A stretch of 48,731 nt of DNA, taken from NCBI RefSeq assembly GCF_030682845.1, contig NZ_JAUXNK010000108.1:1-48731 (forward strand), written 5' to 3'. The notes below the pieces were generated by a model that was not told the DNA's origin, searched no databases, and saw only the letters and a program-made list of their open reading frames with translations. Below are positions 1 to 48,731 of this stretch, piece by piece. The first letter of the stretch is position 1; the number at the start of each line of letters is the position of its first letter. Made by a program: the position numbers and the translations under genes. Origin of the DNA: Methanolobus sp. Its GTDB lineage: Archaea; Halobacteriota; Methanosarcinia; Methanosarcinales; Methanosarcinaceae.

Positions 1-890
1 GAGCCCATGTCAAAATTATAAATACTATTTCCCATAATGGTATTGTGGGGATGTTAATGGAATTCAGAGAACTCTCTGATGAACAGTGGAAGTTCATTAA
101 ATCACATTTACCACCACAACCTCTTGTCGGGAGAAAGAGAGCTGATGACCGTAAGGTCATCAATGGAATTCTCTTTGTTCTGATAACTGGTTGCAGGTGG
201 GGAGATATGCCTGAACTTTATGGTTCCTATGCAACTGCATGGAGAAGGCTAAAAAGGTGGTCTGAAGAAGGAATATGGGGTAAGATATTGGAATCCCTTC
301 GGGATTCCGCTTATCAGGATGACAAGTTCTCTATGGATATTGTATGTGTTGACAGTACTTTTGTTGAAACAAAAAAAGGGGACAAGATTCCGCATATAAC
401 GGTCACAAGCGAAGGAAAGGAGTAAAGATCCACACTTGTGTAAGCTGTGAAGGATTTCCTTTGACCATTCAAATATCATATGGAACTGATCATGATAGAG
501 AACATTTCGTTGAAGTTATGGAAGATATCAAGGTCAAGACTAACAGAAGACCGAGAACAAGACCCTTAGAGGTACTGGCAGATGCAGCTTACGATGATGT
601 TGATATAAGACAACATCTGAGGTCTAGAGGAATACAAAGCAACATTCCGATAAATCCCAGGAACACTAAAAAAAGAAAAAGAGGAAGACCTACAAGATTC
701 AATCCTGAAACTTACATAAAAAGAGGAGCAATAGAACGATTCTTTGCATGGTTGAAGATGGGATTTAGAAGATTAACAACCAGATATGAAAGACTTAACA
801 TCGTTTTCAAAGGATTCTTAGATATTGCATGCTTTATGATGTGCTGGAAAAGAGGGTTCGGAGAAATTGTGAAATAGGTTCAGATACTGC
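1..890 (+). mobile_element. IS5-type insertion sequence (ends not resolved)
   Basis: The first ~0.9 kb is filled by a DDE transposase of the IS5 superfamily, closest in style to the IS427 group, whose members often use two overlapping frames. The left end lies at or before the window start. On the right, the transposase stops at 877 and I could not find a convincing terminal inverted repeat; the only partial match is CTATTTC near position 27 against its complement near 875. The 878-1053 stretch before trpB2 holds no gene I can support. Boundaries are therefore approximate. Confidence 0.6.
45..877 (+). CDS. IS5 family transposase, two frames joined by -1 frameshift
   Basis: Two reading frames together make one transposase of about 277 residues. 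The first (45-425) carries the N-terminal DUF4096-like part (SDEQWKFIKSHLPP) and the first catalytic Asp in VCVDSTFVE (about residue 103). The second, closed at 877, carries the second Asp region (ADAAYDD) and the catalytic Glu in the RGAIERFFAWLK block. Reading in the second frame from position 380 gives GQDSAYNGHKRRKGVKIH, which is the family continuation, so the frame switch falls in the A7G4 run at 371-381 and is -1. A slippery A6G-type heptamer is typical of programmed frameshifting in IS elements, so this may be a live element, but a pseudogene caused by one extra base cannot be excluded. Start could also be ATG at 57. Confidence 0.75.
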
Positions 891-1053
891 TATTAATAAA
901 GAACGAATATTTGCAGACCTAGACTTTGATTTGTTGGATTCATCCTTTATCATTTGTGTTAATTTATTCCGTTCCAAATCACAAACATTAAATACTTCAT
1001 CAATGTACTAAAACATACATTAATGGATTTGTTCCTACTAACGAGGTATCATC

Positions 1054-2352
1054 ATGGATCATACAAAAATACTACTTGACGAAAACGACATGCCAAAGCA
1101 ATGGTATAACATCCTTGCCGACCTGCCTGTAGAACCGCCTTTAAATCCGGCTACCAGGGAGCCAATGAACCCTAAGGACCTTGAGCCTATATTTGCAAAA
1201 GAGCTCATCAAGCAGGAGATGAGCTCCGAGAGATATATCAATATCCCGGAAGAGATCCGCGAGATATACAAACTGTGGAGGCCTTCTCCGCTGTACAGGG
1301 CACACAGGCTTGAGAAGGTGCTTGGAACCCCTGCAAAGATATATTACAAGAACGAAGGCGTAAGCCCTGCAGGAAGCCACAAGCCAAATACTGCTATAGC
1401 GCAGGCATATTACAATATGAAAGAGGGTACCGAAAGGATCAGTACCGAGACCGGTGCCGGACAGTGGGGAAGCGCACTGTCGCTCTCATGCAACTATTTC
1501 GACATCGAATGTAAGGTTTACATGGTGCGCTCCAGTTACTACCAGAAACCGTACAGAAAATCCCTCATCAATCTCTGGGGAGCAACTGTCGTGCCATCTC
1601 CCAGCCCTGACACACAGTTCGGAAGGAAGGTACTGGAGATGTATCCGGACACAACCGGCAGTCTGGGTATAGCCATCAGTGAGGCTATCGAGGATGCAGC
1701 TCTCAATGACAATACCAAGTATGCGCTTGGAAGCGTCCTGAACCATACATGCCTCCACCAGACCGTAGTGGGCCTGGAGACCCAGAAGCAGTTCGAACTG
1801 ACAGAAGACTATCCGGACATCGTCATTGGGTGCTGTGGAGGAGGAAGCAACCTGGCTGGTGTGAGCCTTCCCTACATCAGGGACAACATCGAAGGCAAGA
1901 CCGACACAAGGATCATAGCCGTCGAGCCATCAGCATGCCCAACTCTCACGGAAGGTAAATTTGAGTACGACTTTGGTGATATGGCACAGATGACACCCCT
2001 GCTCAAGATGTTCACACTGGGATCAGGTTTCATACCACCTGCCATCCACGCAGGAGGCCTGAGATACCACGGAGCTTCCCCTATAGTCAGCAAACTTGTG
2101 GCCGACAAATACATGGAAGCCAGGTCCTATCATCAGATAGAGGTATTCGACGCAGCTGTGACATTCGCACGCAGCGAGGGAATTGCCCCAGCTCCCGAGT
2201 CTTCACATGCCATCAAGGCAGCTGTAGATGAAGCTATCAAATGCAAGCAGACCGGTGAGGAAAAGACCATCCTCTTCAATCTCAGCGGTCACGGTCACTT
2301 TGACATGGGTTCGTACGATAAATATTTCTCAGGCGAACTCACCAACGAGTAA
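1054..2352 (+). CDS. trpB2: Tryptophan synthase beta chain-like TrpB2
   Basis: A 432-residue PLP enzyme of the TrpB2 group, which converts indole plus serine to tryptophan but is distinct from the TrpB that pairs with TrpA. Visible features are the N-terminal extension typical of TrpB2 (TrpB1 is about 400 residues), the PLP lysine in [11 protein letters not shown] (K110), the ETGAGQWG block, and the phosphate-binding GGGSNL at about 262-267. No trpA lies next to it, which fits TrpB2 acting alone or salvaging indole. It stands as a single gene between an IS element and a convergent minus-strand operon. Archaeal upstream signals were not clear. Confidence 0.93.
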
Positions 2353-2379
2353 AACCGGAATACAAAAACAGCACAAGGG

Positions 2380-2420
2380 AGCATGGCTTTAAGCTTGCCA
2401 TGTTTCCTTCCCTTTTTCTT
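2380..2420 (+). terminator. Hairpin plus T-rich tract between convergent genes
   Basis: CATGGC at 2382-2387 is complementary to GCCATG at 2397-2402 with a 9-base loop, followed by the pyrimidine-rich CCTTTTTCTTTT. It lies between the stop of trpB2 and the stop of the convergent glycosidase gene and probably ends trpB2 transcription. Confidence 0.45.
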
Positions 2421-2435
2421 TTAGCAGAATGCCCT

Positions 2436-3674
2436 TCAGGCCGGGTGGAACTTATCCCTGTATTTTTTATAGGATATAATGAATTCCGCGTGCGGCCAGA
2501 TGAGAGGTATGGTGACATAAGCAAGTCCGTCCTCCCATTTAGGATGCGCCCTTATGTCTTCTATCAGCTTCACCTTACTATCCCTGAGGATTTTGCCGTT
2601 AGTGTAATCCTCAAGCCAGAGCTCAAACCTCTCTATCGTGGAGATATGTTCCGGGAGTGTGTATTCATGCGCCATGTCAACCACCCAGTCCAGATAAAGC
2701 TCTGCCATATCCTGGTTGTTTGTTTCTGTATGATGGTTGGCAAGCTGGCATGTGAAATGACACCAGGGTCCATAGCCACCATTGTTGCGTCCCCAGTGCT
2801 CAGGATACCTGTTGAGCCCGCCAATCTCCTTATCCCATAGTTCCTGATGTATCCTTCTGGATGTAGACATTACCTTGATGTCATAATCGCTTATTAGTTC
2901 AAAATAGGCGGGAGCATACTCCACAGCATCTATATCGTGAACAAGGGAGGCAAATGAATCATATCCAATAGGCTTGCTGTTCCTGTCTTTCACACGGATA
3001 CATTTGACAAAGGACCTTCTTCTGGGACTATAAAGTCTTTTGAGGATTGCTTTTTTGATTATGTCAGCCTGCTCCTCCCACCCGGACACATCTTTACCGA
3101 GTGCTTTTCCCATATCCACGGCAGCATATATGCCAGCGCAGCAGGCGCAGTTAGCGTAGATCTCAAAGCCGTGCTCATAAGCCGGATACTCATGGATGCT
3201 GTTGATCGTGTGGATCAGGTTCACCTCTTCGTTCTTGTTCATCAATATGAACTGGACTGCCTTCTCAACCGTTTCCCAGTATTTGGCTATGAATGCCTTG
3301 TCGGCCATCTCCTCATAAAAAGAGCCGCCTGTAGCTTTAAAATATTTCCCGAGCACAAAGAGCACAAGCCCGTTGCCGTCTATCTGCAACTCCTTGTAAC
3401 TCGCATCGTTACCATCGACATCGTATCTCTGTGAGAATTCACCCAGAGGTTTCTGTGAACTGAGTATGAATTCCAAACCTCTTCTGGCTTCGTTCATGAG
3501 CCCGGCCTCCACAGCGCCATAAATGCATATGGAGTGGTCCCTGGGATAGATGAAAGGATAGCGTGTGCCGGGAGGGCTGGCATAAAAGCCTCCGTTCTCA
3601 TGCTGATTCATTTTGAGTATTTTGACGCTGTTCTCATACAGTCTTTCTGCTTCTATCAGGTTCAAATGATTCAC
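2436..3674 (-). CDS. GH15-like glycoside hydrolase
   Basis: A 412-residue protein with the (alpha/alpha)6-barrel motifs of glycoside hydrolase family 15 (glucoamylase/trehalase type). Visible are YPRD at about 43-46 (family W/YxRD substrate-binding motif), QIDGNG at 97-102, HEYPAYEHGFEIY at 161-173 where family members carry the catalytic acid, and a YGPW motif further on. No signal peptide, so it acts in the cytoplasm. It begins with GTG overlapping the stop of the upstream gene (GTGA), so it is translationally coupled to it. Because the operon sits close to glucosylglycerate genes, a role in hydrolysing glucosylglycerate or another small glucoside is possible, but that is inference; glycogen-oligosaccharide or trehalose hydrolysis are alternatives. 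Confidence 0.75.
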   Translation of the reverse strand: MNHLNLIEAERLYENSVKILKMNQHENGGFYASPPGTRYPFIYPRDHSICIYGAVEAGLMNEARRGLEFILSSQKPLGEFSQRYDVDGNDASYKELQIDGNGLVLFVLGKYFKATGGSFYEEMADKAFIAKYWETVEKAVQFILMNKNEEVNLIHTINSIHEYPAYEHGFEIYANCACCAGIYAAVDMGKALGKDVSGWEEQADIIKKAILKRLYSPRRRSFVKCIRVKDRNSKPIGYDSFASLVHDIDAVEYAPAYFELISDYDIKVMSTSRRIHQELWDKEIGGLNRYPEHWGRNNGGYGPWCHFTCQLANHHTETNNQDMAELYLDWVVDMAHEYTLPEHISTIERFELWLEDYTNGKILRDSKVKLIEDIRAHPKWEDGLAYVTIPLIWPHAEFIISYKKYRDKFHPA

Positions 3675-4204
3675 TCCTTTTCCGGATGCTCGATCACATA
3701 GACAAAGAACGCTTTGTCAAGTATCTCTGATACATCTTCTTTTGTTAACCCTGATCTTTCAATGGCTTCCTCATTGTACTGCCTGGTATCACCAAGTGTT
3801 GATTTAGAACCGAGATTATAATACCTGGTGCCTGCAAGTTCGGCCCTTTGCTGGTTGTAGCTGTGCTGCAATACGTCCAGTACATGCGACATAGCAGGGA
3901 ACTCCCATGGAGCATCAGACTCACTCTTAAGTTTTGACATGGTGCTGATGATCTCATTGAACTGAGGCGGGTTCTCGTCATATACCCTTGAGAATTCGAC
4001 AATTTCGTTGCCAAATGGAGCTATAGGCAAATAGACAATGTCAGTGTCTGTTCTTGCACCCTCAAATCCCGGACCCTCAATTTGCGCAAGTTCCTCACCT
4101 ATGGATTGCATCCAGGATATTGTTTTTAACGGTCCTGCCATGTCCACAATTTTTGTTATCCCTACCAGAAATGCTCTGGGAAGCATATTTTCAAACCTTA
4201 TCAT
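3671..4204 (-). CDS. Conserved-looking protein of unknown function
   Basis: I do not recognise this family. From ATG at 4204 it is 177 residues, soluble, acidic, with no signal or membrane segment. I chose this start because a GGAAGGGGT Shine-Dalgarno-like stretch lies 8 bases upstream; the frame also allows an ATG at 4267 (198 residues) with no ribosome site. It overlaps the GH15 gene by four bases, so the two are almost certainly cotranscribed, and its upstream neighbour on the same strand is the phosphoglycerate-sugar phosphatase. This places it as a possible accessory factor in glucoside metabolism, but nothing in the sequence shows a reaction. Confidence 0.65.
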   Translation of the reverse strand: MIRFENMLPRAFLVGITKIVDMAGPLKTISWMQSIGEELAQIEGPGFEGARTDTDIVYLPIAPFGNEIVEFSRVYDENPPQFNEIISTMSKLKSESDAPWEFPAMSHVLDVLQHSYNQQRAELAGTRYYNLGSKSTLGDTRQYNEEAIERSGLTKEDVSEILDKAFFVYVIEHPEKE

Positions 4205-4371
4205 CTCATCTACCCCTTCCTTCCCACTGTAAACCGGAATTTTGCAGTTGCTTAATGCCGGATACATAACCAGTTATTAGAGATTATATTCTTATCATTA
4301 ATACAATATTCGTAGTTAGCGTATGACTCCTTAGGATTTGCTCTGATGGATGCGTTTCAGCTACGTCCTGA

Positions 4372-5196
4372 TCAACTATCTGGTGTCCGGATGTCTTCCA
4401 GGATACTCATTATTGCCTTATTCCATCCAACAGGCCCGATTCCATCTACCCTGTTAATTCCTGGATCGTCTATCTTTGGGTCGTGTTTACCATCGTGCTT
4501 CTGTACCAGGACAGGCATGTCAACCGCACGCAGCATGGGGAGGTCATTCAGGCTATCTCCCAGTCCTACAGTCCGAATCTCTCCGTAATCTTTCCTGTAA
4601 AGGCGGGTGAGGATATTCACAGCCTTTCCTTTGTCATTGTCTCCCAGGATATGCCAGTACCTGCCCCCCCTTGTGTAGTTGAGACCCCGTGCCATTATAA
4701 GTTCTGCCAGTTTTACGGCTTCTTTCTCGTCTCCTTCCATTTTGAAAGCCTCGTCATACTCACGCATCTTGGCAAGGGTTGCTGACTCAATATCAAGCCC
4801 CGTGTCCTCGCTTACTTCTCTGGCATCCATGTCCCCGAATCCTGCCACATGTATTCCCTCATGGCTTCTGATGCCTGTAAGGACATGCCTGAGCGTGTCG
4901 TAGGCTGTCCCAAGCTCTATCACATCGTAGGTGCCTTGGGTCTTTGAGATCGGGTAGTCCGCCTCAAAATACCCTTGGGGGATGAATATGCCTCCCCCAT
5001 TCTCTGATATGAACGGATGGGACAGGTCCAGTTCCTTTACATATACATCTATTTCGGCACGGGTCTTGCTGGTGCAGAATATGAGCGGTATGTTCCTCTG
5101 TTTTAGCTCGTCTATAGCAGGTTTTGCGGCTTCATAGGAGTATGTGTCATGGTCTATCAAAGTTCCGTCAAGGTCGGTGAACACAATATATTTCAT
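4372..5196 (-). CDS. gpgP: Glucosyl-/mannosyl-3-phosphoglycerate phosphatase (HAD family)
   Basis: A 274-residue HAD-superfamily phosphatase of the MpgP/GpgP branch. HAD motif I FTDLDGTL is at 6-13, motif II is FCTSKTR, the cap has the typical [18 protein letters not shown] block, and motif IV is [13 protein letters not shown]. It removes phosphate from glucosyl- (or mannosyl-) 3-phosphoglycerate to give the compatible solute. The synthase in this window (9593-10816) is of the GpgS type, so glucosylglycerate is the likelier product; the pathway is known from Methanococcoides burtonii. ATG at 5196 has GGAGAGG six bases upstream. It lies 100 bases upstream of the unknown gene and GH15 on the same strand. 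The exact sugar specificity is not visible. Confidence 0.85.
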
Positions 5197-5393
5197 TCAT
5201 TCCTCTCCAAGTCCCTTATATAATCCTATTTTGCTTATCTCATATAACCATATTCAACAAAGGCATGCTGCAAAAGAATAATCTGCGTCTTCAATCCAGT
5301 ATTCCTATGGCTCCGTCTTGCTTTTATCCTGGAGGGATGAGCCTCTTCCCCGAGGGTAATTTTATTAGATATCATCTCTTTTTACATGATAAT

Positions 5394-7622
5394 ATGGAAA
5401 TAAGATCCCTTGATCTCCCGGCAGAGGTGCGGGATTTCTACCTCGGTTCGGGAATAGAGAAGCTTTATCCTCCGCAGGCAGAAGCCATCAGTAAAGGCTT
5501 GCTTGACGGCAGGAACATCCTTGCAGCGATTCCTACCGCATCGGGAAAGACGCTGCTGGCCGAGCTTGCCATGCTGACATCCATAAGCAGGGGAGGCAAG
5601 GCTCTGTACATAGTTCCCCTGAGGGCCCTGGCAAGTGAGAAGTTCGATCGCTTCAGGGAATTCTCCTCGATAGGCCTGAAGGAAGGGGGCATAAAGGTAG
5701 GCATATCCACAGGAGATTTCGAATCAAGGGATGAGTGGCTGGGCTCCAATGACATCATTGTAGCAACTTCAGAGAAGACCGATTCCCTGTTGCGCAACGG
5801 CACCTCATGGATGGAGGACATTACCACGATAGTAGTGGATGAGGTGCACCTGCTTGATTCCGCCAACCGCGGCCCCACGCTGGAGGTTACCCTGACCAAG
5901 CTTATGAAGCTCAACCCGGGCTGCCAGATAATTGCACTATCTGCAACCGTGGGCAATGCCTACGAGGTCGCTAACTGGCTCAAGGCTGAACTTGTGCTCA
6001 GTGAGTGGAGGCCGACAGACCTGATGGAGGGTGTTTTCTATGGTGGCAACATCAATTTCAGGGGCTCGCAAAAACTGGTACCCGATGTGTCAGGGGACGA
6101 TGCCATCAACCTGGTCATCGACACTCTTGAGAGTGGCGGGCAGTGCCTGGTATTTGAGAGCAGCCGTAAGAACAGTGTCGGTTTTGCACGCAGGGCGGGT
6201 GCGAAGGTATCAGGACTGCTGGACAGGAAGACGCGCGACGCACTGGATGGGATTGTCGAGCAGGTCATCGAGACAGGGGAATCGGAAGCTTCAAAGGTGC
6301 TGGCCCAGTGCATAAGGAATGGCACCGCTTTCCATCATGCAGGTCTCAATTCCGCGCACCGCAAGCTTGTGGAAGATGGTTTTCGTGCGAACCTGATCAA
6401 AATGGTTGCCAGCACTCCAACACTTGCCGCAGGGCTCAATCTCCCCGCAAGGCGAGTGATAGTCAGGAGCTACAAGCGCTACGACCCGAATTTTGGCATG
6501 CAGCCCATTCCTGTCCTTGACTACAAGCAGATGGCAGGTCGCGCAGGCCGGCCGCAGCTTGATCCTTATGGTGAGGCTGTGCTTATTGCCAAATCCTATA
6601 ATGAGATGGAACTGCTCTTTGAGAACTATATTGAGGCAAGTGCGGAGGATATATGGTCCAAGCTCGGTACGGAGAATGCACTGAGGACACATATCCTGTC
6701 CACCATCGTCAATGGCTTTGCGACCACTCGTGATGGTCTGATGGAGTTCATCGAAGCCACGTTCTTTGCCCACCAGAACGATACGTGGGGCATTGTCTCG
6801 GTTGTGGACGAGTGTCTGGAATTTCTTAAGGACCATAAAATGCTGGAAGGTGAAACTCACCTGGCAGCGACGCCTATGGGGAAACTTGTATCAATGCTCT
6901 ATATCGATCCCCTGTCAGCTGCCATCATTCTGGAAGGGCTCGGCAAGGCTGTGAATGTGACCGACTTAACCCTTTTGCACCTGATATGCAAGACCCCTGA
7001 TATGCGTCAGCTTTACCTGAGAGCTGGTGATTATGAGTCCATGAACGACTTCGTGCTCTCCCATATGGAGGAATTCTGTGAGGTCCCGGCCCCTTCTAAG
7101 GCCACAGATTATGAATGGTTCCTGGGGGAAGTGAAGACTGCACTTCTTATACTGGATTGGATCAATGAGCGATCCATGGATGACATAAGCAAGGTATTCA
7201 ATGTAGGCGATGGTGACATCCATGCATTTGCAGACCTTGCTGAGTGGCTCATGCACTCTGCTTCAAGACTGGCAAGGGTGACAGGCCACAGTAGTGCAGA
7301 TATGGCAATTACTATCGAAAAGAGGATACACTATGGTGCGCGCCAGGAGCTTATGGAACTTGTGGGAATACGCGGCATAGGACGTGTGCGTGCGCGCAAG
7401 CTATATGACAGTGGTCTTAGAAACATTGAATATCTAAGGAAAGCCGATCCAGTTGTTCTTGGAGGCCTGCTGGGTCCAAAGACCACAGAGAAGCTGCTTC
7501 AGGAAATTGGCTCCAGGCCAGGTATCCGCCCCGGGAGCGGTACTACGGGGAATCTGAACTCGCGGACAATGGATTCGATGCTCGGGAATGAGCAGAGTAC
7601 ATTCAGTGATTTTGATAAATAG
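5394..7622 (+). CDS. hel308: ATP-dependent DNA helicase Hel308
   Basis: A superfamily 2 3'-5' DNA helicase of about 742 residues that acts at stalled forks. Walker A is [10 protein letters not shown] (44-53), motif II is DEVH (149-152, family DEIH/DEVH), motif III is LSAT, motif VI is QMAGRAGRP. The C-terminus has the ratchet and a helix-hairpin-helix ([18 protein letters not shown]). The frame is open from 5265, but the extra 43 residues do not look like the family; Hel308 proteins begin like MEIRSLDLP, so I start at ATG 5394. It is transcribed divergently from the phosphatase gene. Confidence 0.93.
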
Positions 7623-7639
7623 TATCCTTTGAAGAATCC

Positions 7640-7671
7640 ATATATTATGACAATGTATATATTATGACAAT
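7640..7671 (+). promoter_or_regulatory. Tandem 15-bp direct repeat in the hisD promoter region
   Basis: ATATATTATGACAAT occurs at 7640-7654 and again, identical, at 7657-7671 (17-base period). Both copies hold a TATA-like core and lie 46-77 bases before the hisD ATG. This could be a duplicated TATA/operator site for a regulator of histidine synthesis; the repeat is seen, its function is inferred. Confidence 0.45.
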
Positions 7672-7716
7672 CTATTCCTTTCAAAAATGCAAATGCCTAT
7701 CTAACAGGAAATTATT

Positions 7717-8997
7717 ATGCTTTATAAAAAATTATCTCAAGTGAACAGTGAGGAAATGGACAGACTCATAAACCGCGGCGGGGAACTTGCAGACGTGAGG
7801 GAAACTGTCGTATCAATACTGGAGGATGTGAAACACAAGGGTGATGAGGCCCTTCGCATGTACACCCGGAAGTTTGACGGTGCTGATGTGGATATTCTCG
7901 AAGTGTCCTCCGAAGATATTGATGAGGCTATGAGAAGTGTCGATCCTTCCCTGCTCAGGCACCTTGAGTTTGCCGCCGGCAATATCAGAAAGTTCCACCA
8001 GGCACAGATGCCTGAGAGAATTTGGTTCATGGAACTCTCTCCCGGTATAGAACTTGGCCAGAAGTTCACTCCGCTGGAGAGCGTAGGGGCATACGTGCCA
8101 GGCGGGCGTGCTTCCTATCCTTCCACGGCCCTCATGACCATTATCCCTGCCAAGGTCGCAGGCGTGAAGAGTGTGGTGATGTGCACGCCTCCGGGAGCTG
8201 ATGGCAGGATCAATCCTCTGACCCTCGCAGCAGCCAGAATAGCAGGTGCTGACCACGTGTATAAGGTGGGTGGTGTGCAGGCAATAGGAGCCATGGCATA
8301 CGGGACCGAAACGGTTCGCGGTGTAAGCAAGATAGTAGGCCCTGGCAATGTTTATGTGACCGCTGCGAAGATGCAGGTAAGAGATAAGGCTGAGATCGAT
8401 TTCCCCGCAGGACCAAGTGAGGTCCTTATTATAGCTGACGACTCAGCGGACGCGCGCATGGCCGCTTCAGATATCATCGCCCAGGCTGAGCACGATCCCA
8501 ATGCAGTTTCCGTTCTGGTGACAACTTCGGCGCAACTTGCGGAAGATGTATATAAAGAAGTACTGGAGCAAGCCGCAAGGACCACGAGGTCGGAAATAGT
8601 GAAAAGCTCTCTGGAAAATGCTGCAATTCTCCTGGCTGAATCTCTTGACGCATGTATCACCTTTTCGAACGATTTTGCGCCTGAGCACCTGGAAATAATG
8701 GTTTTCGAGCCGGATTCTGTACTTGAGAGAATAGAGAACGCAGGCTCCATATTCGTGGGCAACTATGCCCCAGTACCTGTGGGTGACTACGCTTCGGGCA
8801 CCAATCATGTGCTGCCGACAGCGGGCTATGCGAAGATATACTCCGGGCTCAACATCGCTCATTTCATGAAGTGTGCAAGTATACAGAAAATCAGCAAGCA
8901 AGGACTTGGAACTCTTAAGGACGCAGTCATCTCGATAGCTGAAAAAGAAGGTCTTACTGGTCATGCAGATTCGATAAGAACTCGGTTCAGTAACTAA
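7717..8997 (+). CDS. hisD: Histidinol dehydrogenase
   Basis: A 426-residue enzyme that oxidises L-histidinol to L-histidine with two NAD+, the last step of histidine synthesis. Family blocks are clear: [32 protein letters not shown], the zinc-ligand region AQAEHDP, the catalytic FAPEHLE (Glu-His pair) and SGTNHVLPT. Full length against the family. ATG at 7717 follows AGGA. No other his gene is nearby, so it stands alone, with a direct repeat upstream and a T10 run just after the stop. Confidence 0.96.
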
Positions 8998-9002
8998 CAA
9001 TG

Positions 9003-9012
9003 TTTTTTTTTT
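9003..9012 (+). terminator. Oligo-T terminator after hisD
   Basis: Ten consecutive T bases start five bases after the hisD stop. Archaeal RNA polymerase terminates on such U-tracts without needing a hairpin. Confidence 0.6.
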
Positions 9013-9100
9013 GCGTCATAAATCGATAATTATTTAATAGGTGAGCACATACACTAATTTAGTAAGTCTATTGGTTTAAGACTTAATGTGAGGGAGTTCC

Positions 9101-9499
9101 ATGAAGATCAGAGTTGTAAGTTCGCGAGAGGAGATACCAGATCTGAATACGAATGAAAAGGTAATCCATCTGGCTTTCAGACCATCTAACAAAGACATAT
9201 TTTCCCTGGTGCAGACCTGCCCTAAAGTAGAAGTGATACAGATACCAAGCTCTTACAGGCGCACGGTTTCCAAATCAATTGAGATGTTCCTGGAAATGCA
9301 GAATATCAAACTCATTGAAGGGGATGTATGGGGTCACCGCAAGGATATCAATGAATACTACAGCGTATCTCCGGCACTGCTTGACAAGGTCAAGGAGCTC
9401 AAATCCGAGGGTATGTCCGATGAAGAGATCGTGAATAAACTTGAACGCGAGGGCAAGCTTAATCGTGACATGCTTTTCTATATCCTGAGCAAAAAGTAA
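9101..9499 (+). CDS. DUF1699 family protein
   Basis: A 132-residue protein matching the DUF1699 family found in methanogens (opening MKIRVVSSREEIP, the block IQIPSSYRRT, and WGHRKDINEYY). Function is unknown. It is soluble, with a helical C-terminal part (LKSEGMSDEEIVNKL) that resembles a small helix-turn-helix-like or recruitment segment. ATG is preceded by GAGGGAG, a good ribosome site, and an A/T-rich promoter region lies in 9030-9060. It is a monocistronic gene between hisD and the convergent gpgS. Confidence 0.8.
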   Translation: MKIRVVSSREEIPDLNTNEKVIHLAFRPSNKDIFSLVQTCPKVEVIQIPSSYRRTVSKSIEMFLEMQNIKLIEGDVWGHRKDINEYYSVSPALLDKVKELKSEGMSDEEIVNKLEREGKLNRDMLFYILSKK

Positions 9500-9553
9500 C
9501 CCTATGCTTGCAATTGGTGGAGTATCATGGGATACTGCACACAATATTATTTT

Positions 9554-9586
<33 letters not shown>

Positions 9587-9592
9587 CTGCTT

Positions 9593-10816
9593 TCAGGACC
9601 GGTTTGACCTGATATCACTGAGGTCTGCCTGTACTGCCTCCATTAATTGCTCCCTCAGGTCCGGTATTGCAGACAGGGCCCGTGCCCAGTCCGGAAGAAG
9701 AGCGCCTGAAGGATTTTTCAGGTAATGCATCCCGGCAATCATAAGCACTTCAGCAAAGGTCTCTACATGTCTTTCCTCCAGATGCCTGCTGTATTCAAGC
9801 CCGTTACAGACTGCATCGGCATGATATTGCCTGATGAGGTCCTGCGCCGAACGCCTGTATTTCACCTGTATGCCTCTGAGGAAAGAAGTCGATACCTGGG
9901 TGCTTGTGGTCTCGTTCACCACACGCAGGAATGTTATCATAATATCGTTCACCATTTTTGATAGTCCTTCGCTGGCGTCGGCTCCCAGTTCCTTGTGCTT
10001 ATGGTCATAAAAGCCAAGGTCAGTCTGGCATACTCTTTTCAGTGACGTGTTCCTGTAAATCTCAGCCAGCAGGCCAACTTCCAGTCCCCAGTCGGAAGGG
10101 ATCCTGATGTTAAGGGCAAGGTCCCTTGTAAATGCAAATTCGCCGGAGAGAGTATATCTGAAAGCCTGCATGTACTCCAGGATATCGGACTCGTACTGCA
10201 CGTCCCTCATAAGCGTATCAAGCAGCGGCCGTACGAAAAGCCTGTATACGCGCCCATGCATGGTCCTCTTTTCAAGATTGATCCTGGCATAATAACCTTT
10301 GTTGAAATAGAAATTGAGCTGGGGATGAACTATGGGGTAAAGCAGTTTTGCTACAAATTCCTTGTTGTAGTTGATGATGTCCGCATCATGAAGCACTATG
10401 GCATATGAATGAAGGCTTGCTATACCTATTGCTATCCATGCATCCTTCCCTTTTCCTGAGAAACCGCTGATGTCAAGTTCATTCTCTTTCATCTTTTCAA
10501 TTACTGCGCTTATGCGGGTCCCATTACACCAGACCACTATATGGTCCAGCTCAAGGCGCCCGAAAAAATCTACAACGGTGGCATATTGTTCCCTGTCTTC
10601 CGCTGCAAGCGCAATAACAACATTGTGTATGAAAGTGCATTTGTTCATTTCATCAATAATGCGGGTCAGTGGAGGGTTCTCTATTTCACTGTACAGCATC
10701 GGCAATACTACGACAGCGGGCCGGACGAAGGAGAGTTCATGAAGGTGCTGCAACATTCTGTCGGTATCGCTGTAGAAATTGTGTATGGTTGTTATCTTCT
10801 CCTGAAAAAAGTCCAT
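9593..10816 (-). CDS. gpgS: Glucosyl-3-phosphoglycerate synthase
   Basis: A 407-residue retaining GT-A glycosyltransferase (GT81 type) that transfers glucose from an NDP-glucose to 3-phosphoglycerate, giving glucosyl-3-phosphoglycerate. Seen are FSGKGKDAWIAIG (119-131), the metal-binding DxD in HDADI (D144, D146) and the later RTMHGRVYRLFVRPL block typical of GpgS. The phosphatase completing the pathway lies at 4372-5196, separated by hel308, hisD and DUF1699. Family context and work on Methanococcoides burtonii point to the compatible solute glucosylglycerate. It is divergent from cobA, the shared 158-base gap holding both promoters. Confidence 0.88.
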   Translation of the reverse strand: MDFFQEKITTIHNFYSDTDRMLQHLHELSFVRPAVVVLPMLYSEIENPPLTRIIDEMNKCTFIHNVVIALAAEDREQYATVVDFFGRLELDHIVVWCNGTRISAVIEKMKENELDISGFSGKGKDAWIAIGIASLHSYAIVLHDADIINYNKEFVAKLLYPIVHPQLNFYFNKGYYARINLEKRTMHGRVYRLFVRPLLDTLMRDVQYESDILEYMQAFRYTLSGEFAFTRDLALNIRIPSDWGLEVGLLAEIYRNTSLKRVCQTDLGFYDHKHKELGADASEGLSKMVNDIMITFLRVVNETTSTQVSTSFLRGIQVKYRRSAQDLIRQYHADAVCNGLEYSRHLEERHVETFAEVLMIAGMHYLKNPSGALLPDWARALSAIPDLREQLMEAVQADLSDIRSNRS

Positions 10817-10916
10817 CTTTGCCCACTTCCTCTTAAACTGCTAATGAATTGCAAATAACAATTACACTTTAAAGAAGATAAAATGTGCCTTTTTATCCTG
10901 CATTTGACGGGAAAAT

Positions 10917-10926
10917 GAATATATAC
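10917..10926 (+). promoter_or_regulatory. Probable TATA box of cobA-hemD
   Basis: GAATATATAC lies about 50 bases before the cobA ATG in the otherwise less A/T-ordered divergent intergenic gap, a distance giving a leader of roughly 25 bases. Confidence 0.4.
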
Positions 10927-10974
10927 TTAACAGATTCATTAGAACCAAAGTAAGACAGACAGGATTTCGCTAAC

Positions 10975-11736
10975 ATGACCATAAATGGAAAAGTGTATCT
11001 GGTGGGCTCAGGGCCCGGTGACCCGGAGCTTTTGACACTGAAAGCCCGAAGGTTAATAGATTCTGCCGATGTGGTTGTCTATGATCAGCTCCCGGGCAAG
11101 ATGATCCTTGATTCCATTCCCGCAGGCACGGAGAAGATAGACGCAGGGAAACACGCGGGTGATCATACCCTCAAGCAGGATGAGATCAATAATGTTATTG
11201 TTAAAAAGGCCAGGGAGGGCAAGAATGTTGTCCGCCTTAAAGGAGGAGACCCTTACATGTTCGGACGCGGTGGAGAGGAAGCCCAGGAACTGATCGAGGC
11301 AGGAATAGAGTTTGAGATAGTCCCCGGGATAACTTCCGCAATAGCTGTGCCTGCATACGCCGGCATACCTGTGACCCACAGGGACCACGCTTCCATGGTC
11401 ACATTCATCACCGGTCATGAGGACCCCACCAAGGAAGAGAGCGCCCTGGATTGGGAAACCCTTGCAAAATTCGACGGCACTATAGTGGTATTCATGGGTG
11501 TCAAGATGCTTGAGAACAACGTCAGCGAACTCATAAAGTATGGTAAGGACCCGCAGACCCCTGTTGCGCTTATTGAGAGAGGTACCCGGCCCGACCAGCG
11601 TGTGACCATTGGTGTCCTTGAGAACATCGCATCCATAGCGAAGGAAAAGAATGTAAAGGCGCCTGCTATCACTGTCATTGGCACTGTAGTAAAGCTTCAC
11701 GATGAGCTCGGTGAACAGATCATTTCGGACTGGTGA
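10975..11736 (+). CDS. cobA: Uroporphyrinogen-III C-methyltransferase
   Basis: A 253-residue SAM-dependent methyltransferase (SUMT) that makes precorrin-2, the branch point to siroheme, haem (by the Ahb route), cobamides and F430. Family signatures: VYLVGSGPGDPELLTLKA at the start, VVRLKGGDPYMFGRGGEE, and VPGITSAIAVPAYAGIPVTHR. It is a stand-alone SUMT without the CysG oxidase/chelatase domain. The stop overlaps the first possible GTG of hemD, and hemD follows 14 bases later, so they are an operon. Confidence 0.96.
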   Translation: MTINGKVYLVGSGPGDPELLTLKARRLIDSADVVVYDQLPGKMILDSIPAGTEKIDAGKHAGDHTLKQDEINNVIVKKAREGKNVVRLKGGDPYMFGRGGEEAQELIEAGIEFEIVPGITSAIAVPAYAGIPVTHRDHASMVTFITGHEDPTKEESALDWETLAKFDGTIVVFMGVKMLENNVSELIKYGKDPQTPVALIERGTRPDQRVTIGVLENIASIAKEKNVKAPAITVIGTVVKLHDELGEQIISDW

Positions 11737-11750
11737 CTGGAGGATTTTCA

Positions 11751-12548
11751 ATGGCTGATAATATTAAAAAGCCGGTAATTGCCATCATGCGGCCTGAGAG
11801 GTACATTAAGGAATCCGTAGCTATGGCCAGGTCCATGGGGTTTGACACGTTCACAGTGCCCATGGTAGAGATAACCGATATGAAAGACGAGTTCTTTGAC
11901 GGTTTTGTGGAAAGGGTGCTTGACGGCAGGGCTGATTATGTAATTTTTACAAGTGCTAATGGGATAGATTTCACCATAAGCAAGATACCACCGGAGTCCA
12001 GGAAGGGCTTTATAGATGCTCTCAACAGGACAAAGGTCATTGCCATCGGCCCTACCACCCGCAAGGCACTTGAGAAGACAGGTGTCAATGTTATGGGAAT
12101 GCCTGGGGTTTATAGTTCAGAAGGTATTGTTGATTACCTTCGTGACGATGTGACCGGTCGGGTAGTTGATACTGCCAGGAGCTTTTACGGCTCAGAGGAT
12201 CTTGTTGAAGGCCTGTGTAACTGCGGGGCCGTTGTCAACCAAACGCAGGTCTATACTCTGGAAAAGCCTGGAGGGGACGAACAGGACAGGCTCATTGATG
12301 CGACTATCAAAGGTGAGATCGCAGCTTTTGCCTTCACAAGTTCTATGATGGTACACAACTTCTTTGAACATGCACGTTCAAAGGCTTCCGGGGAGCAGGT
12401 GGTCAGCGCATTGAACAATGTAATTGTTGCAGCAATAGGCGGTCCCACAGCACAGACCCTCGGTGGGTATGGGGTAAAGGTGTCTGTCATTCCTGAGAAA
12501 TTCGTTTTCGAGGAAGTACTCAAGTCGATCAAGGACCACCTCTCATAA
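11751..12548 (+). CDS. hemD: Uroporphyrinogen-III synthase
   Basis: A 265-residue protein of the HemD fold: the N-terminal half has IMRPERYIKES, the VIFTSANGIDF block and AIGPTTRKALE, and the second domain has AFAFTSSMMVHNFFE and AAIGGPTAQTLGGYG. It closes hydroxymethylbilane to uroporphyrinogen III, the substrate of CobA just upstream. ATG at 11751 is preferred over the in-frame GTG at 11733 because GGAGG lies 8 bases upstream. HemD sequences are poorly conserved, but the neighbour cobA and the motifs agree. A hairpin overlaps its stop codon. Confidence 0.92.
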   Translation: MADNIKKPVIAIMRPERYIKESVAMARSMGFDTFTVPMVEITDMKDEFFDGFVERVLDGRADYVIFTSANGIDFTISKIPPESRKGFIDALNRTKVIAIGPTTRKALEKTGVNVMGMPGVYSSEGIVDYLRDDVTGRVVDTARSFYGSEDLVEGLCNCGAVVNQTQVYTLEKPGGDEQDRLIDATIKGEIAAFAFTSSMMVHNFFEHARSKASGEQVVSALNNVIVAAIGGPTAQTLGGYGVKVSVIPEKFVFEEVLKSIKDHLS

Positions 12549-12566
12549 AGAGAGGTGCCCTTTTAT
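12537..12566 (+). terminator. Perfect 8-bp hairpin with T-run over the hemD stop
   Basis: CACCTCTC (12537-12544) pairs fully with GAGAGGTG (12550-12557) over a 5-base loop that holds the hemD TAA stop; CCCTTTTATCC follows. It looks like an intrinsic-type terminator separating hemD from ahbC. Confidence 0.65.
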
Positions 12567-12681
12567 CCTCGTTAACTTCCTTTGTACATATACGAACCAC
12601 AGATGTAATATACTATTGTCATATAGTCTGGTCAATCACGGACATAGATCCATTTCTGTCCTTTATTCAGGAGCATTCATC

Positions 12682-13884
12682 ATGATAGGTATTTCAAAAT
12701 TGTATTGCAGGACCGTAGAGCCTTCTGATGCGCTGCGTTACGGACGCGACTCAAAGAGACTTCCCTCCCATCTGCTCCAGTTCTCAAAGGACAAGAAACC
12801 GGTAGTTGTCTGGAACGTCACGCAGCGCTGTAACCTTCGTTGCGTTCATTGCTATGCTCATTCAAAGGACATCGATTACGGCAATGAGCTTACCACTCAA
12901 CAGGGAAAGGAACTCATAGACGATCTCGCAGAGTTTGGTACTCCTGTCATACTGTTTTCCGGGGGAGAGCCTCTGATGAGAAAGGACCTGCCGGAGCTGG
13001 CGGCATATGCAACATCCAGGGGCATCCGCGCTGTCATATCAACCAACGGTACCCTTATCACAGAGAAAATGGCAAAGACACTCAAAGATATAGGCCTTTC
13101 CTATGTGGGAATTTCCCTTGACGGCATGAGGGAGACCAATGACCGTTTCAGGGGTATGGATGGGGCTTTTGACAAAGCTTTGCAGGCCGTGCGCAATTGT
13201 CAGAAAGAATATATAAAAGTGGGTTTGCGTTTTACCATCAACAAGCATAATGTACAGGATATTCCTGCCATCCTTGATCTGCTGGAAGAAGAGAATATTC
13301 CTCGTATTTGTTTCTATCATCTTGTATACTCCGGACGCGGCTCCGGGATGAGGGATGAGGATCTGTCACTGGAAGAGACTCGACAGACAGTGGACTTGCT
13401 GATGGACAGGACAAAAGAGCTCCACAGTAAAGGAAAAATGGTGGAAGTGCTCACTGTTGACAACCACTGCGACGGTCCATACATCTACCTGCGCCTGCTG
13501 AAAGATGATCCGGAGCGTGCTGCAGAGGTGCTGGAACTCCTGCAGATGAACCGGGGTAACTCCACAGGTATAGGCTTTGGATGTGTCTCATGGGACGGTT
13601 CTGTCCACCCGGACCAGTTCTGGAGGCATTACAGCTTTGGTAATGTAAAGGAGCGCAGGTTCAGTGATATATGGAAAGACACGTCCGATGCTCTTATGGC
13701 AGGCCTGAAGGACCGCAAACCTCTGATAAAAGCGAATGCTGACAGATGTGCTAAATGCAAGTGGCTCGATGTGTGCAATGGCAATTTCCGTGTGCGTGCG
13801 GAGGCAGTGTTCAATAATGTATGGGCCGACGACCCGGCATGTTACCTGACAGAAGAGGAAATAGGGTACAGTAACGACATCTGA
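12682..13884 (+). CDS. ahbC: 12,18-didecarboxysiroheme deacetylase (radical SAM, AhbC)
   Basis: A 400-residue radical SAM enzyme of the siroheme-dependent haem pathway; it removes two acetate side chains from 12,18-didecarboxysiroheme to give Fe-coproporphyrin III. The SAM cluster motif is CNLRCVHC (C50, C54, C57), followed by FSGGEP; the C-terminus has SPASM-like cysteines in FGCVSWDG, CAKCKWLDVCNGN and DPACYL. The opening MIGISKLYC and the block DGSVHPDQFWRHYSFGN are as I recall from Methanosarcina AhbC. ATG at 12682 has AGGAG 8 bases before. It follows cobA-hemD. AhbD is a paralogue; the HPDQFW block favours AhbC. Confidence 0.88.
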   Translation: MIGISKLYCRTVEPSDALRYGRDSKRLPSHLLQFSKDKKPVVVWNVTQRCNLRCVHCYAHSKDIDYGNELTTQQGKELIDDLAEFGTPVILFSGGEPLMRKDLPELAAYATSRGIRAVISTNGTLITEKMAKTLKDIGLSYVGISLDGMRETNDRFRGMDGAFDKALQAVRNCQKEYIKVGLRFTINKHNVQDIPAILDLLEEENIPRICFYHLVYSGRGSGMRDEDLSLEETRQTVDLLMDRTKELHSKGKMVEVLTVDNHCDGPYIYLRLLKDDPERAAEVLELLQMNRGNSTGIGFGCVSWDGSVHPDQFWRHYSFGNVKERRFSDIWKDTSDALMAGLKDRKPLIKANADRCAKCKWLDVCNGNFRVRAEAVFNNVWADDPACYLTEEEIGYSNDI

Positions 13885-13912
13885 TTATCCTGTTTCCTGT
13901 CTATGGTTACTG

Positions 13913-14107
13913 TTACATATGAGGCGCCATATAGCTGATGTAGACGTAAGCCAAGAGGCCTGCAGTCATAGTAAGTAAAGCCAGTTTTATTGCAAGTGCT
14001 ACGAGCATTAGTATCGCCTTCCTGTTTTCTAGATCGTTGATATTCACGATCAATGGAGAACTTTTCCTGCCCGTGTATAAAAAACATGTGGCGATGGACC
14101 GCCACAT
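13913..14107 (-). CDS. Small single-pass membrane protein (doubtful)
   Basis: A 64-residue frame, of which the last 41 residues form a basic start (NDLENRKA) and one long hydrophobic helix (ILMLVALAIKLALLTMTAGLL). That composition is unlike a shadow frame, and a TATA-like ATATAACC lies about 20 bases upstream, which would suit leaderless expression. The N-terminus is uncertain: GTG or TTG codons just before NINDLENRK are alternatives. No family is recognised. It lies directly downstream of the SOR gene on the same strand. Confidence 0.4.
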   Translation of the reverse strand: MWRSIATCFLYTGRKSSPLIVNINDLENRKAILMLVALAIKLALLTMTAGLLAYVYISYMAPHM

Positions 14108-14123
14108 TATGGGTTATATGTGT

Positions 14124-14474
14124 TCATACTTCGATGCAGTTCTGCCATACTCCGTGTATGTTGCAGTATTCCAGTGCGCAGAAAGCTTTGAAGTTATCAA
14201 TTCCCTTTACATGGAATGTGGCAACCGGATCAGCATAGACCGGCTCGAAGCTCATGCGGCCAAAGTCGATGGTGCGGCCTTCTTTTGTGATGCCGTAAAG
14301 CTCGACCCATTCAATGTGATGCTCGGCTGTATTGGGATGCGGAACTTCTTTTCCCACGGTGACCTTCACAAAATCATTCTTGTCCTTTCCATGCCCTCTG
14401 ATTATTTCTATCTCAGGCACGTGCTTTTCTTTTCCTTCCGCTTCTCTTCCCTTAAGTATATCTCCGAAATTCAT
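14124..14474 (-). CDS. Superoxide reductase (neelaredoxin type)
   Basis: A 116-residue class II superoxide reductase, reducing superoxide to peroxide at a non-haem Fe(His)4Cys centre. The Fe site is visible: GKEKHVP (E16, H18), HPNTAEHHIEW (H46, H52) and CNIHGVW (C104, H107). There is no N-terminal desulforedoxin domain. ATG at 14474 has GAGGTT seven bases upstream; the frame extends to 14516 but that longer start lacks a site. It is the second gene of an operon with ferritin, 38 bases downstream. Together they detoxify superoxide and lock away iron. Confidence 0.93.
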   Translation of the reverse strand: MNFGDILKGREAEGKEKHVPEIEIIRGHGKDKNDFVKVTVGKEVPHPNTAEHHIEWVELYGITKEGRTIDFGRMSFEPVYADPVATFHVKGIDNFKAFCALEYCNIHGVWQNCIEV

Positions 14475-14512
14475 GTTTTTAACCTCTTTTTGTTTCTTAG
14501 TTTTGCATATGT

Positions 14513-15025
14513 TCATTCTTCCAGGGCAGGCGGAGTGTAAACTCTTGAGCCAAGGTCCCTGTCTACCATAAAAAGGCCGTTGCCGCTGTTACCGACCATT
14601 TTAAGCTTTGCGATTATCTCGTTGTCATTGCCTTCTTCTTCCACCTGTTCTGTAACGAACCAATGGAGGAATATCTGCGTTGCATAATCCTTCTCCTGGT
14701 TTGCGAGGTCCACAAGTCCGTATATTGATTTTGTGACGAATTGTTCATGCTTGAGTGTCGCTTCGAACATCTCAAGAGGCGTCCCGAACTCTGATGGAGG
14801 TTTTGCAATGGCTTCAAGCACAACCTGTGTTCCCTGTTCGTTCAGGTAGTTATATATCTTCATTGCGTGTGAATTCTCTTCCTGATATTGCACCATGAAC
14901 CAGTTTGCAAAACCATCAAGACCTGCGTTTGTGCAGTGAGCAGACATGGACAGGTAGAGGTAGGCAGAGTACATTTCCTTATTTATCTGTTCATTCAGTG
15001 CTTTGGTCATTTTTTCACTTAACAT
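14513..15025 (-). CDS. ftnA: Non-haem ferritin
   Basis: A 170-residue bacterial-type ferritin storing iron as ferric oxide. The four-helix bundle and ferroxidase ligands are visible: E17 in LNEQINKEMYSAYLYLSMS, E50 and H53 in QYQEENSHAMKIY, and the later FVTEQVEEE block. ATG at 15025 with GGAGG six bases upstream decides the start. It is the first gene of the ferritin-SOR operon. Confidence 0.95.
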   Translation of the reverse strand: MLSEKMTKALNEQINKEMYSAYLYLSMSAHCTNAGLDGFANWFMVQYQEENSHAMKIYNYLNEQGTQVVLEAIAKPPSEFGTPLEMFEATLKHEQFVTKSIYGLVDLANQEKDYATQIFLHWFVTEQVEEEGNDNEIIAKLKMVGNSGNGLFMVDRDLGSRVYTPPALEE

Positions 15026-15493
15026 TATATTCCTCCGTCTTTGTGGCATAATTCACTTCATAATGTTCTTACAGGGACTGTTGCCATGGGACAAAATAGC
15101 ATCTTCTCCTGATTGCCGAGCGCTTCAGTCAGTATGCCTGACATATGGTACTGGTATAAATGCAAATATGGATGTTCTTTTAGTAATTCTATATACTATC
15201 TGGCAGCCATATCCGATGAAATCGGAATCCCCAGCACTCCCTGATTAAATGGGATAGATTTGTATAAAGTATTTTCGGTAAGTTGTTCTATAATGCACTT
15301 TCCTGTTGACCGCACATTCTGTACTGGGTTGAGATGTTCTATCTTTTCTCAACCGGATGGTATATCAGATAAGGCTCACTTTATTTTCCAATCATTTGCA
15401 ATAAAAGGGCGCATGCAACCAGATATATTTAAATAATCTTAGACCACTGTAAGATAAAAAATGTAATCACTATATAATGTTTATCGGAGAGTT
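15026..15493. other. 468-bp intergenic region with two inverted repeats
   Basis: No gene is supported here; it is the divergent gap between ferritin and valS. A perfect 8-bp inverted repeat (GGTTGAGA 15327-15334, TCTCAACC 15347-15354) and a compact one (TCCGAT 15212-15217, ATCGGA 15221-15226) are present. The latter could be an operator of the oxidative-stress operon; the former could be a terminator or a small RNA hairpin. It ends in the valS promoter. Confidence 0.6.
15422..15436 (+). promoter_or_regulatory. TATA box of valS
   Basis: ATATATTTAAATAAT holds a near-consensus archaeal TATA element (TTTAAATA at 15428-15435), giving a start site near 15457 and a leader of about 37 bases containing CGGAGAG. 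Confidence 0.6.
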
Positions 15494-18088
15494 ATGATGA
15501 CGGTCCCAAAAGAATACATCCCGCATGAAGTTGAGCCAAAGTGGAAAGCAACGTGGGATATGTCCATGTACCATTTTGACTGGAACGACAGTACAAGACC
15601 ACAATATATTATCGATACCCCTCCTCCTTATCCCACCGGTAACTTCCACATAGGAAACTCACTCAACTGGTGTTATATCGACTTTGTCGCACGCTACAAG
15701 AGAATGTGCGGTTACAATGTCATGTTCCCTCAGGGATGGGACTGTCATGGACTGCCCACAGAAGTAAAGGTGGAAGAGACCCACGGCATTACGAAGAATG
15801 AGGTACCGAGGGAACAGTTCAGGCAGATGTGCCGTGATCTCACTCTTGGGAACATCGGGAAGATGCGGGCAACCCTGATGAACCTGGGTTTCTCTGTGGA
15901 CTGGAGCAATGAGTTCGTGACAATGGAGCCTGCATACTATTCCAAGACCCAGCGCTCCTTCAGGAAGATGTATGACATGGGACGTGTCTACCAGTCAGAG
16001 CACCCTGTGAACTGGTGCCCCCGGTGTGAGACCGCTATTGCCTTCGCTGAAGTGGAATATGATGCAAGGGACACAAAACTCAATTTCCTTAATTTTGACC
16101 AGCTCAAGATAGCAACAACAAGGCCCGAGCTGCTTGCGGCATGTGTGGCTGTTGCTATCAATCCGGATGATGAGCGCTACAATTCTCACGTAGGCTCAAA
16201 CGTGAAAGTCCCTCTGTTTGGCCATGAGGTTCCTGTGATCAGCGATATCCAGGTGGACCCCTCCTTTGGTACCGGCGTTGTCATGATATGTACGTTTGGT
16301 GACAAGCAGGACGTACGCTGGTGGGTGGAGCACCAGCTTCCGTTGCGCAAGGCAATTGACAAGAATGGCCGTATGACTGCTATTGCAGGTAAGTACGAAG
16401 GACTGAGTATCCCTGAGTGCAAAGCTACCATTATCGAGGACCTGAAAGCACAGGGTCACCTGTATGAACAGAAGAACCTCGACCAGAACGTAGGCATGTG
16501 CTGGCGTTGTAATACTCCGATCGAGATCCTCTCTGAAAGGCAGTGGTTCGTGAAAATAGATACTGACGCAGTGGCAAAGGCAGCGGATGAGATCAGCTGG
16601 CTTCCCGAGTACATGAAGGTCAGGCTTGACAACTGGATAAACACCATGGAGTGGGACTGGTGCATCTCCCGCCAGAGGCTGTTCGCAACTCCCATACCTG
16701 TCTGGTACTGTAAGGAGTGCGGCGAGGTCATGGTTGCAAAGGAGGAATGGATGCCCATAGACCCCACCAGGCAGCAGCCTCCTGAAGCTTGCCGCTGCGG
16801 TTGCACAGAATTCGAGCCTGAGGAGGATGTACTGGACACCTGGATGGACTCGTCCATTACCGCGCTTCATGTTTCCGGCTGGCTCTCCGAGCACGACCTG
16901 AAACTTCCGGCACAGCTGCGCCCACAGGGTCATGATATCATCCGGACATGGGCTTTCTATACGATACTGAGGTCCATGGCGCTCACTGGCAAGAGGCCCT
17001 GGGACTCCATACTCATCAATGGCATGGTGCTGGGTGAGGACGGACACAAGATGAGCAAATCCCTGGGTAATGTTATCTCTCCTGAGGAAGTTATCAAAGA
17101 GTACAGCGCAGATTCATTCCGGCAATGGGCGGCTGTGGGCGGTTCCCCTGGCTCGGATGTTATGTTCCGCTGGAAAGATGTCGTAGCAGCTTCCAGGTTC
17201 TTTACGAAGGTATGGAGCATCTACAGGTTCTCAATGTCCCATCTTGAGGATTACGAACACGCAGAAGTGGATGTATCCGGACTGGAAGTTATAGACAGGT
17301 GGCTGTTGAGCCATCTTAACCGGCTTATCCTATCCGTGACACAGAGCATGGATACATACCAGTTCGATGAGGCTTTCAAGGCAATACGCGGCTTCTCATG
17401 GGATATACTTGCGGACAACTATCTTGAACTCATCAAGTCCCGTCTTTACGGGGACGATGGCACAGGCAAGCAAGCTGCAAAGTACACCCTGTTCGTTACT
17501 ATGGACACACTCACAAGGCTGCTCGCACCTTTTGCTCCTTTCTTTGCGGAAGAGATGTTTTCAAACATTGGTGAAGGGAGCATACATGTCCAGTCATGGC
17601 CACAGGCAAAGGAAAACCTTATCGATGCCGATATCGAGAACTCCGGTGAGTTCATCAAGGATGTTGCAAGCGCTGTCAGGCGATACAAGTCTGAAAAAGG
17701 GATGGCATTGAACGCCCGCCTGGAAAAGATCGAGCTGTATGGCGTGGATATGGCTATCACTGATCTTATAGGTGTGACAAATTCCCCGGTAGAGGTCATC
17801 GCCGGCAAGCCTGACTTTGAACATGTGCCTGTGAATGTTAAGCCCAACATGGGAAAAATAGGCCCTGTATTCAGAGGAAAGGCAAAGGCTATTATCGATG
17901 CCCTGCTTGAAGAGAATCCGAAAAAGATTGCTGACGATATCTCAAAGGGCAAGATATCCGTTTCCGTCAACGGAGAGATCATAGAACTGGAGGCAGATTT
18001 CGTTGAGGTCGAAAAGGAAGTTGTTTCAGCAGGCAGGTCGGTGGATGTTCTCGATGTCAGCGGAATGCCCGTTGTTATCGTGAGGTAA
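15494..18088 (+). CDS. valS: Valyl-tRNA synthetase
   Basis: An 864-residue class Ia synthetase that charges tRNA-Val. The HIGH signature appears as NFHIGN in [12 protein letters not shown], the KMSKS loop as [10 protein letters not shown], the editing domain as ATTRPELL (CP1), and zinc-knuckle cysteines as CPRCETA and CKECGE. Size fits the archaeal type without a long C-terminal arm. Two ATGs (15494, 15497) follow GGAGAG. Monocistronic with its own TATA box. Confidence 0.97.
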
Positions 18089-18159
18089 TTTATGTACGGG
18101 GGATAGGGTGCGTTCTCCGCGCAATCTTTAAAGCCTCTCTGCCTAAATCAATATTGGAC

Positions 18160-18669
18160 ATGCTTGTCTGTGTAATGGGTGATCAGTTGAAAGTCAGATC
18201 CAGGATACAAATAAGGAAATCGGATAAGATCAAATTGCTGAAGGAATTAAAAGATTCTTTCGGCGATGTGGTCGACAGTTTCTCCGAAAAGAAGTTTGAA
18301 ACAGCTACTGCTGATGACCTGCCTATTGTGATGATCGAAGGCAAATTGCTCCTGTTCAAGGTGGGCGATATTTACTTCCCGACCGTAAGGGGAGTACTTG
18401 AGCTTGGCCTGAGGAAGAACATAGTCAAGGTAGATGCCGGAGCTATCCGCTTTGTTGTCAACGGGGCTGATGTGATGTGCCCGGGAATAGTTTCCACAGA
18501 TCCCGATATCCGGGCTGGCGACCCTGTGATAATAGTAGAGGAAACACACAACAAGCCACTTGCCATAGGCATTGCTATAATGTCCGGCGCTGAAATGAAG
18601 GCAAGTTCAGGCAAGGCGATAAAATCTGTCCATTATGTGGGCGACAAGCTCTGGAATCTTGACATCTGA
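18160..18669 (+). CDS. PUA-domain RNA-binding protein
   Basis: About 169 residues: an N-terminal basic region (VRSRIQIRKSDKIKLL) as in the archaeal MCT-1/eIF2D-like proteins, then a C-terminal PUA domain (DIYFPTVRGVLEL, IRFVVNGADVMCPGIV, DPVIIVEE, PLAIGIAIM). PUA domains bind RNA stem junctions; the archaeal relatives are thought to act in translation or RNA modification, substrate unknown. Start uncertain: CTTTAAA about 30 bases before ATG 18160 suits a leaderless start, while ATG 18175 is also possible. The stand-alone gene follows valS by about 70 bases. Confidence 0.85.
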   Translation: MLVCVMGDQLKVRSRIQIRKSDKIKLLKELKDSFGDVVDSFSEKKFETATADDLPIVMIEGKLLLFKVGDIYFPTVRGVLELGLRKNIVKVDAGAIRFVVNGADVMCPGIVSTDPDIRAGDPVIIVEETHNKPLAIGIAIMSGAEMKASSGKAIKSVHYVGDKLWNLDI

Positions 18670-18854
18670 AAGAAATGGTTAATATATCATGAACTGATGT
18701 ATAAATGTAAGTATAATTATTGGATAAACCGGAAGTGTCATGTAAGTGCGGAACCAACCTGCTGCTTTGAACTGAACATAATTCCGGTAACAATTTAAGT
18801 AGTATCGATATTATTAATATAGCAGCAATGTTATTGAATACATGAGGGCACATT

Positions 18855-19235
18855 ATGGCAAAGATCATGAACAAGTTGTTTGGTGGCACTAGCAAAACCA
18901 CAACAGTTGAGGATGAATATACGGAACTTGACCTTACAAAGTACGAAGAAGTGCTGGACGAGGAACCTGCAGAGACATACGTAAGGGTAGCTGAACTGAC
19001 CAACCTTAACGAGTTGACTGCCCTGAAAAAGGAGATCTATAGCGGCAATATCGTGATGATCGATATCTCTAACATAAAAGCTGATAAACTCATGCTTGAC
19101 CGTGCGTTAAAGGACCTTAAGGATGTTGTCATCGATGTTCACGGCGATATCGCGGGAATAAAGGATGACCAGGTGCTTGTGACACCTACCGGCATCAAGA
19201 TCGACAGATCGAAGATCCTTGGTGGAAGGTATTGA
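18855..19235 (+). CDS. sepF: Cell division protein SepF (archaeal)
   Basis: A 126-residue protein: a short amphipathic N-terminal helix (MAKIMNKLFGG) that would bind the membrane, an acidic linker, then the SepF (DUF552) core with YVRVAELTNLNEL, GNIVMIDIS and VHGDIAGIKDDQVLVTP. In archaea SepF anchors FtsZ1 to the membrane. The stop overlaps the start of the ZPR1 gene by four bases, so translation is coupled. Confidence 0.92.
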   Translation: MAKIMNKLFGGTSKTTTVEDEYTELDLTKYEEVLDEEPAETYVRVAELTNLNELTALKKEIYSGNIVMIDISNIKADKLMLDRALKDLKDVVIDVHGDIAGIKDDQVLVTPTGIKIDRSKILGGRY

Positions 19236-19870
19236 GTGAAGAGGCCCCCTGCCATAGCTTTGTGACCCGGACTTCGTGTCCCCTCTGTCATGAGGATCTT
19301 ATCATCAACTGGCAGGGTGATGATATTCCTTATTTTGGGGAGGTCATGCATATCACCTCCAGGTGTGAATGCGGTTTCAGATTCGCTGATACGCTTATCC
19401 TTGCACAAAGTGCCCCTATGCGGTATGAGCTGGAACTGGAAAGCCCGGATGACCTGAACAGCAGGGTCGTACGTTCCACCTCCGGGACTATACGCATACC
19501 TGAGCTTGGTATTGATGTGGAGCCCGGCTCTATCTCCGAGTCTTATGTGACCAACGTGGAAGGTGTCCTTGACAGAATACTGAATGTAGTCATGACTGCG
19601 ACCAAGTGGCATGTAGAAGAGCCTGAAAAGCATTCATTGGGGCTTGATATCCAGCAGGCTTTAAGGGATGCTATAGATGGCCACAGGAAACTCACACTGG
19701 TCATAGAGGACCCTATGGGAAACAGCGCCATAATATCCGAAAGGTCAAAGTCAAGGCAGCTGACTCCTGAAGAGGCGGAACATCTTAAGACTGGAATGAT
19801 CGTTTTTGATACCTCTACTTCTGAGATGGAGGTCGATGCATGTGATCAGGATCATTCGATAACCGATTGA
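19232..19870 (+). CDS. ZPR1-type zinc-finger protein
   Basis: A 212-residue protein with one ZPR1 domain: a C4 zinc finger (CPLC at the N-terminus and CECGF about 27 residues later) followed by the A/B domain (GTIRIPELGIDVEPGS, the EGVLDRILNV helix, GHRKLTLVIEDPMGNSAI). Eukaryotic ZPR1 has two such modules and assists eEF1A folding; archaeal single-module proteins have no established role. TTG at 19232 is used, overlapping the sepF stop, with GGTGGAAGG upstream. Confidence 0.9.
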   Translation: MSEEAPCHSFVTRTSCPLCHEDLIINWQGDDIPYFGEVMHITSRCECGFRFADTLILAQSAPMRYELELESPDDLNSRVVRSTSGTIRIPELGIDVEPGSISESYVTNVEGVLDRILNVVMTATKWHVEEPEKHSLGLDIQQALRDAIDGHRKLTLVIEDPMGNSAIISERSKSRQLTPEEAEHLKTGMIVFDTSTSEMEVDACDQDHSITD

Positions 19871-19983
19871 TTCATCCCTTACCTTCTTTTTTCCAGATGC
19901 TTTGCTCGTTCTCTCTGAAATCTTAATTGGTTTTCTTTTTATCTTTCTATCCTTTTATGGCATTTTGCCATGGCTTCCGAAAC

Positions 19984-19991
19984 TTTATATA
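19984..19991 (+). promoter_or_regulatory. TATA box of the peroxiredoxin gene
   Basis: TTTATATA matches the archaeal consensus and predicts a start near 20015, about 30 bases before the TTG start codon. Confidence 0.55.
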
Positions 19992-20044
19992 TATTGTAAT
20001 CCGATATTAACAATCACACATTTAAAACACAGTGGGGATACATC

Positions 20045-20800
20045 TTGCCAGAGGAATGCTGCCAGAATGTTACCATGCCTCTTATAGGGGATGATGCGCC
20101 GTCCTTTACAGCCCGGACTACCTTGGGTGTCGTAAATTTCCCGGATGATTACAGGGGAAAATGGGTCGTGTTCTTCAGTCATCCCGGTGATTTCACTCCG
20201 GTCTGTACCACGGAGTTCATACGCTTTTCTTTAATGCAGCAGGAATTCAGGAAGCTTAACACTGAATTACTTGGCCTTTCTATTGACAGTAACAGTTCCC
20301 ATATAGCGTGGCTTGGGGCTATAAGGGACAAGATCGAGTATAAGGGCATGAAGGATGTCGATATTATGTTCCCGGTCATTGAGGATCTTAGCATGGAGGT
20401 TGCACGCAGGTACGGCATGATACACCCCAACGCGCGTTATTCTCCGGAAGAGATCCTTGAAAGGTTCGAGCGCTCGGGTGGAAAGCTCAAATTGCAGGAG
20501 TTCAGCACAGAAACTGTACGTGCGACCTTTATCATTGATCCGCAGGCAAAGATCCGTGCCATGCTTCACTATCCCTTCTCCACCGGCAGGAATATGGATG
20601 AGATCAAAAGGATAATCCTGGCTCTTCAGAAATCAGATAGCGAGCATGTTTATACGCCGGAGGGCTGGCATCCCGGTGATGATGTGATAGTTCCGAACCC
20701 CACTACCTGGACTGACGCAAAAGGCCGGGAAACTGACGAGAACAGCGGCCTGATGTGCTCCGGCTGGTTCCTCTGCATGAGGAAGGACCGCAGAAGATAA
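20045..20800 (+). CDS. Peroxiredoxin (archaeal Prx6 type)
   Basis: A 251-residue thiol peroxidase. The peroxidatic cysteine is C54 in PGDFTPVCTTEF; the C-terminal extension carries two more cysteines in LMCSGWFLCMRKD, the pattern of archaeal Prx6 enzymes that resolve with C-terminal cysteines. It reduces hydrogen and alkyl peroxides in the cytoplasm, complementing the superoxide reductase nearby. TTG at 20045 is favoured by GTGGGGAT seven bases upstream; ATG at 20075 lacks a site but would start with the family-like MPLIGDDAP. Confidence 0.94.
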   Translation: MPEECCQNVTMPLIGDDAPSFTARTTLGVVNFPDDYRGKWVVFFSHPGDFTPVCTTEFIRFSLMQQEFRKLNTELLGLSIDSNSSHIAWLGAIRDKIEYKGMKDVDIMFPVIEDLSMEVARRYGMIHPNARYSPEEILERFERSGGKLKLQEFSTETVRATFIIDPQAKIRAMLHYPFSTGRNMDEIKRIILALQKSDSEHVYTPEGWHPGDDVIVPNPTTWTDAKGRETDENSGLMCSGWFLCMRKDRRR

Positions 20801-20994
20801 CTTTTTTGAGCAGCTTATATGTTCTTACTTTACTTTTAGTGAAAGGTTTTAATCTTACTGGTGATTTCAGGCGTATTCCGGCATCACTCCCGCAGGCTAC
20901 TTGCAGTAGGGTCTCAAAGGAAATGCCTATAAGCAATGTACTTATTTAATTATCCAAAATCAAGCGGAAATGAAAGAGAAATAAAGGTGACCAT

Positions 20995-22428
20995 ATGGCA
21001 GAACAAGAGAAAGAGGCTGCACTTCCTCAAAAAGAGAGTTTCAGTGAATGGTATAACGACCTCCTCCAGAAAGGGGAGATCATGGATGTACGTTACCCTG
21101 TTAAAGGGCTTTACGTGTGGTATCCTTTTGGTTTCAATATTCGGAGAAATGTTTACGGCATTATTCGTGAGCTTCTTGACAAAGACCATCAGGAAACGCT
21201 TTTTCCTCTGCTGATACCAGAGAACGAGTTCATGAAAGAGGCTGAGCACATCAAGGGGTTCGAAGATGAGGTTTACTGGGTCACCCATGGAGGCACAACT
21301 CCTCTGGACGTGAAACTCGCACTTCGTCCAACGAGTGAGACAGCTATCTATCCAATGTACAAGATGTGGATTCGCTCCCATGCTGACCTGCCTCTCAAGC
21401 TCTATCAGGTAGTGAACACTTTCAGGTATGAGACCAAGCACACACGTCCGCTGATAAGGTTGCGTGAGATCACATCATTCAAGGAAGCACACACAGTACA
21501 TGCCACATGGGAAGATGCTGCAGCCCAGGTCGATGAAGCTATCCGCATCTACACTGAGTTCTATCGAAGGCTTGCTATTCCTGTACTGCCTTCCAAAAGG
21601 CCTGACTGGGACAAGTTCCCGGGGGCTGACTATACTATAGCTACAGATGCGCTCATGCCCGACGGCAAGACCCTGCAGGTTGGTACTGCGCATCATCTTG
21701 GGGATAACTTTGCAAAGACTTTCGATATCACTTATGAAGATGTGAATGGTGAGCAGGTCTATGCCCATCAGACCTGCTATGGGATCTCCGAGCGTTCTAT
21801 AGCTGCGCTGATATCCATCCACGGGGACAATAAGGGACTTGTCATTCCTCCCGAGATCGCTCCGGTACAGGCTGTCATCATCCCTATTATCTTCAAGGAA
21901 TCATCCGATGTCCTCCAGGCATGCGAGACTGTCAGGGACAAGCTTGAAAAGGCAGGCATAAGGGTGAAAATAGATGCAAGCGAGAACCGTCCGGGTGCCA
22001 AGTACTACAAATGGGAAATGAAAGGCGTCCCTGTAAGGATCGAACTTGGTCCAAGGGATCTCAAGAACAACTCCGCCATGCTCGTGCGCCGTGACACCGG
22101 CGAAAAACAGCAGTTTCCTCTTGATAACATTGAAAATGAAGTCCTTTCAGTGTTCAGTGCGGTCCAGACGGATCTGTACGAGAAGGCAAGGAAGGAGCTG
22201 GAAGGGCGCATATTTGATTGCCGGACTCCTGCAGAAGTGAAGGAGAATATCACAAAGGGTATTGCAAAAGTCTTCTGGTGCGGCAAGAAAGAGTGCGGCC
22301 TGCGGCTTGAGGATGAGATCGGCGCGGGTATCCTGGGCATCCCCACGGGACAGGCTGCATGCAAGGGTAAATGTATTACCTGCGATGCTGATGCAGATAC
22401 GCAGGTGTATGTTGCAAGGACATACTGA
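20995..22428 (+). CDS. proS: Prolyl-tRNA synthetase
   Basis: A 477-residue class II synthetase of the archaeal/eukaryal ProS type, without the bacterial editing insertion. Motif 2 ([19 protein letters not shown]), the [13 protein letters not shown] block, motif 3 ([13 protein letters not shown]) and the C-terminal zinc domain (CGKKECG ... CKGKCITC) are visible. ATG at 20995 follows AAAGGTGACC. It is followed 60 bases later by cobT. Confidence 0.97.
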
Positions 22429-22488
22429 GATCCAAGGAAATCTGGGAAAATATGATATATACCCTCTAAAATACGTTAGGTGATAATT

Positions 22489-23565
22489 ATGGATGCTCTA
22501 TCACCCGAGAATGCCAGGTTGCCGGAAAGGCCGCTGTTTGTCTGTGTGCTTGGAAACACCGAGACCGCTTACATTGAAGGACTTTCAGCTGCAGGGAAAA
22601 CTGCAAGGCTGACTGATTACACTCCTGCAGGAGATGCAGAGGTCCTGCATAAGGGTACGATCATCGACATACCGATACTGCCGATGACGCCTCCTTATGA
22701 TACTCCTACTCCTGCCCTCATAACCAGAGCAGCTCTGACCCTGACAGGTGTGCCTTTAATGATCGTGAACGCCGGTCTGAAGGTGTTTCCAGCAAAAGAG
22801 GTCCCTCTCATTGACCTGGGGGGGATGCCGGGCTCTGATATAAGGGGTCCTTTGGCAGTGAAGAATGTAGATGAGGTTTTCAGGAACGCATTTAAACTGG
22901 GGCAGGAACTTGCCCTCAGGCATGATCTTGTAGTGATAGGGGAGAGCATTCCTGCCGGCACGACTACCGCAAACGCCGTGTTGCAGTCTCTCGGGTATGA
23001 TGGGGATGTGAGCAGCAGTTCCAGCTCCAATCCTCTTACACTTAAGAGGGAAGTTGTCGCAGCTGCGCTGAGCTCATCGGGCATCACATCAGGTTCCCTG
23101 CGTAATGAGCCTCTCAAGGCTGTCAGTTGCGTGGGCGATCCCATGATGGTCGCGGTAGCCGGCATCACTGCAGGTCTTGGCAGCACCTCTGTGATACTTG
23201 CAGGCGGTACTCAGATGGAATCCATCTATGCTGTAATAAAACACCTTGGATATCCGATGGAAAGTACCAAAATCGTTACGACCAGTTATGTTGTCAACGA
23301 TGGGACTGCTAATTTCAGGGAGATAGCAGGCCAACTGGGTGCCAGTTTCTATGGTGTCGATCCTGAGTTTGGCAAGTCTGTTTCCCAAGGTCTTCGGCAG
23401 TATGAGCTTGGTTTTGTCAAGGAGGGGGTAGGTGCGGGCGGAGCCATGTATCTTGCACTGATGTATGGCCATTCCAGAGAAGAGATCCGCTTAGAGATAG
23501 AGGGTCTATGTGCAGATCTGTGCAGGCTTGGGAACCTTGACAGGATCAAATGTCAGGAGATGTGA
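22489..23565 (+). CDS. cobT: Archaeal CobT-like phosphoribosyltransferase
   Basis: A 358-residue protein of the archaeal CobT branch (TIGR00303 type), thought to activate the lower-ligand base as alpha-ribazole phosphate from nicotinate mononucleotide in cobamide synthesis. Seen are GESIPAGTTTANAVLQSLGY, the serine run before NPLTLKREVV, and DPMMVAVAGITAGLGS. ATG at 22489 has a perfect AGGTGAT; the in-frame GTG at 22480 overlaps that site and is rejected. Cobamides are essential for methylotrophic methanogenesis; cobA lies in the same window. Confidence 0.88.
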   Translation: MDALSPENARLPERPLFVCVLGNTETAYIEGLSAAGKTARLTDYTPAGDAEVLHKGTIIDIPILPMTPPYDTPTPALITRAALTLTGVPLMIVNAGLKVFPAKEVPLIDLGGMPGSDIRGPLAVKNVDEVFRNAFKLGQELALRHDLVVIGESIPAGTTTANAVLQSLGYDGDVSSSSSSNPLTLKREVVAAALSSSGITSGSLRNEPLKAVSCVGDPMMVAVAGITAGLGSTSVILAGGTQMESIYAVIKHLGYPMESTKIVTTSYVVNDGTANFREIAGQLGASFYGVDPEFGKSVSQGLRQYELGFVKEGVGAGGAMYLALMYGHSREEIRLEIEGLCADLCRLGNLDRIKCQEM

Positions 23566-23594
23566 TTTTCCCTGCTTATCGCTTGATCGTACCG

Positions 23595-23604
23595 CTAAAT
23601 ATAT
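23595..23604 (+). promoter_or_regulatory. TATA box of the tRNA-Trp gene
   Basis: CTAAATATAT lies about 48 bases before the tRNA, predicting a leader of 15-20 bases removed by RNase P. Confidence 0.45.
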
Positions 23605-23642
23605 CATCGATAAGATTTATTCAGGGGTACGAGTCAGTTTAT

Positions 23643-23837
23643 GGGGCTGTGGCCTAGCCCGGCATGGCGATGGGCTCCAGCGGATAAATGATGAACAACG
23701 GGTCTACTGAGGCTTAACCCGACGGGGTTGGCCGGTGAGGAACCGTTGGAGCACTGATGTTGCTCATACCTTAATGCTGTGTAATGCAGCAGTTCGGAGA
23801 GACCCGTCGATCGTGAGTTCAAATCTCACCAGCCCCA
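23643..23837 (+). tRNA. trnW: tRNA-Trp (CCA anticodon), intron-containing
   Basis: Exons 23643-23680 and 23802-23837 form a 74-base tRNA. Acceptor stem GGGGCTG pairs with CAGCCCC; D arm GCC/GGC; anticodon stem ATGGG with CCCGT; anticodon CCA at 34-36; T arm GTGAG-TTCAAAT-CTCAC; discriminator A at 23837; CCA tail not encoded. The intron sits after position 37, the archaeal standard. A bulge-helix-bulge is visible: bulge AGC (cut AG/C at 23680/23681), the 4-bp helix CTCC with GGAG, and bulge AGA (cut AG/A at 23801/23802). Confidence 0.96.
23681..23801 (+). ncRNA. tRNA-Trp intron acting as box C/D guide RNA
   Basis: The 121-base intron has box C ATGATGA (23688-23694), D' CTGA (23707-23710), C' GTGAGGA (23735-23741) and D CTGA (23754-23757). 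The guide before D' pairs with AGACCCGT of the spliced tRNA and places the fifth base opposite C39. The guide before D pairs with GCTCCA-G-CGG across the 5' splice site and places the fifth base opposite C34. Thus it would direct 2'-O-methylation of Cm34 and position 39, as established for Haloferax volcanii pre-tRNA-Trp. The last 44 bases form a tail hairpin (TGCTG with CAGCA). Confidence 0.93.
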
Positions 23838-24062
23838 TTCTCAGTTTTTCTGTTTCATGGCGCATCTTGTATTTCATGCACCTAAAATTATATATGCAGA
23901 AAGTAGTATACTATAAGAAGATTGAACTGATCTTTTCGCATAAAGTGAATTTTAAAATGAACTTAAACGATGTGATTACCATCATATTTATATTGACATG
24001 CATATATTAAACAGGGATGTGCAATAACGATTTATGTACAATAAAAATGGAGCATAAGGTGC

Positions 24063-24827
24063 ATGCAGAATAAGGAGAAAGTACTCATAGTTGATGATGA
24101 GCAGGCAATTGTTGAACTGATGGGGCTTTACCTGAGGTCTGAGTATGATGTGATAAGCGCATACAACGGTCAGGAAGCTCTTGAGAGGATCAAGACTGAC
24201 AAACCCGATATAGTCCTCCTGGACGTAATGATGCCTGACATGAATGGGTACGAAGTCTGCAGGCGTCTGAAAACTTCTGTGGAAACGCAATTCCTTCCAG
24301 TCATAATGGTCACGGCTCTTTCGGGCAAGGATGATCGTATAAAGGGTATTGAAGTGGGCGCCGATGAATTCCTGGGTAAGCCTGTTAACCGGCTGGAGCT
24401 GGTTACTCGCGTCAGGTCCCTGTTACGCATCAAACATCTGCAGGACAAGATCCTTGCGGAGAGGAACGATGCTATGAATTATCTCGACGCTGCAGGTTTT
24501 ATTGTAATTGTCATAGATCCGGAAATGAGGGTCAATCTCATTAACAGGAAAGGCAACGAGACATTGGGATATGAGGAATTTGAGCTTATAGGGCAGGATT
24601 TCGTAAAGGTCGTTGTAAGGGAAGATATGATCGCTGACGTCAGGGCTTCCCTGGAAGCTGCTCTCACCGGAACATCAAAACTGCCGGATTATTGGGAGAT
24701 CCCGGTAGTGCGCAAGGATGGCAGACATATTACAGTGCGCTGGTATGATACTCTTCTTAATGGCAGTGACGGTGAGGTAACAGGTTTGATTTGCTCCGGG
24801 GAAGATCTTAGTATATTTGATGAGTGA
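24063..24827 (+). CDS. Response regulator with REC and PAS domains
   Basis: A 254-residue protein. REC domain at about 1-120: acidic pocket VDDEQ, phospho-acceptor Asp in VLLDVMMPDMNGYEV, Thr in MVTALSG and Lys in LGKPVN. PAS domain at about 140-250 (FIVIVIDPEMRVNLINRKG, LGYEEFELIGQDF). No kinase or DNA-binding output domain, so it probably passes phosphorylation-dependent signals by protein contact; such REC-PAS proteins are common in Methanosarcinales. No partner kinase is next to it. ATG 24063 follows ATGGAGCATAAGGTGC. Confidence 0.92.
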   Translation: MQNKEKVLIVDDEQAIVELMGLYLRSEYDVISAYNGQEALERIKTDKPDIVLLDVMMPDMNGYEVCRRLKTSVETQFLPVIMVTALSGKDDRIKGIEVGADEFLGKPVNRLELVTRVRSLLRIKHLQDKILAERNDAMNYLDAAGFIVIVIDPEMRVNLINRKGNETLGYEEFELIGQDFVKVVVREDMIADVRASLEAALTGTSKLPDYWEIPVVRKDGRHITVRWYDTLLNGSDGEVTGLICSGEDLSIFDE

Positions 24828-25051
24828 CATTCACCGGGATGCGGTCTTTACTGCCGTGCCAGAATCCCTATTTAACATTGTTCTGATTATCCTTTTTTCT
24901 TTAACGAAGCATGCCAGCTTATTCTTCTGCAAGAAAGTTTATATCATATCAGGTGGGTACTAGTCCTGTTTCATTGTCGGGATATGTCCCGTGGGAATGT
25001 GGCCTTTGAAGCTGAACCGTGAAACAAATAAATGAAACAAGGTGAATATAT

Positions 25052-25642
25052 TTGTCCAAATCATTTTACAGCTATATAAGAGATGCATGGAAGGACCCTG
25101 ACGCCACTTACGTCAGTGGGCTCAGATGGGAAAGGCTTCAGGAATGGAGGAAAGAGGGCTCTGTCACAAAGGTACGACGCCCCACCCGTATCGACCGCGC
25201 ACGCTCCCTTGGTTACAAGGCAAAGCAGGGCATAGTAGTTGCCCGTGTACAGGTGCGCAGGGGAAGCCTCAGGAAATCCAGGTATGTGCGCGGAAGACGT
25301 ACCCATAACATGGGTAAGAATAAGATAACTGCCGGAAAGAGCATCCAGAGGATTGCTGAAGAGCGTGCAGGCAGGAAGTTCCCGAACATGGAGGTACTGA
25401 ACTCCTACTGGGTAGGCGAAGACGGTAAGCTCAAGTGGTACGAAGTCATTCTCGTAGACCCAAATCACCCTGTTATCAAGAGTGACAGCAACCTTAACTG
25501 GATATGCAACAACACCCACAAGGGACGTGCCCCGCGCGGCAAGACCAGTGCAGGCCGCAAGGGCAGAGGTATGATGACCCGTGGCAATGGTACCGAGAAG
25601 ACCAGGCCAAGCATAAGGTCACACCAGAACAGGGGCAAGTGA
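25052..25642 (+). CDS. rpl15e: Ribosomal protein L15e
   Basis: A 196-residue basic large-subunit protein (eL15). The blocks [39 protein letters not shown] and [20 protein letters not shown] are diagnostic. It starts at TTG 25052 with AAGGTGA six bases upstream. First gene of a long run of RNA-metabolism genes; its stop overlaps the GTG of the next gene. Confidence 0.97.
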
Positions 25643-26091
25643 TCCATTATATTGACTTGCGTGCGATAGCGTATTCCACTGAAGATCCGGCCAGGGTCCG
25701 CAAGGCCCTGGATTTCTTTTTACTGCCTTTTCCTGAAGGGGAAAGCCGCAATACCGATGATATTGTGGAAGTAATTGATGCTGAAGGCCATTATGGCAAT
25801 CACATGACCATCTTCAGTGCGCATATCCCGCGCAAACAGGACCTGAAAGCATTGGCCGTTTTTATCAGGCAGCATATGTCTCCTGATGATGTCATACTAC
25901 TGAAGAGCGAGATGCCGGATCGTCTTGATGATGATCAGGTATTCCATCTAAGACTTGACAAGCAGGCAGCTTTTGAGGGAGAGGTAAAACTGACATCTTC
26001 ATCGGATGCTATAACTGTCAGGGTCAAAATAGAGACTTACCCCAAGAACAGGCAGAAAGCCGGCGTGATCGTGGAGGATCTGTTTGGCTGA
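25639..26091 (+). CDS. RNA-binding protein of the COG1325 group (predicted exosome subunit)
   Basis: A 150-residue protein ([14 protein letters not shown]... LPFPEG ... IVEDLFG) of the archaeal RNA-binding family long predicted as exosome-linked from gene context. It has a ribosomal-L5-like fold in known relatives; its RNA target is not established. I start it at GTG 25639, overlapping the L15e stop; the longer frame back to 25504 only re-reads the L15e gene. The end overlaps the start of rnp3 by 8 bases. Confidence 0.85.
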
Positions 26092-26821
26092 TCCCGGCTT
26101 CTACGACATGAATGTCCACTGTGTTCATGAAAGTGGCAATACTCTTGAAGAGATCGTTGCCGTGGCCAGGCGGCTCGGGTATAATGGCATAGCCATCACA
26201 AATCCTGATACTGTCAAGCAGGTGGTTCCATCTGCCATTCTGGATGGGTTTGAGGTCATTAGCGGGGTCGAGATAAGGACTGACAACGCTTCAAAGTTGC
26301 ATGGTATCGTCAGCAAGTATCGGGACCGGGTTGATATCCTCGTAGTCTCCGGAGGCAGTGAGAGCATTAACAGGGCAGCAGTGGAGAATCCCGGTGTGGA
26401 CTTGCTGGTAAACCTCAATATTGCACAGGATAATGGCTTCAACCAGGTGCTTGCAAAAGCAGCCGGTGAGAACCGTGTGGCTATTTGCTTTGACATAGGG
26501 GACCTCATCCACCTCAGGGGTGGCAGCAGGGTGCAGGCACTGATCAACTACAGGAAGAACCTGCAGCTTATAAGGAAATATGATGTCCCTTTTATTCTAT
26601 CAAGCAATGCACGATCATGTTTTGACATGCGTGCTCCCAGGGAAATGGCTGCACTTGCTGCATTGTTTGGAATGTCTGCGAAAGAGTCAATGGCTGGACT
26701 CACAACAATCCCGCATTCTATTATAGCAAGGAACCGTCCTCCTGTGGGGTATATAAGCGAGGGTGTACAATTGGTCTACAAGGATGCAGATTCCGGAAGC
26801 ATAGGCGAGGGTGACTGCTGA
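26084..26821 (+). CDS. rnp3: RNase P protein component 3 (Rpp30)
   Basis: A 245-residue PHP/TIM-barrel-fold subunit of archaeal RNase P, which trims tRNA 5' leaders. Visible: YDMNVHCVHESGNT near the start, YNGIAITNPDT, IRTDNASKLHGIVSKYR, the VDLLVNLN block and FILSSNARSCFDMRAPREMAAL. TTG at 26084 has GGAGG six bases upstream. It overlaps rnp2 by one base, matching the conserved archaeal pair. Confidence 0.95.
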   Translation: MADPGFYDMNVHCVHESGNTLEEIVAVARRLGYNGIAITNPDTVKQVVPSAILDGFEVISGVEIRTDNASKLHGIVSKYRDRVDILVVSGGSESINRAAVENPGVDLLVNLNIAQDNGFNQVLAKAAGENRVAICFDIGDLIHLRGGSRVQALINYRKNLQLIRKYDVPFILSSNARSCFDMRAPREMAALAALFGMSAKESMAGLTTIPHSIIARNRPPVGYISEGVQLVYKDADSGSIGEGDC

Positions 26822-27195
26822 TGAAGCTCCTGCCCCCTACGCTACGTGCAAGGACCCGCTATCTGGCCATCGAGGTCATCTCGCAGCAACCTGTAAGAAG
26901 AGAAGACCTGATAAGGGAGTTGTTCTCCTCAGCAGGTTCTTTGCTTGGTGATGTTGGCTCAAGTGAGTGTGCCATCCGGCTGCTTGCTTTTGAGGATTCA
27001 AAAGGGGTGGTTCGCTGCTCTTATGACCGGACAGGCAATGTACGCGCTGTGCTTGCATCCATTACTGATGTGAAAGGTACAAAAGTCATCCTCCATGTTC
27101 TCGGAGTATCGGGAACTGTTATGGGGGCAACAAAAAAGTATTTAGCGGGTGTGGATGTATTTAACCCGAAGGAACAGTCACATATAAATGAGTAG
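26821..27195 (+). CDS. rnp2: RNase P protein component 2 (Pop5)
   Basis: A 124-residue Pop5 subunit, which pairs with Rpp30 to activate the RNase P RNA. It begins with the family pattern PPTLRARTRYLAIEVIS and ends with ILHVLGVSGTVMGATKKY. ATG 26821 overlaps the rnp3 stop (TGATG). Followed 70 bases later by psmA. Confidence 0.95.
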   Translation: MKLLPPTLRARTRYLAIEVISQQPVRREDLIRELFSSAGSLLGDVGSSECAIRLLAFEDSKGVVRCSYDRTGNVRAVLASITDVKGTKVILHVLGVSGTVMGATKKYLAGVDVFNPKEQSHINE

Positions 27196-27265
27196 AATAC
27201 ATATTTCAAGTAGAAACTAGAAGTTACTGTTACTATTTTAAGTTAATAGAGGAGATGAGATTAAT

Positions 27266-28054
27266 ATGCAAATGACACCACAGATGGGTTACGATCGTGC
27301 CATTACTGTTTTTAGTCCGGATGGACGTCTTTTCCAGGTAGAGTATGCGAGAGAGGCCGTCAAGAGGGGTACGACTGCAGCCGGTGTAAAAGCAAACGAC
27401 GGGGTAGTGTTGCTTGTTGACAAGAGGATCACAAGCAGGCTGATAGAAGCGGAATCAATAGAGAAGATCTTCCAGATCGATAATCATATTGGTGCTGCCA
27501 CCTCAGGCCTGGTTGCAGATGCCCGGGCACTCGTGGACAGGGCAAGGGTCGAGTCCCAGATAAACCGTGTATCCTATGATGAACCAATAGGTGTGGAGGT
27601 ATTATCCAAGAAGATATGCGACCACAAGCAGTCCTACACCCAGTATGGCGGTGTACGCCCCTATGGTACAGCCCTTCTTATTGCAGGTGTCGACGATTCC
27701 AGGCCACGCCTGTTCGAAACAGACCCAAGCGGAGCGTTGCTTGAATACAAGGCAACTGCCATTGGTGCTGGTAGGAACACATTTATGGAGATCTTTGAGG
27801 CAGACTACAGGGACGACATGGATATGGACGCAGCTGTTATGCTCGGAATGAAGGCGCTTTACAGGTCCACTGAAGGGAAAGTAGATGCTGCAACGCTTGA
27901 AGTAGGTCTTGTCACACTCAAGGACAGACAGTTCAGAAAGCTTACCGAGGAAGAGGTCGGAGCATACGTGCAGAGGATTCGTGATGAACTGAAGGATGAC
28001 TCCAAGGACGAAGGCGAGAAAGCCGGAGACCAGGGAGAAGGGAAAACCGAGTAA
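27266..28054 (+). CDS. psmA: Proteasome subunit alpha
   Basis: A 262-residue alpha subunit of the 20S proteasome; the heptameric outer ring gates access to the beta chamber. The N-terminal gate region [26 protein letters not shown] is full and typical; later [18 protein letters not shown] is diagnostic. The C-terminal 25 residues are charged and low in complexity ([16 protein letters not shown]), longer than in many archaea. SD GGAGATGA before ATG. The beta subunit is not in the window. Confidence 0.97.
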
Positions 28055-28091
28055 TCTGAAAAAGTATACTAAGTGACCGGAGTGAACAAAT

Positions 28092-28784
28092 ATGGTATCT
28101 CTTGATGAATCTGTGATAGCAAGGCTTAAGAAAGGCAAGCACCAGTTCGAAGTGTTTGTAGATCCTGATACTGCACTTGCATTTAGAAGGGGCGAAAAGA
28201 TCAATATCGATGATATAGTTGCTGTTGAATCTGTTTTCTCTGATGCTAATCAAGGGGACCATATATCCGAATCCGATCTTGAGAGTGCTTTTGGTACTAC
28301 TGATGTAATGGAAATAGCCAGGAATATAATCCTTCATGGTGAACTTCAGCTTACCAAGGAACAACGCAAGCACATGCTTGAAGATAAGACCCGGCAGATA
28401 GTCACTTTCATTGTGCAGAATGCCATCAATCCCCAGACGATGACGCCTCATCCCCGCAACAGGATCGAGAAAGCTATGGAAGAGGCAAAGGTCCATATCG
28501 ATCTTTACAAAAGTGTGGAGGAGCAGGTCAACATTGTGATGAAGGCCATCCGTCCGATAATACCTATAAGGTTTGAGGAGATCAACATTGCAGTGAAGGT
28601 CCCGGCAGAATATGCCGCAAAGTCCTATGGAGAAATTTCAAAGTTTGGCGTTCTTGTGAAGAATGAATGGCAGGGCGATGGTTCCTGGGTTGCTGTCATA
28701 AAGATGCCGGCAGGGATGCAGAATGATTTCTACGGACTGGTAAACCACCTGACAAAAGGGGACGCCGAAACAAAAATTCTATGA
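28092..28784 (+). CDS. sdo1: Ribosome maturation protein SBDS homologue
   Basis: A 230-residue SBDS/Sdo1 protein, which promotes release of aIF6 from the large subunit. Three domains are seen: VIARLKKGKHQFEVFVDPD (I), the helical LQLTKEQRKHMLEDKTRQIVTFI and PQTMTPHPRNRIEKAME (II), and a ferredoxin-like domain III ending in WVAVIKMPAG. GGAGTGA precedes ATG. It sits between psmA and rrp4, the standard archaeal order. Confidence 0.97.
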   Translation: MVSLDESVIARLKKGKHQFEVFVDPDTALAFRRGEKINIDDIVAVESVFSDANQGDHISESDLESAFGTTDVMEIARNIILHGELQLTKEQRKHMLEDKTRQIVTFIVQNAINPQTMTPHPRNRIEKAMEEAKVHIDLYKSVEEQVNIVMKAIRPIIPIRFEEINIAVKVPAEYAAKSYGEISKFGVLVKNEWQGDGSWVAVIKMPAGMQNDFYGLVNHLTKGDAETKIL

Positions 28785-28793
28785 GGATATATA

Positions 28794-29597
28794 ATGGAAC
28801 GTGAAATTGTAATACCTGGCCAGCTTTTGTCAGAGAATACGGCTGATGCAGGGTCCGGCACTTATGTAAGGGATGGTAAGGTCTATTCTCTTCTTTATGG
28901 TGTCAGAAATGCCAAGAACCGGATATCCGTGATTCCTTTTTCCGGGAAGTATATACCTACGTCTAAGGACTTTGTCATTGGCACTGTAATTGATGTAACA
29001 CCATCAAACTGGATATTCAACATAGGTTCGCCATACGATGGCTTGCTGCATGCTTCGGAATACCCCAGGCGCGTGGACTCTTCCCAGATGGCTGCGATAA
29101 TGGATGTCGGAGATTCCGCACTTTTGCGCGTGCAGGACGTGAGTCCTGCCATGAAGGTCGAACTGTCCATGCGGGAGAGGGGATTGCGTCCACTTAAGGT
29201 AGGGCGTCTGATAGAGTTTGTCCCTGCAAAGGTCCCAAGAGTGATAGGGCATGGCGGATCGATGGTTTCCATGCTTAAGAAGGAAACCAATTGTGAGATA
29301 TTCGTAGGCCAGAACGGAAGAGTATGGATCAACGGAAAAGACCACGATATGGATCTTCTTGATAATGCGATCCGGATGATCATGCAGCAGTCCCATATGG
29401 ACGGGCTGACCGACAGGATATACCAATTCCTGAAGAGTGAAAAAGAAAATGAGAAAGGCATAGTTTCTGCAGATAACGGCTCTGTTGAAGGCCCTGTTGA
29501 AGCGAATTCTTCGGATGAGGCAAAAGAAGATCAAGGCGAGATCTCCGAGGATACTTACAGAAAAGTAGATGCGCTTCTTGAAGAAACGGATGAATGA
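28794..29597 (+). CDS. rrp4: Exosome RNA-binding subunit Rrp4
   Basis: A 267-residue cap protein of the RNA exosome: an N-terminal domain (VIPGQLLSENT), an S1 domain (GTVIDVTPSNWIFNIGSPYDGLLHASE) and a KH domain (GHGGSMVSMLKKETNCEIFVGQNGRVWI). It binds RNA and guides it to the Rrp41/42 ring. The last 45 residues are acidic and of low complexity. It begins 9 bases after the SBDS stop. Confidence 0.96.
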   Translation: MEREIVIPGQLLSENTADAGSGTYVRDGKVYSLLYGVRNAKNRISVIPFSGKYIPTSKDFVIGTVIDVTPSNWIFNIGSPYDGLLHASEYPRRVDSSQMAAIMDVGDSALLRVQDVSPAMKVELSMRERGLRPLKVGRLIEFVPAKVPRVIGHGGSMVSMLKKETNCEIFVGQNGRVWINGKDHDMDLLDNAIRMIMQQSHMDGLTDRIYQFLKSEKENEKGIVSADNGSVEGPVEANSSDEAKEDQGEISEDTYRKVDALLEETDE

Positions 29598-29655
29598 TCC
29601 AGGCAGTCTTCTGTAAAATGTGACCGGCCTATAGCGTGAATATTGGAGAATTAGT

Positions 29656-30696
29656 ATGAGTGATAAACCTGAAAAGTTCATTGATGAGAATGGTTTACGC
29701 CTCGATGGCAGGCAGATCAATGAGATAAGGCAGATGAAAATAAAGATCGGCGTGCTTTCCAGAGCGGATGGCTCCTGTTATCTTGAATGGGGTAATAACA
29801 AGATCCTGGTGGCAGTTTATGGTCCCCGGGAGCTTCATCCCAGGAGGCTGCAGAAGGCTGACTCCGCCCTTATCAGATATCGATACAACATGGCGGCTTT
29901 CTCGGTTGAGGACCGCATACGTCCGGGCCCCAGCAGAAGGAGTATTGAAATATCAAAGGTTAGCCGGGAAGCCTTCGAACCCGTCATAATGACACATCTG
30001 TATCCTGGTGCGGTAATTGATGTTTTTGCAGAGGTGCTTCAGGCGGATGCCGGCACAAGGACCGCTGCGATCAACGCTGCTTCCATAGCGCTTGCTGACG
30101 CAGGGATTCCCATGAAAAGTCTTGTATCCGCGTGTGCTGTCGGTAAAGTGGACGGCCAGCTTGTACTTGACCTGAACAAGGCAGAGGACAACTACGGCCA
30201 GGCAGATCTTCCGGTAGCAATGACACAGGACGGCGAGATAACTCTGCTTCAGATGGATGGAAACCTGACCCCGGAAGAATTCAAAAGAGCGCTGGAGATG
30301 TGTAAGGAAGGCTGCAGGCAGATAATGGAGATGCAGAAAGAAGCCCTCAGGAACAAGTTTGCAGATGACCATCTGCCAATAGAAGTGCCCGACGAAATCG
30401 TCGAAACCCTCGATGTAGCAGCCACTCTTGAAGACGTGGTCGAGGAAAATGAGGGAGATGAAGTAGAAGTTGATGACTCCTCAGAAGAGACTGTTGAGGA
30501 AGATCCAGAATTGGAATCAGAGGTGGAAGTGGAAACAGGGGATGCAGATGAGTACGCTGCAGAAGAACCTGAAGAAGCAGATGCTGATGATGATATTCTG
30601 GAAGTGGAGGAAGAGTCTGTTGATCTCATAGACGGGGAAGCAGGCGATGAGGATGAAGGGGTAGCCAACGAGGGAAGTGAAACTCGTGAGCAATGA
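29656..30696 (+). CDS. rrp41: Exosome catalytic subunit Rrp41 with long acidic tail
   Basis: The phosphorolytic RNase PH-type subunit that degrades RNA 3'-5' and adds tails. Residues 10-240 form the usual domain: [13 protein letters not shown], the phosphate-site arginines near [19 protein letters not shown], and catalytic Asp residues in [13 protein letters not shown] (D178, D184). At 346 residues it is about 100 longer than the usual 240-260; residues ~245-346 are almost all Glu, Asp, Ala, Val and Ser. Such a tail is not part of the ring fold. Its 3' end overlaps the rrp42 start. Confidence 0.96.
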
Positions 30697-31468
30697 AATA
30701 ATGTCTGTGTTGAAAAAGGATTATATCTACAACCTGATGCTTAAGGGAAAACGTGTCGATGACCGTTCATTCGATCAGGTTAGGGATATCGCACTGGAAA
30801 CAAATGTTATAGATAAAGCAGAAGGTTCTGCCTGGGTGAAATATGGCGAGACTGAAGTTCTTGTAGGTGTAAAAGTGCAGGCCGGCGCGCCATTCCCTGA
30901 TTCTGCAGGAGAAGGGGTCATTATAACCAGTCTGGAACTGAATCCTCTGGCTTCTCCGGAGTTTGAGGCAGGACCTCCAAAAGAGGGCGCCATTGAGATG
31001 GCCCGTGTGACGGACAGGGGCATTCGTGAATCAGGCGCAATTGATTTAAGCAAGTTATGTATTACGAAGGGAGAAGAGGTATGGATCATCTTTATCGATA
31101 TCCATGTTCTCAACGATGCTGGCAATATCCAGGACGCTTCCTCACTCGGCGCAATTGCGGCTCTCATGACTACGACTATCCCTGCTGAACGCAATGGGAA
31201 AGGAGAGGATATGGCGATGCCTATGAGAGATACGCCTCTGGCAATCACATTGGTGAACATCGGTGGCTCTCTGATGGTCGATCCCGGAAGGGACGAGGAA
31301 ACAGTCTGTGACACAAAGATCACTATCGTCTCAAACCAGGATGGTTCAATATCCGGTATGCAGAAAAGCGGTGATGGAGCGTTGACAGAGGAACAGGCAC
31401 TCAAGGCTGTAGAGATGGCATGTGAAAAGGCAGCTGAGCTGCGTAAAGTTCATCTGTCAAATATCTAA
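30686..31468 (+). CDS. rrp42: Exosome subunit Rrp42
   Basis: A 260-residue non-catalytic RNase PH-like subunit that alternates with Rrp41 in the hexameric ring and helps bind RNA. It shows [39 protein letters not shown], and [22 protein letters not shown] at 30686 is favoured because GGAAGTGA lies five bases upstream; another GTG at 30677 is in frame. It begins inside the tail-coding end of rrp41. Confidence 0.95.
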
Positions 31469-31516
31469 TGTTCACACTTCAACTTAACTCATATTTAACT
31501 CAAGGAGATTAGACTC

Positions 31517-31804
31517 ATGGCAAAAAAATATACTAAGAAAGGGCGCGTGACCAGATCCGCAGGCAGGTTTGGTGTACGATACGGTAGAAAGGACCGCAAG
31601 TTAGTTGCGGATATTGAAGAGAAGATGCGTATGCCTCATGTATGTGTAAGGTGTGCGCGTCCGACTGTAAGCAGGGTTTGCACAGGTATATGGAAATGCT
31701 CCAAATGTGACTATACATTTGCCGGCGGTACCTACATACCACAGACCAGCGTTGGGAAAACCGTTTCACGCCTTGTCAGGAAAGCCACTGAACAATTAGC
31801 TTAA
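31517..31804 (+). CDS. rpl37ae: Ribosomal protein L37Ae
   Basis: A 95-residue zinc-binding large-subunit protein (eL43): a basic start ([22 protein letters not shown]) and a C2-C2 zinc ribbon (CVRC ... CSKC with the GIWKC motif). AAGGAGATTAG precedes ATG. Followed by rpoP after 9 bases. Confidence 0.97.
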
Positions 31805-31813
31805 AAGGTTAAC

Positions 31814-31951
31814 ATGGATTACAAGTGTACGCGCTGCAAACGAAATGTTGAGATCGACTACGAATATACCGGCATCCGCTGCCCCTACTGTGGGCACAGG
31901 ATACTTGTAAAAGAGCGACCGACAACTATCAAGCGCATCAAAGCAGAGTAG
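31814..31951 (+). CDS. rpoP: DNA-directed RNA polymerase subunit P
   Basis: A 45-residue Rpb12 homologue, easily missed by ORF length cut-offs. It has one zinc ribbon, CTRC near residue 5 and CPYCGHR near residue 24, and the typical end [16 protein letters not shown]. It is a small structural subunit near the Rpb3/Rpb10 assembly platform. ATG at 31814 follows AAAAGGTTAAC. It stands in the conserved order rpl37ae-rpoP-Brix gene. Confidence 0.96.
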
Positions 31952-31957
31952 AAGTAG

Positions 31958-32425
31958 ATGCTAATCACTTCTTCTCGTAAACCTTCCGCCAGTACGCGTA
32001 CTTTATGTAAGGTTCTGGCGGCTTTTTTTGGCAGTGATTACTTTAACCGTGGTAAGATGGGCATGGTGGAGGTCCTTGAGAGTTCTCACGGCTCTCCGCT
32101 TCTTATCGTAGGAGAGTACCATGGGAATCCCGGCAATGTAAGCATATATGATCCGGAAGGGTTTTGTGCACTTTCAGCCCATATTACTCTGGTAGCATCG
32201 TCCACTCCTTATACACGTTTTCGTAGTGCAGTGCCGGTTGTAGTTGGAGAGGGAAGCCTCGCATCAGCTTTATCAGGTATGCTGATGCTGGATAACGTAA
32301 AAGTGTCTCCGGGCTCTCTGGCAGTCATAGTGTCAGAAGATAAGATGGATTTCATCGAAAATGATGCCCTGCTTTTCACACTGAAGGTCAGGAGCTACCG
32401 GATATATGAAGGTGATTCTCCCTGA
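31958..32425 (+). CDS. Brix-domain rRNA maturation protein
   Basis: A 155-residue archaeal Brix/Imp4-like protein presumed to act in ribosome assembly by binding rRNA. The opening MLITSSRKPSASTRTLCKVLA and NRGKMGMVEVLES are family marks. It starts 6 bases after rpoP and its stop overlaps the apparent start of pcc1 (CTGA). Unusually, codons 10-24 contain a strong inverted repeat followed by seven T bases (see separate entry). The family's N-terminus is conserved, so this is coding and not a leader. Confidence 0.88.
   Translation: MLITSSRKPSASTRTLCKVLAAFFGSDYFNRGKMGMVEVLESSHGSPLLIVGEYHGNPGNVSIYDPEGFCALSAHITLVASSTPYTRFRSAVPVVVGEGSLASALSGMLMLDNVKVSPGSLAVIVSEDKMDFIENDALLFTLKVRSYRIYEGDSP
31986..32029 (+). 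terminator. Terminator-like hairpin with T7 inside the Brix gene
   Basis: CCGCCAG (31986-31992) pairs with CTGGCGG (32015-32021), followed after one C by T7 (32023-32029). The 22-base loop contains the palindrome TACGCGTA. The pattern equals an intrinsic terminator yet lies in the first 25 codons of a gene. It may attenuate transcription past rpoP; function is inferred. Confidence 0.5.
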
Positions 32426-32670
32426 GACTGGTTGCTGAATCAGTATTTGAAACCGCTGATGCTTATGAGATCTTCAGGTCCCTGGAACCGGAGCTTGAAA
32501 CTCCTGTTACAGAAAGGTCCCGGATAGATTTAAGGGCTGAGGGGTCCTGCCTGTACCTGAGCATACAGGCAGATGATATTGTCTCTATGCGTTCATCACT
32601 GAACACCTGGTTGCGGCTGGTACAGGTTGCTTACGACGTGGTTTCAGTGAAGGACCCAGTCCATTCTTAA
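32422..32670 (+). CDS. pcc1: KEOPS complex subunit Pcc1, apparent CUG start
   Basis: An 82-residue protein of the Pcc1 family, the dimerising subunit of KEOPS that makes N6-threonylcarbamoyladenosine (t6A) in tRNA. It shows AESVFETADAYEIFRSLEPE, RSRIDLRAEGSCLYLSI and SMRSSLNTWLRLVQVAYDVV, a full family length. The frame is bounded upstream by TGA at 32413 and has no ATG, GTG or TTG before an internal ATG (about codon 56) that would destroy the domain. CTG at 32422 overlaps the Brix stop as CTGA and has GGTGAT five bases upstream, so CUG initiation is the simplest reading. Start is inferred; the gene itself is clear. Confidence 0.85.
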   Translation: MRLVAESVFETADAYEIFRSLEPELETPVTERSRIDLRAEGSCLYLSIQADDIVSMRSSLNTWLRLVQVAYDVVSVKDPVHS

Positions 32671-32779
32671 GCTCTTTACCCTTTAATTAAAAAACGAATT
32701 AGCGTGCCTGTTTTTTTAGAGGTATCGTATAGAAACATTAAAATCACTTTAGGTTTATTGGTATGCCAGGTGAAACCAA

Positions 32780-33133
32780 ATGAGTACGCAAATACCCCCA
32801 CAGATACAGAATCAGCTGGCGCAGTTGCAACAAGTCCAGCAGCAGGCACAATCGCTTGCAATGCAGAAGGCACAGATGGAATCTCTGCAGAACGAATCTC
32901 AGATGGCGCTTGAAGAGCTTGAGAAACTCTCAGACGATGCTGTAATTTACAGGACGGTCGGGGAACTTCAGATCAAGACTGGCAAACAGGAAACACTTGT
33001 CCAGCTTAAAGATAAAGTGGAAACACTCTCCCTGAGACTTCAGTCTATCTCCAGGCAGGAAGAACGTATCTCTAAACGTTTTACGCAACTTCAGGAACAA
33101 CTTGAACAATCCATGGGGAAACAGGCACAATAA
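32780..33133 (+). CDS. pfdB: Prefoldin subunit beta
   Basis: A 117-residue beta subunit of prefoldin, the hexameric co-chaperone that hands unfolded proteins to the group II chaperonin. It is a coiled coil with a central beta hairpin: IQNQLAQLQQVQQQAQSLAMQK, then SDDAVIYRTVGELQIK, then a second coil. AGGTGA precedes ATG by seven bases. Last small gene of the rpl37ae-rpoP-Brix-pcc1-pfdB group. Confidence 0.95.
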   Translation: MSTQIPPQIQNQLAQLQQVQQQAQSLAMQKAQMESLQNESQMALEELEKLSDDAVIYRTVGELQIKTGKQETLVQLKDKVETLSLRLQSISRQEERISKRFTQLQEQLEQSMGKQAQ

Positions 33134-33189
33134 GCCCTATTCCCTGCTGGCGTAACCCGGATCAATCTTAGTGATGATCAGAGGTGTTC

Positions 33190-34182
33190 ATGCAAGTTGA
33201 AGAACTGGAGTTTTACAACAGGCTTCTGGATTACCAGAATATTCTCTATTTGTGTCATCGTAATGCCGATCCAGATGCAGTGAGCAGTGCTTTTGCTCTT
33301 TCGGAGGCAATAGGCGGGACTATAGGGCTTGTGGATGGCTGCAACAGGGTTGCTTCTCTTTTGATAGACAGACTAAAAATCAAGGTAGTGGAAAAGCCGG
33401 ATCCTTCTGAGTATGATATCACGCTTGTGGTGGACACATCCACCATTTCCCAGCTGAATGATATCAAACTGGGCAAGTATTGCGTTATCGATCATCATGC
33501 TACTACTGCACTCATCGAGAATGCTGACTTTTACCTGCACAGACACGCTACATCCACAGCCGAGATGGTGTTTGGCATCCTTAAAATAATGGGGGCGCCC
33601 ATCATGCGCAGAACCGCTCTGGGCCTGATAACTGGTATTATTACTGACACGGGCCATTTCAAGCATGCGACCTCCGAAACTTTCGGAACGGTGTCTGAGA
33701 TCGTAGCTACAAGCGGAGTGGAATATGCAGAAGTCCTTGAGATGATGGCCACAACCCCGCAGGATATATCGATGCGCATAGCTATGCTCAAGTGTGCCAC
33801 AAGAGCTAATATTGAACGTGTGGATGACTGGCTGATAGTCGATTCACACGTGAACTCTTTTGGAGGGGCAGCCTCCTCAATGTTCCTTAACATAGGGGCT
33901 GATGTTGCCCTTATAGGCACTTCAAGGGAAAATAACGTAAGGGTCAGTGGAAGAGCTAAACGTGAGGCAGTGAGTGCCGGTATCAACCTTGGGAAAATAA
34001 TGGAGGATATCAGCGTCAATTACCCGGGTACAGGAGGCGGTCACGCGGGTGCTGCCGGGATAGATGTCGTTGCTGATATGGGTATCATTGTTGAAGAATG
34101 CAAAAGCAGGATACGGGATATACTTAAAGGAAAATCCAATCCCTCCATATGTCCCGCTGTCCTGCAGGAAGACCATGAGTAA
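33190..34182 (+). CDS. DHH family phosphoesterase
   Basis: A 330-residue DHH-DHHA1 protein: CHRNADPDAVSSAFAL (motif I), VVDTST (motif II), the DHH motif in CVIDHHATT, GIITDTGHF, and the DHHA1 motif GGGHAGAAG. These metal-dependent enzymes cleave short RNA, pAp or cyclic dinucleotides; which substrate applies is not visible. ATG 33190 with GAGGTG just before; GTG 33184 is an alternative. It follows pfdB by about 55 bases. Confidence 0.92.
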   Translation: MQVEELEFYNRLLDYQNILYLCHRNADPDAVSSAFALSEAIGGTIGLVDGCNRVASLLIDRLKIKVVEKPDPSEYDITLVVDTSTISQLNDIKLGKYCVIDHHATTALIENADFYLHRHATSTAEMVFGILKIMGAPIMRRTALGLITGIITDTGHFKHATSETFGTVSEIVATSGVEYAEVLEMMATTPQDISMRIAMLKCATRANIERVDDWLIVDSHVNSFGGAASSMFLNIGADVALIGTSRENNVRVSGRAKREAVSAGINLGKIMEDISVNYPGTGGGHAGAAGIDVVADMGIIVEECKSRIRDILKGKSNPSICPAVLQEDHE

Positions 34183-34200
34183 AAATGAAATGGCGATAGA

Positions 34201-35505
34201 ATGAAAGAGTACTGGAACCCCTGGATTGAAAGAATGCCTGTTTCCGAGCTGGAAAAGATACAGGAGAAAAAGTTAAGCGACCTGGTGAACTACGTTTACC
34301 GGCATTCAGTCTTTTACAGGAAACGCTTTGATGAAGCGGGCGTAAGACCGGGCGACATCAAGACCCTGAAAGACCTGAAAAAACTCCCCTTCACCTACAA
34401 GAGCGACCTGAGGGACACTTATCCCACGGGCATGTTCTGTGTGCCTAACGAACAGCTTGTACGCTTCCATGTATCTTCCGGGACAACAGGAAAGCCAACT
34501 GTTGTCGGCTACACTCAGAACGACATTGATGTGTGGACCACTTCCCTTGCAAGGGCGATGACCTCTATTGGTGTGGGAAGGGGCGATATAGTGCAGGTAG
34601 GCTATGGATACGGCCTTTTCACAGGCGGCCTTGGAGCCCATTACGGCGCAGAGGAAGTAGGAGCAACCGTGCTCCCTGTCAGCTCGGGCAACACTGAAAG
34701 GCAGATCGAGCTGATGCAGGACCTGGGATCGACAGTTATAGCCTGTACTCCATCGTATTTCCTGTTCATGAACGAGGTATCCAACACCGCGGGTGTCAGC
34801 ATAAAGAATGATACTAATATGCGTGTTGGCATCTTCGGTGCAGAGCCCTGGACCGAGGAAATGAGAAAGAGGATCGAGGAGTCCACAGGGATAAAGGCCT
34901 ATGACATATACGGTACCTCGGAGCTCAGCGGCCCCCTCTTTACCGAGTGCATGTACCAGGACGGTATACATATTTGGGCAGATCAGTTCCTTATAGAGGT
35001 CATAGACCCTGCCACAGGTGAGCAGTTACCTGATGGAGAACGCGGGGAGCTTGTCATCACGACGCTTGCAAAGGAAGCCATGCCTCTTATCAGGTACCGG
35101 ATAGGTGACATCACCGTCATCAACAGGGAAGAATGCAAGTGTGGAAGGACACATCCGCGTATAATGCGCGTACTGGGCCGCGTCGATGACATGCTTATCA
35201 TCATGGGAATTAACGTGTTCCCGGGACAGATAGAGGCTGTGCTCATGAAGATCCCTCAAGTTGGGGAGCATTTCATGATCGTGGTGGACCGGGTCAATGA
35301 ACTTGATGTAATGAAGGTCCAGATAGAGATGACCGATGAGGCTTTCAGTGACAAGGTCAATGATATCATGGCCCTCGAATCGAAAGTGTCCTCCTCTCTG
35401 AAGCATGTGCTCAATATTGCTGTAAAGGTCGAGCTTGTGGAGAAAGGCAGCCTTCCGCGCTCCATGGGTAAGGCAAAGAGAGTTATCGACAACAGGAAAT
35501 TATAA
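34201..35505 (+). CDS. paaK: Phenylacetate-CoA ligase family protein
   Basis: A 434-residue adenylate-forming enzyme joining aryl acetates to CoA. Seen are the AMP-binding loop SSGTTGKPTVVGYTQ, YDIYGTSELSGP, and the hinge region GRVDDMLIIMGINVFPGQIE. In methanogens such ligases accompany indolepyruvate oxidoreductase and permit aromatic amino-acid synthesis from aryl acetates. It is followed 41 bases later by an ACT-domain gene, the usual partner. Confidence 0.92.
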   Translation: MKEYWNPWIERMPVSELEKIQEKKLSDLVNYVYRHSVFYRKRFDEAGVRPGDIKTLKDLKKLPFTYKSDLRDTYPTGMFCVPNEQLVRFHVSSGTTGKPTVVGYTQNDIDVWTTSLARAMTSIGVGRGDIVQVGYGYGLFTGGLGAHYGAEEVGATVLPVSSGNTERQIELMQDLGSTVIACTPSYFLFMNEVSNTAGVSIKNDTNMRVGIFGAEPWTEEMRKRIEESTGIKAYDIYGTSELSGPLFTECMYQDGIHIWADQFLIEVIDPATGEQLPDGERGELVITTLAKEAMPLIRYRIGDITVINREECKCGRTHPRIMRVLGRVDDMLIIMGINVFPGQIEAVLMKIPQVGEHFMIVVDRVNELDVMKVQIEMTDEAFSDKVNDIMALESKVSSSLKHVLNIAVKVELVEKGSLPRSMGKAKRVIDNRKL

Positions 35506-35546
35506 GCTGAGTAACGACATAATCTTGATTTGTAATAGGTGGTTCA

Positions 35547-35984
35547 ATGGAAGATAAGATCATAAAGCAAATTTCCCTGTTCGCTGAGAACAAACCGGGC
35601 CGTCTTGCAAATATCGCAAGTAACTTTCGCAAATCCGGGATCAATATAAGGGCGTTCACAATAGCAGAAGCAGGAGATTTCGGCATCATCAGAATGGTTG
35701 TTGACAGGCCGGACGATGCCCATGAAGTGCTTCATAGTGCCGGCTTCACGGTATCTGAGACCAATGTCCTGGGCATTGAGATGGAAGATGTTCCCGGAGG
35801 GCTTGGAAAGATAGCTGACGTGCTGGGCGAGAAGAACATTAACATCGACTACGCGTATGCTTTTGTTACAAAGACAGAGAAGGCATTGCTCATCCTGAGA
35901 GTCAATGATATCGAGGGAGCTATCCTTGTCCTTCAGGGAGAAGGCATCAAGCTCATAGATATGGCGGATATCCAGCAGATCTGA
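35547..35984 (+). CDS. Tandem ACT-domain protein
   Basis: A 145-residue protein made of two ACT domains (IKQISLFAENKPGRLANIASNFR at about 5-27; GIEMEDVPGGLGKIADVLGEKNINIDYAYAF at about 72-102). ACT dimers bind amino acids; this type regularly lies next to phenylacetate-CoA ligase genes and may sense aromatic amino acids. It contains no enzyme domain. ATG follows AATAGGTGGTTCA. Confidence 0.93.
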   Translation: MEDKIIKQISLFAENKPGRLANIASNFRKSGINIRAFTIAEAGDFGIIRMVVDRPDDAHEVLHSAGFTVSETNVLGIEMEDVPGGLGKIADVLGEKNINIDYAYAFVTKTEKALLILRVNDIEGAILVLQGEGIKLIDMADIQQI

Positions 35985-36058
35985 TCTGCGCATATCCCTC
36001 CCTTTTTTGTGCTCAGTGACCACCATCATTTTATATTTCTTACTGTTATTTCCTTCAA

Positions 36059-36406
36059 ATGAATGCCGGTATGCCTGCGGGTCCAGTAGATAAGCCTAAA
36101 AGCAAACTTGGAGGCTCCCACACTACTATCATAGGGGAGCGTCAGGGAAAGAAACTTGTGGCTTTGATAAGCCGACACCCTGAGATCAAGAAAATAATCC
36201 CTTCAGTGATAACTGTAAAGGGCAAAGCGCCTTCAGGCGGTGTCATTACCGGTAAGATTCAGCGTCCTGATGAACGGGGGAATCTGAGGATGCTCATATC
36301 CTATGGTACCTCCTTTCAGGAGTTGCGTATCGTCACCACCGTGGGCAACTTGCTGGAGGGTGAGCGCATAATGAATGAACTGAACGCAATGCTCAGGGAC
36401 GAATAA
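36059..36406 (+). CDS. DUF2103 family protein
   Basis: A 115-residue basic protein (SKLGGSHTTIIGERQGKKLVALISRHP ... GKIQRPDERGNLRMLISYGTSFQELRIVT) that I place in DUF2103, sometimes called a predicted metal-binding protein. Role unknown. It lies 16 bases upstream of mmp12 on the same strand and may be cotranscribed. No signal or membrane segment. Confidence 0.75.
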   Translation: MNAGMPAGPVDKPKSKLGGSHTTIIGERQGKKLVALISRHPEIKKIIPSVITVKGKAPSGGVITGKIQRPDERGNLRMLISYGTSFQELRIVTTVGNLLEGERIMNELNAMLRDE

Positions 36407-36422
36407 TCTAGAGGTTCTTATC

Positions 36423-37400
36423 ATGTTTATCGGAGTAGATCATGGCACAACTGCAATGCGTTTTGCATCGAACGGCACGGGAAATGCCCAAGTGATCAGG
36501 CTGGAAGTTCCAAGGCAGGACATCGCTGTGATGAGTGAAACACAAGTGATATCCTTGATAGAGGAAAACTTTGGTGTGAAGAGCAATGAGATCAAAATGA
36601 TTGCTGTTACTTATTCTATGGGCGACAGCATCACATCCATTGAGAATATCCGTCATGTGCAGAACCGTGGTGTCAGAAGTCTTGAAGGTGCAGGCAAGAA
36701 GACCGGGGGAGGCAGCCGCGTGTTCGATGCCATACGGAATTCTGGTATCACTGCTGTCGTCATACCTGGGATACATGATAAAAGCCTTACTGATCCCCGC
36801 CTTAACGTCTTCTCCCATTCAACAAGCCCCGAGAAAATAGGCATCGCCTATCATGCTTTCTGCATGGGCTTTGACAATTTCGTCCTATCGGACATAAGTT
36901 CCAATACTGTCACCCTTGGAGTTGCAGGTGGCAAGGTCATCGGGGCTATAGATGCATGTATCTTCGCTCCGGGTCTTATCCATGGCCCTCTTGATGTGCA
37001 GGCGCTGAGAGATGTGGATGCCGGCAGGATCACTGCCAATGATGCTTTCACCAGAGCAGGCGTACTCAGGCACACTCCTTTCTCAGATCGGCACGAACTG
37101 TTAAAAGCAGCACTTAAAGGCGACTCTGAAGCTCTTCTGGCGCTGGATACGATAGCTCTGTTCGCAGCCATGGAAGTCTCCTGTATGCAGATCCTTTTGA
37201 AGGACTATGGTGCTGTAGGAGAGGTGGTCCTGGAAGGCTCAGTTGGTGAGGTTCCCCGTGTGGTTGAAAAGATAAATGCTCATCTGGGGATAAAATGCCA
37301 TGTGCTTGACAGATGGAGCGCTGCCATAGGATGCGCTGAGATCGCACGCGACATTGCCGGTGGCTCTGATAACATATTAGGGATCCCGGTGAATTTCTGA
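36423..37400 (+). CDS. mmp12: Methanogenesis marker protein 12 (ASKHA fold)
   Basis: A 325-residue protein with an actin/hexokinase-like phosphate loop at the start (FIGVDHGTTAMRF) and a second conserved GVAGGKVIGAIDACIFAPGLIHGPLDVQALRDVDAG block. It belongs to the marker genes that are present in essentially all methanogens; its biochemical role is not established, an ATP-dependent function is likely from the fold. Preceded by DUF2103. The convergent iorA-like gene ends 64 bases downstream. Confidence 0.9.
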   Translation: MFIGVDHGTTAMRFASNGTGNAQVIRLEVPRQDIAVMSETQVISLIEENFGVKSNEIKMIAVTYSMGDSITSIENIRHVQNRGVRSLEGAGKKTGGGSRVFDAIRNSGITAVVIPGIHDKSLTDPRLNVFSHSTSPEKIGIAYHAFCMGFDNFVLSDISSNTVTLGVAGGKVIGAIDACIFAPGLIHGPLDVQALRDVDAGRITANDAFTRAGVLRHTPFSDRHELLKAALKGDSEALLALDTIALFAAMEVSCMQILLKDYGAVGEVVLEGSVGEVPRVVEKINAHLGIKCHVLDRWSAAIGCAEIARDIAGGSDNILGIPVNF

Positions 37401-37463
37401 ACTGCATCGGTTGATTTATGTGGGATATTTGAAACATCACACCTTGATACTGAACACTGAAGT

Positions 37464-38996
37464 TTAGAATCTCACACACTTACATTTAACATATATCGCG
37501 CAAACGCCCTTGACCTGCATCTTGTTATTGATCATCCTTTCCAGTTCCTTTGAGGCTGCATTTTCTCCCAGTTCCTTGACGCTTGTATCTATGTCAAATG
37601 TCTCAAGTTCAGGGACAAGTGCACGGACAGCTTCTTTAATGTCAGGTGTCGGCTGTCCTCCTGTCATGGCTGCGACATCATTCTGAAGCACCAGGACAAG
37701 AACATCTGACCCGTGAGCCACTGCGTTTATCAGTCCCACAATTCCGGAATGCGCAAGCCCGAAATCTCCGATGACTGCAATTCCCTTCTTAGTGAAACCG
37801 CAGGCTGTGGAGATTGCTCCTCCAAGTGAGAAACCGGTGTCAACGGCTCCCAGGGGCTGTGGGGCCGTGCGTATGGAACATCCCATGTCCCCTGCAACCA
37901 TTACGTCAAGCCTGCGCAGTATATTGTAAAGGGGCATGTAAGGACAATCGCTGCATATCGGCTTTGGCCCTCTTTCCGCTATTGTCTGGATGGATGTATA
38001 TTCCTTTACGTGCACTCTGTCCAGATTCTCCAGTGCAAACCCGATGTGTTCCCTGTCCACAAACCCGTATGGAAGATGCCCTGTCTCCTTTCCTGACACA
38101 TTGCCAAGTATCCTGATGTGGGATTCTATGAAAGGCTCGCTTTCCTCTGCAACAAGGATATTTTCGTGCTTCTTCACAAAATCTGTTACCAGCTTATAGG
38201 GAAAAGGTGATACTACGCCAAGCGCGAGATGTGAAACATCTGCCCACCTCTCGTCTTCTGACAGGAAGTCATCAACGATTGCAGATGGGGTGCCGGAAGA
38301 TATGATCCCTATGGGCCCTCTGACAGATACTCTGTTCAGGTGGCCCTTTTCTGCCTCATCGCTGAGGAGTGGGTAAGACTCCAGATGGAATCGCTGGTGT
38401 TTGCCGTGCATTGTGAGCTTCCACATGGACGGGTCAAAGAGCTTTACCTGGCTGCCGGAAGAGCGGGCCATTCTCCGGATACTGCCTTCGCTTTTCTCAA
38501 GCCTGTCCGTGACCCTGACTATTACGGGTGTGCTTGCCTGCTCTGATATCTCAAAGGCCCGGGTAAGACAATCATAGGCACTTTCAGGGCCAGACGGGTC
38601 AAACACTGCAACTTCGGCTATCTTCCCGTACCATCTGGAGTCCTGCTCGTTCTGGGACCCCAAAGCTGCGGGGTCATCACCGGCAAGGATGACCACACCG
38701 GCACCAATTGTGTGCGTGACTGCTGTTATAAGGGGGTCCGCCAGGAGGTTCATCCCAACATGCTTGACGAGCACGAGTGACCTGCAACCGGAGACTGATG
38801 CTCCAAGTGCGGTTTCCATTGCCGATTTCTCGCTGGTGAACCATTGAAAATCGTAAGTGTTATCATTTTCCTGTATGAACTTCTCAGCAACAGCAGTAAT
38901 TGGGAAACCTGCTACAGCAGTTATTCGCTTTACATCACTGTCGATTGATGCAAAATACAGCGCATAGAGTCCGGTAGTATGTATTGTGTTCTGCAT
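37464..38996 (-). CDS. IorA-like TPP enzyme lacking the C-terminal ferredoxin domain
   Basis: A 510-residue relative of indolepyruvate:ferredoxin oxidoreductase alpha subunit. The N-terminal pyrimidine-binding domain (GFPITAVAEKF, FTSEKSAMETALGASVSG), a middle domain, and the TPP diphosphate domain (IAVIGDFGLAHSGIVGLINAVAHG followed by LQNDVAAMTGGQPTPD) are present. Standard IorA (600+ residues) ends with two 4Fe-4S clusters; here the protein ends in KCKCVRF with no ferredoxin motif, and the usual CPGCPHR-type stretch reads CSDCPYMP. No beta subunit is adjacent. It starts 10 bases after mmp11, so the two form an operon. Substrate and electron acceptor are unknown. Confidence 0.82.
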   Translation of the reverse strand: MQNTIHTTGLYALYFASIDSDVKRITAVAGFPITAVAEKFIQENDNTYDFQWFTSEKSAMETALGASVSGCRSLVLVKHVGMNLLADPLITAVTHTIGAGVVILAGDDPAALGSQNEQDSRWYGKIAEVAVFDPSGPESAYDCLTRAFEISEQASTPVIVRVTDRLEKSEGSIRRMARSSGSQVKLFDPSMWKLTMHGKHQRFHLESYPLLSDEAEKGHLNRVSVRGPIGIISSGTPSAIVDDFLSEDERWADVSHLALGVVSPFPYKLVTDFVKKHENILVAEESEPFIESHIRILGNVSGKETGHLPYGFVDREHIGFALENLDRVHVKEYTSIQTIAERGPKPICSDCPYMPLYNILRRLDVMVAGDMGCSIRTAPQPLGAVDTGFSLGGAISTACGFTKKGIAVIGDFGLAHSGIVGLINAVAHGSDVLVLVLQNDVAAMTGGQPTPDIKEAVRALVPELETFDIDTSVKELGENAASKELERMINNKMQVKGVCAIYVKCKCVRF

Positions 38997-39006
38997 GTTG
39001 TCCCTG

Positions 39007-39927
39007 TTACTTGTTCATATCAATTTTGGTGTCTGGGCGGACAGACTCATCGGGCCGGGCAAACCATGCCAGTGCAGCCAGTGCACCGATGATGCCGTTG
39101 CCATCTATCCAAACCTCAACATCATGCTCCTTTGCATACCGGAGGGCGTATTTCCTGCTGAGCTCGCCGCAGCGGCATTTCGTGCTGTACTCCTGAACTC
39201 CGGTGGCATCGAAATCAGAAAGCACTACCATGCCCGTATCCTTTGAGACGCTGTATTTTATGAGTGCTGTCCTGATGCTCTGCAGCAATTCTTCCTTCGC
39301 AGCAGCGCTGACACAGGCGAATTCCAGCACCGTGGAAACGCAGTTCTGGGTCCTGGCGGCCACCGGGAAGAGTTGCACAAGGGAGTGTGACAGGTATATG
39401 GATTCCACGCAGTCAAGTTCTTTTGCAATATTATGGGTCAGGGTCCAGGTGGCTCCCTTTTCCTTGGTGTCGGTGTCATCTATGCCGATGATGACCCTCT
39501 CCCTTCTGGGTACTATAATGATACCCTTTGCGGCACGTCCTCCGCCGGATTCGGTGCACTCGTAGCGCAGAACTCCCTCGGCAAGGGCTCTGCATTTGGT
39601 TGCACCGACCCCTCCTCCGCCAAGTCCTGCATAAGTTATGGATACTTCGTCGCCTTCAACAAGCACTGACTCGATGCCTGCCGCGAACCTGGAAGCCTTG
39701 AGTTCAAGATGTGATGTGCCTGTCTTCACAAGGTACCGTATCATGTTCCCGATGGACCTCGTGTCCAGGATCAGGGGTGAGTGTGAGTAATGGAACTTCG
39801 ACCATGCGGCACCACCGTAGCAGTTGGTATGCTCGATAATCTCCGCATATTCATTGTTTTTGTCGCATACAGCATATATCCCTTTATACGGAATAGTGTA
39901 TGGATCTTTAAGCTCTATCTCTTTCAT
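39007..39927 (-). CDS. mmp11: Methanogenesis marker protein 11
   Basis: A 306-residue protein restricted to methanogens, with a segment like TiaS (VIIGIDDTDTKEKGATWTLTHN) and a YAGLGGGGVGATKCRA block; TiaS modifies tRNA-Ile with agmatine, but the function of Mmp11 is not known. Several conserved Cys (CRCGE) near the C-terminus. ATTTAAAC lies about 28 bases before ATG, suggesting leaderless expression. Downstream in the operon is the IorA-like gene. Confidence 0.9.
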   Translation of the reverse strand: MKEIELKDPYTIPYKGIYAVCDKNNEYAEIIEHTNCYGGAAWSKFHYSHSPLILDTRSIGNMIRYLVKTGTSHLELKASRFAAGIESVLVEGDEVSITYAGLGGGGVGATKCRALAEGVLRYECTESGGGRAAKGIIIVPRRERVIIGIDDTDTKEKGATWTLTHNIAKELDCVESIYLSHSLVQLFPVAARTQNCVSTVLEFACVSAAAKEELLQSIRTALIKYSVSKDTGMVVLSDFDATGVQEYSTKCRCGELSRKYALRYAKEHDVEVWIDGNGIIGALAALAWFARPDESVRPDTKIDMNK

Positions 39928-39952
39928 TTGCGTGTTAATTGCCGGTCAATAG

Positions 39953-40084
39953 TTTAAATGTTTTGTTTGTGGCTCGAGTGTAATGCCGGAATTCCCGGAC
40001 AACGGCAAAATACCGGAATTTCCGACAATAGTCCTTCCCATGCTCACAATCATCGGGCTGGCACTGATATTCAGGAGAAAGTGA
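39953..40084 (+). pseudogene. Remnant of a PEF-CTERM protein gene
   Basis: A 43-codon open stretch encodes FKCFVCGSSVMPEFPDNGKIPEFP, then TIVLPMLTIIGLALIFRRK and a stop. This is a complete archaeal PEF-CTERM sorting signal (PEF motif, hydrophobic helix, basic end) without any preceding protein. The DNA closely matches the 3' end of the gene at 41117-41665. It is probably a truncated paralogue; an orphan signal expressed from ATG 39983 is less likely. Confidence 0.7.
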
Positions 40085-40093
40085 AGTCTTCCA

Positions 40094-40104
40094 TTTTTTT
40101 TTTT
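40094..40104 (+). terminator. Oligo-T tract after the PEF remnant
   Basis: Eleven T bases directly follow the remnant's stop, with more T-runs to 40119. It matches the T-rich end of the intact PEF-CTERM gene and would stop transcription. The stretch 40120-40270 shows no gene. Confidence 0.5.
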
Positions 40105-40275
40105 CTCTTTTTTCTTTTTGATGCGCGGCATGTGATCCTGGGTGCGCTTTTTATGTCTGGAAAATGGCGTTGATTTGTTAGTATTCGGTACGGAGGCGAA
40201 GGAATGCGCCGCATTTGGCGGGTGATTGTATTGATTATGTTTTTAAATCCTCATATATCCGGGGCTGGATAAGAG

Positions 40276-40285
40276 TATTTATATA
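40276..40285 (+). promoter_or_regulatory. TATA box of hicBA
   Basis: TATTTATATA lies about 30 bases before the hicB ATG, giving an almost leaderless transcript. Confidence 0.5.
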
Positions 40286-40313
40286 GGGAACCGACAAAAT
40301 CAATGTGATTTAA

Positions 40314-40544
40314 ATGAAGCATCGAGTGCTGAATTTTACTGTCCTGATCGAACAGGATGAAGACGGCGTATACGTGGCAAAGGTCCCGGACATCCCCGGT
40401 TGCTATACACAGGGCAAAACTGTGGAACAGGCTATGGAGAGGATAGTAGAGGCTATCAAGGTCTGCATCGAGTCGGATGATGAGATGGATGCCTTCGTGC
40501 CGATGAAGTTCGTTGGGCTGCAACAGGTCGAGGTAAAGGTATGA
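40314..40544 (+). CDS. hicB: HicB family antitoxin
   Basis: A 76-residue HicB-type antitoxin: VLIEQDEDGVYVAKVPDIPGCYTQGKTVEQAMERIVEAI is the degenerate RNase H-like fold. It lacks a C-terminal DNA-binding domain, so autoregulation may need the complex or another factor. The order antitoxin-toxin and the four-base overlap (ATGA) with the toxin gene suit a type II toxin-antitoxin pair. Confidence 0.93.
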   Translation: MKHRVLNFTVLIEQDEDGVYVAKVPDIPGCYTQGKTVEQAMERIVEAIKVCIESDDEMDAFVPMKFVGLQQVEVKV

Positions 40545-40774
40545 GCAGGCTTCTCCCGGTCACCGGGAGACAGATGTGCACGATCCTTGAATTATCGGGC
40601 TTTGTTAAAGTCCACCAGGTTGGCAGTCATGTCAGGTATGTTCATCCAGATGGCAGAAGGACCGTAGTGCCGGTACATGGTAACGAAGAGCTGGGCATAG
40701 GTCTGCTAAAAGAGATCATGAAGCAAGTGAAGATATCACGCGATTCATACGGGGAACTGAGGCGGCAGGTCTGA
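40541..40774 (+). CDS. hicA: HicA family mRNA interferase toxin
   Basis: A 77-residue dsRBD-like HicA toxin that would cleave mRNA on translation arrest. The catalytic His lies in VGSHVRYVHPDGRR, followed by TVVPVHGNEELGIGLLKEIMKQ. Its ATG overlaps the hicB stop. No transposase is adjacent, but the surrounding stretch is accessory in character. Confidence 0.93.
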   Translation: MSRLLPVTGRQMCTILELSGFVKVHQVGSHVRYVHPDGRRTVVPVHGNEELGIGLLKEIMKQVKISRDSYGELRRQV

Positions 40775-41116
40775 GACTGTGAGAAGGGAATTTACTGGCA
40801 TTGCAGTAAAAATAATATTTCAGCTTGAAGAATAGTGCGTGGACTTCACAAGCATAGTCTTTTGCATAAATCTTTTGTGATATGTTCCTTGCTCTTTTGA
40901 TAGTTCCGGAAGATCATCGTGGAACCTGTGTGGAAGTGGCTGCTGGAATAAGGGAATTGGGTGTCAGCAGTTTAACTGTTCTGTTCGTAATGCATATCTA
41001 AAACCGTCCGTCCTGTTCTATCTCTCTATTATATATTTTAGGTCGCATAAAACAAATAGAAATCTTTAAAAATTACTTCGGACTATACATTATAACGGTA
41101 CGATCAAATTTAATTT
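40775..41116. other. 342-bp intergenic region, no gene seen
   Basis: A/T-rich, no supported reading frame. It contains the probable promoter of the PEF-CTERM gene (CTTTAAAAATTA near 41063). No repeat or RNA gene is evident. Confidence 0.6.
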
Positions 41117-41665
41117 TTGGTGGTACAAAGATATGAAAATGCACACACACACAAATATAATAAGTCCTCCGGGACGGCACGCTTTTCTATATTGTGGATA
41201 GTCGTATTGGCATCAGTTTTCCTTATTCTTGCCGCAAGCCCGGCAGCAGCAGCACCATACGCATATCCAACAGAAAAATCAATCTATCCAATTGACGATA
41301 AATATCTGATAGACGATGACTCAACATCAATAAAACTTGGATCTGAATTCGAGCAAATGGTAGGAGTAAGAATAGCTGGTGGTGAACCAAGTAACAGTCA
41401 TATTCTATTTGAAGTTGATCTTATAACATCATCAGATACTCCAATAGACTATCTATTTAATGATATAGAAAAACTACCACTAGGAAAATATGAGATTCAA
41501 TTAAATCTAAATGATCCTCTTCGTGGAGAACCATTATGGTATGAAGTTAATGAAATAACAGTAGCAGATTTGGATAATAACGGAGCAATACCCGAGTTCC
41601 CGACAATCGCACTTCCCATGCTGGCAATCATCTGGCTGGCATTGATATTCAGGAGAAAGGAGTGA
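41117..41665 (+). CDS. PEF-CTERM surface protein, start region disrupted by a CA repeat
   Basis: A 182-residue exported protein: a signal peptide (FSILWIVVLASVFLILAASPAAAA), a small acidic beta-rich body, and a C-terminal PEF-CTERM signal (IPEFPTIALPML ... LIFRRKE) that archaeosortases process. In the present frame only TTG 41117 or GTG 41120 can start it. The better-placed ATG-AAA-ATG at 41133-41141, 9 bases after GGTGG, is out of frame by a (CA)6 run; one CA fewer would join it to the signal peptide as MKMHTHKYNKSSG. No function known for the body. Confidence 0.75.
   Translation: MVVQRYENAHTHKYNKSSGTARFSILWIVVLASVFLILAASPAAAAPYAYPTEKSIYPIDDKYLIDDDSTSIKLGSEFEQMVGVRIAGGEPSNSHILFEVDLITSSDTPIDYLFNDIEKLPLGKYEIQLNLNDPLRGEPLWYEVNEITVADLDNNGAIPEFPTIALPMLAIIWLALIFRRKE
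41142..41153 (+). repeat. (CA)6 tract at the start of the PEF-CTERM gene
   Basis: Six CA units between the likely ATG start and the signal peptide. (CA)5 or (CA)8 restore the ATG frame; the present (CA)6 does not. This is the layout of a slippage-based on/off switch, or a sign of gene decay. Confidence 0.7.
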
Positions 41666-41690
41666 TCTGACTCACTCTTTTCTTTTTTAT
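41660..41690 (+). terminator. Terminator of the PEF-CTERM gene
   Basis: GAGTGA (41660-41665, including the stop) pairs with TCACTC (41672-41677) over a 6-base loop, followed by TTTTCTTTTTT. Confidence 0.65.
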
Positions 41691-41715
41691 TGCTGCGCTC
41701 TTTTTTTTGGGAATC

Positions 41716-41763
41716 GCCGGTTATGATCGGCAAAAATGATTGAAATCATCGATTATGATCGAT
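41716..41763. repeat. Cluster of three short inverted repeats
   Basis: GCCG/CGGC (41716-41731), ATGATT-GA-AATCAT (41736-41749) and ATCGAT-TATG-ATCGAT (41748-41763) lie back to back. The first and third share GNTTATGATCG as a direct repeat with a 31-base period. Possible protein-binding or recombination site; no function shown. Confidence 0.5.
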
Positions 41764-41900
41764 ACTTTTCAAGTAATGGCTGCATATGGTGCAATAAGTA
41801 TGTCCATTACAAATGGAGATTTTAAACCAATAATCTCCAATTAAAGAAGGTATTAGATCAGGGAGCTATACCTCTGACCAATCCATGTCATCTTACAAAC

Positions 41901-42590
41901 TTACTTCACATACCCCTCGTCCTTCAGGCTCACGTACCTCCCTTCACCGATAACAACATGATCCAGCACATCGATGCCAAGCAGTTTGCCGCCCTCTATG
42001 AGTTTTTCGGTCACGGCGATGTCCTCCCTGCTGGGTGTGGGGTCGCCGGAGGGGTGGTTATGTGAGAGTATGACCGAGGCGCATGACTCCATGAGGGCGG
42101 CCTTGAATACTTCCCGGGGATGAACGATGTTAGCGTTCAGGCTGCCGATGGAAATGACCTCCTCCCGAAGCACCTGGTTCTTCGTGTCAAGGAGCAGGGC
42201 TACAAGTCGTTCTCTTTTCTGCTCCCTCATTTTCGGATAGAGCAGCGAGTACACATCTGCAGGGGACCTTATCTTGCGCTTGGGCTCATCGGTGAATCCT
42301 TCCAGTTTGCGGGCAAGCTCGAACACGGCAGCTATCTGTGCTGCCTTGGCGGTGCCGATGCCGTGGATCTCCGTGAGCTTGCTTATGTTTGCCTGGCTCA
42401 GCTGTTTGATACTGTACTCTGAAAATATGCGGCTGCAGAGGTTGACAATGTTCTCTTTCTGCGTGCCTGTTCTCAGGATGATTGCCAGCAGCTCTGCGTT
42501 TGAAAGTGCTTCCGGGCCGTATTTAAGCAACCGTTCCCGGGGTCTTTCGTCCTCGGGCATGTCGCGGATACATATCTTGTACTGGTTCAT
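41901..42590 (-). CDS. radC: DNA repair protein RadC-like (JAB/MPN)
   Basis: A 229-residue protein with an N-terminal helix-hairpin-helix part (LSNAELLAIILRTG, IHGIGTAKAAQI) and a C-terminal JAMM metalloprotease-like domain (SHNHPSGDPTPSREDIAVTEKL). RadC is mostly bacterial, its role in repair is disputed, and it often travels on mobile elements. AATTTATAAAC about 30 bases upstream of ATG 42590 is a TATA candidate. Divergent from the MobB-MoaE gene. Confidence 0.94.
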   Translation of the reverse strand: MNQYKICIRDMPEDERPRERLLKYGPEALSNAELLAIILRTGTQKENIVNLCSRIFSEYSIKQLSQANISKLTEIHGIGTAKAAQIAAVFELARKLEGFTDEPKRKIRSPADVYSLLYPKMREQKRERLVALLLDTKNQVLREEVISIGSLNANIVHPREVFKAALMESCASVILSHNHPSGDPTPSREDIAVTEKLIEGGKLLGIDVLDHVVIGEGRYVSLKDEGYVK

Positions 42591-42719
42591 GGGAAGCAGG
42601 AGAATTTTCCTGTTTATAAATTTTTCTAAATTGATTTATTATAAATTAATATAGGCCTAAAATAGTTTAAAAATGCATTTCGTCGTGTACTTATATTATA
42701 AATGCTCATTATCTTTCCC

Positions 42720-43559
42720 ATGAAAGTCATTTGTGTGTCAGGCTACAAGAACACAGGCAAGACGACGCTTGTCACCCGCCTTGTAGAGGCGCTATCAAAA
42801 AAGGGCCAGGTGGGCACAGTCAAACTGATGTTCCATCATCGCTTCAACCCTGCAAACACCGATACGGGAAAACACTTCGATGCAGGCGCAGGTGCTGTTG
42901 CTGCGATCACGGACTCCGAGCTTGTGACAATAAAGCGCGATCCTACATTGGAAAAGGCCCTTGACTCGCTGGCTGACAGTGGTATGGACTTCGCTGTTGT
43001 CGAAGGTGCAAAGACCAGCTCCTTCCCCAAGATCGTCCTCGGGGATGCGGCTCAGAGTAAGGATATTGAGAACGTAGTTGCAAGTCTCCCTGAGAAGTCC
43101 GACTGGGACATTGAAAGCCTTGTGAAGCTTGTCCAGGAGCAGGAAGACTGGGTAACTCTGGGTTCTCTTGTTAGGAAAATAAAGAGTAATCCTGATATCA
43201 GATTCTCAGGTGGTATCGCAACCTTTACGGGTATTGTCCGCGAAGTAACAGGTAAGACTCATACACAGGCCCTGGAGTTTGAAAAATACTCCGATGTCGC
43301 AGAGAGTGCCATGGAGAGGATATGCACCGAGATGAAACAAAACGAGGGTGTGATCGATATCCTCATGCACCACAGGACCGGTCTTATAAAAGCCGGTGAG
43401 GATATTGTTTACATTGTTGTTGCGGCAGGTCACCGGAAAGAGCTTTTCGTGACTCTGGTGGATGCTCTGGAGCGCCTGAAAGAAGAAGTCCCCATATGGA
43501 AAAAGGAGCTTACGCTGGAAGGTGATTTCTGGGTTCATGACAAAAACAGCGAGGAGTGA
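42720..43559 (+). CDS. MobB-MoaE fusion (molybdopterin cofactor synthesis)
   Basis: A 279-residue protein with two domains. Residues 1-110 are MobB-like with a P-loop (VSGYKNTGKTTLVTRLVE), though shorter after the DFAVVEGAKTS block. The C-terminal 140 are MoaE, the large subunit of molybdopterin synthase (GGIATFTGIVREVTGKTHTQALEFEKY ... MHHRTGLIKAGEDIVYIVVAAGHRKELF ... PIWKKE). It would serve the Mo/W-pterin of formylmethanofuran dehydrogenase. ATG 42720 lies 20 bases after TTATATTATA, so a leaderless start is likely; ATG 42702 is too close to that box. Confidence 0.92.
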   Translation: MKVICVSGYKNTGKTTLVTRLVEALSKKGQVGTVKLMFHHRFNPANTDTGKHFDAGAGAVAAITDSELVTIKRDPTLEKALDSLADSGMDFAVVEGAKTSSFPKIVLGDAAQSKDIENVVASLPEKSDWDIESLVKLVQEQEDWVTLGSLVRKIKSNPDIRFSGGIATFTGIVREVTGKTHTQALEFEKYSDVAESAMERICTEMKQNEGVIDILMHHRTGLIKAGEDIVYIVVAAGHRKELFVTLVDALERLKEEVPIWKKELTLEGDFWVHDKNSEE

Positions 43560-43619
43560 ATCAGGGGAATGGACACTAGTGAAAGGCAGGTATGTTTCTG
43601 CTCCTGTCTGATCACTCAT

Positions 43620-44030
43620 TTATCTGTTTTTAAGCCCCATCTGCCTGTCGATCTCTTCTGCTATTTCCTCAAGTTCATCAAATATTCTGTCGGAATCCTT
43701 TCTCATTTCCCGGACTGCGGCTTTCAGGCTGCCACCTCTTAGACAGAGTGCCCTTCTCTCCCTGTACAAAAGCCCGGCGCTTATAAGGTTCCTTACATGG
43801 TGGTTAATTCTTGAGGGTGTGACCTCCAGGTCCTCGGCTATCTTTTCGGATGATACTCGCTCTTCGTTTGTAGCGAGTTGCTTTAACAAGTCTATCACGA
43901 TCTGCGTGGCGATGTTTTCAGTATCCCTGCCGGAAGATAACCCGAAACTGTTGCATAACCAGTTTATATCATGCTCGAGTTTTTTCTCTCGTGGTTTTTC
44001 AAGATTAATGAGTATGATCTGTTGTGGCAT
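43620..44030 (-). CDS. Winged-helix (ArsR-like) transcription regulator
   Basis: A 136-residue protein with a winged helix (VSSEKIAEDLEVTPSRINHHVRNLISAGLLYRERRALCLRGG at about 60-100) and a C-terminal helix rich in Glu/Arg that would dimerise. The family is known in Methanosarcinales; the target here is inferred. It is divergent from groES-groEL, sharing a 169-base promoter region, so it may regulate the chaperonin operon, as Phr-like regulators do for heat-shock genes in other archaea. Confidence 0.88.
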   Translation of the reverse strand: MPQQIILINLEKPREKKLEHDINWLCNSFGLSSGRDTENIATQIVIDLLKQLATNEERVSSEKIAEDLEVTPSRINHHVRNLISAGLLYRERRALCLRGGSLKAAVREMRKDSDRIFDELEEIAEEIDRQMGLKNR

Positions 44031-44123
44031 AAATTTGATTATCTTTCTAAGGGATTATATACTTTTCTGTATTTCATCGAAATCATATCTACAAAAAAGA
44101 AATAAAATGCATTCTAGTAAAAA

Positions 44124-44189
44124 GATTTAAGTATGAGTTTTGTTATATTGTGTGTTGTAATCCGGATGTTGCCGGAATAACTCTGGAGG
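44124..44189 (+). promoter_or_regulatory. groES promoter and leader hairpin
   Basis: GATTTAAGTA (44124-44133) is the probable TATA box. The leader then holds a perfect TCCGG/CCGGA stem (44161-44165 with 44172-44176) just before GGAGG (44185-44189). The hairpin beside the ribosome site could be temperature-sensitive. Upstream, ATTTC-ATC-GAAAT (44071-44083) is a palindrome suited to a dimeric regulator. No CIRCE element is present. Confidence 0.45.
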
Positions 44190-44199
44190 ATAATTAACT

Positions 44200-44475
44200 A
44201 TGATAATCAGACCAATCGGAGAACGAGTATTAATCAAAGCTATCAAGAAAGCGGAAGTTACAGAAAGCGGCATCTACATTCCCGATTCTGCCCAAGAAGA
44301 GAAAAAAGAGGGCATAGTGGTCGGAGTAGGTACTTTTGAGGATGGCAAGGCGCTCCCGCTCAAAGTGGGGGACCATGTTATCTACGGTGGGTACAAGAGC
44401 GATGAGATTGATTTCAACGGTGAATCACACATGTTCATCGATTTCAAGGACTTATTGGCAGTAGTTGAGGAGTGA
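44200..44475 (+). CDS. groES: Co-chaperonin GroES (group I)
   Basis: A 91-residue 10-kDa co-chaperonin of bacterial type: IIRPIGERVLIKAIKKAEVTESGIYIP, then VVGVGTFEDGK, then VGDHVIYGGYKSDEIDFNGE. The mobile loop holds SGIYIP rather than the commonest GGIVLP. It caps GroEL encoded 45 bases downstream. Group I chaperonins in Methanosarcina are an established transfer from bacteria and coexist with the archaeal thermosome. Confidence 0.97.
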   Translation: MIIRPIGERVLIKAIKKAEVTESGIYIPDSAQEEKKEGIVVGVGTFEDGKALPLKVGDHVIYGGYKSDEIDFNGESHMFIDFKDLLAVVEE

Positions 44476-44505
44476 AACTGCTGTATTTATAAATAATATA
44501 GTTAG

Positions 44506-46128
<1,623 letters not shown>

Positions 46129-46371
46129 TCGCTCCTTCTTTATTACGGAGCGGGGAAGTGTTATGCGTGCATTCAATGCAATGCAGAACAGGCCCCTGCT
46201 TAATAGTCCCTGTACCGGGGAAGAAACTGGATTCGGGGCTCGATGAGGTAATCAGTGTTGCGGGGAGTCACACTTTCATATACGATGCGCTCTCTCTAGG
46301 TCTATCATACTACCAGATATTCATTGGCAAACTTTTGTTTGGCAAACTTTACTACTATCAAGAGGAACAAT

Positions 46372-47598
46372 ATGTTATTCAAAGACCTAAATCTTATAGA
46401 CCCGCTTCAAAGGGCCCTTACTAAAGAAGGCTATATAGCGCCCACTCCTATACAGGTACAGGCTATACCGCAACTGCTTAAAGGCAAAGACCTGATAGGA
46501 ATCGCCCAGACAGGTACAGGCAAGACTGCCGCCTTTGTGCTGCCTATACTTCAAAAGATGCATGAGAAGCACAAGCATACGACTCCGGGATTTCCCAGAG
46601 TGCTTGTGCTTGCACCTACAAGAGAACTTGCTGCACAGATCGGTGATAGTTTTGCCGCATACGGCCATTTCCTGCATTTCAAGCACACAGTCGTATTTGG
46701 CGGCGTAAGCCAGGTACCGCAGTTCAAGAGTATCACAAAGGGCGTGGATATATTAGTGGCCACTCCGGGAAGGCTGCTTGACCTGATGGATCAGGGTATT
46801 GTCAAGCTCAGCGGTGTAGAGTTCTTTGTTCTGGACGAGGCTGACAGGATGCTTGATATGGGATTCATCAGGGATGTCAACAGGATCGTATCGATGTTGC
46901 CTCACAAACGCCAGTCGCTCTTCTTCTCGGCGACCATGTCTCCTCAGATAAGCGAGCTTACCCGGAGGCTTCTGACAGACCCTGTGCGCGTTGAGGTGAC
47001 ACCTCAGGCAACGACAGTGGAGCGTATAGAGCAGAAGGTCTTTTTCGTGGACCAGGAAAATAAGGATGCTCTTCTCTTGAGCCTTCTCCAGCAGGATCAC
47101 CTCAACTGCGTTCTGGTGTTCACCCGCACAAAGCACAGGGCTAACAAGGTGGCACAAACTCTTAACAAGAACCGTGTGGGTGCTGATGCCATCCACGGTA
47201 ACAAATCGCAGGCCCATCGCACCAAGGTAATGGAAAGTTTCAGGGCAGGGGAGCTACAGGTGCTGGTAGCGACCGATATAGCAGCTCGAGGAATCGATAT
47301 CGAGGATATATCTCATGTTATAAATTATGACCTGCCCAATGAGCCTGAGAACTATGTGCATAGAATAGGGCGCACGGCGCGGGCAGGAGCAGAAGGCACA
47401 GCATATTCCTTCTGTGCGGCGGATGAACGCAGTTTCCTTCGCAGCATTGAAAAGCTCACAAGGCTGGAAATAGATGTAATGAGGCACCGCTATCATTCAC
47501 AGCGGGCGCAGGATGCAGTGGGTGAAGAGGCAAAGCCGGCTCCGAGAAAGCCGCGTGCTCCTCCAAGAAGGCCGGGACACAGCACCCACAAACGATAG
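46372..47598 (+). CDS. DEAD-box RNA helicase, RhlE-like
   Basis: A 408-residue DEAD-box helicase of bacterial RhlE style: Q motif YIAPTPIQVQAIP, motif I AQTGTGKT, II DEAD, III SAT, VI HRIGRTARAG. The C-terminal 30 residues are a basic Pro-rich tail (APRKPRAPPRRPGHSTHKR) for RNA contact. ATG 46372 with GAGGAA six bases upstream; the frame is open from 46324 but those residues are unlike the family. It sits between groEL and clpB, so it may be part of a stress response or cold adaptation. Confidence 0.95.
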   Translation: MLFKDLNLIDPLQRALTKEGYIAPTPIQVQAIPQLLKGKDLIGIAQTGTGKTAAFVLPILQKMHEKHKHTTPGFPRVLVLAPTRELAAQIGDSFAAYGHFLHFKHTVVFGGVSQVPQFKSITKGVDILVATPGRLLDLMDQGIVKLSGVEFFVLDEADRMLDMGFIRDVNRIVSMLPHKRQSLFFSATMSPQISELTRRLLTDPVRVEVTPQATTVERIEQKVFFVDQENKDALLLSLLQQDHLNCVLVFTRTKHRANKVAQTLNKNRVGADAIHGNKSQAHRTKVMESFRAGELQVLVATDIAARGIDIEDISHVINYDLPNEPENYVHRIGRTARAGAEGTAYSFCAADERSFLRSIEKLTRLEIDVMRHRYHSQRAQDAVGEEAKPAPRKPRAPPRRPGHSTHKR

Positions 47599-47754
47599 AT
47601 TCGACATTATTCGGCCCTCCTCTTATTTTTTTGTGCGGCGGGATTAAGGGCAGGTAGGGAGAACATTTGCTTGACCGGCACCAAGGGATGCCTGGTCCAT
47701 GCAGATTAAACTATTAAGGGAGAAAACTGCAATACTAATATGGGAGATGATATC

Positions 47755-48731
47755 ATGGATCTGAATCGTTTTACTCAGAAGGCCCAGGAGGCTGTTCAGG
47801 ATTCAACAACGATTGCTGCGAGATACAGAAACCAGCAGATAGATTGCGAACACCTGTTGCTTGCGATGCTCGAGCAGACGGGGGGACTTGTGCCTACGCT
47901 GCTCAAGAATCTGGATGCGGACCTCGACCAGGTGACGCAAAATGTGGAGTTACATCTTGAAGGACTGCCTCGGGTATCGGGTCCTGGTGGCGAGCAGGTC
48001 TATATGACACAGACACTGCGGCGTGTGCTTGATTCTGCCTCGCGGGAAGCGGGCAAGATGAAGGACGAGTATGTCAGCGTCGAGCATCTCCTGCTTGCAA
48101 TAGCCTGTGAGAGCAGCTGTTCGAGCAGTAAAGTGCTTTCCTCTGAGGGCATTACAAGGGACAGGCTTCTCAATGCCATCAAGGATATAAGAGGCAATAG
48201 AAGGGTGACATCTGAGAACCCGGAGGGTACCATGGAGCCTTTGAAGAAGTATGGTATTGATTTTACAGAGCTTGCATCCCAGGGAAAGCTCGATCCCGTG
48301 ATAGGCAGGGACCAGGAAATAAGGCACTCCATAGAAATACTTTCCCGGCGCAGGAAGAACAATCCTGTGCTTATCGGCGAGGCGGGTGTGGGTAAGACCG
48401 CTATCGTGGAGGGACTTGCCCAGCGTGTGGCAAAGAGGGATGTGCCCGAGGCTATGAAGGATAAAAAAATCATAGCTCTTGACATGGGCTCACTTGTCGC
48501 GGGTGCCAAGTTTCGGGGTGAGTTCGAGGAAAGGCTCAAGGCGGTGCTAAAGGAAGTGTCCGATTCTGAAGGTCAGATAATCCTGTTCATCGATGAGATA
48601 CACACAATCGTGGGTGCAGGTGCCACGGAGGGTGCAATGGACGCCGGCAACCTGCTAAAACCCATGCTTGCCCGCGGCGAGTTGCATTGTATAGGTGCAA
48701 CTACCCTGAATGAGTACCGCAAGTACATCGA
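47755..48731 (+). CDS. clpB: ClpB disaggregase, N-terminal part (cut by window end)
   Basis: The first 325 codons of a ClpB/Hsp104 AAA+ disaggregase, running off the window. The N-domain ([16 protein letters not shown], two repeats with CEHLLLAML and VEHLLLAIA) and the first AAA+ module with Walker [18 protein letters not shown] and Walker B ILFIDEIH are seen. It resolves aggregates with DnaK/DnaJ. Bacterial-type, like the nearby groESL. ATG 47755 follows GGGAGATGAT. Confidence 0.96.

Follow-up and report, generated by a model that had tools for sequence, protein, structure and literature searches.

The IorA-like TPP enzyme that Methanolobus sp. encodes beside methanogenesis marker 11 (Mmp11) very probably takes part in coenzyme B synthesis and, judging from the sequence comparisons described here, is likely to be the 2-oxosuberate (alpha-ketosuberate) decarboxylase of that pathway, with 7-oxoheptanoate as its product. 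It is a strong candidate for this decarboxylase because many methanogens place the genes inside the coenzyme B gene set. Methyl-coenzyme M reductase, which forms biological methane, takes its electrons from coenzyme B, for whose synthesis AksA, AksD, AksE and AksF extend 2-oxoglutarate by three carbons, yielding 2-oxosuberate; White's labelling work reportedly placed free 7-oxoheptanoate after 2-oxosuberate. 2-Oxosuberate and a semialdehyde have been described as intermediates of the coenzyme B route, for which two proteins had no assignment and the genes acting after 2-oxosuberate were unknown in 2011 (PMC3087415); the route was still called unknown in 2025, when Mmp16 or L-ASST was suggested for the sulfur step (PMC12068725). 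Among the open-licence papers searched, no gene assignment was found for 2-oxosuberate decarboxylation, nor any study that connects coenzyme B with either Mmp11 or an IorA-like enzyme.

In the window, the whole stretch of 48,731 nucleotides that was analyzed, Mmp11 (306 aa; 39007..39927, minus strand; TIGR03280, 364.2 bits against a cut-off of 255.8) lies upstream and the TPP enzyme (510 aa; 37464..38996, minus strand) downstream on the same strand. The 10-base spacing reported by the first-pass annotation is correct, running from the Mmp11 stop to the TPP-enzyme start (38997..39006, minus strand), as is the convergent position of Mmp12 (36423-37400, plus strand; 375 bits). The functional link that it had drawn to Mmp12 was not supported, since Mmp12 was near the pair in only three of the long neighborhoods examined (the window, L066 and L067), and the link is weak and local. 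A function tied to Mmp12, PaaK or ACT was rejected because few loci repeat those genes near the pair. Elsewhere in the window, a bacterial-kind GroEL chaperonin, preceded by a small ORF, was seen at 44200-46128, unusual for an archaeon but known in Methanosarcinaceae.

The pairing of Mmp11 with the TPP gene is beyond chance and far from confined to this strain: among 47 loci holding both genes, a set that counts a few genomes twice, 43 keep them on one strand and no more than 300 bp apart, and in many the two overlap by 4 bases. The TPP gene is adjacent in 29 of the best 30 Mmp11 loci, G385 having one intervening gene, and in the f2 and f6 genomes the two genes are on separate contigs. The pair is conserved over a large branch of methanogenic archaea (group names of the compared loci were inferred from gene content and kinship), and mcrA is present across the families carrying the TPP enzyme. 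Only full-length IorA-like proteins were found among the genomes sampled from Methanobacteriales, Methanomethylicota and two mcr-bearing groups, f9 and f11, which must therefore use another decarboxylase, a point against the 2-oxosuberate assignment that leaves the TPP enzyme as one solution among several.

The first-pass annotation had suggested that the enzyme, as yet undescribed, serves a methanogen-specific cofactor or modification, and the survey of Mmp11 neighbors narrows this to coenzyme B, as aks genes adjoin the pair outside Methanosarcinaceae. In all 22 Methanomicrobiales-like loci (L089, L101 and L183-L202), Mmp11, a radical SAM gene, a short form of the TPP gene, AksA, AksD and AksE follow one another on one strand, with AksF behind them; DUF7714 stands between AksE and AksF in 19 of these, and in the other three (L191, L194, L195) it lies divergently beyond Mmp11. 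Long ORF calls in GC-rich loci, such as one of 639 aa in L101, are start artefacts overrunning the radical SAM gene. Among the Methanocella-like loci, the TPP gene, AksA and AksD-AksE-AksF-DUF7714 occur together in f13 (L083-L086) and f6 (L076, L077), and AksA and AksD adjoin the TPP gene in f2 (L072-L074). A motif in the LeuD-like small subunits separates the leucine type from the coenzyme B (homoaconitase) type, with YLRT in the solved Methanocaldococcus (Mj) homoaconitase small subunit (2pkp) and YLVY in the Mj isopropylmalate isomerase (3vba); all five TPP-linked small subunits checked (AksE) carry YLRT or YLRS. In the Methanosarcinaceae loci compared, the Mmp11-TPP pair is without linkage to aks genes, which counts against the assignment to 2-oxosuberate decarboxylation. 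The window's genome has AksE (YLRT), DUF7714 and AksF adjacent on one contig and a leucine-type copy on another; its AksA and radical SAM genes lie apart from these. DUF7714 of this genome (L213:7414-8259, C79) sits next to AksE/AksF, likewise in L183-L202.

Further evidence for the chemistry of this slot comes from Candidatus Methanomethylicota, where all 10 loci carry an acetolactate-synthase-class TPP enzyme between AksE and Mmp11. The order is AksA with Mmp4/MtxX (both seen in most of the loci whose sequence extends that far), AksD, AksE, the TPP enzyme, Mmp11 and a GMC oxidoreductase, and the AksE copies checked have YLRS. BLAST showed no meaningful similarity between this TPP enzyme and that of the window; that a second, unrelated one occupies the position speaks for a requirement for 2-oxoacid decarboxylation there. 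A plain acetolactate synthase was rejected for it, as the eight genomes tested all hold separate true acetolactate synthases (752-786 bits) and the aks-linked gene scores below the cut-off. Mmp4/MtxX lies between AksA and AksD in L107, L109, L115, L116, L117, L120 and L178 of this phylum, and in L103, L105, L106 and L108 it comes after Mmp11 or after the radical SAM gene. By its gene neighborhood, Mmp4/MtxX may belong to coenzyme B synthesis.

In the proposed reaction, the Aks enzymes make 2-oxosuberate from 2-oxoglutarate and three carbons, TPP would add to its keto carbon, CO2 would leave and the intermediate would be protonated to give free 7-oxoheptanoate, which would then be converted to 7-mercaptoheptanoate and joined to threonine phosphate. 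The enzyme would have descended from the IorA branch of the 2-oxoacid:ferredoxin oxidoreductases, losing the ferredoxin domain, leaving the IorB/gamma (CoA-side) partner distant and retaining the ligands of the cluster adjacent to TPP, and Mmp11, which has a TiaS domain and likely binds ATP, would serve a later step of the route. We infer the substrate, the reaction and the role of Mmp11 from the conservation, gene clusters, motifs and predicted folds observed.

The TPP enzyme keeps the pyrimidine and diphosphate domains, as first annotated, with Pfam matches to POR_N (PF01855) and TPP_enzyme_C (PF02775). Its match to TIGR03336 (IOR_alpha) scores 304.8 bits, short of the cut-off of 650.9, and covers model positions 12-495 of 595; because the match ends there, the C-terminal 2x[4Fe-4S] ferredoxin domain is absent, in agreement with the initial description, and the chain stops just past C507. 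The PYR domain spans residues ~9-170 (38487..38972, minus strand), followed by a middle domain at residues ~190-330 (38007..38429, minus strand) that is largely gone from the short form of the Methanomicrobiales-like genomes, in which PYR and PP remain, and the PP domain occupies residues ~345-507 (37476..37964, minus strand). The TPP/Mg residues Glu56 (codon 38829-38831, minus strand, in the PYR domain), GD411 and N439 are invariant in all 49 family members (29 long and 20 short), as are the cysteines C348-x-x-C351, C373 and C507, which also recur in 15/15 IorA sequences. When the PP domain is aligned by profile with 5b46_B (Sulfolobus OFOR beta), these four cysteines correspond to C12, C15, C46 and C197, which we take to be the ligands of its single [4Fe-4S] cluster. 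These residues leave the idea of an enzyme devoid of any Fe-S cluster unsupported; since the proximal ligands are kept, the enzyme probably holds a [4Fe-4S] cluster next to TPP, with just the two outer clusters missing. Conserved cluster ligands have no obvious need in a plain decarboxylase and count against that assignment. In the Methanosarcina-like enzyme of 604 aa (L063:7077-8891), an acidic, repetitive stretch of ~90 residues is inserted after the TPP domain and ahead of the final cluster cysteine. For the AlphaFold2 (AF2) model of the window enzyme (pLDDT 84), the closest well-superposed solved structures in a fold search were OFORs, at an rmsd of about 5; a profile search of the PDB gave only weak OFOR alpha matches and a direct PDB sequence search with the protein no matches.

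The four invariant cysteines could also belong to an oxidative enzyme, a CoA- and ferredoxin-using oxidoreductase that borrows IorB and an external ferredoxin and turns a product of the Aks enzymes into an acyl-CoA, such as pimeloyl-CoA made from 2-oxosuberate on the way to coenzyme B or biotin, and OFORs of the MmOGOR type, represented among the fold matches by 6n2n, are active without a ferredoxin domain. We consider this unlikely: no gamma/CoA domain was found in the chain (Pfam) or the operon, and no gamma or IorB gene next to the TPP gene, either in the window or in the operons compared; IorB pairs with true IorA, and an aldehyde-level intermediate is required for coenzyme B (PMC3087415). 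The original remark that no beta partner lies nearby was thus accurate for the window.

With 2-oxosuberate decarboxylation as the preferred assignment for the TPP enzyme, we lean toward placing Mmp11 in the coenzyme B pathway as well, where it would probably act at a later ATP-using step, either threonine ligation or phosphorylation. The TiaS-like segment noted earlier is real: the C-terminal half of the Mmp11 AF2 model (pLDDT 88.5) superposes on TiaS 3amt_A with an rmsd of 1.9 over 153 columns (Foldseek), and the kinase-like TCKD domain (39112..39492, minus strand; PF22641, 48 bits) has an invariant G-x-D-x-T-D with the DDTD-like motif kept, a predicted fold that makes ATP use by Mmp11 likely. 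The mcrA-bearing f9 and f11 genomes mostly have only a weak, TiaS-level Mmp11 match. The Mmp11 match spans ~1.5 kb in L101, L183-L190, L192, L193, L196, L199 and L200 and looks like two tandem Mmp11-type genes, the first of which, in L101, has 447 aa with an N-terminal extension. In Methanobacteriales (among L113-L182), Mmp11 regularly lies downstream of leucine-type LeuC-LeuD-LeuB and RibH. Linkage of Mmp11 to these aks-like genes was dropped as evidence for coenzyme B because the small subunits are mostly of the leucine type (YLIY/YLTL).

Mmp11 is not strictly the methanogen-only protein that it had been called, as homologues occur, paired with a radical SAM gene, in Geoglobus-like, Mnemosynella, Bathyarchaeota and Actinomycetota records; their presence in some non-methanogens counts against the decarboxylase assignment. 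A published proposal gives Mnemosynella a CoM/CoB-type thiol:fumarate reductase (PMC9635834). In four records titled as Actinomycetota MAGs (L139, L141, L154, L175), an Mmp11 homologue directly precedes a radical SAM gene of the MSMEG_0568 type, with no aks genes nearby. The loci of Geoglobus-like genomes, Mnemosynella and Actinomycetota in which Mmp11 and radical SAM occur without aks, together with the aks-unlinked pair of Methanosarcinaceae, would suit a scheme in which some other methanogen cofactor or modification is the product of the TPP enzyme, Mmp11 and the radical SAM protein, and aks genes lie nearby through a shared precursor or regulation. Against this stand the one-strand cluster in 22/22 loci and the independent TPP enzyme that fills the same slot in another phylum, and we regard the scheme as improbable.

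The same genome encodes, on another contig, an intact IorA (608 aa, 894 bits) with IorB (289 bits) beside it, and no IorB was found beside the TPP gene in the window or in the compared TPP loci. Of the suspicion that the TPP gene is a decaying paralogue, the part that foresaw a full IorA elsewhere is confirmed and the part that foresaw decay is not, as Glu56, Asp411, Asn439 and the four cysteines remain invariant in the family and the gene is therefore not a decaying copy. In the tree, which excludes the short-form sequences L196 and L199, the 15 IorA rows form one clade (support 100/100) with the window enzyme outside it, the short forms form a separate clade (100/100), the 29 long forms including the window enzyme group at weaker support (90/84), and a few divergent rows are without placement. 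Thr31, a substrate-side residue of IorA in the PYR domain (14/14 IorA rows with letters), is Tyr or Phe in 49/49 family members. The enzyme is highly unlikely to be a second indolepyruvate oxidoreductase, diverged or decaying, that acts on aromatic 2-oxoacids. Such a reading would fit the common ancestry with IorA but is disfavored by the score short of the family threshold, the missing ferredoxin domain, the lack of a nearby IorB, the altered substrate motif, the separate clade, the invariant catalytic residues and the true IorAB in the genome.

We know of no precedent for passing the TPP intermediate to sulfur rather than to a proton, and a role of this kind, with the enzyme joining in thiol formation and the cluster as electron or sulfur donor, seems very remote. 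Cluster ligands conserved without a ferredoxin domain and a thiol-forming step without a proven enzyme (PMC12068725) speak for it, but DUF7714, a sub-threshold relative of CoM_XcbA (NCBIfam CoM_XcbA_fam, 73-85 versus 150 bits), is the better candidate for that step of coenzyme B synthesis. Returning to 2-oxosuberate decarboxylation, a joint arrangement is conceivable, somewhat short of even chances, in which a non-oxidative, IorA-derived decarboxylase that retains its Fe-S cluster, DUF7714 for aldehyde to thiol, and Mmp11 with radical SAM for the threonine-phosphate end form one cluster; the Methanomicrobiales-like cluster would tentatively then hold most of the missing half of coenzyme B synthesis. 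If the decarboxylase assignment is true, the decarboxylation in coenzyme B synthesis would have a named gene, DUF7714, Mmp11, radical SAM and Mmp4/MtxX would form a short candidate list for the remaining steps, a marker protein would gain a role, and a ferredoxin oxidoreductase would be recast as a decarboxylase.

Among known systems, the window enzyme shares with IorA (TIGR03336) its ancestry, PYR-middle-PP order, TPP residues and four proximal-cluster cysteines, and differs in score (305 versus 651 bits), in lacking the ferredoxin domain and a nearby IorB, in the Thr31 to Tyr/Phe change of its family, in its separate clade and in having aks-linked relatives. It resembles the one-cluster OFORs (Sulfolobus OFOR 5b46, Magnetococcus OGOR 6n2n) in the C12/C15/C46/C197 pattern and fold, whereas it is a single chain without a gamma/CoA-binding domain and is probably not oxidative. 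ComDE, the sulfopyruvate decarboxylase of coenzyme M, offers the same logic of a TPP enzyme leading through an aldehyde to a thiol cofactor, and like the short form it has only PYR and PP; however, neither the window enzyme nor the L089 enzyme matched TIGR03845/TIGR03846 at E<=0.001, a relative scoring 19 bits versus 148. The acetolactate synthase/benzoylformate decarboxylase class shares TPP decarboxylation chemistry and supplies the enzyme of the Methanomethylicota slot, but shows no meaningful BLAST similarity, and ALS-class structures match the model only with domains rearranged (rmsd 18-21). Mmp11, finally, is like TiaS, the tRNA(Ile2) agmatidine synthetase, in its kinase-like TCKD domain, DDTD motif and close superposition, and unlike it in scoring 18 bits versus a cut-off of 600 and in having an N-terminal domain of its own.
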